Origin: a virus
IMG/VR virus record: IMGVR_UViG_3300035168_000194
Coordinates: 1 to 45,969 of that record
Length of the DNA: 45,969 nucleotides
Strand: one strand, 5' to 3'
Made by a program: the position numbers and the translations under genes. This document shows positions 1-45,969 of this stretch, one piece after another. Position 1 is the stretch's first letter. Each line of letters opens with the position of its first letter. The notes under the pieces are model-generated. The model was not told where the DNA came from and made no database searches. It saw only the letters and a program-made list of their open reading frames with translations.

Positions 1-560
1 TCCTCGAGCGCGAAGAGCGGCGAATAGGCGCCGCGCAGCCGGTCGAGTTCCACGCCATAGGCGGCGATATCGGCGGCGCGGCGTTCGGCGCCGAAATCGT
101 CGCGCACGCCGAGCCGCTCATTGAGCGGAGACTGCAGCTGCGTGACCGCCACGCCGCGCTGCTTCTCATAGGAGGCGGAGAGCCGATCGACGGCATTGGC
201 CGCCTCGGAATAGCTGATCGCGCCCTTGCGGGCGGCGTCGGAAATCTCGGCGAGCGTCGCGAGATGGCGGTCCTCGAGCGCGAAGAGCGGCGAATAGGCG
301 CCGCGCAGCCGATCCAGCTCGGCCCCATAAGCGGCGATATCGGCGGCGCGGCGTTCGGCGCCGAAATCGTCGCGCACGCCGAGCCGGGCGTTGAGCGGCG
401 CCTGCAGCTGCACGACCGCCGCGCCGCGCTGCTTCTCATAAGAGGCGGAGAGCCGATCGACCGCGCCCGTCGCCTCGGAATAGCTCAGACTGCCCTTGCG
501 CAGCTCGTCATGCACCTCTCGCAGTGATGCGAGGTGCTTCTGCTCGAGATCGAACAGCGG
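1..560. repeat. 270-bp (90-codon) tandem repeat in the tape measure gene
   Basis: The string tcctcgagcgcgaagagcgg occurs at 1 and at 271, and a diverged copy starts at 541, so the period is exactly 270 bp. The first two copies are nearly identical at the DNA level, which suggests recent duplication. Confidence 0.85.
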
Positions 561-863
561 CAGATATTTCGCTTTCAGCGCATCGGCGCCGGCGAGCGCC
601 GCCTCGAAATCCGCGCCCCTTTCTTCCGTCTGCGGCGCCGTGACGCGCGGCTGCACGCCGGCGAAGGCGTTCGCCATCACCTGCATGGGTGTCTGCGGCA
701 CGGGGATGCGCGCGAGGTCGCCGGCGACGCGCGAGAAGTCGCGCGCCTCCTGCGAGGCCTTGCGGAACTGCGTCTGCGCCGCCGTCCCGATCTGCTCGAG
801 CGCGCGCAGGACTGCTTCGCCGCCCTGCGTCGTGAGCCTTATCGAGACCTGCTCATTCGCCAT
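1..863 (-). CDS. Phage tail tape measure protein (N-terminal part, runs off window)
   Basis: The protein sets tail length inside the tail tube during assembly. The first 287 residues are visible; the C-terminus lies left of the window. It starts at the ATG read from 863 (MANEQVSIRL) and overlaps the end of the chaperone frameshift product by 11 nt, the usual position of a tape measure gene after gpG/gpGT. After about 100 residues the sequence consists of a 90-residue repeat (motifs PLFALE, ISYSEA, AVDRLSASYEKQRG, GVRDDFGAERRAADIAAYG) present twice, with a third copy beginning at the edge. The repeats look helical. Assignment rests on position, repeats and helical character; I see no membrane segment in the visible part. 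Confidence 0.85.
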   Translation of the reverse strand, partial: MANEQVSIRLTTQGGEAVLRALEQIGTAAQTQFRKASQEARDFSRVAGDLARIPVPQTPMQVMANAFAGVQPRVTAPQTEERGADFEAALAGADALKAKYLPLFDLEQKHLASLREVHDELRKGSLSYSEATGAVDRLSASYEKQRGAAVVQLQAPLNARLGVRDDFGAERRAADIAAYGAELDRLRGAYSPLFALEDRHLATLAEISDAARKGAISYSEAANAVDRLSASYEKQRGVAVTQLQSPLNERLGVRDDFGAERRAADIAAYGVELDRLRGAYSPLFALE

Positions 864-1634
864 GATGATCGGCCTTCGTTTCCATTTCCGCCGCCGCCAG
901 CATCAGCCCTTCCTCGGCGCAGCCGAGGTAATGCGCGAATTCTTCCCGCTCGCAGCCGGGCGGCGCGAAATTCATCGCCGCGCCATAGTCCAGCCCGACG
1001 AATTCGCCGAAGAGACCCGCCCGGCGCCAGAGGCCGGGCCGCCCGGCGCTGTCGAGCGCCGTGCGCGCGGCCGGCGTCAGCTCGCCATGCTCTCGCTCGG
1101 GGCAGAGCTCTCCATTGGCGCCGCGCTTTCCGTCGGCGCAGGGCGATCCTAGCTCGCGGCAGGCCCGGCAGAGGGCGGCGCCTCCTTTCCCTCGCCAATG
1201 GGCGAGGGCGCGGACCCGTTTCCCTGGAGCGTCCGCTCGTGATGACTGGCGTAAGCGCTCGCAATGAACGCTTGCAGCGTCCTGGGCTCCTGAAACAGCA
1301 GCGCGAAGAGCGACAGGCTCGGCGCCGTCTGCGGAACCTTTTCGATCGCGAGCCCCTTCACCTCGGAGACGACGCGCATCGCGAGATGCGCGGCGACGAC
1401 TTGCTGCTCCATGCTCGCGAATCGCTCGTCGGAGATATCCTCGCCGATTGCGAGATCAGGACAGAAGATCAGCAGCGCCTCGCCGCTCTTGGCGATTTGC
1501 GCGAGCGACAAGCGGGCCTCGGCCTCCGCCGCGGCGACCTCGTGAGACTGCGCGCGGCGCATCACGAGCGACGCCTCGCCGCCGAGCAGGAGGGGGAATG
1601 TATCGCGGTTCGGCTTACGCGTGAGATTCAGCAT
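853..1634 (-). CDS. Tail assembly chaperone frameshift product (gpGT-like)
   Basis: Predicted 260-residue protein made when ribosomes reading the shorter chaperone slip -1 at the heptamer G GGA AAG (read from 1191 to 1185). The 0 frame gives about 150 residues; the -1 frame adds 110 residues containing CxxC (CRAC), GLDYGAAMNFAPPG and a long acidic helix, and ends at the TGA at 855-853, eleven bases inside the tape measure gene. The -1 frame has no start codon of its own in a sensible place yet looks coding, which is the signature of lambda-type gpG/gpGT. In lambda both products are needed to chaperone the tape measure. Fusion is inferred from sequence only. Confidence 0.75.
1149..1634 (-). 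CDS. Tail assembly chaperone (gpG-like)
   Basis: A 161-residue protein between tail tube and tape measure genes, the place of lambda gpG. Start ATG (MLNLTRKPNRDTF) lies one base after the tail tube stop (TGATATG), so translation is probably coupled. It is mostly helical, with a Gly/Pro/Ala-rich tail that carries the slippery site. The in-frame stop is TAG at 1151-1149. In the family this protein and its frameshifted longer form bind the tape measure and tail tube subunits before polymerisation. Confidence 0.75.
   Translation of the reverse strand: MLNLTRKPNRDTFPLLLGGEASLVMRRAQSHEVAAAEAEARLSLAQIAKSGEALLIFCPDLAIGEDISDERFASMEQQVVAAHLAMRVVSEVKGLAIEKVPQTAPSLSLFALLFQEPRTLQAFIASAYASHHERTLQGNGSAPSPIGEGKEAPPSAGPAAS
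1185..1191 (-). promoter_or_regulatory. -1 programmed frameshift slippery site
   Basis: Read on the minus strand the codons are GAG GGA AAG GAG, giving the heptamer G GGA AAG in the right phase. It is identical to the heptamer used by lambda gpG/gpGT. It lies 12 codons before the 0-frame stop at 1149. Confidence 0.8.
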
Positions 1635-1635
1635 A

Positions 1636-2607
1636 TCAGTAGCTCGCCGTCTGGTTCTTGAGCGTGGCGACCCACATGGCGGCGGCGGCCGTCTGCGAGG
1701 CGACGAAGCGGAAGGTTCCCTGCATCCATCCGGGACCTTCGACAGGTTCTCCGGACGGCTCGAGATTGACCTGGGCGAACTGCAGGGAGAGGCTCTTGCT
1801 GGCGGATTTCGACCACAGAAATTCGAGGGACTTATTGTCATTCGCGTCGGCGATCGCCTCGAGGCTCTGCGTGTTGCCCGAGACGAAGCGCACGGAGAAT
1901 TCGCCGTCGAGGCTCGCCTCGTCGCTGCGGGCGATGGCGGACGCATAGGCGTCGCCATCGCAAAAGCGAGCCACCTCCAGCCCCGTGCGGTAGGTGAATT
2001 TTGCGGCCGTCACATAGCCGAGCGCGGCTCCATCCATGAGCACCTGGCTCTCGCTCATGAGAAAGGGCGACACCGCGCCGAGCGCCGATGGTGTGCCGGT
2101 CCCTGTCGTCGTGAGCGGATTGCGCTTCTTGCCGATGACGGACATCGAGATGCGCTGAGCGCCCGCCTGGTCGGCGAGGTCCATCGTCATCTCGCGGCCG
2201 GCGATCCCGACATGCTGCGTCATCTGGTTCGAGCGGTGCAGGAATTCGATGGTGGCGGTCGGCAGCACCTCCGAGCCGGAGGTGAAGACATGCGTCAGAT
2301 CGGTCGACCCCGTCGTGACGGGGGCGCCGAGAAACAGCTTGAGCCAGAGCCCGACATTATTGAGGTCGGCGGGCACGACGATCGGCCCCTGCGCGTCTGG
2401 CAGACCTTGAATCGGGCGCGAGGCGTCGACGCCATTGAAAGCCCCGGCGCCGATCTGGGGATCGGCGACGAGCGGCCGCGCCATCTTCATGCCGTGGCTG
2501 TAGAAGAGGAAGGGCGCGTAGCCGGTCGCCGGCGGTGTCCCGAATGTCGTCTCGAAGGAGATGTGGCCCTTTTCGCTTCGGCCTCTCGCGACGGATAGAG
2601 TCGGCAT
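1636..2607 (-). CDS. Major tail (tube) protein
   Basis: A 323-residue protein with the look of siphophage tail tube proteins: N-terminal beta-rich segment (GRSEKGHISFETTFGTPP), a middle with many Gly/Thr, and a C-terminal immunoglobulin-like region. It would form the hexameric rings of the non-contractile tail tube. It sits directly before the gpG-like chaperone and after the tail terminator and a small protein, the standard siphophage order. Start at the ATG read from 2607 (MPTLSVARG). Family membership is from overall resemblance; no catalytic residue is expected. Confidence 0.8.
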   Translation of the reverse strand: MPTLSVARGRSEKGHISFETTFGTPPATGYAPFLFYSHGMKMARPLVADPQIGAGAFNGVDASRPIQGLPDAQGPIVVPADLNNVGLWLKLFLGAPVTTGSTDLTHVFTSGSEVLPTATIEFLHRSNQMTQHVGIAGREMTMDLADQAGAQRISMSVIGKKRNPLTTTGTGTPSALGAVSPFLMSESQVLMDGAALGYVTAAKFTYRTGLEVARFCDGDAYASAIARSDEASLDGEFSVRFVSGNTQSLEAIADANDNKSLEFLWSKSASKSLSLQFAQVNLEPSGEPVEGPGWMQGTFRFVASQTAAAAMWVATLKNQTASY

Positions 2608-2610
2608 AGG

Positions 2611-2880
2611 TCAGTCCTCCAATGAGGGATTCGCCGCCGCGAGGGCGATATCCGTGGCGGTTGCTTCTCTTGCGGAATGCGCGTCGATGAGCTTTTGCGC
2701 ATCCGTGCCGCCGAGCCGCACGATCGCGCCGCGCGGCCCGGCGGCGACGCCATCGGCGAGGATGACGACATTGCGGCGCGTGGGCGCGGGCTGGGGCGGA
2801 TCGGCAAGCGCGCGCGCGGGCTTCGCGAGCGGAGCGCTTTGGGGCGCCGGGGGCTCCGGCGCCTTCGTCTCTTCGGCCAT
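2611..2880 (-). CDS. Small phage structural-region protein of unknown role
   Basis: An 89-residue protein. The first 35 residues are a Pro/Ala-rich linker (PEPPAPQSAPLAKPARAL); the rest is a compact segment (RRNVVILADGVAAGPRGAIV and TDAQKLIDAHSAREAT). It ends 3 nt before the tail tube start, so the two are probably co-translated. Similar small proteins occur just before the tube gene in other alphaproteobacterial prophages. I cannot assign a function. Confidence 0.65.
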   Translation of the reverse strand: MAEETKAPEPPAPQSAPLAKPARALADPPQPAPTRRNVVILADGVAAGPRGAIVRLGGTDAQKLIDAHSAREATATDIALAAANPSLED

Positions 2881-2892
2881 GAGGGTCTCCTG

Positions 2893-3354
2893 TCAGAAGG
2901 GCCGCGGGGATTGAAATTGCAGCGTGACGCGCAGCGTCGCGCATTTGACGCCGCGCGCCCCGAGCGGGAACAAGTCGCGCGATGGCGGAATTGCGAGATC
3001 GGCGTCCTCGACGCCGCCATCGAGCGTCCGGTCTGCCTCGATCGCCTCGGCGATGGCTTCGAGGCCCGCGTCGAAGACGCGCGCGAGATCGTCCCGGTCC
3101 ACTGCGGCGACGATCCATTCGACCTCGGCGAGATGCGCGATATCGAACCGGCCTTCGCCTCGGCCGAGCGAGCGATCGAGATGATCCGGGTCGGCCTCGC
3201 CGTCGCGGACCAGCAGCTTGCGCGAGACGCCGTCCTCGCCGGCTATTTCCTCGAGCATATCTTCGAGCACGAGATCGCGCTGCGGCGCCGGCAGATCGGC
3301 GGATGCGGCGAGCGCCGCGGCGAGCGCCCGCATCGCTGCTTCGGTTCTTGTCAC
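2893..3354 (-). CDS. Tail terminator / tail completion-like protein
   Basis: A 153-residue protein starting at GTG (3354) that overlaps the stop of the upstream gene as GTGA. N-terminus helical (VTRTEAAMRALAAALAAS), then EVEWIVAAVDRDDLARVFDAGLEAIAEAI and a beta-rich end (CATLRVTLQFQSPRPF). Position between the minor tail protein and the tail tube, together with the size, matches the protein that caps the tail and joins it to the head. Assignment is by synteny and resemblance; medium certainty. Confidence 0.6.
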   Translation of the reverse strand: MTRTEAAMRALAAALAASADLPAPQRDLVLEDMLEEIAGEDGVSRKLLVRDGEADPDHLDRSLGRGEGRFDIAHLAEVEWIVAAVDRDDLARVFDAGLEAIAEAIEADRTLDGGVEDADLAIPPSRDLFPLGARGVKCATLRVTLQFQSPRPF

Positions 3355-4088
3355 GAGCGCGCGAGCTCCGCCGCGAGGGAATTGCGATAGACGCCGCCGG
3401 CGCGCTGAGCGATTCGCTTGACCGGCAAGCGCGCCTGCAGGCTCGATCGCCTGATGAGAATGAACATCACGCGCGGCTTGGCGACCTCCCGCCATCCGCG
3501 AACCGCGCCATCGGCGCCGTATAGCTTCTCCAGCGCAGTGTAGGGCGAGGACAACCATCGCTGCTTTTTGTTGCGGCCGTTCTTTCGCGACTTCATCCAA
3601 TAGTGGTCGGCGACGAGGACCCCGCCATAGTCGGTGGGGATGAATCGCAATTTCTGCTCGGCGTTGTGCTCCGCCAACCAGACTCTCGGCGTCAATTTTC
3701 GCGCAAACTTGCGGCGGCTGAATCCCACTGCGTCGACGGTCGGATAGGCGAGAAAGACGCCACGGTTCGGGACGATCGTCAGCCCCGCGGCATGCGCGCC
3801 GACGATCTCGGGAGCGCGGCTGTAGATCAGATAGGCGGGAGACAGGGTTTCGCTCGCGGCGTCCTCGGGATAGAGCTTTCCGCGCCAGGTGTTCGGGAGG
3901 CTGTCGCGCAGCATCCGGCGCCACTGCGCTTTCGGGAACGCCGTCTTGGTCTCGCCCCTCGTCTCGAGCAGAGTGGCGCGACCCGCGACATTGCTCGCCC
4001 GCCGCATCTTTCCCGCGAGATCGCGGCGAACAGCGGTGATCACCGGCACGGGGTCGCTCGCCGAAAAGCCGATTTCGAGACCGCTCAT
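3351..4088 (-). CDS. DUF6441-like minor tail / head-tail region protein
   Basis: A 245-residue basic protein with SLPNTWRGKLYPE near residue 65, YSRAPEIVGAHAAGLTI near 90, FARKLTPRVW and a C-terminal FILIRRSSLQARLPVKRI. These features resemble the uncharacterised prophage family DUF6441, found next to tail completion genes. By position it corresponds to lambda gpZ. It overlaps the next gene by GTGA and follows the stopper gene by 4 nt. No enzymatic motif seen. Confidence 0.6.
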   Translation of the reverse strand: MSGLEIGFSASDPVPVITAVRRDLAGKMRRASNVAGRATLLETRGETKTAFPKAQWRRMLRDSLPNTWRGKLYPEDAASETLSPAYLIYSRAPEIVGAHAAGLTIVPNRGVFLAYPTVDAVGFSRRKFARKLTPRVWLAEHNAEQKLRFIPTDYGGVLVADHYWMKSRKNGRNKKQRWLSSPYTALEKLYGADGAVRGWREVAKPRVMFILIRRSSLQARLPVKRIAQRAGGVYRNSLAAELARS

Positions 4089-4092
4089 GACC

Positions 4093-4431
4093 TCACCTCG
4101 GATCGCAGAGACATGTCCAGACGAGCCCGTCCGGATCCTCGCATTTTGGCGCGGCGCCGATCACGAAGCGAGCGGTCGCGCCGTCCCGGCGCGCGACGAT
4201 GAACTCGCCTTTGACGACGGGGGCGGGAAGCTGCGATTTTCTCACTTCGATGACGGCCCGTCCCTGGACGAACCGCGCGCCATGGATATCGTCGACGGCG
4301 TCCGCCTTGCCGACGATCACGCGCAGGCCCTCGACCGTCGGGCCGGTCGGCGGCTCGTAGCGCGCATCGGCGCCCATCAGCCGGAATGTGACGGAGAGCG
4401 CCATTTGCGCATGAGCCTCGAAAGCGCTCAT
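4093..4431 (-). CDS. Head-tail stopper / adaptor-like protein
   Basis: A 112-residue beta-rich protein (ALSVTFRLMGADARYEPP, RVIVGKADAVDDIHGARF, GEFIVARRDGATARFVIG) ending LVWTCLCDPR. Size, beta content and position between the capsid cluster and tail completion genes match the lambda gpFII-type stopper that plugs the portal before tail joining. It overlaps the upstream 46-codon gene as ATGA. Confidence 0.6.
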   Translation of the reverse strand: MSAFEAHAQMALSVTFRLMGADARYEPPTGPTVEGLRVIVGKADAVDDIHGARFVQGRAVIEVRKSQLPAPVVKGEFIVARRDGATARFVIGAAPKCEDPDGLVWTCLCDPR

Positions 4432-4568
4432 TTTCTCGCTGCATTCCTGCCGAACGGCGCCATCGGCGCCGGCCGCTGGCTACGCGGCCGCACGCCATAG
4501 CCGATCGGCCAGCGCCCGCGCCCCATCATGCGACGCAGGGCCGCTATCGATGCCCGTATGGCCGCCAT
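4428..4568 (-). CDS. Small basic protein (46 aa) in head-tail operon
   Basis: A short reading frame in the gap between the decoration and stopper genes. It begins MAAIRASIAALRRMMGRGRW, 6 nt after the decoration stop, and its TGA overlaps the ATG of the stopper gene (ATGA). The overlap and otherwise empty gap support it being real. It is Arg-rich with no cysteine; function unknown. Confidence 0.5.
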   Translation of the reverse strand: MAAIRASIAALRRMMGRGRWPIGYGVRPRSQRPAPMAPFGRNAARK

Positions 4569-4574
4569 TCGCGA

Positions 4575-5285
4575 TCAGCCGTAGTTCGCCGTCGCGAGCG
4601 TCAGTCCGACGGTCGTCTTGCCATTGATCGCGGCGCAAACTTTGAAGGCCGTCTTGGCGGTGTCGGTGATCGACAGAATGTAGACGCCCGTCGCCAAAGT
4701 CTGCACGCGCAGCGCCTTCTTCGCGACATAGGCGACGAGATCGGTTCCGCTCGCCGATTTCGCGGCCACCGCGCCGGAAGCGGTCGTGGCCGTCAGTCCT
4801 TCGCCAGTGGCTGCGTCCGAGAGCCAGAGGTCGAGATTATGGACTGCCGCCACGGTGTTGCCGGCGGCGTCCTTCACGGTCACCGTGACCTCGGTGACAT
4901 TCGAGCCGCCGGTCGCCGCCGCCATGGTGACGGTGAGCGGCGTGCCGACATCATTGACCATCGAGCCATAGAGCCGGACGCGGCCCGTCGATGTGGGGTT
5001 GGCGGCGACCGCCGTCGCCACGCCGACCAGCATGTTGCCGGCCGAGACGGTCGTGCAGAGCTTGGCCGAATTGTCCCAATAGATCTTGTCGCCGGCCGCC
5101 CATGCCTGCGCCGAGACCTTGGCGAGATCGAAGACGCCGCAGGTGGCGGTCTCGACTTTGGCGCCGGACAAAGCATCATAGGATGCGACGCCGAACAGCG
5201 CGCCGACTTGCAGCCCCTGGCCCGACAGCCGGTCATAGGGTGCGGTGAGCGTCAGCGTCTCACCGTCCTGGACGTAGTTCTTCAT
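4575..5285 (-). CDS. DUF2190-like capsid decoration protein with Ig-like C-terminus
   Basis: A 236-residue protein. Residues 1-110 (MKNYVQDGETLTLTAPYDRL, VGALFGVASYDALSGA, AGDKIYWDNSAKLCTTVSAG, VGVATAVAANPTSTGRVRLYG) match the DUF2190 capsid decoration/cement type, usually about 110 residues. The extra C-terminal half (VTVTVKDAAGNTVAAVHNLD, TGVYILSITDTAKTAF) looks like an Ig-like beta-sandwich, which would project from the capsid surface. ATG at 5285 has GGAG eight bases upstream. It follows the capsid gene by about 60 bp. Confidence 0.75.
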   Translation of the reverse strand: MKNYVQDGETLTLTAPYDRLSGQGLQVGALFGVASYDALSGAKVETATCGVFDLAKVSAQAWAAGDKIYWDNSAKLCTTVSAGNMLVGVATAVAANPTSTGRVRLYGSMVNDVGTPLTVTMAAATGGSNVTEVTVTVKDAAGNTVAAVHNLDLWLSDAATGEGLTATTASGAVAAKSASGTDLVAYVAKKALRVQTLATGVYILSITDTAKTAFKVCAAINGKTTVGLTLATANYG

Positions 5286-5346
5286 TTTCGCGTCTCCGAT
5301 GGATGAGAGGCGCGCCGAAGCGCCGGCGCGCGTGAGCGCGCCAGGA

Positions 5347-6939
5347 TCAGGCGCCGAGCTCTTTCTGCACGCCGCGATAATCGGCGGCGGCAGCTCCGAA
5401 ATCGTGGCGGCACTTGATCTCCACGCCGTCGACATCGAAGCCCATGCGCGTCTCCGTGTAGGGGCCGTCATGGCCCTCGTAGCGGGCGGTCACGATGCTG
5501 TCGACCATGGTCGAGACGAGGTAATAGGCCGTCCCGGAGCCACTGACCGAGATTTCCGCATCGGTGTTGCTGACGCCGACCGAAAGCCTGGCCTCGGAAA
5601 TCGGCGTCAGCGATCTGATCCATTCGGGATTGACCTTGGCGTTCTCGTTCGGGATGAAGCTCGCCAGCAATTGCTCGGCCCGCGTCTCCAGCTCCGGCGG
5701 AACGAGCAGGATGCTCGCTAGAATGTTCAGGAGCGTCTTGCCGTCGAGCCCTTTCTGCTTCGCCATGCGCGCGCGCATCGACGCGAGCGGCGAGATATCA
5801 ATCGCCGTCCCGGACGAAACGAGGTTGTTGTGGGTCGAGACATCGAAGAGCGCGGTGGAATCCTGGTTGAGCGTCGGATTGCCGAGCAGGATGCCATAGA
5901 CGATATCGCTTTCCAGCGTCGACGCCGAAAGCCCGAAGTCGGAAGGAATGCCGACCAGCGCGCCGAGATCGTCGTTGATGATCACCTGCCGCGTGATCCC
6001 GACGACAATCCCATAGGTCGTGAGCTGGATCGTTTCCTTCGACTCGGCGATCGAGCCGCGCTTATATTCGCCGTTCTCGCGCAGCTTGGCGAGCTGGGGC
6101 GTCTCGCCGCGCCGCAGAATGTTGCGCGGCTTGAAGTCCGGCAGCGTGATGTTGCGCGTCCAGGCGGAGAAGGTGCGCGGAGCCGCCTGATAGGCGGCGG
6201 CGAGGGTCTTGTTGGCGACATTCGCGAGAATGTTCGGGAAGTCGCTCGTCGACATCAGGCCGCGCTGCGCGATCTCGTCGCGATCGAGCCCCCGCGTCTG
6301 CTCACCCTTCCACGCCAGCGCCTCGCGGATGAGATCGAGGGCGTTCATCCCGCGATAGAGCTCGCGTGCGCGCTCGGTCATCTTCGCGCCCGGCGCATTG
6401 TGCCGCGCGAGAATGTATTCGGCCATCGCCTCGCGGCGCGTGACCGTCTCGTCCTGCGCGCCGGGCTCGCTACGCCGGCCAGAGGAGCCGTGGTCGCCGA
6501 CGCCCTCCTTCCTCTGCCGCTCGGCATGCTTGTCGAGCACGGCCGAGCGGAACTCGGCGACGGAGGTGCCTCGCGTCTCGTGATCGGCGATGAAATCGTC
6601 GGTCATGCCATGCAACCGCCCGATCGATCGCAGTTCGCCGATGCGGGTGCGCTCATTGTCGAGCGCCTCCTTCATTCGGCGCTGCACGACCTCTTCGGAA
6701 AGCGCAGCCGGAGCCTGGGGCGGCGCGGTGCGGCCATCCGACGCCTCGGCGGCCTCCGCTTCGGCGAGCGCGCGCGTTCCTTCCTCCATCTGCACGACGA
6801 GCTGCGCATGCTCTTCGGCGATCTTGCGGGCCTCGGACTCGCTGAGCCCATCCGTCAGCTTGGCCCGAACGGCCTCGGCCTTGGCTTTCATCTCGGCGAC
6901 GAGAGCGCGAATCTCCGCCGCTGTCTTTCCCTTCCACAT
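5347..6939 (-). CDS. Major capsid protein (Mu gpT/HK97-fold type)
   Basis: A 530-residue protein. Residues 1-180 are charged and helical (MWKGKTAAEIRALVAEMKAK onwards), resembling a delta/scaffold domain removed by protease. The C-terminal 330 residues form the shell domain, with LMSTSDFPNILANVANKTLA, NILRRGETPQLAKLRENGEY and IVYGILLGNPTLNQD. The start is fixed by ATG at 6939 preceded by GAGAAAGG. The open frame upstream of this start (to 7572) is antiphase to the protease gene and is not coding. Protease, capsid and decoration lie in the normal order. Confidence 0.85.
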   Translation of the reverse strand: MWKGKTAAEIRALVAEMKAKAEAVRAKLTDGLSESEARKIAEEHAQLVVQMEEGTRALAEAEAAEASDGRTAPPQAPAALSEEVVQRRMKEALDNERTRIGELRSIGRLHGMTDDFIADHETRGTSVAEFRSAVLDKHAERQRKEGVGDHGSSGRRSEPGAQDETVTRREAMAEYILARHNAPGAKMTERARELYRGMNALDLIREALAWKGEQTRGLDRDEIAQRGLMSTSDFPNILANVANKTLAAAYQAAPRTFSAWTRNITLPDFKPRNILRRGETPQLAKLRENGEYKRGSIAESKETIQLTTYGIVVGITRQVIINDDLGALVGIPSDFGLSASTLESDIVYGILLGNPTLNQDSTALFDVSTHNNLVSSGTAIDISPLASMRARMAKQKGLDGKTLLNILASILLVPPELETRAEQLLASFIPNENAKVNPEWIRSLTPISEARLSVGVSNTDAEISVSGSGTAYYLVSTMVDSIVTARYEGHDGPYTETRMGFDVDGVEIKCRHDFGAAAADYRGVQKELGA

Positions 6940-7028
6940 GTCTGTGGCCTTTCTCTCGAGCGAAGCCGATCGATCCCCCTGCGGCCCGAGACGCAGCGGC
7001 GGGATTATGGAAATCCGTCGGAGACGGC

Positions 7029-7661
7029 TCAGCGTGTGAGCGCGCGGCGCTCGTCGATCTCCATGCGCGCGCGCATCGCGGCGCGCGATGGCCTCTGATC
7101 GTCGTAGAGGCAGCGGAACATCGTCTCGCCGCGATTCTGCTCGGCGGAACGGATTTGCGCGCCGGCGTCGGCGGGAACCGGAACCGCCGAGATTTCGAAC
7201 GGCTCCCAATCGACGACGCGCCAGACGGGAACGGTTCCGTCGTCGGCCTCGGTCTTCTCGATCTTGTGGCGGATATAGCCGACGCTGACGTTGCGAATGA
7301 CGCCTTCCTTGATCTTTTGCACAGTGTCCGCCGCGCCGGCGGCTGCCGTGAGCTGCACGCGCGCGATTCCCTCGCCGCCCTGGAGGCGCGCCGAGCCGGG
7401 AACGACGCTGCCGAGCACGTCGCTGCAGCTCCATGTCGAATGCGTGTCGAGGAATGCCGCGCCGGCATTGAGCCGCTCCAGCCTCACCGCCGCGGACGAT
7501 ACGACCAGCTCCTCGTCGAACGGCCCGTCGAGCCAGGAATAACGCCGCACCGTCGCGCCGGTGGTCCAGCACACCTCGATGCTGTTGGTCGCTTCGTCGA
7601 AGCTCTGCGCGCGAAGCTCAGCGCCACGCAGCCCGCGCGGCAAATCGATCATGCGTTCCAT
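7029..7661 (-). CDS. HK97-family prohead protease
   Basis: A 210-residue serine protease of the HK97/U35 type that trims capsid and scaffold during maturation. Visible features: the early segment TGATVRRYSWLDGPFDEEL, then LNAGAAFLDTHS (a His before the catalytic region), GVIRNVSVGYIRHKIEK (the conserved NVSVGY with candidate catalytic Ser) and FEISAVPVPADAGAQI near residue 165. The start MERMIDLPRG (ATG at 7661) lies 10 nt after the portal stop. The last 45 residues beyond the protease core are probably self-cleaved or flexible. Confidence 0.85.
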   Translation of the reverse strand: MERMIDLPRGLRGAELRAQSFDEATNSIEVCWTTGATVRRYSWLDGPFDEELVVSSAAVRLERLNAGAAFLDTHSTWSCSDVLGSVVPGSARLQGGEGIARVQLTAAAGAADTVQKIKEGVIRNVSVGYIRHKIEKTEADDGTVPVWRVVDWEPFEISAVPVPADAGAQIRSAEQNRGETMFRCLYDDQRPSRAAMRARMEIDERRALTR

Positions 7662-7671
7662 GATGCTCTCG

Positions 7672-9207
7672 CTAATTCTGTCCCGGCTGGCCCGCGGCCT
7701 CGCTCGCCGCCACATCGGCGACGAGCTTCTGCAGCACGCCCGACATCGTCGTGTTGCGCGGATCGGAATCGAGGATGACCTTCAGCCGGTCGAGCTCGGC
7801 GTTGTGCGAGGCGATCTCGCGCAGCACGTCGTCGGGATCATATCCGCGCGCCGCGGTGACCTCGCGCCAGGAGCGGTTGCCCATGCGCTGCGTCAGCAGA
7901 TCGGCCATCGCGTCCTTGTAAGGCTCGATCGCCTCCCATTTCGGCGGCGACCATTCGACCGGCACATAAGGGACATCGAGCTTTCCCGCTATCTGCGCCG
8001 CCTCGCAGAACCATCGCCACCACGGCTCGAGCAGCATGGGGATGACAATCTGCCATTGCACGACCGAGCAAAATCGCCGGAACTCGACGAGAAGATAGCG
8101 CTGCGCCGAGAAGTTCTCCTGGCTGCCGTCGCCTGTGAGCAACGCGTAAGGCACGCGCAGTCCGGCGGCGATCTCGCGCGCGGTCACGCGCTTGTATTCC
8201 TCATACCCACCAACCGCGGAAGGCGTGTTGAACTTGATTTCCTTTCCGCCCTGCAGATAGGCGATGAGCCCTGGCGAGAATTTTTCGACGATATTGCCCT
8301 TGCTATCGACGACCTTGGCCTGTCCCTGCGTCCCGGTCACTCCGGGCGCCGTGTCGTCGTCGCCGTAGACGACGCCGACCATCGACGCCTCGGTCTTCTT
8401 GCGAATGCCCTCGGCGAAATCATAATCGTCGATATCGCGGGCGCGACGCATGATCGGCGCGAACCAGCTCGCGCCGCGTCGCTGCGTTCGCTGCTTCTCA
8501 TAGAGATGGGCGATATCGGCCGCCGGCACGACGCTCGAGGCGTAACCGCCCGCGAGCGAGGCGAGCGAGGCGTCGCCGGGATGCTGGCGATAGAGCCGGT
8601 AGGAGACGCGCTGTCCGATCTGATCGAACTCGATTCCCTCCCAGACTTGATTTCCGTTGGCGCGGGGGCCGTCCAGCGAGGAGTCGAGGAAATCGCCCTC
8701 GAGCAGCTGAATCTGCATCGGCGCCGGCAGATTGTCCGCGGCCCGCCGCCAGCGTCGGCGCGACAGAACGTCGCCGCCTTCGATCATCTCCCGGACCGCG
8801 AGCGTCTGCAGACCATAAAAATCGAGCTGGCCGTCGCCGTCGCATTTGGCCGCCCAATCCTCGAACAACGCCTTCGCCTGCGCATCCCGGCCGGCGTCGC
8901 CGCTCTTCGGACGGGGCATGATGCCCTCGCCGATGATGTTTGTCGCGAGGATCGTCAAGGCGCGCGCGGCATGCGGATTGTTGCGCACGAGATCGCGCGC
9001 GCGATCACGAAGCAGCCGTCCACCGATGGCGATCTCGGCGTCGGCCGAGGTCGCGCCGGTTCGCCAGCCGTCAGTGTGCCGGCCCTTGGCGGCGCCCGTA
9101 TATGACCGAGCCTCCGCCCCGCGTAGCGCTTCGAAGCGCCGCCGCGCGACCAAACGGCGCGCCCCGGCGTCGGGTGACAGCCAGCCGACTACGGAGTCGA
9201 GCCACAT
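7672..9207 (-). CDS. Portal protein (lambda gpB family)
   Basis: A 511-residue portal forming the dodecameric channel for DNA at the unique capsid vertex. Lambda-type marks: RARDLVRNNPHAARALTILA, LDFYGLQTLAVREMIEGGDV, IQLLEGDFLD, GIEFDQIGQRVSYRLYRQHP, HLYEKQRTQRRGASWFAPIM, VPYALLTGDGSQENFSAQRY. The start MWLDSVVGW (ATG at 9207) is 4 nt past the gpW stop; an upstream in-frame start at 9270 would overlap gpW fully and is unlikely. Length is normal for the family. Confidence 0.92.
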   Translation of the reverse strand: MWLDSVVGWLSPDAGARRLVARRRFEALRGAEARSYTGAAKGRHTDGWRTGATSADAEIAIGGRLLRDRARDLVRNNPHAARALTILATNIIGEGIMPRPKSGDAGRDAQAKALFEDWAAKCDGDGQLDFYGLQTLAVREMIEGGDVLSRRRWRRAADNLPAPMQIQLLEGDFLDSSLDGPRANGNQVWEGIEFDQIGQRVSYRLYRQHPGDASLASLAGGYASSVVPAADIAHLYEKQRTQRRGASWFAPIMRRARDIDDYDFAEGIRKKTEASMVGVVYGDDDTAPGVTGTQGQAKVVDSKGNIVEKFSPGLIAYLQGGKEIKFNTPSAVGGYEEYKRVTAREIAAGLRVPYALLTGDGSQENFSAQRYLLVEFRRFCSVVQWQIVIPMLLEPWWRWFCEAAQIAGKLDVPYVPVEWSPPKWEAIEPYKDAMADLLTQRMGNRSWREVTAARGYDPDDVLREIASHNAELDRLKVILDSDPRNTTMSGVLQKLVADVAASEAAGQPGQN

Positions 9208-9211
9208 GCGA

Positions 9212-9427
9212 TCAGCAATCCCCGCGATCGAAGGAGGCGAAGCCGCATTGCGGCGTCTGCTGCACGCCACCGGCCTGCTGCGCGAGCAGCCAGCGCCGAC
9301 GGGCGAGCAGCATCTCCATCGTGTCGAATTTCGTGTGCCGCCCGTTATAGGTCACTTCCGTGACCCCGGACGCGATCGCCTGATCGAGCGCGGCGATCTC
9401 TTCCGTATAGCTCACTGGATCGCTCAT
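9212..9427 (-). CDS. gpW-like head-tail joining protein
   Basis: A 71-residue protein with the gpW pattern: EEIAALDQAIASGVTEVTYN, then GRHTKFDTMEMLLARRRWLL, i.e. helix, beta hairpin (VTEVTYNGRHTKF), helix. Lambda gpW sits between terminase and portal and stabilises packaged heads; this gene has the same place. Its ATG overlaps the previous stop as ATGA. The C-terminal QQTPQCGFASFDRGDC is outside the fold. Confidence 0.8.
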   Translation of the reverse strand: MSDPVSYTEEIAALDQAIASGVTEVTYNGRHTKFDTMEMLLARRRWLLAQQAGGVQQTPQCGFASFDRGDC

Positions 9428-9657
9428 TTGCGGGATGTTCTCGGCTCGGACGCGGCGGGCGCCGCGAGGGGTTTTTTTAAGAGGCCTGACGCGTTCGAAG
9501 CGCTACGGAGCGTCCACTCGGTCGGCTGTCCGCCTCCGCCACAATAGGCGTGGTCGGAGGAGATAGGCCGCCAGAGCGCACAAGGCTCGCCGAGGCAATT
9601 CCCATGACCGCGAAACGGGCAACGTGCGTTTTGAGGCCGCTCTGTGGGAATCAGCAT
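9424..9657 (-). CDS. Small Cys-containing protein between terminase and gpW
   Basis: A 77-residue protein with an N-terminal cysteine group (NARCPFRGHGNCLGEPCALW and AYCGGGG), suggesting one small metal site, then a basic tail. ATG at 9657 is one base after the terminase stop (TGACATG) and its stop overlaps the gpW start (ATGA), so it is almost certainly translated. No function is known to me. Confidence 0.65.
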   Translation of the reverse strand: MLIPTERPQNARCPFRGHGNCLGEPCALWRPISSDHAYCGGGGQPTEWTLRSASNASGLLKKPLAAPAASEPRTSRK

Positions 9658-9658
9658 G

Positions 9659-11668
9659 TCAAAGCCAATCGCTCGGGGTTTCGATCCATGGCGCGGACGC
9701 AGGCGCGTCGCTTCTGTCGCGTTCGCTTTCGCGAGCCGGGATCACCGGCTCCGAATTGCTCGGCCGCGACTGATGCGCCGCATAGGCGTCATTCGCGGGG
9801 TCGAAGAGGTCTTGCTGGCCTCGCTCGACCAGCTTCTCGCGGATCGCGCGTAGGGCCGCCCATTTCTCGGGTGTGTTGGAATAGAAGCCGCAGCGGATCG
9901 CCGCGGCTTCCGCATAGAGCTCGGTGTCGAGCACCTCGTTGCGATCATGCACGAGCTCCCATCGCGCCACTGGGAAGCCCGTCCGCTTGTCCTTGGTCAC
10001 GACGCGCTGCTCGGCGGTGAGCTGGCGATAGAATTCGTCGTCGAGGCCCTGCGGATAGCCGCAATAGCCGCGGGCCAGCGGGTCGGATCGGCCGAGCACC
10101 TCGTAAAGCGAGCCTTTCAGCCCCGAGACGCCGACATTGAAGAAGCGTTGGCGATCGCGCGCCTTGCCGTCGGGCCGCCGCTCATATTTGACCGCCGCCA
10201 GCGGCGGGGCGAGATCGGATTTGGCGCCGCGCACCACGATCACCTTGAGCCGCGGATGGCGGTTGGCCCAGGCGAAAACATCCTTGGTGAAGGCGTTTCC
10301 GTCGATCGCCAGCATGTCGACGCCGCGCGTCGCGCCGAACGCGTCGGGAAACAGGCGCACGAGCAGGCGATCGAGCCCGAGGCGCGCCTCCTCCGTGCTG
10401 ATGTGATGCGGAACGACCACATAATCGACCGTCCAGCGCTTCAGATGCTCGCCGAAGGCCTTGATATGCGCCTCGCAGCGGTCGATCTGGCAGTCGACGC
10501 CGATGGTGACGATTAGGCCGCCCGGCGGGATATTGCCGCGCTGATAGACCGGCGCGTCCGGAACATCGTTTCCGCCGGCGTCGACGCCATTGGAACGGTC
10601 GCGGATCGCTTGCCAGGGCGGGGCCTCGCCGACCGTCTCATAAGGGAGCCCCCACCAATCGTTAAAATAGACTTGCTCGGCCGCCGGATCGCCGCGGACA
10701 GTGAGCCATTCGCGGGCGATGTCGCTCCACTCGTAATTCGGCATTTCCGCGCGCGACGCCTGGAAGGAAATCTCCTTCGCGCCGGGGTTCTCGGCGATCC
10801 AGCGGCCCTTGCGCAGCATCTGGCGCTTGTGCTTGCGTTCGATCTTCTCGCCGCAGGCCATGCAGGTGAAATGCGCGGAGTCGGGATCCTCCGGGTCGAT
10901 GTTCGAATGGAAGTTCTCGTGGCGGAGCGGTTGCTCGACTGTGCAATGAGGGCAGGGGACGTTCCACCATTCCTGCGTTCCCTGCAGGAAGTTGCGCGTG
11001 ATGCGGCAGGTCTTGCCGCGCAGCGGCGTCGAAATCTTGAACACTTTGCGCCATTCGAAGCTGGCGCTTCGGCTGTCCGCCTGCGCCTCGGAATCGCCGG
11101 CGTTGGCGTGGTTCTCCCATTTGGAGAGATCGTCTTGCACCTGCGCCGGCCAGGAGCGCATCGATAGGGACGCCGCGGAATTGGCGCCGGAAATCTGCAG
11201 CGAGCCGCGTCCGTCGCGCGTCTCCTGAAACAGCATCGTATCGGTCGAATCGCGCGTCTTCTTCTGCTCGCCGAAGATGCGGCGCAGCGCCTTCGACTGC
11301 TGGCGCATGCGCTTCCATTTCGTGCGCGACCAATTGACGGCGTTCTCGTGGCTGGCGTGGACATAGCCCATTTCGCAGGGGTCGATGTCCATGCGGCCGC
11401 CGATGAAGATCTGCGCGACCGTCGTCTTGAAGATTTGCGCGGCTCCGCGAACCGTTACGACATTGGCCGGATGATCCGGAGAGAGCGTCTGCAATATGCG
11501 CTCGAGCTGGGGGATCGTGTCGCGCGCAAAGGGGCCGGGGAACGGCGATTCCTTCCCGAAGACGATGTTGTTCTCGGCCCAGCCGCAGAGATCGCCAGGC
11601 GGCGGCGGCTCGGCGGCGATCTCGACGACGGTGAGCGCGAGAATGCGCGGATCGACGAAGATGGACAT
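9659..11668 (-). CDS. Terminase large subunit (lambda gpA family)
   Basis: A 669-residue packaging motor and nuclease. N-terminal ATPase: Walker-A-like VRGAAQIFKTTVAQIF near residues 53-68. A zinc-ribbon-like pair (VPCPHC near residue 240 and FTCMACGEKI near 270) is typical of gpA-type enzymes. The C-terminal nuclease begins near IVTIGVDCQIDRCEAHIKAF, with an acidic residue in the IGVD strand. Length matches the family. It lies directly after the small subunit. gpA-type enzymes in lambda-like phages cut at cos, so cohesive-end packaging is likely. Confidence 0.93.
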   Translation of the reverse strand: MSIFVDPRILALTVVEIAAEPPPPGDLCGWAENNIVFGKESPFPGPFARDTIPQLERILQTLSPDHPANVVTVRGAAQIFKTTVAQIFIGGRMDIDPCEMGYVHASHENAVNWSRTKWKRMRQQSKALRRIFGEQKKTRDSTDTMLFQETRDGRGSLQISGANSAASLSMRSWPAQVQDDLSKWENHANAGDSEAQADSRSASFEWRKVFKISTPLRGKTCRITRNFLQGTQEWWNVPCPHCTVEQPLRHENFHSNIDPEDPDSAHFTCMACGEKIERKHKRQMLRKGRWIAENPGAKEISFQASRAEMPNYEWSDIAREWLTVRGDPAAEQVYFNDWWGLPYETVGEAPPWQAIRDRSNGVDAGGNDVPDAPVYQRGNIPPGGLIVTIGVDCQIDRCEAHIKAFGEHLKRWTVDYVVVPHHISTEEARLGLDRLLVRLFPDAFGATRGVDMLAIDGNAFTKDVFAWANRHPRLKVIVVRGAKSDLAPPLAAVKYERRPDGKARDRQRFFNVGVSGLKGSLYEVLGRSDPLARGYCGYPQGLDDEFYRQLTAEQRVVTKDKRTGFPVARWELVHDRNEVLDTELYAEAAAIRCGFYSNTPEKWAALRAIREKLVERGQQDLFDPANDAYAAHQSRPSNSEPVIPARESERDRSDAPASAPWIETPSDWL

Positions 11669-11677
11669 GTCCGGGCG

Positions 11678-12313
11678 TCAGGCTCGGGGTTCATCCTGAG
11701 AGAGCTGCTCGCGGGTGGAGCGAGCGTCGGCGGATAGTCCGGCGCGGAACCCGCGCCACTGCTCCCGCACGAAGGCGGAAACCTCTTTCCAATCGAGGCC
11801 GAATTTCTCCGCGATCTCGCGCGACATGCGATTGCCGATGAACGTGTCGGACTTGGCGAACACTTCCGCGAGCTCGCGGCCGAAAGTGCGCGCAGCTTCC
11901 TCCGCGAGCACGAAGCGCCCTTCGTCGAGGGCGAGCTTGCGGCGGCGCGCCTCCGCCTCATGCTCGGCGGAGTCGGCGTCGGCCTTCGCGCGGCGAGCGA
12001 GATCGGCCTGGCGCTGGCGCTCCAATTCGCGCAGCGCGGATGTCTCGGCGCTGATCGGTCCCTCGCCGGCGCCGGCATCGTCCCGCGCAAAGGGCATTGT
12101 CACCTGGATCGGCTTGGACTGCGCCGCCTGCTGCGATGGATCGAGGCTCGCCGCGAGATCGGCGTCCGCGCGCTCCACCCAGATTCGCGCCCGCACGCCG
12201 TCGCCGATCAGCGCCGCCGACGTGATCTTGCCCTCCGCGATCATGTTGGAGACCCAGGCCGGGCTGCGGCTATGCCGCTGCGCGAATTCGCCCTTGGTGA
12301 CGACGGTTTTCAA
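11678..12313 (-). CDS. Terminase small subunit (Nu1-like)
   Basis: A 211-residue protein with an N-terminal helix-turn-helix (VTKGEFAQRHSRSPAWVSNM, then a wing GKITSAALIGDGVRARIWV), followed by a coiled coil rich in Ala/Arg/Glu and a C-terminal region (EKFGLDWKEVSAFVREQW). This is the Nu1 plan: DNA-binding wing-helix, dimerising coil, large-subunit contact. The only fitting start is TTG at 12313 with GAGG eight bases upstream; no ATG is available before the HTH. It is first in the late minus-strand operon. Confidence 0.8.
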   Translation of the reverse strand: MKTVVTKGEFAQRHSRSPAWVSNMIAEGKITSAALIGDGVRARIWVERADADLAASLDPSQQAAQSKPIQVTMPFARDDAGAGEGPISAETSALRELERQRQADLARRAKADADSAEHEAEARRRKLALDEGRFVLAEEAARTFGRELAEVFAKSDTFIGNRMSREIAEKFGLDWKEVSAFVREQWRGFRAGLSADARSTREQLSQDEPRA

Positions 12314-12377
12314 AACTTCAGCCTCGAACTTCAGCCCCGTGCTGAAATTTCAGCCCTTCCTTCAACCCGTTTTTATA
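12314..12377 (-). promoter_or_regulatory. Candidate late promoter and leader of the terminase/head operon
   Basis: A TATAAA box on the minus strand (12377-12372) lies about 60 bp before the terminase small start. No -35-like hexamer is seen 16-18 bp upstream, so an activator may be needed. The leader carries three copies of AAYTTCAGCC (12314, 12327, 12346) and a perfect 14-bp palindrome GCTGAAATTTCAGC (12341-12354). Inference from motif and position only. Confidence 0.4.
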
Positions 12378-12430
12378 GCGCCCCCCCGCGCCCCGCCTGC
12401 CCGTGTTGGTTTCGGGCCCCGGGAGGACCC

Positions 12431-12556
12431 GCCGAAGCGATCGGTCGAGCGCTTGTCGACGATCCGCCGAAGCGATCGGTCGAGCGCTTGTCGACGATCC
12501 GCCGAGGCGATCGGTCGAGCGCTTGTCGACGATCCGCCGAGGCGATCGGTCGAGCG
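12431..12556. repeat. 35-bp tandem repeat, 3.6 copies (candidate packaging or partition site)
   Basis: Units start at 12431, 12466, 12501 and 12536 (the last is cut after 21 bp). Copies differ only at one A/G position early in the unit. Each full unit contains an interrupted palindrome GTCGA-N7-TCGAC inside GATCG...CGATC. There is no spacer, so it is not CRISPR. Position 118-243 bp upstream of terminase small recalls lambda cosB R sites. Confidence 0.85.
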
Positions 12557-12823
12557 GCTCGGCGACGGAATGAAGCGCGCGGAATTGGGGACGCTTCGCA
12601 CTTCGCGCCTGGCGTGGCGCGGTCTCGACATCTCTCGGCCCGGCGGCGACTTGGTCAACACATCTCGGACGGCCGAGGCGCCGCACGTAACGAGGCGCGG
12701 CGTCGATCGCGCGCATTTACGACTCGCGGCGGCGTGACAGTCAAGCCGGGTCGCGAGTCCCGCGGGAATCCGCGCGCCGTCCGACATGGCGGCGCATCGC
12801 CAGCCGCTCGCGTTCGAAAAAAT
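12557..12823. other. Non-coding stretch in the divergent control region
   Basis: Between the tandem repeats and the plus-strand promoter. Reading frames here continue from or into the repeats on both strands and have no credible start or protein character. I see no tRNA or clear hairpin. Confidence 0.5.
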
Positions 12824-12865
12824 GCGAATCGACTCTTGACACCGATTCGCACCCGTCTCTATTCT
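12824..12865 (+). promoter_or_regulatory. Sigma-70-like promoter with palindromic operator over the -35
   Basis: TTGACA at 12836-12841 is followed after 18 bp by TATTCT (12860-12865). Perfect 8-bp inverted repeats GCGAATCG (12824-12831) and CGATTCGC (12843-12850) flank the -35, so a bound dimer would cover it. It drives the plus-strand DUF932 operon, 55 bp downstream. Confidence 0.65.
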
Positions 12866-12919
12866 TCACCACATGGCGAGGGCGCTGGCCCCGCCGAATA
12901 TCGAGAGGGAACTCCGACA

Positions 12920-13816
12920 ATGACCGCTCACTTCGACTCCCGTCATCTTTATGGCGCCTCCGCCCGCTTCGACGTCGCTCGCCCGCTGAACGAGGACGAG
13001 CTCCGCCGCGCCGCCCCGAGCATCTTCGCGCTCGAGGCGCACGAGAGCCGCTCGGCTCGCTTCGCGCCCGTCCCCACCATCGACGTTCTTCGCGCCCTCG
13101 CTAAGGAAGGCTTTCATCCCGTGCTTGCGCGCCAGTCCCGCACCCGTGACGCCAGCAAGCGCGATTTCACCAAGCACATGATCCGCCTGCGCCGCTTCGA
13201 CAATGTCGAAGCCTATCGCGTCGGGGATAATCTCTGCGAGATCATCTTGAAGAACGCTAACGACGGCTCGAGCGCTTACGACCTCATGGCGGGAATGTTC
13301 CGCATTCGCTGCATGAACTCGCTCGTCGCGCAGACGAGCACCATCGACAGCGTCAAGGTCCGCCACAGCGGCGACGCCATCGGCCAAGTCATCGAAGGGA
13401 CGTATCGCGTCCTCGGCGAGGCCCAAAACCTGCTCGCCGCGCCCGCAGATTGGTCGAAGATTCCGCTTTCGCAGGACGCCAAGCACGCGCTCGCCGAGGC
13501 CGCGCATGTTCTGCGCTTCGCCGATGCCGACGGCCATGTCGAAACGCCGATTCGTCCCGTCCAGCTGCTCGCCCCGCGCCGCGTCGACGACACTGGCGCC
13601 GACTTGTGGACGACCTTCAACGTCGTGCAAGAGAACGTCATCCGCGGCGGACTCTCGGCGCGCGCGCCCGCGACGCGCGACGAGCGCGGCCGCACGCGTT
13701 GCGGCCGCATGGTGACGACGCGCGAGGTCGCGGGGATAGATCAGGACGTCAAGCTCAATAAAGCGCTCTGGGTGCTCGGCGAGCGCATGGCGCAGCTGCT
13801 GAAATCCGCCGCGTGA
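12920..13816 (+). CDS. DUF932/DUF945-like phage protein
   Basis: A 298-residue protein of the DUF932 (phage/plasmid-related) type, with SARFAPVPTIDVLRALAKEG, ARQSRTRDASKRDFTKHMIR, AGMFRIRCMNSLV and LWTTFNVVQENVIRGGL. The biochemical role of the family is unknown; members are common on plasmids and temperate phages near replication or repair genes. ATG at 12920 is preceded by GAGAGGGAA, in a leader whose last 40 bp are shared with the next two genes. It is the first gene of the plus-strand operon. Confidence 0.8.
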   Translation: MTAHFDSRHLYGASARFDVARPLNEDELRRAAPSIFALEAHESRSARFAPVPTIDVLRALAKEGFHPVLARQSRTRDASKRDFTKHMIRLRRFDNVEAYRVGDNLCEIILKNANDGSSAYDLMAGMFRIRCMNSLVAQTSTIDSVKVRHSGDAIGQVIEGTYRVLGEAQNLLAAPADWSKIPLSQDAKHALAEAAHVLRFADADGHVETPIRPVQLLAPRRVDDTGADLWTTFNVVQENVIRGGLSARAPATRDERGRTRCGRMVTTREVAGIDQDVKLNKALWVLGERMAQLLKSAA

Positions 13817-13818
13817 CA

Positions 13819-13916
13819 CTTCGGCGAGCGCCCCACGGGGCGCTCTGCGAAGCGCCACGGCTTCACAGCGACAGGCGAGGGCGCCGCCCCGCCGTTCATC
13901 GAGAGGGAAACCCCGA
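13819..13916 (+). repeat. Structured leader repeat, copy 1
   Basis: A 98-bp block nearly identical to 14246-14343. It contains a hairpin with arms CTTCG/CGAAG and GAGCGCCC/GGGCGCTC (13819-13852) with a 4-nt loop, followed by a conserved stretch ending in the ribosome binding site GAGAGGGAA. It fills the gap between the DUF932 gene and the next frame. Confidence 0.8.
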
Positions 13917-13917
13917 C

Positions 13918-14232
13918 CTGCCGATTCCGTCCTACATCTCCGAGGCCGCCGACTTGATCCGCGAGTTTTCGCCCGCGACGGCGCAAGCCTTCCTCACGCA
14001 ACCCTTCCGCCGAATTCAGCTTGCGCAAGCCTTCGCGGGCGGATTCGCGCGACATAGCGATTACAGTCGCCGCGTCTGCGCTCTCGTCACGAGGGCCGCC
14101 GAGCTCGACAAGGCGGAGCGCGAAGGCGCCGCGCTCGCCGAGAAGGCGAGACATGCGGCGCGGGAAGAGAGGAAGGCGCGCGCCGCCCTTCGATCCGCCT
14201 TGCGCGCCTCGCGCCCCCTCGGACAGGCATGA
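13918..14232 (+). CDS. Small helical protein, probable CTG start
   Basis: A 104-residue protein (LPIPSYISEAADLIREF, TQPFRRIQLAQAFAGGFA, a long Ala/Glu/Arg coiled coil AELDKAEREGAALAEKARHA). The repeated leader places GAGAGGGAA at the same distance from CTG 13918 as from the ATG of the next gene, so CTG is the likely start. An in-frame GTG at 13813 would translate the leader and overlap the previous stop and is less likely. Function unknown. Confidence 0.55.
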   Translation: MPIPSYISEAADLIREFSPATAQAFLTQPFRRIQLAQAFAGGFARHSDYSRRVCALVTRAAELDKAEREGAALAEKARHAAREERKARAALRSALRASRPLGQA

Positions 14233-14245
14233 CGCGCCCGCGACC

Positions 14246-14343
14246 CTTCGGCGAGCGCCCGCCTCGGGCGCTCTGCGAAGCGCCACGGCTTCACAACGCC
14301 AGGCGAGGGCGCCGCCCCGCCGTTCATCGAGAGGGAACTCCGA
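14246..14343 (+). repeat. Structured leader repeat, copy 2
   Basis: Second 98-bp copy. The stem arms are the same (CTTCG/CGAAG, GAGCGCCC/GGGCGCTC, 14246-14280) but the loop differs (GCCTC instead of CACG). It ends 2 nt before the ATG at 14346. Confidence 0.8.
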
Positions 14344-14345
14344 TC

Positions 14346-15621
14346 ATGCTGAACTTGCACAACCCACAGACGCCCGCCGAAACCCGCGCCATCGCCACGC
14401 TCGAGGCCGCGATTGCCGCCCACGACGCGCAGGACAACGCCGCTTGCGCCGAGCGCCTCGGCGAGGCGCGCGCCCTCATCGGCGCCGATTGTCCCGCGCT
14501 CGCCGAGCGCCTCGAGCGCATGCTCGCCTTGCTGGCGGGCGACGCTCCCGCGCCCTCCCTTCCCGAGACGGCGGGCCCCGTTCCCGAGACGGCGAGCGAT
14601 GCGCCCACGCCGCCGCGCCCGCGCCGCAAGCGCCGCGTGACGCGCCATAACCCCAGCCTGTTCGAAGCCCTCGCGGGCGCCGGAGGCCTCCGCCCGCATT
14701 CCGAGCTTTCCGCCATTCTCGACGGCAATCCCTTCGTCCCCGGCTTCGGCCGGCTCTTGCGCAAGTCCGGCATGACGCTCGACGACGCCCTTCGCTATGC
14801 GGTCGAAGAGGGCTATCTCTCCGATCCGGGCGAGCATGACGCCTTCGCCCTCACGCTCGACATAACCGACCTGCTCGACAGGCTGCAGGAGGAGGCGCAC
14901 GGACGCCGCGTCTATCGCATCGGCTATGCGCCGCCCGACGCGCGCATGGTCGCGCTCGCTGAAAGCCGCGCCGAGGCATGCGACGACGCCCGCCGCGCGC
15001 TCATGGCCGATGCGCGTTTCGGCGACCTGCCGCGCGCCATTCTGAACAGCGCGGCGGCGCTCATGGCCGAGGAAGGCCTCGAGGCCGAGGACGCCATTCT
15101 ATGGGCGAAGGTCGGCGCCGAGAGCGCGCTCCTCGCCGAGATCGACGCTCTCGACGAGATGCGCGAGGAGATAGACCATGACGCGGAATTCCTCGGGACA
15201 GGCGCCGCCCGCCCGTCCGACCTTTCGGGAGACGCCCGAGCGCCATCGCGCCAATGCGGCGAGGCTGCGAGCCCTCGCGGAGCGGAACCCGGAACGGGCG
15301 GAGCGCCTCCTCTCGCTGGCGGCGCGATCGGAGGAGATGGCGCGGCTGATCGAGGCGGAGCCGCCGAGCCCGGCGCCGACGGATGCGCGCAAATCCTGAT
15401 CGCAGGCGTCGCGCCGATCAGCGACCGCATGCGCGCCGAAACGCGCGCGGCGCGCCCGCTCACGGGCGGCGCGGCGCCGCCTCCCGCCGGCGGGCTGTTC
15501 GACGAGGACGCGCGCGCCCAAGCCGACATGTTCGACGCCGCTCCCGTTCCCGGGACGGCGGGAGACACCCCCGTTCCCGAGACGGCGGAACGGCGCGGAG
15601 CCACGAGAGAGGAGATTCGCC
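14346..15621 (+). CDS. Polyvalent-type phage protein; frame has no stop until 16835
   Basis: ATG at 14346 follows leader copy 2. Residues 1-70 are helical; a basic Pro-rich linker follows (PTPPRPRRKRRVTRH, with two VPETA-type repeats); then NPSLFEALAGAGGLRPHSEL, a segment GMTLDDALRYAVEEGYLSDP and LTLDITDLLDRLQEE..RRVYRIG, a pattern known from large polyvalent phage proteins. GC at third codon positions stays high to about 15180, drops across 15178-15399 where another frame is coding, then rises again to about 15590. The true end is unresolved; the end given is the limit of coding character. Confidence 0.5.
14558..14594. repeat. Short palindromic repeat pair (CCNTTCCCGAGACGGCG)
   Basis: Two copies, at 14558 and 14578, inside the preceding gene, encoding LPETA and VPETA. 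Related to the pairs at 15544-15588 and 15991-16030. Confidence 0.7.
15178..15399 (+). CDS. Small helical protein overlapping the preceding frame
   Basis: A 73-residue protein (MTRNSSGQAPPARPTF, then a helix ERHRANAARLRALAERNPER, AERLLSLAARSEEMARLIEA). It is in the +1 frame relative to the 14346 gene and has much higher third-position GC than the overlapping frame, so this is the coding frame here. It looks like a short coiled-coil protein; function unknown. Confidence 0.6.
   Translation: MTRNSSGQAPPARPTFRETPERHRANAARLRALAERNPERAERLLSLAARSEEMARLIEAEPPSPAPTDARKS
15396..15621 (+). CDS. Possible small gene with CTG start, end unresolved
   Basis: CTG at 15396 overlaps the TGA of the preceding gene (CTGA), copying the ATGA/GTGA style of this phage. 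The frame reads LIAGVAPISDRMRAETRAAR and GGLFDEDARAQADMF followed by two VPGTA/VPETA repeats, with high third-position GC until about 15590. An alternative start is ATG 15429. There is no stop before the next gene; this frame is the same phase as the 14346 gene and may be its continuation. Confidence 0.35.
15544..15588. repeat. Short palindromic repeat pair (CCGTTCCCGRGACGGCGG)
   Basis: Copies at 15544-15561 and 15571-15588, 27 bp apart start to start. Core TCCCGGGA is palindromic with CCG/CGG arms in the first copy. Confidence 0.75.
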
Positions 15622-15981
15622 ATGGGCGACACGCAAGAGCGCGAGACGCAAGATCGCGAGACGCAGGAGCCGACAACATCGCCACGGCCGGAGTTCGAGC
15701 CGTCCGACCTGACGCAGGACGAGCTCGCCGAGGCGATCCGGCTGCTGTTCGGCGAGAACGGCTCGCGCAGCCTCGCCGCAGCCCTCGGCGAACGCCATCC
15801 CCTCGGCCCGCGCAGCTTCGATTCCGCCAATGTCCGGAAATGGCTGTCTGGCGCGCGCCCCGCGCCGCTATGGGCCCGGGACGCGATCGAGGACATGCTG
15901 ATCCTCGACGCCCGGGAGAAGAGCGAAGCCGCCGCGCGGGCGCTCGCTCTCTTTCAGAGGCTCTCGGGCCGCGCCGGCTGA
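15622..15981 (+). CDS. Putative HTH DNA-binding protein
   Basis: A 119-residue protein with a polar start (MGDTQERETQDRETQEPT, repeated ERETQ/DRETQ) then a helical domain LTQDELAEAIRLLFGENGSR, SLAAALGERHPLG, NVRKWLSGARPAPLWARDAI. The last resembles the recognition region of HTH proteins that carry a R-x-W-L-S-G-R-x-P pattern. RBS GAGAGAGGAG precedes the ATG. It is last in the plus-strand operon, converging on the NusG-like gene. A regulator is plausible but not shown. Confidence 0.65.
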   Translation: MGDTQERETQDRETQEPTTSPRPEFEPSDLTQDELAEAIRLLFGENGSRSLAAALGERHPLGPRSFDSANVRKWLSGARPAPLWARDAIEDMLILDAREKSEAAARALALFQRLSGRAG

Positions 15982-15990
15982 CAGCCGCCC

Positions 15991-16030
15991 CGCCTTCCCG
16001 GGACGGCGGCCCCGCTTCCCGGGACGGCGG
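15991..16030. terminator. Repeat pair between convergent genes, possible bidirectional terminator
   Basis: Two copies of CCGCYTTCCCGGGACGGCGG-type repeat (15991-16009, 16012-16030) fill the 50-bp gap between genes converging from both strands. Each folds as a small GC-rich hairpin. No T tract is present, so a terminator role is only inferred from position. Confidence 0.4.
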
Positions 16031-16031
16031 A

Positions 16032-16619
16032 TCACGCCGCCGCCGCGCCGGCCGCCTCGATGCGGCGAAACTGCCAGGCCTCGCCGAGCACGGGGATCGT
16101 GCGTCCGAAGCCTTCGATCTCGACCACCGCCATTCCGTTCGCCTCGGCCCGCGTCACGCGCCCGCAATGCCATTGGAATGGCCCGTCCATGATCTCGACG
16201 CGATCGCCGACCCGCAACAGCGCGGAGGCGCGCGTCGGCGCCCGCTTACCTTCGGCGTAGAAGGCGATCAGTTCGGCCGGCACCGAGGCGGGCTCGAGCG
16301 TCCCCGCCAGCGTCAGGAAGCCCAGGACCAAAGGCTCTCCGCCCCGGCTGCAGAGCCGTTCGATCTCCCAGCGCAGCGGATCGGTCAGCCCGCACCGCAC
16401 AAAGACGAAAGGCGGGAACATCGGCGCCAGGACCTCCTTGCGCTTCTCTCCCCGCACGCCGATCGGCCGCCGCGAACGCGCTCGACGCACCGTCCGGTGA
16501 GCGACCTCCGTGGGCCGGAACGCCGTCACATCGAGATCGAACAGCCGCCGCGCGACCGTCGCATCCTTGTGCGGGAACGCCTCGACCACATACCACGCCT
16601 CTCCCATCGCCTCGACCAT
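16032..16619 (-). CDS. NusG/RfaH-like transcription antitermination protein
   Basis: About 195 residues. N-terminal NGN-like domain: EAWYVVEAFPHKDATVARRL, VTAFRPTEVAHRTVRR, then PMFPPFVFVRCGL, the classic NusG MFPGYVFV-type strand. C-terminal KOW-like domain: LRVGDRVEIMDGPFQWHCGR and GRTIPVLGEAWQF. Such proteins bind RNA polymerase and suppress pausing or termination. ATG 16619 has GGGGAGAG upstream; starts at 16631 and 16607 are possible. It is the last gene of the long minus-strand early block, so it could act on the late operon further left. Confidence 0.75.
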   Translation of the reverse strand: MVEAMGEAWYVVEAFPHKDATVARRLFDLDVTAFRPTEVAHRTVRRARSRRPIGVRGEKRKEVLAPMFPPFVFVRCGLTDPLRWEIERLCSRGGEPLVLGFLTLAGTLEPASVPAELIAFYAEGKRAPTRASALLRVGDRVEIMDGPFQWHCGRVTRAEANGMAVVEIEGFGRTIPVLGEAWQFRRIEAAGAAAA

Positions 16620-16689
16620 CGCTCTCCCCATGATCCGCCTCGACCCTCGCCGAACCACGCGACGCACGCACGCGACCCCGCGCCGCGGC

Positions 16690-17775
16690 TCACGAGGGCG
16701 CCTCGCGCAGACCCGCTTCGGCGGACGGCGGGCGATGCGCCGCCCCCGCTTCGGCGGACGGCGGGGAGGATTCGGATCGGCTCGGCGGAAAGCGCGAGGG
16801 CCGCACATAGCCCTGGCCGCAGGGATAGGATTTGAGCTCGCGCCGATGGTCGACGCCGATCGCCGCGTCATGGCGCCGCCACGCCGCATGTTGCTGGCGT
16901 CCCGACTCGCGGTCGGGATAGATCACCACGCCGCCATATTTGGCCCGCTCGCGCGCATCCTGCTCGACCTGCGCCGCCCGCACGCGGTCCTGGCTTTGCG
17001 CCGCCTTGGCGTCCTGCTCGACGAAGCCGGTCCACCCGCGCTCGGCCAGCCAATTCCCCGGATGCTTGCGCATTTTCCCGTGGGTCGCTGCGAGATAGCG
17101 CGGCGCATAGCGCATCGCCGCCTCCCGATCCTCCGGCGAGAGCGCCATGAAGGCGGCCCGCGCCTTCCCCGGCGAGGCGGCGGGCTCGAAGGGCCACAGA
17201 TCTTTGAACGCGGCCCAGCCCGCCTCGGCTGCTCTCGCCTCGTCCCGAAGCGAAGCGACCTCCATTTCGCCCCGCGCAGCGGGGGTAGGGGTTCTTACGG
17301 TTAATTGTCGGTTCATTATGGGGGTCGCAGCAGTGCGACCACCCCCTTGCAGTTTCGGGAGGGGGTGGTCGCAATCTGCGACCACCCCCTCGCAATCTGC
17401 GAGGGGCTCTATTCCGGGCGTTTGCGCGGATTCGACCTCTTCGGACGCTTCGGCGGCGACGCGTTCGGCGCTCCATCCGAGCGCCTCGGCATAGGCCCGC
17501 GTCTCATCGTCCATGAGCAATATGACGACATCGCTCGACCGCGAGCCGTCGCCGCGCAGCCGCGCGATGCGCGCGACCATGCGCGCATCCTGCAGCTCGC
17601 CGAGCCGCCGCCGCACAGAATCGACCGAGACCTGCATGTCGGCGGCGATCTCGGTGAGCGGATAGAAGCTCTCGCCCTTCTTCCCGGCGTAGTTCGCCAG
17701 CATGATGAGCAGATATTTCGCGCCGGATGACGGCGCGGCGATCTTCTTCGCCCAGGTGAGCGCCTCGAGGCTCAT
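16690..17775 (-). CDS. Winged-helix replication-initiator-like protein
   Basis: A 361-residue protein. Residues 1-100 form a winged-helix domain (SSGAKYLLIMLANYAGKKGE, FYPLTEIAADMQVSVDSVRR, RLGELQDARMVARIARL), as in phage O-like and HTH_36 proteins. A variable linker holds the iteron cluster (see 17293-17406). The C-terminal half (WAAFKDLWPFEP, GKARAAFMALSPEDREAAMR, HGKMRKHPGNWLAERGW) resembles the domain found at the end of many phage replication proteins. The end carries a PPSAEAG repeat. It overlaps the upstream gene as ATGA. Role in origin recognition is inferred. Confidence 0.65.
   Translation of the reverse strand: MSLEALTWAKKIAAPSSGAKYLLIMLANYAGKKGESFYPLTEIAADMQVSVDSVRRRLGELQDARMVARIARLRGDGSRSSDVVILLMDDETRAYAEALGWSAERVAAEASEEVESAQTPGIEPLADCEGVVADCDHPLPKLQGGGRTAATPIMNRQLTVRTPTPAARGEMEVASLRDEARAAEAGWAAFKDLWPFEPAASPGKARAAFMALSPEDREAAMRYAPRYLAATHGKMRKHPGNWLAERGWTGFVEQDAKAAQSQDRVRAAQVEQDARERAKYGGVVIYPDRESGRQQHAAWRRHDAAIGVDHRRELKSYPCGQGYVRPSRFPPSRSESSPPSAEAGAAHRPPSAEAGLREAPS
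17293..17406. other. Candidate replication origin: iterons beside an AT-rich patch
   Basis: Three copies of TGCGACCACCCCCTYGCA: direct at 17334-17351 and 17377-17394, and inverted (15 of 18) at 17359-17373. The last two form perfect 15-bp arms with a 3-nt gap. Next to them lies an unusually AT-rich stretch for this genome (17293-17320). All is inside the linker of the initiator-like gene, as the lambda origin lies inside gene O. Confidence 0.5.
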
Positions 17776-18068
17776 GGAGCCTCGCTTCCTGCGCGGCCGC
17801 CCGCGGCTTTCGCCCTCCGCTCGGCGCAGAGTCGCAACCGCAACGCGCCGGCCTCGATCGCGCCGAGCGCATCGAGCCGCAGCAGCGCCGCCTCGACGCG
17901 CGGGCGCTGTATCCCCGTCGCGACCGCTAGCCTCCCGAGCAGCGCTTTGGACCGCTCTACCGTCCCGAACCCATCCGCCTGCTCGGCGAGCCCCAGCAGC
18001 ACGAGCTTCGCCTCCGAATCATCGACCACTCGAAACGCCCACGCCCACGCGCTCAGCGCCGCGCTCAT
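17772..18068 (-). CDS. Small winged-helix protein, paralogue of neighbours
   Basis: A 98-residue protein: WAWAFRVVDDSEAKLVLLGL, then AEQADGFGTVERSKALLGRL, AVATGIQRPRVEAALLRLDA, LGAIEAG. The pattern (helix, HTH, wing) follows that of the 105-residue protein at 18084 and of the first 100 residues of the initiator-like protein. It overlaps that gene as ATGA. Probably DNA binding; no role known. Confidence 0.6.
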   Translation of the reverse strand: MSAALSAWAWAFRVVDDSEAKLVLLGLAEQADGFGTVERSKALLGRLAVATGIQRPRVEAALLRLDALGAIEAGALRLRLCAERRAKAAGGRAGSEAP

Positions 18069-18083
18069 CGCCCCGTCCTCTCG

Positions 18084-18401
18084 TCAGCTCGCCTCGCCGC
18101 GCGCCGAATCCGCGCGCGTCTCGACCGTCGTCTCCGCCGCCCCAGGCATGCCCCAGCGCATCCGCAGCATGCCGTCCCGCCCTTCGAGCGCGCCCCAGCC
18201 TTCGAGCCGCAGCAGCGCGTTGCGCACGTCGAGCGCGCTCATCGCCGTGCGCTCGCAGAGCCGCGCGATCAGCGCCTCTCCGGCCGGTATGAGAAACGCG
18301 CGCTCGGGCCAGTCCTCGACCAGCGCCAGCAGCGCCAGCCGCGCCCGGAAATCGCCCTTCACGCGAAAGCCCCACGCCCATCTCATCCGCGCCGCTCTCA
18401 T
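18084..18401 (-). CDS. Small winged-helix protein, paralogue of neighbours
   Basis: A 105-residue protein: MRWAWGFRVKGDFRARLALL, ALVEDWPERAFLIPAGEALI, ARLCERTAMSALDVRNALLR, LEGWGALEGRDGMLRMRW. Clear resemblance to the protein at 17772 (WAWxFRV, NALLRLExxGAxE). ATG at 18401 overlaps the upstream stop as ATGA. The longer open frame to 18533 has no matching start in context. Confidence 0.6.
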   Translation of the reverse strand: MRAARMRWAWGFRVKGDFRARLALLALVEDWPERAFLIPAGEALIARLCERTAMSALDVRNALLRLEGWGALEGRDGMLRMRWGMPGAAETTVETRADSARGEAS

Positions 18402-18754
18402 CCCTCGCCCCTCCCTTCGCCAGGCGCCGAGGCGGCGGAGGCCGCGGCTTCCAATTCCATCGCGTCCACATCCGGCAGGCTCACCCTCTCCTCCGGAAAG
18501 GCCGCGGCCAGCGCGCGCAGCACGAGCCGCCACACATTGTAGGAGAGCCGCGGATAGCGCTCGACGCGGCCGCGCCGCAGCGGGTCGCGCGACAGCTTGC
18601 GCAGATCGCCCGCATCCGCCTTGCGCGCGACCTTCACGTCGTAATTCCCGCGCCGCGCATCCTCACAGGCGCCGTCATTGGCGATCACCATCGCGCCGAG
18701 CAGCGTCACCCGCTTCGACACCGCGCCATGCAGCTCCACCCGCACCACGATCAT
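18398..18754 (-). CDS. Conserved prophage protein of unknown function
   Basis: A 118-residue protein: MIVVRVELHGAVSKRVTLLG, AMVIANDGACEDARRGNYDV, RVERYPRLSYNVWRLVLRAL, AAAFPEERVSLPDVD. I recognise this as a family seen in alphaproteobacterial prophages (start MIVRVELHSA, followed by IANDGT and RGNYDV) with no known activity. The first half is beta-rich, the second helical. It begins 6 nt after the upstream stop. Confidence 0.7.
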   Translation of the reverse strand: MIVVRVELHGAVSKRVTLLGAMVIANDGACEDARRGNYDVKVARKADAGDLRKLSRDPLRRGRVERYPRLSYNVWRLVLRALAAAFPEERVSLPDVDAMELEAAASAASAPGEGRGEG

Positions 18755-18760
18755 CCCGCC

Positions 18761-19012
18761 TCACCCCCGCTCCATCCGCAGCCGCATCCGGCCCGGCTCC
18801 GTCCCGTCCTCGAGCCATCGCCCGGCCCGCAGATGCCGCAGCGCCCGCTGCAGCTGCCAGCGCGTCGCCTCGGTCCATTGCGCGAGCTCGGCCTGCGTCG
18901 CGTCGACCTCGCCCCATTCGTCTGCGGCCCCGGCGAGGATCAGCAGGACGAAGCGCGGCAGCGCCTCGCCGACCCGCTGATCCACCGCCCAGAGCAGCGC
19001 CTCGGCGCTCAC
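18761..19012 (-). CDS. Small winged-helix protein
   Basis: An 83-residue protein starting at GTG 19012, overlapping the DHH stop as GTGA. VSAEALLWAVDQRVGEALPR, FVLLILAGAADEWGEVDATQ, AELAQWTEATRWQLQRALRH, LRAGRWLEDG follow the same helix-HTH-wing pattern as the two small proteins downstream and the initiator N-terminus. An upstream in-frame ATG at 19051 would add residues overlapping the DHH gene and is less likely. Confidence 0.6.
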   Translation of the reverse strand: MSAEALLWAVDQRVGEALPRFVLLILAGAADEWGEVDATQAELAQWTEATRWQLQRALRHLRAGRWLEDGTEPGRMRLRMERG

Positions 19013-20088
19013 CCGGCCTTCGCCGCCCGCGGCGCGGCGTCGCCCTCCCATCCCGGATCGGCGACGAAGCCCGCGGCATGCACATGCCCGCCGCCGCCAT
19101 AGCTCTCCGCGATCGCGGCGACATCGGCGCCGCCATCGTCCCGCGAGCGCAGCGAGACTTCGCGGCGGCCGTCGGCGCGATCGAAATAGGCGGCGGCGAA
19201 GGGCGCCGTGCCGGCCAGCTCATGCAGCGCGTCGGAGACGAGATGCTTCGGCGCATTGATCACCGGCGCATAGACGCCGCCGATCCGCATCCAGCGCTGG
19301 GTGGAGGCGACCACCTCCCGCACCTCCTTGCGCCGCGCGGCGCGCAGGCTCGCGCCGGCGAAGATGGCGTTCCGAAATCCCGCGGCGGTTTCGAGCTGCT
19401 CGGCGAGCCGCGTCCACGCGACGAGATCGAACTCGGTCGCGCCGATCAGCGCATTGATCTCCCGCGAGCGCGGCAGCGCATGCCGCCACAGGTCGCGATC
19501 CTCGACATAGCGGATCAGGGTCGGCGGCTCCGCGCCGTCGTGAAAGAAGCGCCAGGCCAGCATGGCGCCGGAGGCCGACTCGTCGAGCAGCAGATCGGGC
19601 CCGCGCGCGCCCGCGGGCGGCACGCGCCCGCGGAGCCGGCGCACCGCGCTCGCATGATGATCGATGACCAGCAGCGCGTCATTTTCCGCGGCCAGCCGGT
19701 CCAGCGTCTCGAGCTCATAGGAAAAATCGACGAGCACGATTCGTCGCCCCCGCAGCGCCGGCGGCTCCGAGCCATAGCGCGCCGGAACGCATTCGATTCC
19801 GGGCAGCCGTTGCGCGACCGCCCAGGCGGCGGTGAATCCGTCCGCGCAATCCTTGTGATAGATGCAGAGATCGAATTGCGCGGCATTCGGGGCGGTCTGC
19901 GCCGGCCCCGGCCGATCCGCCGCAGGAGCGCTCGCGGGCGCCTGCGCCGCGCCGTCCCCGGGTTCGTCGCGCCCCGGACGCCTCTCCGCCACTGGAACTA
20001 CCGCCGAGGCCGCGCGCCTCGTCTGCACGTCCCGCAGCTCCCCGAGCGACTCGCGCTCACGCCGCTCCGCCTCGCTCCGCCTGCTCAT
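19009..20088 (-). CDS. DHH-family phosphoesterase
   Basis: A 359-residue protein. After a 70-residue disordered N-terminus rich in Pro/Ala, the DHH domain shows HKDCADG (78-84), DFS (121-123) and IDHHASA with the metal-binding DHH at 143-145. The C-terminal DHHA1-type substrate domain ends with GGGGHVHAAGF (about 331-341). Family members hydrolyse phosphodiesters in short oligonucleotides, cyclic dinucleotides or pAp with Mn2+. In a phage the substrate could be nucleotide signals or nanoRNA; nothing here decides that. Start MSRRSEAERR overlaps nothing and follows the 55-residue gene as ATGA. Confidence 0.85.
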   Translation of the reverse strand: MSRRSEAERRERESLGELRDVQTRRAASAVVPVAERRPGRDEPGDGAAQAPASAPAADRPGPAQTAPNAAQFDLCIYHKDCADGFTAAWAVAQRLPGIECVPARYGSEPPALRGRRIVLVDFSYELETLDRLAAENDALLVIDHHASAVRRLRGRVPPAGARGPDLLLDESASGAMLAWRFFHDGAEPPTLIRYVEDRDLWRHALPRSREINALIGATEFDLVAWTRLAEQLETAAGFRNAIFAGASLRAARRKEVREVVASTQRWMRIGGVYAPVINAPKHLVSDALHELAGTAPFAAAYFDRADGRREVSLRSRDDGGADVAAIAESYGGGGHVHAAGFVADPGWEGDAAPRAAKAG

Positions 20089-20252
20089 CGCATCCCTTCC
20101 TCCGGCTCGCGCGGCTCACCTGTTCCGCGCCATTCCCACAGTCCCGAATACAACCCGTGCGGCAGTCCGAGATCGCCGACAAAAACCCATCCGAGCCGCG
20201 CCCACAGCGTCCAGCGCGCCCACGGCACATAGCGAAACCAGCGCACGCTCAT
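20085..20252 (-). CDS. Small Trp-rich protein (55 aa)
   Basis: A 55-residue protein (MSVRWFRYVPWARWTLWARL, GWVFVGDLGLPHGLYSGLWE) tied by ATGA overlaps at both ends to its neighbours. It has seven Trp in the first 45 residues and no charged core, so it may sit at a membrane surface, but no full membrane helix is clear. Function unknown. Confidence 0.6.
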   Translation of the reverse strand: MSVRWFRYVPWARWTLWARLGWVFVGDLGLPHGLYSGLWEWRGTGEPREPEEGMR

Positions 20253-21028
20253 GGCCCGCCGCCGGGAGCCATCTCCTCCTCCACGCAGGCCAGCCACGCC
20301 GCATAGCGCGCATCGAGCGCGCGCCAGCGCGCGCGCGCCGCCGCATCCGCATCCAGCTCCTTTCGGCTCGCGACGCCGAGCCTGGCGCGCAGCTCCGCAG
20401 CCGCGGCCTTTGCCCCCTCGACCCCGAGCCATCGCTGAAACGCCGGCTCGCCGCAGCGCATCGCGGCCCGCATGGCGATCGGAAAGCGCGGCCCGACCCG
20501 GGCCGGCGGACGCGCCGGGCCGCTCTCCGGCACGGTCTCCGGCACGGTCTCCGGCGCGGTCTCCGGCCCGGTCTCCGGCCCGGTCTCCGGCGCGGTCTCC
20601 GGCGCGGTCTCCCGCCGCGCTTCGCCGTCGCTCTTCCGCGCCGCCGCCGAGCCGCCCGGCCGCGCCATGCAGCGCAGCTCATATTCGCGCGCATGCGCCC
20701 AGCGCAGCGTCTCGGCCGCCGCCTCGAGCGCGCGGCCGAGATAATCGCGCTCGACGGCCCGCGCCGGCGGCGCCGCCGCGCGCAGCACGATTAGGCGCGC
20801 CGCCGCGACGCAGCGCGCCTGCTCCCGCGGCGAGACCTCCTGCGTCGGCAAGGCCAGCGCCGCCAGCGCCGCGCGCTGCGCCTCGATCCACGCCAGCATC
20901 CGCGCCGCATCGGCGAGCCCCGCCGCGAGCGCGTCGCGCGCCTCCCCGCGCTCCGGCGGCCGCGCCGCGCCGCCCGCGACGCGCCACGCGGTTTCGACGC
21001 ATCGGATGCGCTCGGCGAGCGGGATCAC
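20249..21028 (-). CDS. Prophage protein with ETxP repeat linker, unknown function
   Basis: A 259-residue protein starting at GTG 21028 ([20 protein letters not shown]), overlapping the upstream stop as GTGA. Residues 1-135 are helical and Ala/Arg-rich (YLGRALEAAAETLRWAHARE). A linker of eight ETAP/ETGP/ETVP-type tetrapeptides follows. The C-terminal part, RFPIAMRAAMRCGEPAFQRW, LGVEGAKAAAAELRARLGVA, SRKELD, looks like a small DNA- or protein-binding helical domain. I cannot assign a function. Confidence 0.55.
   Translation of the reverse strand: MIPLAERIRCVETAWRVAGGAARPPERGEARDALAAGLADAARMLAWIEAQRAALAALALPTQEVSPREQARCVAAARLIVLRAAAPPARAVERDYLGRALEAAAETLRWAHAREYELRCMARPGGSAAARKSDGEARRETAPETAPETGPETGPETAPETVPETVPESGPARPPARVGPRFPIAMRAAMRCGEPAFQRWLGVEGAKAAAAELRARLGVASRKELDADAAARARWRALDARYAAWLACVEEEMAPGGGP
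20521..20616. repeat. 12-bp tandem repeat (cggtctccggcN), 8 units
   Basis: Eight contiguous 12-bp units encode the ETxP linker of the gene on the minus strand. First and last units are slightly diverged. A copy-number-variable coding minisatellite is likely. Confidence 0.85.
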
Positions 21029-21318
21029 CTTTCCCCGCCCTCGTGATCTTTCACGGAACGCCACCCGAGCAGCTCGCGCTGCAGACGCTCGCCGATCCGC
21101 GCCGCGACATCGCAATGCGCCTGGTCGACGCCATAGGTGGTCATATGCTCGCCATGCGGCGCCGGCTTCTCGCCGACGCGGCGCGCATAGATGATCACCT
21201 GGTCATAGCCATGTTCCTCGGCGATGCGCTTCGCCGCCGCGATCGGAATCGGCTTCATCACCCGCGCCGCCCGCGCCGCCCGCGCCGCCCGCGCGCTCGT
21301 CTTGCGTGGCTCATTCAT
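21025..21318 (-). CDS. Conserved small prophage protein
   Basis: A 97-residue protein: [20 protein letters not shown] (three 3-residue repeats), then [59 protein letters not shown]. The second part is a family frequent in alphaproteobacterial phages (GYDQVxxxAR and HxTTYGxxxxHCxVAAxIG), function unknown. ATG 21318 overlaps the end of the MT-A70 gene. Confidence 0.7.
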
Positions 21319-22324
21319 TCCCGTGACCCTCCGCCTCATTGCCCCACGCGTCCCACCCCGGCCGCGGGGCTCCGCGCCGGTTCAATTCGATCTTGGGAAG
21401 CGTCGGGAAGTAGATTTCGATCATCTCGGCGAAGACATCCGGCTTCGCCGAATGCTCGGCGAGCGGCGCCTCGATCGCCGAGGGCAGCTGCAGCCCCATG
21501 GCCGGGGCCGGCACATCGCCGCGCACGCCGAGCAGCAGCAGCTCATGCTTGTTGCGCCACCAATAGCCCGTGCCGATCCGATCCTTGATCCACACGCAAT
21601 GCGACTTGTAGGTAAAGCCCCAGGCCGCCAGCGTCGCGAGGCCTTCGCGAAGCATGGGCGCCGTGGCCCAGCAGAAGAGCGCGCAATCCTCCGCGGCGAT
21701 CGACGCCACATCGCGCGCGAGGATCGCCGCGAGATCGGAGGTCGGATAATGATTATCCGCCGCGCGATCCATTCCCGTCTCGCGCGACCACACCTCGAAG
21801 CGCCATTCGGGATCGGCATAGATCACGCCATAGCGCCGCTCGGGCAGCGCGCGCTGCGCCGCCCCGAGCTCCGCCTCGCGCGCGGCGCGACGATCCTTCT
21901 TTTCTGCCTGCCGCTCGGCCCGCGTCGCGACCACCGATCGCTCGACCTCGCGCGCGGTCGCGGCGAGCTTCGCCTCGAAATCTTCCGCGCGCAGATCGGC
22001 GAGCTTCTGCCAGCGCGAGGATTGCGACTTCGAGACGCCGAGATCGTCGAGCTTCACGGTCGCATCGCGCGACCGTGATCTTCGATCGCCGCCGGCGCCG
22101 GCGTCGCGCTCGCCGCGCTCGGCCATCTCGCGCAGCAGCTCGCCGGCGCGCCGCTCGGCCCGCAGCCGGATCTCGAAAGCCTGCCGCAGCAGATCGCCAT
22201 TGCGCGCGATCCGCGCCGCCGCGCCCACCGCCGCCGCATGGTCGCGAATGGCCTGCACCTCATCGACCCGATGCGCCTCGGCGAGCGCCCGGCAAGCCTC
22301 CTCATATCGGACGAGCGCGCTCAC
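21311..22324 (-). CDS. MT-A70-type adenine-N6 DNA methyltransferase
   Basis: A 337-residue protein. The N-terminal 150 residues are a helical domain with a HTH-like [20 protein letters not shown], seen in phage methylases that link ParB/HTH-like regions to the enzyme. The catalytic part shows [16 protein letters not shown] (DPEW at 171-174 in place of DPPW), [44 protein letters not shown] and [19 protein letters not shown], the standard order of this class. GTG at 22324 is the start. It probably methylates phage DNA to escape restriction. It follows a 300-bp repeat-bearing gap. Confidence 0.88.
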
Positions 22325-22360
22325 GATCGCGCCCCCTTTCCCCGCCTCTCGACGCGCGCC

Positions 22361-22399
22361 CCTTCTCCCACAGGGAGAAGGCAGCCTCGCGAAGCGAGG
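22361..22399. repeat. Double-hairpin extragenic repeat (REP-like)
   Basis: Two hairpins in a row: CCTTCTCCC-aca-GGGAGAAGG (22361-22381) and CCTCGC-gaa-GCGAGG (22385-22399), followed by tcggatgagggg. This is the look of widespread bacterial chromosomal REP-type sequences. It lies between two minus-strand genes. Confidence 0.7.
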
Positions 22400-22460
22400 T
22401 CGGATGAGGGGAACCCCGCGGCGAGCCGAGAGCGCGCGAGACGCCCGCGCGTCGGATGCG

Positions 22461-22608
22461 CCCTTTCATCCCATGGCGAGCATTTTCGGCGAGACGGCTC
22501 CGCGCCTGTCAAGGACGCGCGCCGCAGGCGCGCGCCGCCGCAGGCGGTGCTTCGCATCCTTGACAGGCGCGGACCGCTCGCCACACGCGCCGCCATAGGA
22601 TGCAAGGG
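22461..22608. repeat. Nested-palindrome element, copy A
   Basis: 148 bp with terminal inverted repeats CCCTTTCATCC/GGATGCAAGGG (one mismatch), inner perfect arms CGCGCCTGTCAAGGA (22501-22515) and TCCTTGACAGGCGCG (22557-22571), and a core with the order CGCGCGCC...GCTTCGCA. The outer flanks match copy B at 27005-27143 in the same orientation, but the core is reversed. Confidence 0.8.
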
Positions 22609-22637
22609 CAGGACTGGAGGAAGGGGCAGGGGAGCGC

Positions 22638-24434
22638 TCACATCGCCTCCCTTCCGCGCAGCGCCGCATCGAGCCGCGCGCCCACCCATGCGAAGACGGG
22701 GCGCGCCCAGCTATTGCCGATTGCGGCATAGCGCGGCCCGTCCGCCGCCGGCGCGCCGCGCGTCTCGATCGCGGTCCAGCCGTCGGGCATGCCCTGCAAG
22801 CGCTCGCATTCGAGCGGCGTGAGGCGTCGCACGGCCCAATGCTCGGCGACATAGGAACGCGACGAGCCGCCGCTCGCGGCGCGCAGATTGGCGGTGTCGT
22901 GCGGGCCTTCGAATTGCGCGCCGCCCTCGCGGCCACGGAGGTCATAGGCGACTGCCCACGGCTTCACGGTCTCGAGCGCGCCCGTGCTGTCCGTGAACAC
23001 TGCCGGCGGTCGCGCATAGCCGCGCCCATCGTCGCCGCGGAACCGATCCTGGAACGCCACCGCCGGCGGATGCGCGCTCGCCGAGAGCGGATGCGACGGC
23101 CCGCCCGGCTGCGGATTGCATCGGTTCTCCGGATGCGTGATCTTCGTCGTGTCGAAGCAGATCGGCGCCTCTATGATCGGATTGAGCAGCCCAGCGGCAT
23201 TGCCGCCTTTCGCGCCCTTTGAGCGCTGCCAATAGGCGGTCAGAGTGTCGGCGACATGCTGGACGATTAGGCACCCGTCACGCCCAGGACCGTCGCCTTT
23301 CGGCGTTCCGGCGCCGAGCGTCGGCGCCACGCCGTCGACGACAAAGGTCTCGCTCTCGAAATCGAGCCGCCCGGCCGGCCCGCCATGCGCGTTCAGCGCC
23401 GCAGCGACCTCTATCTCTCCGCTGCAATTGTTCCCGCCGAATGCTCGTGGCCGCACCATTCGCATGTCGGCCACCACGTCGCCGCATTGTGCTCGCTGCA
23501 GCTCTCGCAGAGGAAGTGCGGCGCCATCGCGTTCGACGAGAAGATTCTCGGCGGTGTCTGCGTCATTCCGCCATCCGCCACTGCCCGGAGAGCCCGCGCC
23601 AAGAGGGCGGGCAATTCCTTCCCGCGCGCCTCGGCCCTTCGCAATACCCCCGCGCAGGCCTTTGGGCTCAAATAATACTTCGGCGGGATCGGCCCCGTTT
23701 CCAAAATCTCCGACAAGGACGACGCGCTCGCGTCGTTGGGGCACGCCGAAATGTTGAGCGTCGAGAACCCGCCATGCCGCCCGTCCGAGAGGCCCGGCAA
23801 CCAGACCCGCGCGCGGCCATCGGGGCACATGACCTTCAGCGCGGTCGATAAATTCTCCGGTCTCGTTTCCGTCGTCGTCCTTGACGGCGATGCGCTCGGC
23901 ATCTCGCCATCGCCAGACGGAGGAGCTTTTCCCGCGGCGCGGGCGCTCACTCGGAAGCAGGGGATCATCTGCGCCGACAAGCGCTCCCAGGAAACAGCCG
24001 AAGGCGTTGTCCTCAAGGCTGAGGATTCCGGGCACGTTTTCCCAAACAACGTTTCGAAGTCCGGCATGTTCGACGAGCTCGTGAGCGAGGAGGGCGAAGG
24101 CGAGAGTGAGATTGCCGCGCGCATCGGCGAGCGAGCGACGCCGGCCGGCGACAGAGAAGGCCTGGCAGGGCGTTCCGCCGCACAGCACGTCGACGCGGCC
24201 GACCGCGCGCGGATCGATCGTCGTGAAGTCGCCGAAATTCGGCGGCGCGTTGCGCGACAGCGGCTCGTCCGGAAGATTGGAGCCGAAGCGCGCCGCCAGC
24301 ACGGCGGACGGGAACGTGGCGATCTCCGCGAAGCCCGCCGCCGTCCAGCCGAGCGGTCCGAATGCCAGCGACGCCGCCTCTATGCCGGAGCAGATCGAGA
24401 GGAAGCGGATCGGATCGACGGCGCGCGCGCTCAC
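22638..24434 (-). CDS. DNA cytosine-C5 methyltransferase
   Basis: A 598-residue protein. Motif I: FLSICSGIEAASLAF (11-25); motif IV: GGTPCQAFS with catalytic Cys90; motif VI: VVWENVPGIL (about 129-138); motif VIII: HFGVPQRRERVVLVG; motifs IX-X near the C-terminus: RRLTPLECERLQGMPDGWT and YAAIGNSWARPVFAWVG. The long section between VIII and IX (about 300 residues) is the target recognition region and is larger than usual. GTG 24434 overlaps the Dam stop as GTGA. Likely protects phage DNA; no matching restriction enzyme is seen nearby. Confidence 0.93.
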   Translation of the reverse strand: MSARAVDPIRFLSICSGIEAASLAFGPLGWTAAGFAEIATFPSAVLAARFGSNLPDEPLSRNAPPNFGDFTTIDPRAVGRVDVLCGGTPCQAFSVAGRRRSLADARGNLTLAFALLAHELVEHAGLRNVVWENVPGILSLEDNAFGCFLGALVGADDPLLPSERPRRGKSSSVWRWRDAERIAVKDDDGNETGEFIDRAEGHVPRWPRAGLVAGPLGRAAWRVLDAQHFGVPQRRERVVLVGDFGNGADPAEVLFEPKGLRGGIAKGRGAREGIARPLGAGSPGSGGWRNDADTAENLLVERDGAALPLRELQRAQCGDVVADMRMVRPRAFGGNNCSGEIEVAAALNAHGGPAGRLDFESETFVVDGVAPTLGAGTPKGDGPGRDGCLIVQHVADTLTAYWQRSKGAKGGNAAGLLNPIIEAPICFDTTKITHPENRCNPQPGGPSHPLSASAHPPAVAFQDRFRGDDGRGYARPPAVFTDSTGALETVKPWAVAYDLRGREGGAQFEGPHDTANLRAASGGSSRSYVAEHWAVRRLTPLECERLQGMPDGWTAIETRGAPAADGPRYAAIGNSWARPVFAWVGARLDAALRGREAM

Positions 24435-25285
24435 TCCGCCGCCTCCGCGAACAATCGCCGCTGCGGCGCGGCGCGCATCGCATTTGGGCTGAGCCAGAGA
24501 CATTCGACGCGCGGCCGCGCGCCATCGGCATAGGTCTCCCGCTCCACCCGCGTCCAATCCCCGAGCGCCTCGTCATAGAGCGCGCTGCGATAGCCGCTGA
24601 TCGCGACCATGCCCCGCAGGTTTCGCGCAATCGCGAGCAGCCGCTCATGCCCCTCCCGCGTCATCTCATGCTCGTAATCGCCGCCGGCGTCGCGCGTCTC
24701 CGGCAGATATGGCGGGTCGAGATAGTGGAGCGTCTCCGGCCCGTCGTGCTGCGCGATCACATCGAGAGCGGGCCGGTTCTCGATCACGACGCCGCGCAGC
24801 CGCTCGACGATCGCCGGGAGCGCGTCCGGGAAATTGCGCCAGTCGCCGGCGGGAGTCGTCCCGCTTCGATTCGAATTGGCGCGAAAGCCGGTCGCGCGCC
24901 CATGCGCGTTAGACCCGAACCCCTGGAAGCAGACGACGAGCATGCGGCGCGCGCGCTCGACTTCGTCGCCGTCGCGTTCATGGCTCGCGACGAATTCCTC
25001 ACGCGCGAAAGGCGTCAATTGGAGCGCCCGCGCGAGCCGCGCCGCATTCGCCTCGTCGCGCAGCACGCGAAACAGGTTCACGACGCGCCCGTCGAGATCA
25101 TTATAGACCTCGGCATAGACGCGCGGCTTGCGCAGCAGCACGCTGCCGCCGCCTCCATAGGGCTCGACATAGACGCGATGCGGCGGAAGATGCGCGATGA
25201 TCCAAGGCGCGAGCCGCCACTTGCCGCCATGCCAACGCACGACGGGACGCGCGACCGACGAGAGAGATTGAGATGACGCGCTCAA
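24431..25285 (-). CDS. Dam-like D12-class DNA adenine methyltransferase
   Basis: A 284-residue enzyme. VRWHGGKWRLAPWIIAHLPP (17-36) is the AdoMet-binding start of D12-class enzymes, YVEPYGGGGSVLLRK (39-53) is motif I, and LHYLDPPYLPETR (about residue 190) is catalytic motif IV with DPPY. VCFQGFGSNAHGR is typical of the phage branch of this family. ATG overlaps the HNH-like stop; GTGA couples it to the C5 enzyme. It probably modifies adenine in a short phage-genome motif. Confidence 0.92.
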   Translation of the reverse strand: MSASSQSLSSVARPVVRWHGGKWRLAPWIIAHLPPHRVYVEPYGGGGSVLLRKPRVYAEVYNDLDGRVVNLFRVLRDEANAARLARALQLTPFAREEFVASHERDGDEVERARRMLVVCFQGFGSNAHGRATGFRANSNRSGTTPAGDWRNFPDALPAIVERLRGVVIENRPALDVIAQHDGPETLHYLDPPYLPETRDAGGDYEHEMTREGHERLLAIARNLRGMVAISGYRSALYDEALGDWTRVERETYADGARPRVECLWLSPNAMRAAPQRRLFAEAAE

Positions 25286-25680
25286 TCCGCCGCCCTCCCG
25301 CGCGCCGCCTCGCGCTCCACCGCGGCGAGCGTCTCCGTCCGCAGCATCGCCAGCGCGTCGGCATGGGCGCGCAGCGCCGCCTCCACCGCGCCGATATTGC
25401 GCACGCCCGCGAGCAGATCCTCGACGCCGAGCCCGGCCAGCATCACCGCGGCCCGCGCCACCATCTCCTGCGTCGCGACCTCATGGCCGCGCAGATGATT
25501 GCACGCGGCATGCGCCGGATAGACCAGCCCGAGCCCATGCGCGCCGCGCGCGCCCCGCGAGACCACGACCGGCGCGAGATGATCGGCGGAGCGATCGCCG
25601 GCGATCGCGCCGCCGCAGATCACGCAGACATCGGGAAAGCGCCAGCAGGCGCGCCGCGCGGCGCGCGAGCGATAGGTCAC
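25282..25680 (-). CDS. HNH-endonuclease-like zinc protein
   Basis: A 132-residue protein. FPDVCVICGGAIAGDRSADH has a CxxC and a D-H pair; LVYPAHAACNHLRG has the second metal-site pair and the HxxCN of HNH/McrA-type folds. The middle VVVSRGARGAHGLG gives the expected spacing. The C-terminal half is helical. HNH proteins cut DNA; here the His catalytic candidate is in ADHL. Overlaps Dam as ATGA. Whether it is active is uncertain. Confidence 0.65.
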   Translation of the reverse strand: MTYRSRAARRACWRFPDVCVICGGAIAGDRSADHLAPVVVSRGARGAHGLGLVYPAHAACNHLRGHEVATQEMVARAAVMLAGLGVEDLLAGVRNIGAVEAALRAHADALAMLRTETLAAVEREAARGRAAD

Positions 25681-25880
25681 GGCGCGCCTCCCTCACGCTC
25701 CGCCCTCGCGAGAGCGGCGACGATCTCGCCGACGGTCAGCCCCGCCGGCAGCCGGCGCAGCACGGCGAGCAGGACGCGCCGCACTTCCGCGACGCTCCGC
25801 CGCCGCCGGAATTTCGCGCCGGCGCGATCGGTCGCGACCCCGCGTCCCGCCGCGAGCGCCTCGCTCAGCAATTCGCGCAT
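25677..25880 (-). CDS. Small HTH-like protein (67 aa)
   Basis: Starts MRELLSEALAAGRGVATDRA; the rest GAKFRRRRSVAEVRRVLLAV, LRRLPAGLTVGEIVAALARA looks like a compact winged helix. The stop overlaps the HNH-like start as ATGA; the start lies inside the last 16 nt of the Nudix gene. Function unknown. Confidence 0.5.
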   Translation of the reverse strand: MRELLSEALAAGRGVATDRAGAKFRRRRSVAEVRRVLLAVLRRLPAGLTVGEIVAALARAEREGGAP

Positions 25881-26386
25881 CCAGGGCCTCCGTCGCGCGT
25901 CTCGGCGCCTCCCGTTCGCGCCCATCCTCGCCCCGCCGCCGGTCCATGCACGGTGAGGGTGAAGGGCGCGATGATCTCCTCGACGAGCGCATGCCGCGCG
26001 AGCGGGACGAGGTAGGCGAGATTGGGAACGAGCTCGGCCGCGCCGCAGCGGATCGAGAGAACGCTCCGCCGCACGAGCTCCTCGTCGGCCTGCGTCGCCG
26101 CCTCGCGGAACGCGGGCCCGCGATCGGCGAACACATCGACCCAGGCGTCCGGGAAGCGCAGCCGCACGACCCGCTTCCATGTCTCCGCGGGGATGAGGAC
26201 GCCCGCCTCCTCGCGCATCTCGCGCTCCATGGCGGCGGCGGCGATCTCGCCCGGCTCGAGCTTTCCGCCGATCCCATTGAGCAGCCCGCTCATCCACGCC
26301 GGCCGCCGCTTGCGGATCAGCAGCACATGCTCCGCCGCCGCGTCGAAGAGAAAGCCGAGCGCATAGCGCGTCTCGTCGCCCGTCAT
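25865..26386 (-). CDS. Nudix hydrolase
   Basis: A 173-residue protein with a full Nudix box: GKLEPGEIAAAAMEREMREE followed by AGV (about 41-63; G-x5-E-x7-REMREEAG). It hydrolyses nucleoside diphosphates linked to another group, using Mg2+. The start MTGDETRYALGFLFDAAAEH and LLIRKRRPAWMSGLLNGIG are typical of MutT-type small enzymes. It may clean damaged nucleotides or process NAD/NAD-like signals. It sits in the methylase operon. Confidence 0.88.
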   Translation of the reverse strand: MTGDETRYALGFLFDAAAEHVLLIRKRRPAWMSGLLNGIGGKLEPGEIAAAAMEREMREEAGVLIPAETWKRVVRLRFPDAWVDVFADRGPAFREAATQADEELVRRSVLSIRCGAAELVPNLAYLVPLARHALVEEIIAPFTLTVHGPAAGRGWARTGGAETRDGGPGCANC

Positions 26387-26973
26387 CGTCCCGCTCCTCT
26401 CGCGCGATCGAGCGCGCTGCGGCCCGGCGGCGGATCGCCGAGCAGCTGCGCCGCGCCGGGCCCGAGGGGCCGCGACAAGAAGCGCCGCGACGGCAGCACA
26501 GGCGCCGAGGCCCTCGGCCCGGCGACGACGCGCAGGATCGGGACGCTTTCGCGCGGCTCTCGCGCGCCGGCGTCCTCGCCCTCCGTCGCCTCATCCGCGA
26601 TCGACGCCCGCACGCGAAAGGCGCGCAGCCCATCGGCGACCGCCGCCTCGCGCGCCGCCGTCAGCCAATGCCCGCGATGCGAGGAGCGCGCGCGGGCGCG
26701 AAACTCGCCGAGAACGGAAATGGCGCGCAGCGCATCGAGCGGGTCGAAGCCGACGAGCTCCGCCTGCTCGATCGAGCGCCCGGAGGGCTCGATCAGCCGC
26801 AGCCCGGCGAAGGCGAGAAAACGGATGCGCTTCTCATGATCGTCGAGCGCGCGCCGATCGTCATCGTCGCGCAGCAGAGCGGCGGCGAGGCGCTCGGCCT
26901 CGCGCGCCAGAGCGACGCTGACCTTGGCGCGAGTCTCGCAGGCGGTCAGGGGTTCGGTCGATTCACGGGTCAC
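26383..26973 (-). CDS. Uncharacterised helical protein
   Basis: A 196-residue protein from GTG 26973, chosen because GGGAGG lies 5 nt upstream; the ORF could be extended to 27069 but that would run through element B. VTRESTEPLTACETRAKVSV, RIRFLAFAGLRLIEPSGRSI, EQAELVGFDPLDALRAISVL, GEFRARARSSHRGHW. Mostly helical with a low-complexity C-terminus. No known family is recognised. It overlaps the Nudix gene as ATGA. Confidence 0.6.
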   Translation of the reverse strand: MTRESTEPLTACETRAKVSVALAREAERLAAALLRDDDDRRALDDHEKRIRFLAFAGLRLIEPSGRSIEQAELVGFDPLDALRAISVLGEFRARARSSHRGHWLTAAREAAVADGLRAFRVRASIADEATEGEDAGAREPRESVPILRVVAGPRASAPVLPSRRFLSRPLGPGAAQLLGDPPPGRSALDRARGAGR

Positions 26974-27004
26974 AGGCGCCTCCCACACGAATGCGTCGCA
27001 AAGA

Positions 27005-27143
27005 CCCTTGCATCCCATGGCGAGCATTTTCGGCGAGACGGCTTCGATCGTGTCAAGGATGCGAAGCACCGCCTGCGGCGGCGCGCGCCGAAGGCGCGCG
27101 TCCTTGACACGATCGAACCGCTCGCCACACTAGGATGCAAGGG
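27005..27143. repeat. Nested-palindrome element, copy B
   Basis: 139 bp with perfect 11-bp terminal inverted repeats CCCTTGCATCC/GGATGCAAGGG and inner perfect 17-bp arms TTCGATCGTGTCAAGGA (27043-27059) and TCCTTGACACGATCGAA (27101-27117). The core holds CGCGCGCC-gaa-GGCGCGCG. The core is the reverse complement of the core of copy A while the flanks agree. Confidence 0.85.
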
Positions 27144-27189
27144 CAGGTTTGAATGCCGGGCGTGGTTCGGGCGGCGCATCGCAGCCTCT

Positions 27190-27510
27190 TCAGCAATAAT
27201 CATCGTCGAAGCTCGACGGCCCGTCGGAAGCGATCGCGTCGACGATCGCCTCTAAGATCAAGTCGAGGTTGGCGAGACAGTCGAAGAGCGCGCCGGTCGC
27301 TTCGAACGGCGGCGACGTGATTCCGCACAGATGCTCCGGCGGCGGCGCATCGCGGTAGAGCACGATGCTCTCGATGTCGAATTCCGGCGGGTCGCCAGGA
27401 TCGCCGGGATATGACAGCGAGCCCATGTGAGCGGGTGAGCCGTGGCTCGTCACGGAAAACTCGACATCCGCGACGAAAGGGAACCCCATGAAGTTCATCT
27501 CGATCAGCAT
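27190..27510 (-). CDS. Small acidic prophage protein
   Basis: A 106-residue protein (MLIEMNFMGFPFVADVEFSV, SLSYPGDPGDPPEFDIESIV, then LNLDLILEAIVDAIASDGPS-like acidic end). It looks beta-rich, acidic, with two cysteines. The ATG is joined to the previous stop as TGATG. It resembles small proteins that neighbour phage replication genes, role unknown. Confidence 0.65.
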   Translation of the reverse strand: MLIEMNFMGFPFVADVEFSVTSHGSPAHMGSLSYPGDPGDPPEFDIESIVLYRDAPPPEHLCGITSPPFEATGALFDCLANLDLILEAIVDAIASDGPSSFDDDYC

Positions 27511-27818
27511 CACAGATCTCCGATATGCGCCTGCGGCGCCGGCGCGCAGACCGGAACGCGCCCATAGACCCGATCGGCCATCGCGCGGCGCGTTCCGGTC
27601 AGCTGCGCATGCAGCTCGGCGCTCTTCTCCGGCGACGCCCGGCGCAGAAGCTCGCAATCGCTCAGCTTCGCGACGCCCTCCGGCCACCCGCACCACATCA
27701 GCGCGTCGGACTCCGGATCGGCGGCGGCAACGATCCATTCTTCGCCCGATGGGCGATGCAGCACGACGTCACCGCAACGGATCGGGGCGTCTCCTTCCTT
27801 CGTTTCCGGCATCGTCAT
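27510..27818 (-). CDS. Small prophage protein with beta-barrel-like core
   Basis: A 102-residue protein: MTMPETKEGDAPIRCGDVVL, HRPSGEEWIVAAADPESDAL, MWCGWPEGVAKLSDCELLRR, then a helix. GDVVLHRPSGEEW... resembles a short SH3/KOW-like barrel in phage proteins. ATG 27818 has GAGG just upstream. Function unknown. Confidence 0.6.
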   Translation of the reverse strand: MTMPETKEGDAPIRCGDVVLHRPSGEEWIVAAADPESDALMWCGWPEGVAKLSDCELLRRASPEKSAELHAQLTGTRRAMADRVYGRVPVCAPAPQAHIGDL

Positions 27819-27823
27819 GGACC

Positions 27824-28063
27824 TCACAGCTCCCCGATATGCGCCTTGCACGCGAACACGATCCCGCGCCGCGGGTCGCCATGCCCGAGCCCCGTCTCCG
27901 CATCGCAGCGGAAGCAGCGATGCGCCTGCGGCGATTTGAGATCGACGACGCCATAGCGCGCGACGATCTCGCCCCGCGTCATCCGCGCCGCGCCCGCCGG
28001 CGCCGGCCGCGAGGCAGGCGCAGCGGGCGCCGCGCTCGCTCCGAAGAGATCGCCGCCCCTCAC
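27824..28063 (-). CDS. Small zinc-ribbon-like protein
   Basis: A 79-residue protein with a Pro/Ala-rich start and then HRCFRCDAETGLGHGDPRRG, IVFACKAHIGEL, i.e. CxxC...CxxH, a likely zinc site. It overlaps the SNF2 stop as ATGA, so may act with it. No known function. Confidence 0.6.
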   Translation of the reverse strand: MRGGDLFGASAAPAAPASRPAPAGAARMTRGEIVARYGVVDLKSPQAHRCFRCDAETGLGHGDPRRGIVFACKAHIGEL

Positions 28064-29877
28064 AGCCGGCCCCCGCGCAGCGCCGCCAGCATCTCGGCCT
28101 TGTGCCGCTCGGCGGAGTCGCGCGCCGCGCGCGCGTCCTCCTCCGTCTCCGCCCGGTCGTTCATCAGGCCGAGGAATTGCCGCTCCTTCAGCGACAGCGC
28201 GCCCATCACGAAAGGATCGGAGCCGAGCTCCGTCGTCAGATAATAGACGAGCACGCTATCCTTCTGGCCGAAGCGATAGGCGCGGTCCTCCGCTTGCGCA
28301 TGCACTGCCGGCGACCAGTCCATCTCGACATGCACGACGACGCGCGCCCGCGCCTGCAGCCCGTCTATGCCGGTCGCCGCGCGCAGCGCGATCAGGCAGA
28401 GATCGGTCTCGCCGTCGATGAAACGCCGCCGGCTCTCATCTTTCACGGCGAGGCTCTCCTCGCCGGTGATGCGCGCCGGACGAAACTCCTCGAGCGCGTC
28501 GCAGATCGCGTCATGAACGGCATGGTGATGCGCGAAGACGAGCGTCGGCTGTCCCGCTTCCATCAATCCGCGCAGAAAAGCGACCGCCGCCGGAACCTTG
28601 GAGACGCCCGTCGCCTTGCGCAGCTTGGCGATCGCCGTCGCCTCCATCTGCCCTTGCGCGAAGGAATTGCCCTGCAGCTCCGCCTCGCGCGCGAGCTTCA
28701 CCGCTTCCTTCACCAGCTCGCGGAAGGTTCCATCATCCGCGTCGATCGGCTCGATCACGCGCCGCTTCGGCGGCAGCTCCGCCAGCACATCCTCCTTGCG
28801 CCGGCGCAGCATCAAGCCACGATCGGTGAGATAACGCCCGAGCGCATCGGGCTCCGCGACGACAGCCGGGTCGGTCGAAGAGCACCACTTCTCTTGAAAC
28901 GAGACCTTCGCACCGAGGCACCCGCGCTCGAGCACATTCAGCACATTGAAGATTTCGATGCCCTTATTGTAGATCGGCGTGCCCGAGAGGCCGACGACAT
29001 TCGCCGCGCGCCGCGCGAGGTCTCGATTGGCCTCGAACTTCCGCGTCCCTTGATGACGCAGCTCCTGCGCTTCGTCGAAGATCACCGCCTTGACGAGCCG
29101 GCCGATCAGCAAATCCTTCCAGCTATGCGCCGCGAGATAATGGAGGATGTAGATATCCGCCCGCGGCGTCTCGCGGCTCGGCTTCAACCCGCGCAGCGAC
29201 AGGAAGGAGAGGCGCGCGCCCGCCGCGAGCAGTCCCTTGCGCGCGTTCTCGCATTCGAGAAACTCGACGATCTTGCGCTCCCAATGCGTCTGCACATGCG
29301 ACTGGCAGACGATCGCCACGGGCCAGGCGTCCAGCGCGTCGAGAAAGGCGAGCGCCTGCACCGTCTTGCCGAGGCCCATATCGTCGGCGAGCAGCGCGCC
29401 GCTATGCGCGAGCAGGAACCGCACGCCCTCCGCTTGAAATGCCTGCAGCTCGCCGCGGAACCGCCCCTTGCGCGACGCGAGCAGATCCTCGACCGGCCGG
29501 CTCTTCAACCGCCACGTCCGTTGCGCCGCGTCGAGCCGCCGCCGGAACGCGCCCTCGGCCTCCGGATCGACCTCGGTCGGATAGCGCCGCATCAGCATCA
29601 GAAGATCGGGAAAGCTCGCATTCACATCGGGCCAGGACGCCGCATCGCGCCGCGCCGTGACATTGCAGGGCGAGAAGAGACGCTCGGCGAGCGCGACCGC
29701 ATCCACGACGCCGCGCAAATACCAGCGCGCCGGCAGCTCCTCGCGCGCGCCATCCTTCTCCGGCGTCCAGGAGAGCCGCGCCACGGCGCCGGCTGAGGAC
29801 GGACGCCGCAGCACTTCCGGGACATCGCCGTCCTGTTCGTCCGGACCTCGCATCATTGTCGCCAAGGCGCGCGCCAT
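28060..29877 (-). CDS. SNF2-family DNA helicase/translocase
   Basis: A 605-residue ATPase. Motif I: LLADDMGLGKTVQALAFL (about 162-179); motif Ia: VAIVCQSHVQTHWERKI; motif II: FDEAQELRHQ (DEAQ instead of the common DEAH/DEGH); motif III: VVGLSGTPIYNKGIEIF; C-terminal lobe with QPTLVFAHHHAVHDAICDAL, AATGIDGLQARARVVVHVEM and motif VI QAEDRAYRFGQKDSV. ATG 29877 has GGAG eight bases upstream. Phage SNF2 proteins are thought to help recombination, replication or anti-defence; no partner domain is fused here. Confidence 0.9.
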   Translation of the reverse strand: MARALATMMRGPDEQDGDVPEVLRRPSSAGAVARLSWTPEKDGAREELPARWYLRGVVDAVALAERLFSPCNVTARRDAASWPDVNASFPDLLMLMRRYPTEVDPEAEGAFRRRLDAAQRTWRLKSRPVEDLLASRKGRFRGELQAFQAEGVRFLLAHSGALLADDMGLGKTVQALAFLDALDAWPVAIVCQSHVQTHWERKIVEFLECENARKGLLAAGARLSFLSLRGLKPSRETPRADIYILHYLAAHSWKDLLIGRLVKAVIFDEAQELRHQGTRKFEANRDLARRAANVVGLSGTPIYNKGIEIFNVLNVLERGCLGAKVSFQEKWCSSTDPAVVAEPDALGRYLTDRGLMLRRRKEDVLAELPPKRRVIEPIDADDGTFRELVKEAVKLAREAELQGNSFAQGQMEATAIAKLRKATGVSKVPAAVAFLRGLMEAGQPTLVFAHHHAVHDAICDALEEFRPARITGEESLAVKDESRRRFIDGETDLCLIALRAATGIDGLQARARVVVHVEMDWSPAVHAQAEDRAYRFGQKDSVLVYYLTTELGSDPFVMGALSLKERQFLGLMNDRAETEEDARAARDSAERHKAEMLAALRGGRL

Positions 29878-29883
29878 CTTCAC

Positions 29884-29998
29884 CGCTCCGCAAATTCATC
29901 CCGCGCGCCCCGGCGAGCAGCCGGGAGCGCGCGACGCCGACGCAACACGCGACGAGACGAGGGAACGCGAGACCCGAACGCGACTAAGCTCTTGCCGA
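29884..29998. other. Intergenic gap upstream of SNF2 gene
   Basis: About 115 bp with several GCGAGA-like short repeats. No promoter or structure that I trust. Confidence 0.3.
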
Positions 29999-30406
29999 TC
30001 AGCCCGGGATCACGGGCCAATCATCCTCGCCAGCCAGCTCATCAGCGAGCCGATCCAAACCAGCAGCGCCGCCGCGCAGCGCATCGCCGCCGCGGCCAAC
30101 CGCAGCGACGCCGCGCAGGATCGCCGCATGAAGCTGCGCGCGCGCCGTCGCATTCTGCTCGGCGCCGAGCCGTCGCCGCTCGGCCCGCGCGCGATGCGCT
30201 TGCAGCGCGGCGGCGATGCGGCGGTCGAGGGCGGCGTCGAGCCGCTTGGGCGGCTTGTAGAGGAGGCCCCAGAGCCTCCAATACGGAATCCCATAGAGTC
30301 CCTCGATCCGCCCCATCGCATTGCCGAAATCTCCGGGCCCCCGCATCTCCAGCGTGACCAGCTCGCGCGCATCCCGTGATGCATCCTCCACGAACGCCGA
30401 ACTCAT
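29999..30406 (-). CDS. Uncharacterised prophage protein
   Basis: A 135-residue protein (MSSAFVEDASRDARELVTLE, MRGPGDFGNAMGRIEGLYGI, PYWRLWGLLYKPPKRLDAAL, DRRIAAALQAHRARAE). The pattern GIPYWRLWGLLYKPPKRLD is a family common next to phage replication/SNF2 genes. ATG 30406 has GGAG nine bases upstream; ATG 30436 is possible but would place the palindrome 30418-30432 inside the gene. It may start the SNF2 operon. Confidence 0.6.
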   Translation of the reverse strand: MSSAFVEDASRDARELVTLEMRGPGDFGNAMGRIEGLYGIPYWRLWGLLYKPPKRLDAALDRRIAAALQAHRARAERRRLGAEQNATARAQLHAAILRGVAAVGRGGDALRGGAAGLDRLADELAGEDDWPVIPG

Positions 30407-30417
30407 TTGGCCATTCT

Positions 30418-30432
30418 CCAAAAACTTTTTGG
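30418..30432. promoter_or_regulatory. Palindrome CCAAAAACTTTTTGG, possible operator
   Basis: A perfect inverted repeat of 7 bp around one C, just upstream of ATG 30406. Its A/T content is far above that of the surroundings. It differs from the GGAACAAAAYGTTCC operators. Confidence 0.4.
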
Positions 30433-30436
30433 TCAT

Positions 30437-30679
30437 CCGCCAACCCCGAATGAGTCATGCTCTGCGCATTCGGAGGCGAGGGACACACCATGCAGACCCA
30501 GGGCGAACCCGCATTCACGACGATCGGCCGCCAAGCTTGGATGATCGTGACGCGCCTCGCCCGAGGCCGGAAACCCGAAGACGCGGCCGCTCCGCTCCAC
30601 TGGAGCGGCCGCGCCCCTCATGCGGCGCCGGGCTGTCGGGGACGCGCCGCGAGAGAAGAACCGACACGCGCCGCCACGC
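30437..30679. other. Low-information stretch with a GC-rich hairpin
   Basis: Contains a hairpin with perfect 12-bp arms CGCGGCCGCTCC (30582-30593) and GGAGCGGCCGCG (30602-30613). A plus-strand frame starting ATG 30490 has a GGAGG nearby but runs into the antisense of the next gene with Arg-rich low complexity, so I do not call it. Possible transcription end of the minus-strand gene at 30680. Confidence 0.45.
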
Positions 30680-31012
30680 TCACCGCCACAGCCATGCGAG
30701 CGCGACGAGCGCGAGCGCGCCGCCGACGACGCCGGCGAGCCGTCGCCGGACATGCGCAGAAAGAAGCGTCGCAACCGTCGCCCGCGCCGGCTCGTCGAGC
30801 CGAAAGCGCGCGCGCAAGAAGGAGGCGTCATGCACGACATGCCAGGCCGCGGTCTCGCGCAGACGCACGCAGATCGCGCCGTCCCGTGTCCGCCACATCG
30901 CATCGACGGTGTAGACCTCTCCGGTGCGCAGCGGCGTCGGCCCAAAGCGATCAGGAACCGCCGCCTCCACACAGACGACCTTCGTTCCCGGCGCGGTGTC
31001 TTCCGAGATCAT
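30680..31012 (-). CDS. Small protein with C-terminal membrane helix
   Basis: A 110-residue protein. MISEDTAPGTKVVCVEAAVP, RTGEVYTVDAMWRTRDGAIC, VRLRETAAWHVVHDASFLRA, then RRLAGVVGGALALVALAWLW as a membrane helix at the end. The soluble N-terminal part (about 80 residues) looks beta-rich, and may face the cytoplasm. ATG 31012 is preceded by a GGGGG stretch. It is linked to the 41-residue gene by ATGA. Confidence 0.65.
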   Translation of the reverse strand: MISEDTAPGTKVVCVEAAVPDRFGPTPLRTGEVYTVDAMWRTRDGAICVRLRETAAWHVVHDASFLRARFRLDEPARATVATLLSAHVRRRLAGVVGGALALVALAWLWR

Positions 31013-31134
31013 GCCGACCCCCGCAGCATCAGCGCCACGACGCCGGCCCATCCGGCGAAGAACAACGCCATGTCGATCACCAATCGCGCCTCACCCATCG
31101 ACGCCGCCCTCCGCCAATTCTCCATGCGCCCCAT
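31009..31134 (-). CDS. Tiny membrane protein (41 aa)
   Basis: MGRMENWRRAASMGEARLVI then DMALFFAGWAGVVALMLRGS. It has one membrane helix, and ATG 31134 is joined to the previous stop as TGATG; an internal ATG at 31098 gives 29 residues. It overlaps the next gene as ATGA, which supports translation. Function unknown. Confidence 0.5.
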   Translation of the reverse strand: MGRMENWRRAASMGEARLVIDMALFFAGWAGVVALMLRGSA

Positions 31135-31532
31135 CATCCGAGCACGATCTTCGAGAGCGCGATCCCGAGCGCCAGACCCGCGCCGATCGCCGCGCCCCAG
31201 ATCGCCAAGTCACACCACCAAGGCGTCGCCTCCGCGGCGGCCGGCCAATCATCGGGCGGCGGAGGGAAAGCCGGGGCTGGCGTCGCGGCGGGCTCGTCGG
31301 CTTTTCCGGCGGTGAGCAGATGCGCGATATGCGCAGCCTGCGCCGCCGGGAGGACCGCATTGGCGGTGACGCCTTTCTCGATCACTTGGAGCACATAGCG
31401 GTCCGACCCGTCCGGAGCCGCCCACACAGTGACCATGTCGACCTGCGGGCGGCTCTGAAACACGCCGCGCGCGCCATCCATCCATCGACCGAAAGGCGTT
31501 CCGTCGATGCCGACGCTTTCCGTCTCCGACAT
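31134..31532 (-). CDS. Membrane protein with cytoplasmic N-domain
   Basis: A 132-residue protein. The first 75 residues form a beta-helix-like soluble part (GVFQSRPQVDMVTVWAAPDG, YVLQVIEKGVTANAVLPAAQ), then a Pro-rich linker, then LAIWGAAIGAGLALGIALSK as a C-terminal membrane helix. It stands among other single-helix proteins beside the immunity genes. Unknown function. Confidence 0.6.
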   Translation of the reverse strand: MSETESVGIDGTPFGRWMDGARGVFQSRPQVDMVTVWAAPDGSDRYVLQVIEKGVTANAVLPAAQAAHIAHLLTAGKADEPAATPAPAFPPPPDDWPAAAEATPWWCDLAIWGAAIGAGLALGIALSKIVLG

Positions 31533-31548
31533 GCTGACCCCCCTATGG

Positions 31549-31623
31549 CTACAGAAACGTTCCGAGCGCGAGCGCCGCGCCGGCGAGGGCGAAAACCAGG
31601 AGAAGCGCCTCGGCGAGCCTCAT
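31549..31623 (-). CDS. Tiny membrane peptide (24 aa)
   Basis: MRLAEALLLVFALAGAALAL, then GTFL and a TAG. Almost entirely one membrane helix. Its ATG overlaps the stop of the upstream 83-residue gene as ATGA, the same linkage seen at many sites here. Confidence 0.45.
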   Translation of the reverse strand: MRLAEALLLVFALAGAALALGTFL

Positions 31624-31871
31624 GCGTCGCCCCCGTCGCGCCGGCCGGCCGGGGCCGAAAAATCCTTGGTGAAGGGGCCGTCGGCGCGCAGCCGCAGCCA
31701 TTGCTCGAGCCGCGCGACTTCCGCCGGCGCGAGCCGAAATCGCCACAGCGCGCCCTCTCCCGGCGCGTCGCCGGCGCAGACGCCCACGCGCAGCGTGAGG
31801 GTCACCGCGCCCTCGGCGTCGGCCGCAACGCCCGCGATCTCGCTACTTAATGGCGCGTCGGCGCGGCTCAT
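31620..31871 (-). CDS. Small protein of unknown function
   Basis: An 83-residue protein: MSRADAPLSSEIAGVAADAE, GAVTLTLRVGVCAGDAPGEG, ALWRFRLAPAEVARLEQWLR, LRADGPFTKDFSAP. It looks like a small alpha/beta protein with one Cys. ATG overlaps the Cro-like stop (ATGA). No known family. Confidence 0.55.
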   Translation of the reverse strand: MSRADAPLSSEIAGVAADAEGAVTLTLRVGVCAGDAPGEGALWRFRLAPAEVARLEQWLRLRADGPFTKDFSAPAGRRDGGDA

Positions 31872-32110
31872 TGGGCGGGCTCGGGGGTGAAAGGGGAGGG
31901 GGCGGGAGCGGTGGCGGGCTCGGGGCGGCGGTAAAAATCACCGGGTCCGACAGCGCCGTTAGTCGCCTCGATGATTCTTCGCATCTGCTCGGGGCGCGGC
32001 AAACGCCTGCCAGCGATCCAATGATCTACGGCCTTCTTGCTGACGCCAATCTTCGCCGCGAACTCGCTATGCGAGACGGCGGTCGACGCGAGATGTTCAT
32101 CCAACTTCAT
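31868..32110 (-). CDS. Cro/CI-like HTH regulator (leftward)
   Basis: An 80-residue protein with a clear helix-turn-helix: HSEFAAKIGVSKKAVDHWIA, then GRRLPRPEQMRRIIEATNG. It is read away from the divergent CI-like gene, with the operator pair between them, which is the lambda cro/cI arrangement. ATG 32110 is taken because the operators lie just upstream; the longer open frame to 32176 would put the operators inside the gene. Likely role: choice between lysis and lysogeny. Confidence 0.7.
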   Translation of the reverse strand: MKLDEHLASTAVSHSEFAAKIGVSKKAVDHWIAGRRLPRPEQMRRIIEATNGAVGPGDFYRRPEPATAPAPSPFTPEPAQ

Positions 32111-32121
32111 GCGCGATTGAT

Positions 32122-32159
32122 GGAACAAAACGTTCCAAAATGCAAGAACAAAATGTTCC
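32122..32159. promoter_or_regulatory. Operator pair between the divergent Cro/CI genes
   Basis: GGAACAAAACGTTCC at 32122-32136 and AGAACAAAATGTTCC at 32145-32159, start to start 23 bp, about two helical turns. They sit between the two regulator genes and match the pair at 32985-33022. A possible -10 GATAAT (32183-32188) for the CI-like gene lies just before its ATG, without a convincing -35. Confidence 0.8.
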
Positions 32160-32194
32160 TCGCGGTTTATCGCCATATATCAGATAATTAGCCT

Positions 32195-32494
32195 ATGAAA
32201 GCCGTGCCACGAAAACCGAGAAGGAAAAAGTCCGACGCGCTCCCGCCGCCACAATGGGCCGTGCGTCTCTGCATGGCCTTCGTCTCGGCAGGGCTTGAAA
32301 AAAAGGACGTTGCCAAGCAGTTGGGCGTGGTGCCGAAAACGGTCGAGAGCTGGATGACCGGACGCACAGAGCCGCATTTCACCCGGCTGGTGAAGCTCAG
32401 CGAAATTACCGGGGTGTCTCTCGATTGGATACTGAAGGGCGAAGGGCAACCGATATTGACGGCTGGCTCTCGCGGCAACGCCTCATTCGGATAG
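32195..32494 (+). CDS. CI-like HTH repressor (rightward)
   Basis: A 99-residue XRE-family protein: basic arm (RKPRRKKSDALPPP), HTH VRLCMAFVSAGLEKKDVAKQ, LGVVPKTVESWMTGRTEPHF, TRLVKLSEITGVSLDWILKG. It lacks the C-terminal peptidase-like dimerisation domain of lambda CI, so it is a short repressor. GATAAT lies 7 bp before the ATG, so the transcript may be almost leaderless, as for lambda cI from PRM. Confidence 0.75.
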   Translation: MKAVPRKPRRKKSDALPPPQWAVRLCMAFVSAGLEKKDVAKQLGVVPKTVESWMTGRTEPHFTRLVKLSEITGVSLDWILKGEGQPILTAGSRGNASFG

Positions 32495-32543
32495 ACTTCG
32501 CTCGCTTGCTGCTCCGTCGCTGAGCCGCGCTATTCCGCATCCC

Positions 32544-32612
32544 TCATTTTAGAGTTCCGATTACGAGCGCGGTCGCCATCATCGCGGCGATAATCAGCAA
32601 CGTCCTCAACAT
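32544..32612 (-). CDS. Tiny membrane peptide (22 aa)
   Basis: MLRTLLIIAAMMATALVIGT, then LK and TGA. It lies 14 nt after the stop of the WYL-like gene with GGGGCAG before the ATG. Single hydrophobic helix. Too short for reliable scoring, but it repeats the pattern of tiny membrane genes in this cluster. Confidence 0.35.
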   Translation of the reverse strand: MLRTLLIIAAMMATALVIGTLK

Positions 32613-32626
32613 CTGCCCCGGCCGGC

Positions 32627-32908
32627 TCAAACGCGCCCCCGTGTCGAGCGCCACTTGGGCACATAGCTCGCCGGCACATCGGGGCGCACTACCGCGATAC
32701 GGTCGAATGGGAACGTGAGTGGTCGATCGTGGAATCGGTCGGTCGCGACTAGCTTCCCTTCGACAACCGCGATCGGCTTGACCTCGCGAACTGCGCCGGG
32801 CTGGCTTCCTCCATAATAGCGCAGCTTAACGACGACGCCCTCGGCGATCGCCCGATGCACTTCGCGATACGTTCCCAAGGGATCGGCGTCCGTAAACGGG
32901 TCGCTCAT
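32627..32908 (-). CDS. Standalone WYL-like ligand-binding protein
   Basis: A 93-residue protein: MSDPFTDADPLGTYREVHRA, IAEGVVVKLRYYGGSQPGAV, REVKPIAVVEGKLVATDRFH, DRPLTFPFDRIAVVRPD. This follows the WYL core (VxLRYxG, R-x-V-x-P, L-x-A, F-x-x-DRI). WYL domains usually sit behind a HTH; here none is attached. It is transcribed from its own promoter, divergent from the lytic-type promoter. Could be a nucleotide/oligonucleotide sensor; not shown. Confidence 0.5.
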   Translation of the reverse strand: MSDPFTDADPLGTYREVHRAIAEGVVVKLRYYGGSQPGAVREVKPIAVVEGKLVATDRFHDRPLTFPFDRIAVVRPDVPASYVPKWRSTRGRV

Positions 32909-32939
32909 AATCGCACCAAAAACAACACTCGATCCAAGT

Positions 32940-32968
32940 AGCATACGCCCGCGCCGAAGCTGGCGCAA
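32940..32968 (-). promoter_or_regulatory. Leftward promoter of the WYL-like gene
   Basis: On the minus strand TTGCGC (32968-32963), a 17-bp spacer and TATGCT (32945-32940). It lies 17 bp from operator 32985-32999, so it may be affected by the same regulators. Confidence 0.5.
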
Positions 32969-32984
32969 TTTTTCGATTAAGCGT

Positions 32985-33028
32985 GGAACAAAATGTTCTT
33001 GACGAGCGGAACAAAATGTTCCGATATA
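32985..33028 (+). promoter_or_regulatory. Rightward early promoter with operator pair
   Basis: Operators GGAACAAAATGTTCT (32985-32999) and GGAACAAAATGTTCC (33008-33022), again 23 bp start to start. TTGACG (32999-33004) lies between the two, and GATATA (33023-33028) follows after 18 bp, so the right operator fills the spacer of the promoter. A bound repressor would block it. It starts the 33-44 kb operon. Confidence 0.8.
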
Positions 33029-33089
33029 CGCCTCGTTCGCGCTTCGTCGCGCCAAGATGACACGAGCAAAGCCCGAGGGACCCGCCCCG

Positions 33090-34229
33090 ATGCTCATTAC
33101 CGAAACGAACCTCCCGACTCCCGGGGACCGCGCCCCGCCCGACCCCGCCGGGGCCGCGCCGACTGCCGCCGAAGACACGGCGGCGCTGGTCGCGGCCGTC
33201 CGGGACTATGTCCGCCCCTCGCTGCGAGACAGCGGCTTTCCGCTCGCCGAAGCCTTTGCGCGCGAGACGCGCCAGAGAGAGGCGGAGGCCGCCGACGCCC
33301 GCAACCGCACCATCGCCACGCTCGCCTCGATCCGCAAGGATTCCGCCCAGCTCTACAGCGATCTCAACGCGGCGCGCGCCGAGCTGGCCGAATGCCGAAC
33401 CGGCTGGGGCGAGCTGCGCGCCGCGGTGCTTCCGCTGATCCGCTCCGATCTGGCGGACGCCGCGAAAGGATGGACGCTTCCCGCTCTTCTCGCCGAGGAA
33501 ATGCGCCTGCGCGCCGCCGAGCGCGACAGCCTCGCGCGCGAGCTGTCCGAGGCGCGCGACAGTCTCGACGCGCTCGACCAGGCCAACCAAGGGCTCAGAA
33601 TAGAGCACGATGCGGCGCGGGAGGCGCTGGAGATGTGCGACAAGGAGCGCGCCGATCTCGTCGACGCCGTGGGCGCGCACATCCGCCCGAGCCTCAAGTC
33701 GAGACACCCCGGAACCACGCTCGCGGGGCTGCTCTCGCTGGAGATGCAGGAGCGGGACGCCGCCAATGCGGATTTGCGGCGAGAGGCGCAGGACGCGCTG
33801 TCACATCTCGGCGCCTCACTGAATCAGAGCACTGAGAACCTCGAGAAAACGACCCGCCTTCTCGAGGAGGGAACCGCCGAAGCGGAGCGTCTTCACACGG
33901 GAAGGCAACGCGCGCTGGCCGATCTATCGGAAGCTCGCGCCGACGCCGATGCCCTGCGATCCGAACGCGATCTGCTGCGGGATAACCACGCCACAGCATC
34001 CGCGCGCATCGCCGCGCTCGAAGCGAGCCTCGCCGATTATGAGCGCAGCAATCGCGCGCTCCAGCAGGGGCTCGACGCCGAGCGTGTGGTGATGGCGGAG
34101 ATGCAGGCCGCCACGCAGCGGCTCGAGCACGCCATCGTGCATCAGGCGATCTCGCTCTACGAGGCGGACGCCAGCGCGCGCGCCTTCGCCCGCGGCGTGG
34201 CGATGCGCCGCGCCGCGGCGCAGGGCTGA
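33090..34229 (+). CDS. Coiled-coil protein with three internal repeats
   Basis: A 379-residue protein from ATG 33090, preceded by GAGGGA at 9 nt; ATG 33057 lacks a ribosome site. Three related blocks are seen: VRDYVRPSLRDSGFPLAEAF, VLPLIRSDLADAAKGWTLPA and VGAHIRPSLKSRHPGTTLAG, each followed by LL/FxxExxxRxAxxAD and a coiled coil. A long coil follows the third. It is the first gene under the repressible promoter. Function unknown; possible scaffold, filament or decoy protein. Confidence 0.6.
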   Translation: MLITETNLPTPGDRAPPDPAGAAPTAAEDTAALVAAVRDYVRPSLRDSGFPLAEAFARETRQREAEAADARNRTIATLASIRKDSAQLYSDLNAARAELAECRTGWGELRAAVLPLIRSDLADAAKGWTLPALLAEEMRLRAAERDSLARELSEARDSLDALDQANQGLRIEHDAAREALEMCDKERADLVDAVGAHIRPSLKSRHPGTTLAGLLSLEMQERDAANADLRREAQDALSHLGASLNQSTENLEKTTRLLEEGTAEAERLHTGRQRALADLSEARADADALRSERDLLRDNHATASARIAALEASLADYERSNRALQQGLDAERVVMAEMQAATQRLEHAIVHQAISLYEADASARAFARGVAMRRAAAQG

Positions 34230-34237
34230 GCCGCGCC

Positions 34238-34396
34238 ATGGCCCGCTTCCGCTCCACGATCGCGCGCCTCGAGCGCGCGCTTCTCGCCCGCGTCCTGCGC
34301 CGCGAGATCGTCCTCGCCAAGCTCTCCGCCGGTCTCGCCGCCGAGAGCCGAACCATCGACTTGCATGCCGACGCTTCCGGCGTCTGGCGCATCTGA
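34238..34396 (+). CDS. Small basic helical protein (52 aa)
   Basis: MARFRSTIARLERALLARVL, RREIVLAKLSAGLAAESRTI, DLHADASGVWRI. Amphipathic helix with many Arg in the first half. It lies 8 nt after the coiled-coil gene and 14 nt before the membrane protein gene, in a tight operon. Function unknown. Confidence 0.5.
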   Translation: MARFRSTIARLERALLARVLRREIVLAKLSAGLAAESRTIDLHADASGVWRI

Positions 34397-34410
34397 ACAG
34401 GAGCGATCTC

Positions 34411-34698
34411 ATGCCGGAGAGCAGGATCAGTTTCGGCGATTGCCTCGGCGCCATCGGCTATTTCGCGATTCTCGCCGCCGCCCTCTTCGCCTTTTGCTTC
34501 CTCGCGCCCGACGAGGCGCTGGCTCATGGCCGCGCGGACGCCGTCGGCGCGGCCGATCTCCTCGCGCTGCCGGCGCTGGTCCTCGCCTTCTTCGGCGGCG
34601 CTCTGGCGATGGCCTTCGCTCTGGCGCTGATCGCGAAGGGCATGCGCGCTCTGGTCGATCCCTTCGTCGCCGACGACGAAGACGAGGGGAGGGCCTGA
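34411..34698 (+). CDS. Small membrane protein with two helices
   Basis: A 95-residue protein. Helix 1: LGAIGYFAILAAALFAFCFL; helix 2: LALPALVLAFFGGALAMAFA; acidic end (VADDEDEGRA). ATG follows GGAG. Next gene starts at the base after its stop. No holin signature in context (no endolysin nearby), so I call it only a membrane protein. Confidence 0.6.
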   Translation: MPESRISFGDCLGAIGYFAILAAALFAFCFLAPDEALAHGRADAVGAADLLALPALVLAFFGGALAMAFALALIAKGMRALVDPFVADDEDEGRA

Positions 34699-34983
34699 AT
34701 GTCGATTCTCGCCTTTCCCGCCCGGCCCCGCGCCGCGACGCCGCGCCGGCGGGCCCTCTCCTATCTCGACGCTTGCCGCGACGCCGCCGGCGCCGCGCTC
34801 GACATCGGCGACCATGTCGAGGCGCTGGAGCATATCCTCGACCTCATGCGCCATGAGCCGCCGCGCGGGGTCGACCGCCGCGCCTTCGATCAGGACGCCG
34901 CCGATCTCGCCGCCGCGCTGGCGGCGCGCCTCAGCGGCCGCCTGGCGCTCCATGCGTCCCGGCTGCGGGAGGGCGCGCGATGA
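34699..34983 (+). CDS. Small helical protein of unknown function
   Basis: A 94-residue protein (MSILAFPARPRAATPRRRAL, SYLDACRDAAGAALDIGDHV, EALEHILDLMRHEPPRG, then a helix). It directly follows the membrane protein gene and overlaps the next one as ATGA-type. Mostly helices, no motif recognised. Confidence 0.55.
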   Translation: MSILAFPARPRAATPRRRALSYLDACRDAAGAALDIGDHVEALEHILDLMRHEPPRGVDRRAFDQDAADLAAALAARLSGRLALHASRLREGAR

Positions 34984-35297
34984 CCGCCGACATCATCATC
35001 CTTCGCCCCAGACAAATCGACCGCGTCGAGCGCCTGCTCGCGCTCATCGCCATGGCCATCGCAGATCTTCAGACGGGCGACCCGGGCCGGGCGCTGACCC
35101 ATGTCATGACCATCCATCTCATCGCGCTGGACGAGAGCGCGCCGGCTTTCCTGCGCCTGCAGGCGCTGCATGCCGTCCAGCGTCTTTCGGCGATGGCGCG
35201 GCGATGCGAGCCCGAGCCGGCCGTGCGGCTCGCCGCGCGCAGGGAGGTCGGCGCATGTCGCCGACCGCCGAGCGCTCGCTCCCTCTCGCCGCGGTGA
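34980..35297 (+). CDS. Small helical protein of unknown function
   Basis: A 105-residue protein (MTADIIILRPRQIDRVERLL, ALIAMAIADLQTGDPGRALT, HVMTIHLIALDESAPAFLRL). Overlaps the previous gene (4 nt) and the ParB gene (43 nt), with the ParB ribosome site inside it. Helical with a hydrophobic middle, but not convincingly a membrane helix. Confidence 0.5.
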   Translation: MTADIIILRPRQIDRVERLLALIAMAIADLQTGDPGRALTHVMTIHLIALDESAPAFLRLQALHAVQRLSAMARRCEPEPAVRLAARREVGACRRPPSARSLSPR

Positions 35298-37402
35298 CGC
35301 GGCTGTCGCCGCTCAATCCGCGGCAGGATATGGCGAGCGATGTCTCGGGCTTCGCCGCGACGCTGCGCGCCGTCGGCCAGCTGCATCCGATCCTGGTCCG
35401 GCGGATCGACGGCGAGGGCTTCGAGTCGAGACATTGCTTCGAGGTGCTCGCCGGCGGCCGACGCTGGCGCGCGATGCGCCTGCTGCAGGCGGACACGGCG
35501 GAGCCGCTCGACATCAAGGCCCGGCTCTTCACGGGCGACGACGCCGCCGCGCGCATGGCCGCGCTCGCCGAGGCGACGACCCAGAAGCCGCTGCATCCCG
35601 TCGAGGAGATCATCGCCTTTCGCGATCTCGCGTCGGACGGCTGCAGCCTCGCGCAGATCGCCGACGCCTTCGGCGAGGACGAGCGCCATGTGCGGCGCCG
35701 GCTCGCCCTCGCCGGACTCGCGCCCGAGCTGCTCGACCTCTGGCGCGGCGGCGAGATCAATCGCGACATTGCCCAGGCCTTCGCCGCGGGCGGGCCGAGC
35801 GAGGAGGCGCAGCGCGCCGCCCTCGCCGCCGAGCTGGCGCTGCCGGCGCGCGAGCGCTGGTCGCTCGCGCGCATCCGCCGCGCTCTGCGCGGCGAGCGGG
35901 TCACCGGCGAGGAGACGCTCGGCCGCTTCTTCCTTTCCGATCCAGATCGCCTGGCCGTCTATCGCGCCATGGGCGGGCGGGCGGAGATCGAGCTGTTCGA
36001 GGAGGAGACGCAGCTGCTCGACCGCGCCATCGCCCGCAGGGCGGCGCAAGGCCTGCTGCTGCGCGAGGCCGAGCGCATCGCCGCCGAGGAGGGCTTCGGC
36101 GCCGGCTATGTGATGAGCGGCGAGCTGCCCGATCCGCTCGAGATCGAGCCGGATCACACCGCGGCGGAGGAGGAGCGTTTCGCCGCCATCGCCGCCGAGA
36201 TGAAAGGCGCCGGTCCGGACAAGGCGAACCGTCTTTGCGCCGAGAGCGACGCGCTGAATTTGAAGGGGCTGCTGCGCGCCGTCTCGCGGGAGGAGCGCAA
36301 GACCATGGGCGTCGCCTGCGATATCGCGCCCAATGGCGGGATCGAGATCATCCGCTTCATCCCCGCCGCCCATCATGATCGTGATGATGATCGCGCCGAG
36401 GACGCTCCGGAGCCCGCGCCGCGCGCATCCGCGCCGGCCGAGCCCCGCCGCCGGGCCGAGCGGCAAGAGGAGAAGCGGCGCGAGGCGGAGCGGGAGCCGG
36501 CCCTGCCGCCTCCGCGCGAGACGCGCGAGATAGAGGCGATCCTCGCCGAGGCGGCGACCGGCGCGCTGCGCGAGCGCGTCGCCGCCGACCTCGGCCTCGC
36601 GCATCTCGTCCTGGTCGCGGCGCTCGGCTGCTCGCATGGCCGAGCCGGCGTGCATCTCGCATTGGAGCGCGGAACGCTCCGCGAGCCTTCGAGCCCTTTG
36701 CTGCGCGCCATCGCGCCTCTGCGCTTCGAGACGGCGCTGGCGCGCTGCGCCGCGGCCGCCTCCGCGGACGTGGTCCACGCTTTCGCGGAGCTGACGGCGC
36801 GCGCGATCGATCTCGACGGGGTGGTGCCGGCGACACGCGACGCGCTGCTCGCCGCCGCCGCGAGGGGGCGTCCCGAGATCGAGCCGGCGCTATGCCGCGC
36901 GTTCCCCTTTGGCGCCTTTTTCGAGGCTTTGCCGCGCGACGAGATCGTCGCGACGCTGCGCGAGATCGCCGGCGAGGCCGAGGCCAATGAGGCGGCGCGG
37001 CTCGGCCGCAAGAAGCCTTTGGCCGAGCGCGCCGCTCTGCGCGCCAGGGATGCGGGATGGCTGCCCGAGGCGCTGCGCCGCGGCCTCGGCGCCGCGCCGC
37101 CCGCCGAGGCCGCGCCGGCGCTCTCCACCGCCGAGGCGATGGTCGCGGCGATCGCCGCCGACGAAGCCGGGCAGGCGAACATCGACGCCTTCATTGCCGA
37201 GCGCTGCGCCCGCGGCGCCGAGGCGGGCAGCGTCAAGGCCGCGACGCTCTACGACGCATTTTGCGCTTTCGCGCGCGGCCGCGGCGCCGAGCCCGCCTCG
37301 CTGCGCGCCTTCGGCACGGCGCTCGAGGCGCGGGGCGTGGCGAAGAAGCGCGTCTCGGCCGGGGTTTTCTATCAGGCTCTCGCATTGCGCGAGGGGGAGT
37401 GA
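35255..37402 (+). CDS. ParB-like protein with primase-type C-terminal winged helix
   Basis: A 715-residue protein. ParB N-domain: ATLRAVGQLHPILVRR, LAGGRRWRAMRLLQ (GGRRWRA at 67-73), TTQKPLHPVEEIIAFRDLAS and HTH SLAQIADAFGEDERHVRRRL. The middle (about 400-440) has a basic/acidic linker. The last 70 residues (FIAERCARGAEAGSVKAATL, YDAFCAFARGRGAEPASLRA, FGTALEARGVAKKRVSAGVF) match the winged helix that ends P4/D5-type primase-helicases. AGGGAGG precedes ATG 35255. No ParA is seen, so plasmid-type partition is not certain; CTP-dependent sliding on DNA is known for true ParB. Confidence 0.8.
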   Translation: MSPTAERSLPLAAVTRLSPLNPRQDMASDVSGFAATLRAVGQLHPILVRRIDGEGFESRHCFEVLAGGRRWRAMRLLQADTAEPLDIKARLFTGDDAAARMAALAEATTQKPLHPVEEIIAFRDLASDGCSLAQIADAFGEDERHVRRRLALAGLAPELLDLWRGGEINRDIAQAFAAGGPSEEAQRAALAAELALPARERWSLARIRRALRGERVTGEETLGRFFLSDPDRLAVYRAMGGRAEIELFEEETQLLDRAIARRAAQGLLLREAERIAAEEGFGAGYVMSGELPDPLEIEPDHTAAEEERFAAIAAEMKGAGPDKANRLCAESDALNLKGLLRAVSREERKTMGVACDIAPNGGIEIIRFIPAAHHDRDDDRAEDAPEPAPRASAPAEPRRRAERQEEKRREAEREPALPPPRETREIEAILAEAATGALRERVAADLGLAHLVLVAALGCSHGRAGVHLALERGTLREPSSPLLRAIAPLRFETALARCAAAASADVVHAFAELTARAIDLDGVVPATRDALLAAAARGRPEIEPALCRAFPFGAFFEALPRDEIVATLREIAGEAEANEAARLGRKKPLAERAALRARDAGWLPEALRRGLGAAPPAEAAPALSTAEAMVAAIAADEAGQANIDAFIAERCARGAEAGSVKAATLYDAFCAFARGRGAEPASLRAFGTALEARGVAKKRVSAGVFYQALALREGE

Positions 37403-37406
37403 GGAG

Positions 37407-37802
37407 ATGGAGATGGATTGCTCGATCAGCTTAGACATTCGCTCCAAGGGGGAAGGCGACGCGGCGGCGCCGCCCATCGCCGAGGCGATCGTGGCGCGGC
37501 TGCGCGAGTCGGCGCCGCTCTTCCACGCGCCTTGCCGTTTCACGCCGGGCGAGCTGGTGATCGCGCGCAAGGACGCCGGCGTCGACGGCTTCCTCAAGCG
37601 CCAGCCCTCGATCGTGCTGGACGTTTTGCGCAATGCGACATTCTCATTCGCGCCGACCGCTCGTCAGAGCGTCGGCTACCGCAATGATCTTCGCCTTCTC
37701 ATCCTGGCGGATGACGATCTCATTCCCGCGCTGTTCGACAGCGCCCAATTCGAGCCTTTTCCGCGCGCCGAAGATGCGGCGGCCGAGGAGCCGACGCGAT
37801 GA
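37407..37802 (+). CDS. Uncharacterised operon protein
   Basis: A 131-residue protein (MEMDCSISLDIRSKGEGDAA, APLFHAPCRFTPGELVIARK, VDGFLKRQPSIVLDVLRNAT, LILADDDLIPALFDSAQFEP, ending EEPTR). Contains a short barrel-like segment CRFTPGELVIARKDAG. It starts after GAGGGGGAGTGAGGAG. The end is shared with the gene at 38143 by a 43-bp duplication. Function unknown. Confidence 0.6.
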   Translation: MEMDCSISLDIRSKGEGDAAAPPIAEAIVARLRESAPLFHAPCRFTPGELVIARKDAGVDGFLKRQPSIVLDVLRNATFSFAPTARQSVGYRNDLRLLILADDDLIPALFDSAQFEPFPRAEDAAAEEPTR

Positions 37803-37824
37803 GCCGCGCCGGCGACACCACGCC
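37782..37824. repeat. 43-bp direct repeat at gene junction, copy 1
   Basis: Identical to 38476-38518. It covers the last codons of one gene (EEPTR), the ATGA junction and the first codons of the next (MSRAGDTT). Confidence 0.9.
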
Positions 37825-38146
37825 GGCCCGCGCCGCCATTCGCGCGGAGCTGGAGACCGCGCTCGCGGCGATCGGCGTCGCCGCGGAGCTGCTGGCGCCG
37901 CATCGCGATCTCTTCGATCGCTATGCGCGCGAGCGGCGCGACATGGACAATTTCGGCCACATCGTCGACCCGACTTTGTTCAAGTCTTCGGAAAGACGCG
38001 CGACGGATGCGATCGTCGGCCCATGCTTCGCGATCGCCCGGGACTTCCTCGTGACGATCGAGGAGCAGAAGCGCCGCACGCGCGAGGCGCTCGGCGCGGT
38101 GACCGCAGGAGACGCGCCAGGAGACGCGCCAGGAGTCGCTCAATGA
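37799..38146 (+). CDS. Uncharacterised operon protein
   Basis: A 115-residue protein (MSRAGDTTPARAAIRAELET, ALAAIGVAAELLAPHRDLFD, RYARERRDMDNFGHIVDPTL, FKSSERRATDAIVGPCFAIA). The block RRDMDNFGHIVDPTLFKSSE is seen in phage proteins of unknown role. The end has a GDAP repeat encoded by aggagacgcgcc. Its first 8 codons repeat those of the gene at 38493. Confidence 0.6.
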   Translation: MSRAGDTTPARAAIRAELETALAAIGVAAELLAPHRDLFDRYARERRDMDNFGHIVDPTLFKSSERRATDAIVGPCFAIARDFLVTIEEQKRRTREALGAVTAGDAPGDAPGVAQ

Positions 38147-38496
38147 TCCGCATGACGAGAGAGCAATGGATCGCCGCGGGCAAGTCTCGCTATGGCGCCG
38201 ATCGCATGCAGTGGTGGTTCCGCTGCCCCTCCTGCGGCCATATCGCCACGCCGCAGGATTATCGCGCCGCAGGGGCGCCGGCGACGGCCGTCGGCTTCTC
38301 CTGCGTCGGGCGCTGGAGCGGCGCCGCCAGCGAGGCCTTTTCCGACGCGGACGGCCCCTGCAATTACGCGGGCGGTGGACTGTTTCGCATCAATCCTATT
38401 CTCGTCACGGACGGGGCGCAGGAGTTTTCCATGTTCGACTTCGCCGAGCCCCTCCTCGAGCGCATGAGGGGCGCCGCCGAGGAGCCGACGCGATGA
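38143..38496 (+). CDS. Zinc-ribbon phage protein (VVA0879-like)
   Basis: A 117-residue protein: MIRMTREQWIAAGKSRYGAD, RMQWWFRCPSCGHIATPQDY, AVGFSCVGRWSG, DGPCNYAGGGLFRINPILV. The CPSCGH and later Cys pair look like a zinc ribbon, and W-x-F-x-CPxCGH with C(V/I)GR is typical of a small phage family (VVA0879-type). Overlaps its neighbour as ATGA. Function unknown, perhaps DNA or RNA binding. Confidence 0.7.
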   Translation: MIRMTREQWIAAGKSRYGADRMQWWFRCPSCGHIATPQDYRAAGAPATAVGFSCVGRWSGAASEAFSDADGPCNYAGGGLFRINPILVTDGAQEFSMFDFAEPLLERMRGAAEEPTR

Positions 38497-38518
38497 GCCG
38501 CGCCGGCGACACCACGCC
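38476..38518. repeat. 43-bp direct repeat at gene junction, copy 2
   Basis: See 37782-37824; the copies are 694 bp apart and bracket two genes. Confidence 0.9.
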
Positions 38519-38912
38519 CGACCGCGCCGCGCGCCGCGCCTTCCGCGGCGACGCGCTGCTGGCGCCGCAGGAGGAGCATCTCCTGTCGACGCTGGCGCGG
38601 CGCCCCGGCGCGCCGCTGAAGCAGATCGCCTTCGAGGACGGCAAGAAGGTTCGCGCCATCCATGAGCGCTTGATGAGCGCGCGCCGCAAGCTCGGCGCGC
38701 GCACCAATGAGGAGGCGCTCGCGATCTGGCGCCGCGCCAAGCGCGCCAGCCTCCTCTTCTCCGATCGCGGCGCGCCGATCGGACGCGCCGAGCGCGCGAT
38801 CGCCGATATTCTCGCGCAGCTGCAGGAGGAGACCGGCCTGCGCGTCGAGAGCATCGCGCTCGACGGCGCCGCCGGCGCGCTGTCGCCGCTGGTGTTCGTG
38901 GAGGAGCGGTGA
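38493..38912 (+). CDS. LuxR-type HTH-like regulator
   Basis: A 139-residue protein. MSRAGDTTPDRAARRAFRGD, then LLAPQEEHLLSTLARRPGAP, LKQIAFEDGKKVRAIHERLM, SARRKLGARTNEEALAIWRR: a GerE-like four-helix HTH. The C-terminal 60 residues (APIGRAERAIADILAQLQEE, TGLRVESIALDG) have no known match. Start and first codons lie in the 43-bp repeat. DNA binding is likely, target unknown. Confidence 0.6.
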   Translation: MSRAGDTTPDRAARRAFRGDALLAPQEEHLLSTLARRPGAPLKQIAFEDGKKVRAIHERLMSARRKLGARTNEEALAIWRRAKRASLLFSDRGAPIGRAERAIADILAQLQEETGLRVESIALDGAAGALSPLVFVEER

Positions 38913-39145
38913 TGTCGCGTCGGGAGAGCCCCACTCGCAAGGATGTCCTCACCCGCTTGACGGCGGCGGAGATCGCCGCGCTCGAGGCGATGGCGAGCGC
39001 CGGCTCTCATGCCGAAGCGGCGAGCCGGATCGGACTGAGCGCGAAGACAATGAAATGCCGCTTCGCCTCGATCCGCGACAAGCTCGGGGCGTCTTCGACG
39101 CGGGAGGCGGTCGCAATGTGGCGAGGGGAGCCGGCGAATGGCTGA
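38912..39145 (+). CDS. LuxR/GerE-like HTH protein
   Basis: A 77-residue protein: RLTAAEIAALEAMASAGSHA, EAASRIGLSAKTMKCRFASI, RDKLGASSTREAVAMWRG, a full GerE HTH without any receiver domain. It shares the fold pattern of the preceding protein. TGATG joins it to that stop, and GAGGAG lies upstream. Confidence 0.7.
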   Translation: MSRRESPTRKDVLTRLTAAEIAALEAMASAGSHAEAASRIGLSAKTMKCRFASIRDKLGASSTREAVAMWRGEPANG

Positions 39146-40220
39146 GGCGAGCAAGATCGAATGGACGGACGCGACCGTCAATTTTTGGTGGGGCTGCACG
39201 AAGGTCAGCGCCGCATGCGATCACTGCTATGCGGAGACATGGGCGCGCCGCTTCAGTGGACAGCATTGGGGCGCGGAAGCGCCACGGCGCAAGATCAAGA
39301 CCGCGCGCGCGATGCTGGATCGTCTCGACAACGACTATTCAGAATGGGCGGCGGACTTCCATAGCGGCCATCTACCGGCTGGCTGCCGCTCCCGTCGTCG
39401 TGTGTTCTGCATGTCGATGGGCGACCTCTTCGACAAAGAGGTTCCGATCGAATGGTTCGTCGAGGCATGGCAGACGATAAAAGCTTGCGACCGTGTCGAC
39501 ATCATCATCGTGACCAAGCGCCTTTCGATGATCGAGCGCCGGCTCGGGGAAGCTGGCTTTACCGATTGGCCGCAGCACGCATGGTTGCTGACGAGCGTTC
39601 ACGATCAAGCGAGCGCTGATCGGGAGGGGCCTCGGCTGTTGGATCTGAAATCGAAGTTCGGCATTCCAGTCGTCGGCTTCTCGATAGAGCCGCTGCTCGG
39701 CCCGATCGATCTCACGCGGCCAATCGATATATCCGGGGATTATGAATGCTTTCTGTTGGGCGTCCCGCCCGAACGCATCGAAGACTGCGAAGGGGATGTC
39801 CCGCCACACCTCGACTGGATCATCGCTGGCGGCGAGAGCGGCCCCGACGCGCGGCCGGCGCACCCCGATTGGCTCCGTGGCCTGCGCGATCAGTGCGCGG
39901 CGGCGGGCGTGCCGTTCTTCTTCAAGCAATGGGGCGAGTGGAAGCCGATCAGCGAAATGCCGGAGGCTGAATACGAGCAATTCTATCGCTCGAACAAGGT
40001 CGCGAAGTCGGGCGAGGATCAAGGCGATCTCGACGATATCTATGGCCGCAGATGCACGATCCCGACCGACGCCATCGGCTACACCGGCTTGCGAGGCGAC
40101 GCAGCGTTCCATGTCGTCGACGGCAAGGGCGGCATGATGATGTTCCGCGTCGGCCGCGCCCGCGCCGGCCGGACGCTCGACGGCGTCGAGCACAATGAAT
40201 TTCCGGAGCCGCGCGCATAG
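39138..40220 (+). CDS. Phage Gp37/Gp68 family (DUF5131) protein
   Basis: A 360-residue protein with the family opening SKIEWTDATVNFWWGCTKVS, AACDHCYAETWARRFSGQHW (a C-x6-C-x2-C cluster like radical-SAM-type proteins), then RRRVFCMSMGDLFDKEVP, IIIVTKRLSMIERRLG, WLLTSVHDQASADREGPRL, IIAGGESGPDARPAHPDWLR. The family is common on phages; enzymatic activity has been suggested from the cysteine cluster but is not known to me as proven. It overlaps the HTH gene by 8 nt. Confidence 0.9.
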   Translation: MAEASKIEWTDATVNFWWGCTKVSAACDHCYAETWARRFSGQHWGAEAPRRKIKTARAMLDRLDNDYSEWAADFHSGHLPAGCRSRRRVFCMSMGDLFDKEVPIEWFVEAWQTIKACDRVDIIIVTKRLSMIERRLGEAGFTDWPQHAWLLTSVHDQASADREGPRLLDLKSKFGIPVVGFSIEPLLGPIDLTRPIDISGDYECFLLGVPPERIEDCEGDVPPHLDWIIAGGESGPDARPAHPDWLRGLRDQCAAAGVPFFFKQWGEWKPISEMPEAEYEQFYRSNKVAKSGEDQGDLDDIYGRRCTIPTDAIGYTGLRGDAAFHVVDGKGGMMMFRVGRARAGRTLDGVEHNEFPEPRA

Positions 40221-40232
40221 AAGGCCTCGACC

Positions 40233-40859
40233 ATGGATATCGATCACGTCAAATCGCAGTTCTTATCCGCCTATGAGACCGCCACTTTGACCGTTCTGCA
40301 CGACGATGGCCTCTATCGTCACATCCGGATTCAGGGCCAGCACTATTATCGCTTCGACCTCGTGACCTGGCCCGGCTCGCTGTTCGTGAATTGCGAGGGT
40401 GACGGATACGCCTTCGCGCGCACCGAGGACATGTTCGCCTTCTTCCGCATGGGCGTAGGCGTCGAGACGCTTCGGCCGAACCTCTCCTATTGGGCGGAGA
40501 AGCTATACGACCCGCGCTCGCGCAAAGTGCGGGAGCACGATGCATCGCTTTTCGAGCGCGATGTCGAGGCGGTCCTCGCGACGATCGGCGATGAGCAGCG
40601 CGTGAAGGCCATTCGCCTGGACCTCGAGCTCGAGACAAACCCAGACCACGAGGATTCGTGTTGGACGTTCATCGCCGAGCATAAGGAGTTCCGCCACCTC
40701 GAAGGCGAAGGCGACTGGCAGGACTGGACCTTCCGCTACGCCTACGCCTGCTTCGCGATTCTCTTCGGCATCCGCGAATATGATCGCCACAAGCAGGCCG
40801 TTGGCGCGGCTTCCGGAGCCCAGAGCGCCGACGAACCCGCGCGAGGAGTGGCTGCATGA
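40233..40859 (+). CDS. Conserved phage protein of unknown function
   Basis: A 208-residue protein with HIRIQGQHYYRFDLVTWPGS, LFVNCEGDGYAFARTEDMFA, FFRMG, and FRYAYACFAILFGIREYDRH. The FDLVTWPGxLxxxxxxGxYxFAR pattern with DMFxFF is a well-known phage hypothetical family. It has two domains by appearance, beta then helical. Overlaps the next gene (ATGA). Confidence 0.75.
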   Translation: MDIDHVKSQFLSAYETATLTVLHDDGLYRHIRIQGQHYYRFDLVTWPGSLFVNCEGDGYAFARTEDMFAFFRMGVGVETLRPNLSYWAEKLYDPRSRKVREHDASLFERDVEAVLATIGDEQRVKAIRLDLELETNPDHEDSCWTFIAEHKEFRHLEGEGDWQDWTFRYAYACFAILFGIREYDRHKQAVGAASGAQSADEPARGVAA

Positions 40860-41152
40860 CGCAAGCGCGCCTCATCCGCCCATCTGGCTGCTATGAGCGC
40901 CGCGCCATCATGGCGCTGGCGCATGCCGCGCTGGCGGCCGCGCGCCGGCGGGGCGAGGCGCTCGACTGGGGCGGCTGCCTCGCTTGGGCCTGGCGCTCCG
41001 CCCGAAAGCAGCGCGCCGCGCATGACGCCGGCCGCGCTGGAGAGGTGGCTCGCCTCGCCGATCTCCTCGCCCACCACATCGCCTTCCGCCCCGCGCCCAT
41101 TGCCGCGACCCGAGACAGGAGCCTCGACCATGCGCCAGCCAGAGCCGCCTGA
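40856..41152 (+). CDS. Small helical protein
   Basis: A 98-residue protein (MTQARLIRPSGCYERRAIMA, LAHAALAAARRRGEALDWGG, CLAWAWRSARKQRAAHDAGR). Helical and basic; the core WGGCLAWAWRSARKQR resembles small phage proteins of unknown function. Start overlaps the preceding gene as ATGA. Confidence 0.55.
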   Translation: MTQARLIRPSGCYERRAIMALAHAALAAARRRGEALDWGGCLAWAWRSARKQRAAHDAGRAGEVARLADLLAHHIAFRPAPIAATRDRSLDHAPARAA

Positions 41153-41270
41153 CCTCGCCACTCTCCGCCGGCTCCTGGCGGCGACCGGTCCGGATCGGAA
41201 TCTGGATCACGATATTATTTGGCACGCGCTCCTTTCCGCCCTCATCGCGATCGGGGAGGCGAATGGCTGA
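41130..41270 (+). CDS. Small acidic helical protein (46 aa)
   Basis: MRQPEPPDLATLRRLLAATG, PDRNLDHDIIWHALLSALIA, IGEANG. ATG 41130 has AGGAG upstream, and it overlaps both neighbours by a few bases. Likely real given the packing; function unknown. Confidence 0.55.
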   Translation: MRQPEPPDLATLRRLLAATGPDRNLDHDIIWHALLSALIAIGEANG

Positions 41271-42018
41271 CCTGCCGATCCCATTCTCGCCGCCGATGAT
41301 CCGCGCGATCGGCGACGACCGCAAGACGATGACGCGGCGCCTGCTGAGCCCGCAGCCGCCGATCGACGCGGTTTCCGCGAGCCGCATCCTATGCAGCCGC
41401 GACAATTGTCACGACGAAGGGAAGTGGCAGTTTTGGAAAGAGGGACCAATGCGGCCGACAGGCGAGCCTATCAAGCTGCGCCATGCTCGCGGTGATCGTC
41501 TCTACGTGAAAGAGGCATGGCGCGCGCCGGCGTCGCTCGATCATCTCAGCGGCAAGGCGATCGGCGACAGCGCGGTCGACGCAGGCCACAGGAGGCCATG
41601 GGCGCCGCTAAAATATGAAGCCGATGGCGCGCTCAATTCGGCGCGAGATTGGCGCGATTGGGCGCCTGCCGACGCCACGCCCGGCCGCTACCGCCACGCG
41701 CGCTTCATGCCCCGCTGGGCGTCGCGCTTCACGCTGATCATCGAGAGCGTGAAGGTCGAGCGGCTGCAGGATATCACCGAGGCCGACGCGCTCGCCGAGG
41801 GCGCTCTTCTCGAATACGGGGAAGGCGCGAGCATTAGCGAACGTCGAGCGTTTGAGTTGATATGGAAGCATCTGCATGGCGAAGACGCCTGGACCGCGAA
41901 CCCCTTCGTCGTCGCGATCACATTCCGCCCGATCCGCGCGAACATCGACACGCTGGACGCGCAAGGGCGCCCGCTCGTCCGCGAGGAGCGCGCGCCATGC
42001 GCGGCGCCGGGCCAATGA
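41263..42018 (+). CDS. ASCH-domain-like phage protein
   Basis: A 251-residue protein. LPIPFSPPMIRAIGDDRKTM, TRRLLSP, RGDRLYVKEAW, ARFMPRWASRFTLIIESVKV, ERLQDITEADALAEGA, AWTANPFVVAITFRPI. This is the familiar phage ASCH/PUA-like protein, thought to bind RNA or modified bases. The K-T-x-T-R-R pattern near residue 20 and the W-x-x-NP end are conserved. Next gene overlaps its stop as ATGA. Confidence 0.8.
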   Translation: MADLPIPFSPPMIRAIGDDRKTMTRRLLSPQPPIDAVSASRILCSRDNCHDEGKWQFWKEGPMRPTGEPIKLRHARGDRLYVKEAWRAPASLDHLSGKAIGDSAVDAGHRRPWAPLKYEADGALNSARDWRDWAPADATPGRYRHARFMPRWASRFTLIIESVKVERLQDITEADALAEGALLEYGEGASISERRAFELIWKHLHGEDAWTANPFVVAITFRPIRANIDTLDAQGRPLVREERAPCAAPGQ

Positions 42019-42323
42019 CCGCGGCCGCCGCGATCATCCGCGAGCAGCGGGCCTATGAGCGCATGGTCGGCGACCCGCGCGTCGCCGGCGGCGGGCTGAT
42101 GAGCCTTCGCGCTGCGCAATATGCCGCGGCGATGCTCTGCAAGCGCGGCGTTCTGCCGGCGGACGCCGGCGGCCTCACCGCGCAATGGGACGACGGGCTG
42201 CGGACGGTGACCTTCTGGCGCGGCGGCCGCTTCGCCGCCGCCTACCGCATTCCCGACCGCGTGATGGATTTCGACCCCGCCGCGCCGGCGCGGGCGATCG
42301 AGGAGGAGGGCGCAGAGTCATGA
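42015..42323 (+). CDS. Uncharacterised small protein
   Basis: A 102-residue protein (MTAAAAIIREQRAYERMVGD, PRVAGGGLMSLRAAQYAAAM, RTVTFWRGGRFAAAYRIPDR). ATG 42015 forms ATGA with the ASCH stop; ATG 41997 with GAGGAG upstream is an alternative. Function unknown. Confidence 0.55.
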   Translation: MTAAAAIIREQRAYERMVGDPRVAGGGLMSLRAAQYAAAMLCKRGVLPADAGGLTAQWDDGLRTVTFWRGGRFAAAYRIPDRVMDFDPAAPARAIEEEGAES

Positions 42324-42895
42324 CGAAGGGCACGGTTTCTCGGCGCGATTTCATGCGCGCCGCCGCGGCGGCCTCGACCGCCGCGGCGCTGCCGGCGACG
42401 GCCGCCGCCGATCAGCTTCTATCCATCTCCGGCGTCGCGGGGAACTTGAAGCCCGCCGCCGAATATCCGTTCGACTGGTGGGTCAGCTGTGACGGCGGGG
42501 AGGTCTACCGAGAAAGATTCGCGACGCGCGAGGCGGCCGTCGAATGCGCGAGGCGATACGGCGGCGCGGCGATCGCCGAATGCCGGCAGCAGGATTTCGA
42601 TCTGACCATCGACGATGACGAGCTTTACGAGCTGATGCAAAGCCGCAACGAAGAACGGATCGGCGACGGCGATTTCGTCGAATGGACCCGAGAGCAGGGC
42701 GAAGAGCTCGCGCGCGAGGTCAACGCCGTGATCGCGGCATGGGCGGAGCGCCACAAGATCAACCGCCCGGCCTGGACATTCGCCGAAGTCCGAAACTTCG
42801 AGGAGATCGCGCCACCCGACGATCCGCCAGAACGCGTCGACTCCACGGCGCAGGCGACCCCTCCGGCCGATCCGGCGGCGCGCCAAGATGGGTGA
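42320..42895 (+). CDS. Phage protein with twin-arginine signal-like N-terminus
   Basis: A 191-residue protein. N-terminus MTKGTVSRRDFMRAAAAAST then AAALPATAAADQLL: the SRRDFMR motif (RR at 8-9), a hydrophobic Ala-rich stretch and AxA-type cleavage site ATA-AA. The rest, YPFDWWVSCDGGEVYRERFA, TREAAVECARRYGGAAIAEC, EWTREQGEELAREVNAVIAA, looks like a known cytoplasmic phage family, so export would be unusual. The frame begins in an ATGA overlap. Confidence 0.6.
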   Translation: MTKGTVSRRDFMRAAAAASTAAALPATAAADQLLSISGVAGNLKPAAEYPFDWWVSCDGGEVYRERFATREAAVECARRYGGAAIAECRQQDFDLTIDDDELYELMQSRNEERIGDGDFVEWTREQGEELAREVNAVIAAWAERHKINRPAWTFAEVRNFEEIAPPDDPPERVDSTAQATPPADPAARQDG

Positions 42896-43358
42896 GGCAA
42901 AGCGCAAGCGCGCGGCGGCCTTCGCGTCTGGACCATGGCCCGGCGGTCCTGGCCGCTGTCCGGTCTGCCTCTCGACGCGCGTCATGACCTGCGACACGCC
43001 CGAGGCGGTCACATTCTACGGGCGCAAGCTGACCGTTTGCCGCTGCGGCGCGGCATGGGAGCCGATCGACGAGGCGGATATTTGGGATCGCTCCGATGAG
43101 CATTGCGGCGGCAAGCGCCCTTGCGACAATTGCGCGTTTCGCCCGGGCTCGCCCGAACAGGCCGACAAGGCGAAATGGCGCGAGATGATCGGCCAGCTCA
43201 AAGCCGGCGGCTCTTTCTATTGCCATAAGGGCGTGCCGATCGCGCCGAAAAGCAAGGCCGGGTTCGCCTACCCGAGCGATCGCCGCAAGCTCCGTTTGTG
43301 CCGCGGATATCTCGACGCGCTCGGGCAGTGGTGGAAGGTCGAAGAGGAGAGCCGATGA
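42888..43358 (+). CDS. Cysteine-rich putative metal-binding protein
   Basis: A 156-residue protein with many Cys: CPVCLSTRV, CDTPE, CRCGAAWEP, HCGGKRPCDNCAFRPGSPEQ, FYCHKGVP, LCRGYL. CxxC pairs suggest two zinc or iron-sulfur sites. A family found in phages, function unknown. It starts 8 nt before the previous stop. Confidence 0.65.
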   Translation: MGEAKRKRAAAFASGPWPGGPGRCPVCLSTRVMTCDTPEAVTFYGRKLTVCRCGAAWEPIDEADIWDRSDEHCGGKRPCDNCAFRPGSPEQADKAKWREMIGQLKAGGSFYCHKGVPIAPKSKAGFAYPSDRRKLRLCRGYLDALGQWWKVEEESR

Positions 43359-43723
43359 GCAAGCCCGCCGCATTGAGCCATGAACATCGCGAGATCGCGC
43401 GGAAGATCGCCTGCGAAAGCTTCGTCACGCAATCGCTCGCGCGCCTCCTGGAGCAGGCGATCGAAGAGATTGCTGCGCGCGAGCTCGCGCCGCTCCTCGC
43501 CGAGAATGCGCGGCTGCGCGCGGCGATCGAGAAGGAGCCGAACCGCAAGGACACCGAGCGCCTCGACTGGCTCGACGGCGTGAACCAGAAGGCAAATGGC
43601 CGCAACGGAACCCGCTACGGCTGGAAGTTCGACATCAATCACAATCGCGCTGCGCTGACGGATTGCAATTGCCCGGCCCTGTCGATCCGAGAGGCGATCG
43701 ACGCGGCGATGAAGCCGAGGTGA
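43355..43723 (+). CDS. Uncharacterised helical protein
   Basis: A 122-residue protein (HEHREIARKIACESFVTQSL, ARLLEQAIEEIAARELAPLL, KDTERLDWLDGVNQKANG, RYGWKFDINHNRAAL, SIREAIDAAM). The second half (RLDWLDG...REAIDAAM) is a pattern common in phage hypothetical proteins. Overlaps the previous gene (ATGA). No enzymatic motif. Confidence 0.6.
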   Translation: MSKPAALSHEHREIARKIACESFVTQSLARLLEQAIEEIAARELAPLLAENARLRAAIEKEPNRKDTERLDWLDGVNQKANGRNGTRYGWKFDINHNRAALTDCNCPALSIREAIDAAMKPR

Positions 43724-43728
43724 CCTGC

Positions 43729-44031
43729 ATGATCGACCTCCCCAAGCCCCGCTACGGCGACCCCTGCAACGGCTGCGGACTGTGCTGCCGGCTGGAGATA
43801 TGCGGCGAGGGCGAGACGGCGCTCGCCGCGCTCGGCATCTACGACGGCCCCGCCGCCGGCCCGCCCTGCTTCTTTTTGGTCGAGATGGGCGGGCTCTATC
43901 GCTGCCGGCTCGTGCTGACCGAGGCGGCCAATCTGGACAAGCTCCCGAGCCGCGAGCCGCGCATCGCGCGAAGCCTGGGGATCGGCGAGGGCTGCACCAT
44001 GCCCGACGAGCAGGAGGCGGACGCAGCATGA
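43729..44031 (+). CDS. YkgJ-like cysteine-cluster protein
   Basis: A 100-residue protein with YGDPCNGCGLCCRLEICGEG, the CxxC-x2-CC cluster of YkgJ-type proteins (proposed zinc/iron binding), and later GPPCFFLVEMGGLYRCRLV and GEGCTMPDE, giving at least three more Cys. Small phage members of this family are frequent in alphaproteobacteria. Overlaps the next gene as ATGA. Confidence 0.65.
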   Translation: MIDLPKPRYGDPCNGCGLCCRLEICGEGETALAALGIYDGPAAGPPCFFLVEMGGLYRCRLVLTEAANLDKLPSREPRIARSLGIGEGCTMPDEQEADAA

Positions 44032-44552
44032 CCCGCCATTCCGAGACCCGCCGCCTCATCGCCGCGCTGGCGGCCATGCCGCAGCCCCGCGCGATCGAGG
44101 GCGCGAGCCCGCTCCTGTTCGGCGAGGCGCCGCGCCCGGCCGAGCGCTTCGCCGATTGCTTCGCCGCCTATCGGATCAAGGCCGAGACCGGAACGCCGTT
44201 CCGCCATCTGATCGACCTGTTCGAGCCGCTGGAGACGAAGGCGCCCGGCCCGGCGCTGGCGGACCCGCATTGCTGCTATCTTCGCTCGATCATCTTCTAC
44301 CATCGCCCCCATATTTGCTCGCCCTGGCGCAAGCTCTGGCGCTGCCGGGGCCGCCTCGAGGCCAATTGGAGCGCCGGGCATTTCGAGGAGTGGGATCACA
44401 TCGAGCACCGTTTCGCATCGGGCGACATCGTCGAATTCGACGAAGATTGCTTCGAGGTCTCGGGCGGCCGCGTCCTCTGGACCGCCCGCCCCGGCGACCC
44501 GCTCGGCCGCCGCTGGTGGATGCATCATGGCGCGAGGAGGGTGGGGGCATGA
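44028..44552 (+). CDS. Uncharacterised phage protein
   Basis: A 174-residue protein (PRPAERFADCFAAYRIKAET, GTPFRHLIDLFEPLETK, DPHCCYLRSIIFYHRPHICS, PWRKLWRCRGRLEANW, EWDHIEHRFASGDIVEFDED, CFEVSGGRVLW). It has Cys/His-rich stretches and a Trp-rich middle. No known family recognised. Overlaps both neighbours as ATGA. Confidence 0.55.
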   Translation: MTRHSETRRLIAALAAMPQPRAIEGASPLLFGEAPRPAERFADCFAAYRIKAETGTPFRHLIDLFEPLETKAPGPALADPHCCYLRSIIFYHRPHICSPWRKLWRCRGRLEANWSAGHFEEWDHIEHRFASGDIVEFDEDCFEVSGGRVLWTARPGDPLGRRWWMHHGARRVGA

Positions 44553-44920
44553 CCGAGCCCCGGGTGCGCGCCGTCGACGCCGCAAAAATGCTCGGATTGA
44601 CCGTGCGGGGCGTCCAGGCCATGGCCGCGCAGGGGCGATTGCCCGGCGCTGCGAAAATCGGCAGCCTGTGGACCTTCGACCCGGGCAAGCTCCGCCGCTT
44701 CGTGGCGGCGAAGGAGGACGAATGCAGGTTGAGCCAAATCTATACCGACGAGGAGGCGTCTGGTGGCTGCGAGCCACCATTGCCGGCAAAGAATATAGAG
44801 AAAGCCTACAGACTCATGATGTCGCGGCTGCGAGGCGGCTCCGGGACAAGAGAATCGAAGAAATCAAGGCGGCGCGCCAGCACGGCGAGCAGCGCAAAAC
44901 ATGGCTCGAAGCGGTCTTAG
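44549..44920 (+). CDS. Excisionase-like MerR/HTH protein
   Basis: An up to 123-residue protein. The first 55 residues (VRAVDAAKMLGLTVRGVQAM, AAQGRLPGAAKIGSLWTFDP, GKLRRFVAAKE) are a typical HTH_17/excisionase domain that bends DNA at the attachment sites. The remaining 60 codons lie inside the integrase gene in another frame and look like translated overlap, not a conserved domain. It directly precedes the integrase. Confidence 0.65.
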   Translation: MTEPRVRAVDAAKMLGLTVRGVQAMAAQGRLPGAAKIGSLWTFDPGKLRRFVAAKEDECRLSQIYTDEEASGGCEPPLPAKNIEKAYRLMMSRLRGGSGTRESKKSRRRASTASSAKHGSKRS

Positions 44921-45777
44921 CCTGGGGAGAGCACGAGGCGGATCAGATTTCCCCCTCGACCGCGAGACGCTACGCCGTCTCCCTCGCCATGGTCGAGGCG
45001 CACCTCGCGAAATATACGATCGACAAGATCGACGGGAAGGCCATCGTCGCGCTCATCGCGGCCCGCCGCGCCGAGGGCGCCTCGCCGGCGACGGTGCGCC
45101 GCGATCTCACGGCCATTTCCCGCGTGCTGACCTTCGCCGAAGCCATGGAATGGCGGGAGGGCAACCCGACCCTCTCCAAGCGCCGCATTTTGAAAGAGCG
45201 CCGCGACCCGATCGTCCTGCCGACGGCGGCCGATATCGAGGCCGTCATTGCGGCCGCGTCCCGCCGCTTCGGAGGCTTGATCCGCGCCGCCTGGCTGACC
45301 GGCTGCCGGCAGGACGAGCTGGTCCATGCGACTTGGCGAGGCTTCGACGCCAAGGCCAAGAAGCTCGAGGTGATCGGCAAGGGGAACAAGCGTCGGACGA
45401 TCTCGCTCTCCGATGCGGCCTCGGCACATCTCTCGGCACAGCCCGTCACGCTCGGCAGCGAGCTGATCTTTTGCCGCGAGGATGGCGAGCCCTTCGCGCA
45501 AGCCGCATCGGATTTCACCCATCTGCGCCGCACCGTGGTCGCGCGGGCGAAGAAGAACAAGACGCAATTTCAGCGATTTCGCTTCCACGACCTGCGGCAT
45601 CTCTTCGCCGTCGAGGAGCTGCGCCGCGGCGTCTCGATCTATGACGTGCAGCAGCATCTCGGCCACACGAGCGTCAAGACGACCGAAATCTACCTCGACT
45701 TCCTGACCCCGGAGCAGCAGGCCGCGGCCAAGAAGGCCTCGGCACAAAACCCGGCACAACCACGGCGGTCTGCATAG
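44722..45777 (+). CDS. int: Phage integrase, tyrosine recombinase
   Basis: A 351-residue enzyme that joins phage and host attachment sites. N-terminal arm-binding part (VEPNLYRRGGVWWLRATIAG, KEYRESLQTHDVAAAR), core SAM-like domain (ISPSTARRYAVSLAMVEAHL), catalytic domain with Arg196 (TGCRQDELV), His289-x-x-Arg292 (FHDLRH), His315 (HLGH) and nucleophile Tyr324 (TTEIYLDF). AAGGAGG lies 5 nt before ATG 44722, a perfect ribosome site inside the excisionase gene. It ends 65 bp before the attachment site. Confidence 0.95.
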   Translation: MQVEPNLYRRGGVWWLRATIAGKEYRESLQTHDVAAARRLRDKRIEEIKAARQHGEQRKTWLEAVLAWGEHEADQISPSTARRYAVSLAMVEAHLAKYTIDKIDGKAIVALIAARRAEGASPATVRRDLTAISRVLTFAEAMEWREGNPTLSKRRILKERRDPIVLPTAADIEAVIAAASRRFGGLIRAAWLTGCRQDELVHATWRGFDAKAKKLEVIGKGNKRRTISLSDAASAHLSAQPVTLGSELIFCREDGEPFAQAASDFTHLRRTVVARAKKNKTQFQRFRFHDLRHLFAVEELRRGVSIYDVQQHLGHTSVKTTEIYLDFLTPEQQAAAKKASAQNPAQPRRSA

Positions 45778-45842
45778 CGGTTTATCTACATAAGTCTTGT
45801 TGTTTCAGTCTGTTACGAATAAATACGGGAAAACGCCGCAAG
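45778..45842. other. AT-rich gap between integrase and attachment site
   Basis: More A/T than elsewhere (tttatctacataagtcttgt). No hairpin with T tract is seen. Likely carries integrase arm sites; not verified. Confidence 0.4.
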
Positions 45843-45903
45843 GGTCTTGAAAACCGCCGTGGGCGCAAGTTCACCGTGGGTTCGAATCCCACCCCTTCCG
45901 CCA
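45843..45903 (+). other. Attachment site: 3' part of tRNA-Ser(UGA)
   Basis: From ggtcttgaaaacc (anticodon TGA at 45848-45850) through the variable arm, T arm (GTGGG-TTCGAAT-CCCAC) and acceptor 3' strand to CCA. The 5' half is missing: the two outer bases of the anticodon stem at 45841-45842 no longer pair with 45856-45857, marking the crossover edge. The intact tRNA gene should lie beyond the left edge of the prophage. Confidence 0.85.
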
Positions 45904-45969
45904 GAAGCGCGTCTATCGCTGTCCACAGCGGTCGTCTGGCCGTTCAGCGCCGCGCGCTTCCTACCCAAC
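45904..45969. other. Flanking sequence beyond attachment site
   Basis: Probably host DNA downstream of the tRNA gene. Too short to hold a recognisable gene. Confidence 0.5.

What the first reader, a model, noticed from the sequence alone, without database searches (positions are those of the whole stretch)
22461..27143. Two nested-palindrome elements with identical flanks but reversed cores
Elements at 22461-22608 and 27005-27143 share terminal inverted repeats and flanks in the same orientation, while the ~59-bp core between TGTCAAGGA and TCCTTGACA is reverse-complemented between them. The arms next to the core differ between copies yet stay perfectly complementary within each copy (CGCGCC/GGCGCG versus TTCGATCG/CGATCGAA), which indicates selection for the stem. 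This could be an invertible segment, a mobile REP/MITE-like element, or a transcription-processing hairpin.
Basis: seen in the sequence. Interest (0 to 1): 0.7.

Follow-up and report, generated by a model that had tools for sequence, protein, structure and literature searches.

The report
Flipping palindromic repeats in a phage
Two hairpin-rich repeats in this phage genome belong to a scattered family of non-coding DNA palindromes found in the chromosomes of methane-oxidising-type bacteria; their middle part sits in either direction about equally often and, at matching sites in two related species, has been turned round or swapped, apparently because the DNA folds back on itself and not because it is a switch.

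Summary
Elements at 22461-22608 and 27005-27143 have same-direction flanks and a 59-nt core that is 95% reverse-complementary between them. Both belong to a dispersed palindromic repeat of Beijerinckiaceae (no Rfam match, no description found), first matched in a Methylocystis MAG; I parsed 86 chromosomal copies from 10 genomes. The core is three abutting mini-hairpins between GTCAAkGA and TCmTTGAC. It lies in either orientation relative to the flanks (24:23). At orthologous sites in two congeneric genomes, core and flanks have been reversed relative to each other, or the core replaced by a different one in the opposite direction, with both arms changing together.

The structure looks like DNA, not RNA: 89% triloops, 79% of them GNA/TNC, C-G closing pairs, no G-U excess, and the three-hairpin fold favoured under DNA parameters. 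Y1 (REP-type) transposase is absent from the two richest genomes; neither phage copy has a terminator T-run. Best reading: a REP/MITE-like repeat whose nested inverted repeats let cores invert and be exchanged by template switching or ectopic gene conversion, and which has entered a phage; not a dedicated phase switch. The shared cloverleaf core inside unrelated palindromes is the novel part. How copies move is unknown.

The parts
22461..22608 (+). Element copy 1, full-length, core in order A-B-C; lies between a C5-methyltransferase gene (stop at 22638, - strand) and an MT-A70 gene (start at 22324, - strand)
22461..22498 (+). Left-type flank of copy 1 with outer repeat CCCTTTCATCC and GGCGAGACGG helix strand
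22499..22507 (+). Left arm of copy 1 (TCCGCGCCT), pairs perfectly with 22565-22573
22508..22515 (+). Conserved box GTCAAGGA, copy 1
22516..22534 (+). Hairpin module A CGCGCGCC(gca)GGCGCGCG, copy 1
22535..22547 (+). Hairpin module B CCGCC(gca)GGCGG, copy 1
22548..22556 (+). Hairpin module C TGC(ttc)GCA, copy 1 (complement of the GCGAAGC mini-hairpin)
22557..22564 (+). Conserved box TCCTTGAC, copy 1
22565..22573 (+). Right arm of copy 1
22574..22608 (+). Right-type flank of copy 1, ends GGATGCAAGGG
27005..27143 (+). Element copy 2, same flank direction, core in reversed order C-B-A, 9-nt deletion in right flank; in the gap between two - strand genes (27190-27738 and 26383 to about 26974)
27005..27042 (+). 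Left-type flank of copy 2
27043..27051 (+). Left arm of copy 2 (TTCGATCGT), pairs perfectly with 27109-27117
27052..27059 (+). Conserved box GTCAAGGA, copy 2
27060..27068 (+). Hairpin module C TGC(gaa)GCA, copy 2; contains GCGAAGC
27069..27081 (+). Hairpin module B CCGCC(tgc)GGCGG, copy 2
27082..27100 (+). Hairpin module A CGCGCGCC(gaa)GGCGCGCG, copy 2
27101..27108 (+). Conserved box TCCTTGAC, copy 2
27109..27117 (+). Right arm of copy 2
27118..27143 (+). Right-type flank of copy 2, ends GGATGCAAGGG

Best explanation
The two elements are copies of a dispersed, non-coding, intergenic palindromic repeat (about 140-150 bp, REP/MITE-like) of Beijerinckiaceae chromosomes that has entered this phage, presumably from its host (inferred). 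Each copy is a set of nested inverted repeats: outer ends (family consensus GCCATTCATC/GATGAATGGC), a GGCGAG helix, variable arms, then GTCAAkGA/TCmTTGAC enclosing three abutting ultra-stable DNA mini-hairpins, a cloverleaf when one strand folds. Shown: cores occur in both directions equally; at orthologous sites cores or flanks are reversed, or the core is replaced by another type in the opposite direction; both arms change together. Inferred mechanism: when the strand is single during replication or repair it folds, and polymerase template switching between arms (arm homogenisation, spacer inversion) or gene conversion between dispersed copies, paired in either direction through their palindromic arms, flips or swaps what lies between any inverted-repeat pair. 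No dedicated recombinase is needed. The elements are probably selfish or nearly neutral, tolerated at gene 3' ends. How new copies arise is not known.
For: Dispersed family: 21 hits (both strands, fragments included) in Methylocystis MAG G001; 12 of 397 family genomes at E<=1e-10; 86 chromosomal copies parsed. Orientation 24 ABC: 23 CBA, mixed in most multi-copy genomes. Orthologous sites between congeners G010 and G051: L145/L165, same core (36/39 nt) but flanks reversed around it; L136/L167, whole element reversed; L129/L152, L139/L146 and L131/L169, core of another type in the opposite direction inside conserved outer flank and neighbours; L108/L143 (G200/G176) unchanged apart from an added inner hairpin. 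Concerted arms: stem mismatch 0.22 within, 0.47 between copies, p=0.0002; box 0.020 versus 0.076. DNA signature: 131/147 triloops, 104 of these GNA/TNC (control 89/676, p=4e-51), 135/147 C-G closed; cloverleaf is the minimum-energy fold for 77/110 strands with DNA and 37/110 with RNA parameters; G-T versus A-C mismatches equal (4:6 and 19:17). Template switching is known to cause arm homogenisation and spacer inversion (PMC8604942; PMC8794818). Intergenic: 2 of 88 copies inside a predicted gene; 34 convergent versus 9 divergent, p=0.0002.
Against: In three of the five G010/G051 orthologous pairs the flipped core is also a different core, so those show exchange in reversed direction, not simple in-place inversion. 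The comparison is between species, so rate and intermediates are unseen. Arm concordance within G010 or G051 alone is weak for the stem (p=0.07-0.08) though clear for the box (p=0.004). The invariant GTCAAkGA box inside otherwise unrelated palindromes suggests recognition by some protein, which a purely passive model does not explain. No empty sites were recovered, so insertion itself is not demonstrated. The phage's host is not identified; its terminase is at most 46% identical to any found in the family sample.
Confidence: 0.66

Rival explanations
1. A structure-recognising enzyme (unidentified transposase or recombinase) reads GTCAAkGA plus the folded single strand and moves or replaces cores as cassettes inside existing palindromes, as proposed for IS1272 stem-loop replacement.
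For: The GTCAAkGA/TCmTTGAC box and three-hairpin core recur inside unrelated arms: phage contigs L195, L211, L245, L260, bacterial locus L266, second family in G067 with both core directions. Core type is replaced at orthologous sites while outer flanks stay. IS1272 is a precedent for replacing a target stem-loop (PMC5678879).
Against: No transposase gene was recognised between close copies (L128 holds truA next to fmt; L125 no recognised transposase, by reading the ORFs); Y1 transposase absent from the two richest genomes; inversion also occurs at the outer repeat level (L136/L167, L145/L165), which a box-specific enzyme would not do.
Confidence: 0.2
2. A dedicated invertible segment: a site-specific recombinase flips the core (or the 4.4 kb between the copies) as a phase-variation switch in the phage.
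For: Opposite core directions in the two copies; both directions common in chromosomes.
Against: The invertible part is 41 nt of hairpins with no promoter-like site found and no coding content; no recombinase among neighbouring genes tested; arms are not a constant site but differ from copy to copy; the copies are direct repeats at the flanks, so recombination between flanks would delete, not invert, the 4.4 kb (between the inverted cores it could invert it).
Confidence: 0.05
3. A functional RNA or transcription-end hairpin: the element is transcribed and acts in termination, mRNA 3' end protection or RNase III processing.
For: Enriched between convergent genes, depleted between divergent ones (34:9); RNA folding energy also far beyond shuffles (z about -11 to -13).
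Against: No T-run at either phage copy; no Rfam match; RNA minimum-energy folds usually do not show the conserved three-hairpin core; triloops with GNA/TNC are DNA-type; no G-U excess; no strand bias in co-directional gaps (20:19).
Confidence: 0.09

Closest known systems
REP / BIME / REPIN elements with RAYT (Y1) transposases
   Same: Short, intergenic, palindromic, dispersed, favouring gene 3' ends, mosaic
   Different: About 145 bp with a three-hairpin core; no GTAG tag at the foot; no Y1 transposase gene in the two genomes richest in copies
CGTC-tagged REPs of alphaproteobacteria (PMC3733652)
   Same: Alphaproteobacterial, palindromic, no dedicated transposase known
   Different: Those are 20-40 bp single palindromes with an unpaired CGTC foot; here the element is larger and nested, and the box is paired
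MITEs
   Same: Short non-coding element with terminal inverted repeats, many scattered copies, present in a phage
   Different: No parent transposase found; target-site duplications and empty sites not demonstrated; interior is structured and exchangeable
Template switching at quasi-palindromes (arm homogenisation and spacer inversion; PMC8604942, PMC8794818)
   Same: Predicts concerted arms and reversed spacers
   Different: Reported cases are mostly short loops or a few arm bases; here 41-nt structured cores and whole elements flip, and cores are swapped between copies
IS1272 stem-loop-replacing transposition (PMC5678879)
   Same: The content inside an inverted repeat is replaced while surroundings stay
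   Different: No IS or transposase is present in any copy seen here
Double-hairpin and related hairpin repeats of mitochondrial genomes (e.g. sponge RHE, PMC2800124, listed)
   Same: Hairpin-only repeats of unknown mobility mechanism
   Different: Different compartment; no GTCAAkGA box or three-hairpin core known to me; compared from abstract and general knowledge only

Membership tests
REP/RAYT (GTAG REPs) | GTAG (or variant) tetranucleotide at the foot of the hairpin | tested here: not met
   No conserved GTAG in the 51-copy alignment; outer ends are GCCATTCATC/GATGAATGGC
REP/RAYT (GTAG REPs) | Y1 transposase (RAYT) gene in the genome | tested here: not met
   PF01797 absent from G010 and G051, present in only 4 of 10 positive genomes
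REP in the broad sense | Intergenic, palindromic, repeated | tested here: met
   86 of 88 copies not inside a predicted gene; palindromic
REP in the broad sense | Length 20-40 bp | tested here: not met
   About 145 bp, deletion forms 69-101 bp
MITE | Terminal inverted repeats, no coding capacity | tested here: met
MITE | Target-site duplication and empty sites | not tested
MITE | Parent transposase with the same ends | tested here: inconclusive
   No recognised transposase between close copies; whole genomes not searched for other transposase families with these ends
Intrinsic terminator | G+C-rich stem followed by T-run | tested here: not met
   No terminator-like site at either phage copy
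Site-specific invertible switch | Constant recombination sites and a nearby invertase | tested here: not met
   Arms vary between copies, though the 8-nt box is constant; no recombinase among the neighbours tested by profile
Site-specific invertible switch | Mixed orientations within a clonal population | not testable with these tools
   No reads available
Known structured RNA | Match to an Rfam family | tested here: not met
   No match at the elements or in 14 chromosomal loci
Template-switching product | Arms homogenised within a copy; spacer reversed at an orthologous site | tested here: met

The most novel reading that the evidence does not exclude
The GTCAAkGA-bounded cloverleaf of three ultra-stable DNA mini-hairpins is a widespread, undescribed DNA structural cassette that spreads between unrelated palindromes, bacteria and phages as folded single-stranded DNA, recognised by an unidentified structure-specific enzyme.
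Probability: 0.22. Interest if true: 0.82.

Novelty: new variant of a known kind. Interest (0 to 1): 0.58.

Why it matters
It gives a natural, many-copy record of how inverted repeats flip and homogenise in bacterial genomes: one family, both core directions at equal frequency, and orthologous sites where the change can be read. It also warns that perfect compensatory changes in a stem need not mean selection on RNA. The recurrence of one box and one three-hairpin DNA fold inside unrelated palindromes, in phages and bacteria, is unexplained and directly testable.

Tried and rejected
RAYT/REP mobility: no Y1 transposase in the richest genomes. Intrinsic terminator: none at the elements. Known RNA: no Rfam match. 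Transposase between close copies: truA beside fmt in L128 and no recognised gene in L125. Exact flank patterns in viral contigs: none; plasmid and phage collections: none. A loose core pattern in viral contigs gave 72 stretches, mostly chance; only those with pairing boxes, pairing arms and three hairpins were kept. A class-wide pattern scan found 5 of 385 genomes, of which one besides G001 has the three-hairpin fold. Phage relatives for an empty-site comparison were too distant: no synteny around the elements, and none of the 15 related viral loci has a significant match to the element model. Possible orthologous pairs L138/L175 and L135/L170 were left out of the claims: the first is offset by tens of bases, the second has an unmatched right flank. 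A strict reading of L129/L152, L139/L146 and L131/L169 as simple in-place inversion was rejected because their module sequences differ too.
Full report
WHAT WAS CHECKED. The window is a 45,969-bp IMG/VR virus record, 69% G+C, with a lambda-type portal, a gpA-type terminase and a capsid/protease fusion. Their cores are the longest inverted pair of the window, 59 nt at 95%; the three differences all fall in one hairpin loop. The left flanks are identical and in the same direction. Copy 2 lacks 9 nt of the right flank that copy 1 and the chromosomal family have. Arms differ between copies but are perfectly paired within each. Folding energies lie 11 standard deviations below shuffles.

WHERE ELSE IT OCCURS. 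An exact 22-mer from the flank hit one place in the GTDB collection, a Methylocystis MAG. That genome holds 21 hits, counting both strands and fragments. Twelve of 397 genomes of its family have copies at E<=1e-10, with high numbers in two congeneric genomes, G010 (one 4.24-Mb contig) and G051. That the family is Beijerinckiaceae is my reading of the Methylocystis title; the tool names no families. I aligned 51 copies, built a model and parsed 86 chromosomal copies from ten genomes plus the two phage copies. Plasmid and phage collections gave nothing. No Rfam family matches. A text search for the core 12-mer found two papers on other subjects, and searches on palindromic repeats in this group found no description.

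ANATOMY. From outside in: ends TCAnA....GCCATTCATC and its partner; a GGCGAG helix with an asymmetric internal loop (ATTWTC on the left, CACAC or CATGC on the right, which gives each copy a direction); variable arms; box GTCAAGGA or GTCAATGA with its complement; then three hairpins with no spacer: A (C...G at the base), B (usually CCGCC(nnn)GGCGG) and C (T...A at the base). Some copies carry a further long palindrome inside module C (L108, L124, L159, L167), and short forms have lost the core (L113, L166, L173-L175, L177).

DIRECTION OF THE CORE. Among 49 copies with a clean three-module parse, 24 have A-B-C and 23 C-B-A relative to the flanks (2 undetermined). Reading most of the remaining cores by their first and last base gives 41 to 28 (my hand tally; p=0.15). 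Most genomes with several copies have both. The opposite directions of the two phage copies are therefore what two random members would often show.

ORTHOLOGOUS SITES. With elements masked, neighbouring genes of copies were compared between genomes. Between G010 and G051: at L145/L165 the same core (36 of 39 nt) keeps its direction while the flanks around it are exchanged, up to the outer repeat, whose left neighbour is identical over 14 nt; at L136/L167 the whole element is reversed; at L129/L152, L139/L146 and L131/L169 the core is reversed and also of another type, with both box strands changed together (GTCAATGA/TCATTGAC against GTCAAGGA/TCCTTGAC) in the last two, inside otherwise conserved outer sequence. 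L108/L143 (G200/G176) keeps direction. So inversion occurs at more than one repeat level, and cores are also exchanged between copies. An assembly artefact is unlikely for the pairs whose module sequences differ, but G051 is a fragmented assembly and the L145/L165 and L136/L167 cases deserve read-level confirmation.

DNA OR RNA. Within-copy arm mismatch is 0.22 against 0.47 between copies; for the box 0.020 against 0.076 (p=0.0002 each). In the arms, pair switches are G-C to T-A and C-G to T-A or A-T with few G-T intermediates; G-T and A-C mismatches are equal. Of 147 hairpins 131 have 3-nt loops and 135 are closed by C-G; 104 loops are GNA or its complement TNC, against 89 of 676 triloops outside the elements (p=4e-51). 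GNA loops on G-C stems form exceptionally stable DNA mini-hairpins, GCGAAGC being the classic (PMC4686876), and copy 2 carries it literally. With DNA parameters the three-hairpin fold is the minimum-energy structure of 77 of 110 strands, with RNA parameters of 37. Copies are related, so these counts are not independent; distinct modules alone give 58 of 70 triloops and 41 GNA/TNC.

CONTEXT. By a simple codon-composition gene caller, 34 copies lie between convergent genes, 39 between co-directional, 9 between divergent, 4 at contig edges, 2 inside an ORF; no strand preference in co-directional gaps. The two phage copies lie in gaps between co-directional genes. The gene caller is crude, so these are approximate.

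MECHANISM. Template switching between inverted-repeat arms homogenises the arms and can reverse the spacer (PMC8604942; PMC8794818). That explains concerted arms and reversed segments at every repeat level without a dedicated enzyme. Replacement by a different core type needs a second copy as donor, so I add ectopic gene conversion, which palindromic arms allow in either direction. Shown: pattern at orthologous sites, equal directions, concerted arms. Inferred: the polymerase or recombination step, and single-strand folding in the cell. Unknown: how new sites are colonised, and why the box is kept.

WIDER CORE. The box plus three hairpins occurs inside quite different arms in viral contigs L195, L211, L245 and L260, in bacterial locus L266, and in a second family in G067 where both directions are again seen. 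This is the strongest hint of something beyond a passive repeat, and the basis of the novel case. It is a handful of sequences found with one pattern.

VERDICT. A real, well-supported element family; ordinary in being a REP/MITE-like intergenic palindrome, unusual in its DNA cloverleaf core and its readable flipping. Not a member of RAYT-REPs (two defining features not met), not an intrinsic terminator, not a known RNA; MITE status undecided.

Noticed in passing
window 22609-27004: Between the two same-direction copies lie a C5-cytosine methyltransferase, a D12 adenine methyltransferase, an HNH-like gene, a NUDIX gene and an unknown gene; an MT-A70 methyltransferase is just outside (21311-22324). 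Recombination between the direct flanks could delete this block.
   Followed up: partly
window 1-540: A 270-bp tandem duplication at 82% identity at the start of the record (D1).
   Followed up: no
L140, L159, L161, L167, L168, L169 (and a variant in L139): A second palindrome (ACGCAGATAAGTTTACGCAATCTGCGTAAACTTATCTGCGT or variants) sits inside the core hairpins of some copies in G010 and G051, a palindrome nested in a palindrome.
   Followed up: partly
L108, L124, L144, L164, L179, L181, L182: Another inner insert related to CATAGCCCGT...ACGGGCGTTC...GAACGCCCTATGG in module C of copies in G200, G215 and G238.
   Followed up: no
L045 1502-1563 and L095 1503-1559 (G067): Second palindrome family with different long arms (CAATCCGTCATTGTTGGAACGC) but the same GTCAAGGA three-hairpin core, in both directions.
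   Followed up: partly
L195 12060-12116, L211, L245, L260, L266: GTCAAkGA three-hairpin cores inside unrelated arms in other phage contigs and one other bacterial genome.
   Followed up: partly
window 39138-40220: DUF5131 protein (phrog_2045), function unknown.
   Followed up: no
window 20503-20622: A 12-bp tandem repeat (CCGGCNCGGTCT), length a multiple of three, inside a predicted gene (D2).
   Followed up: no
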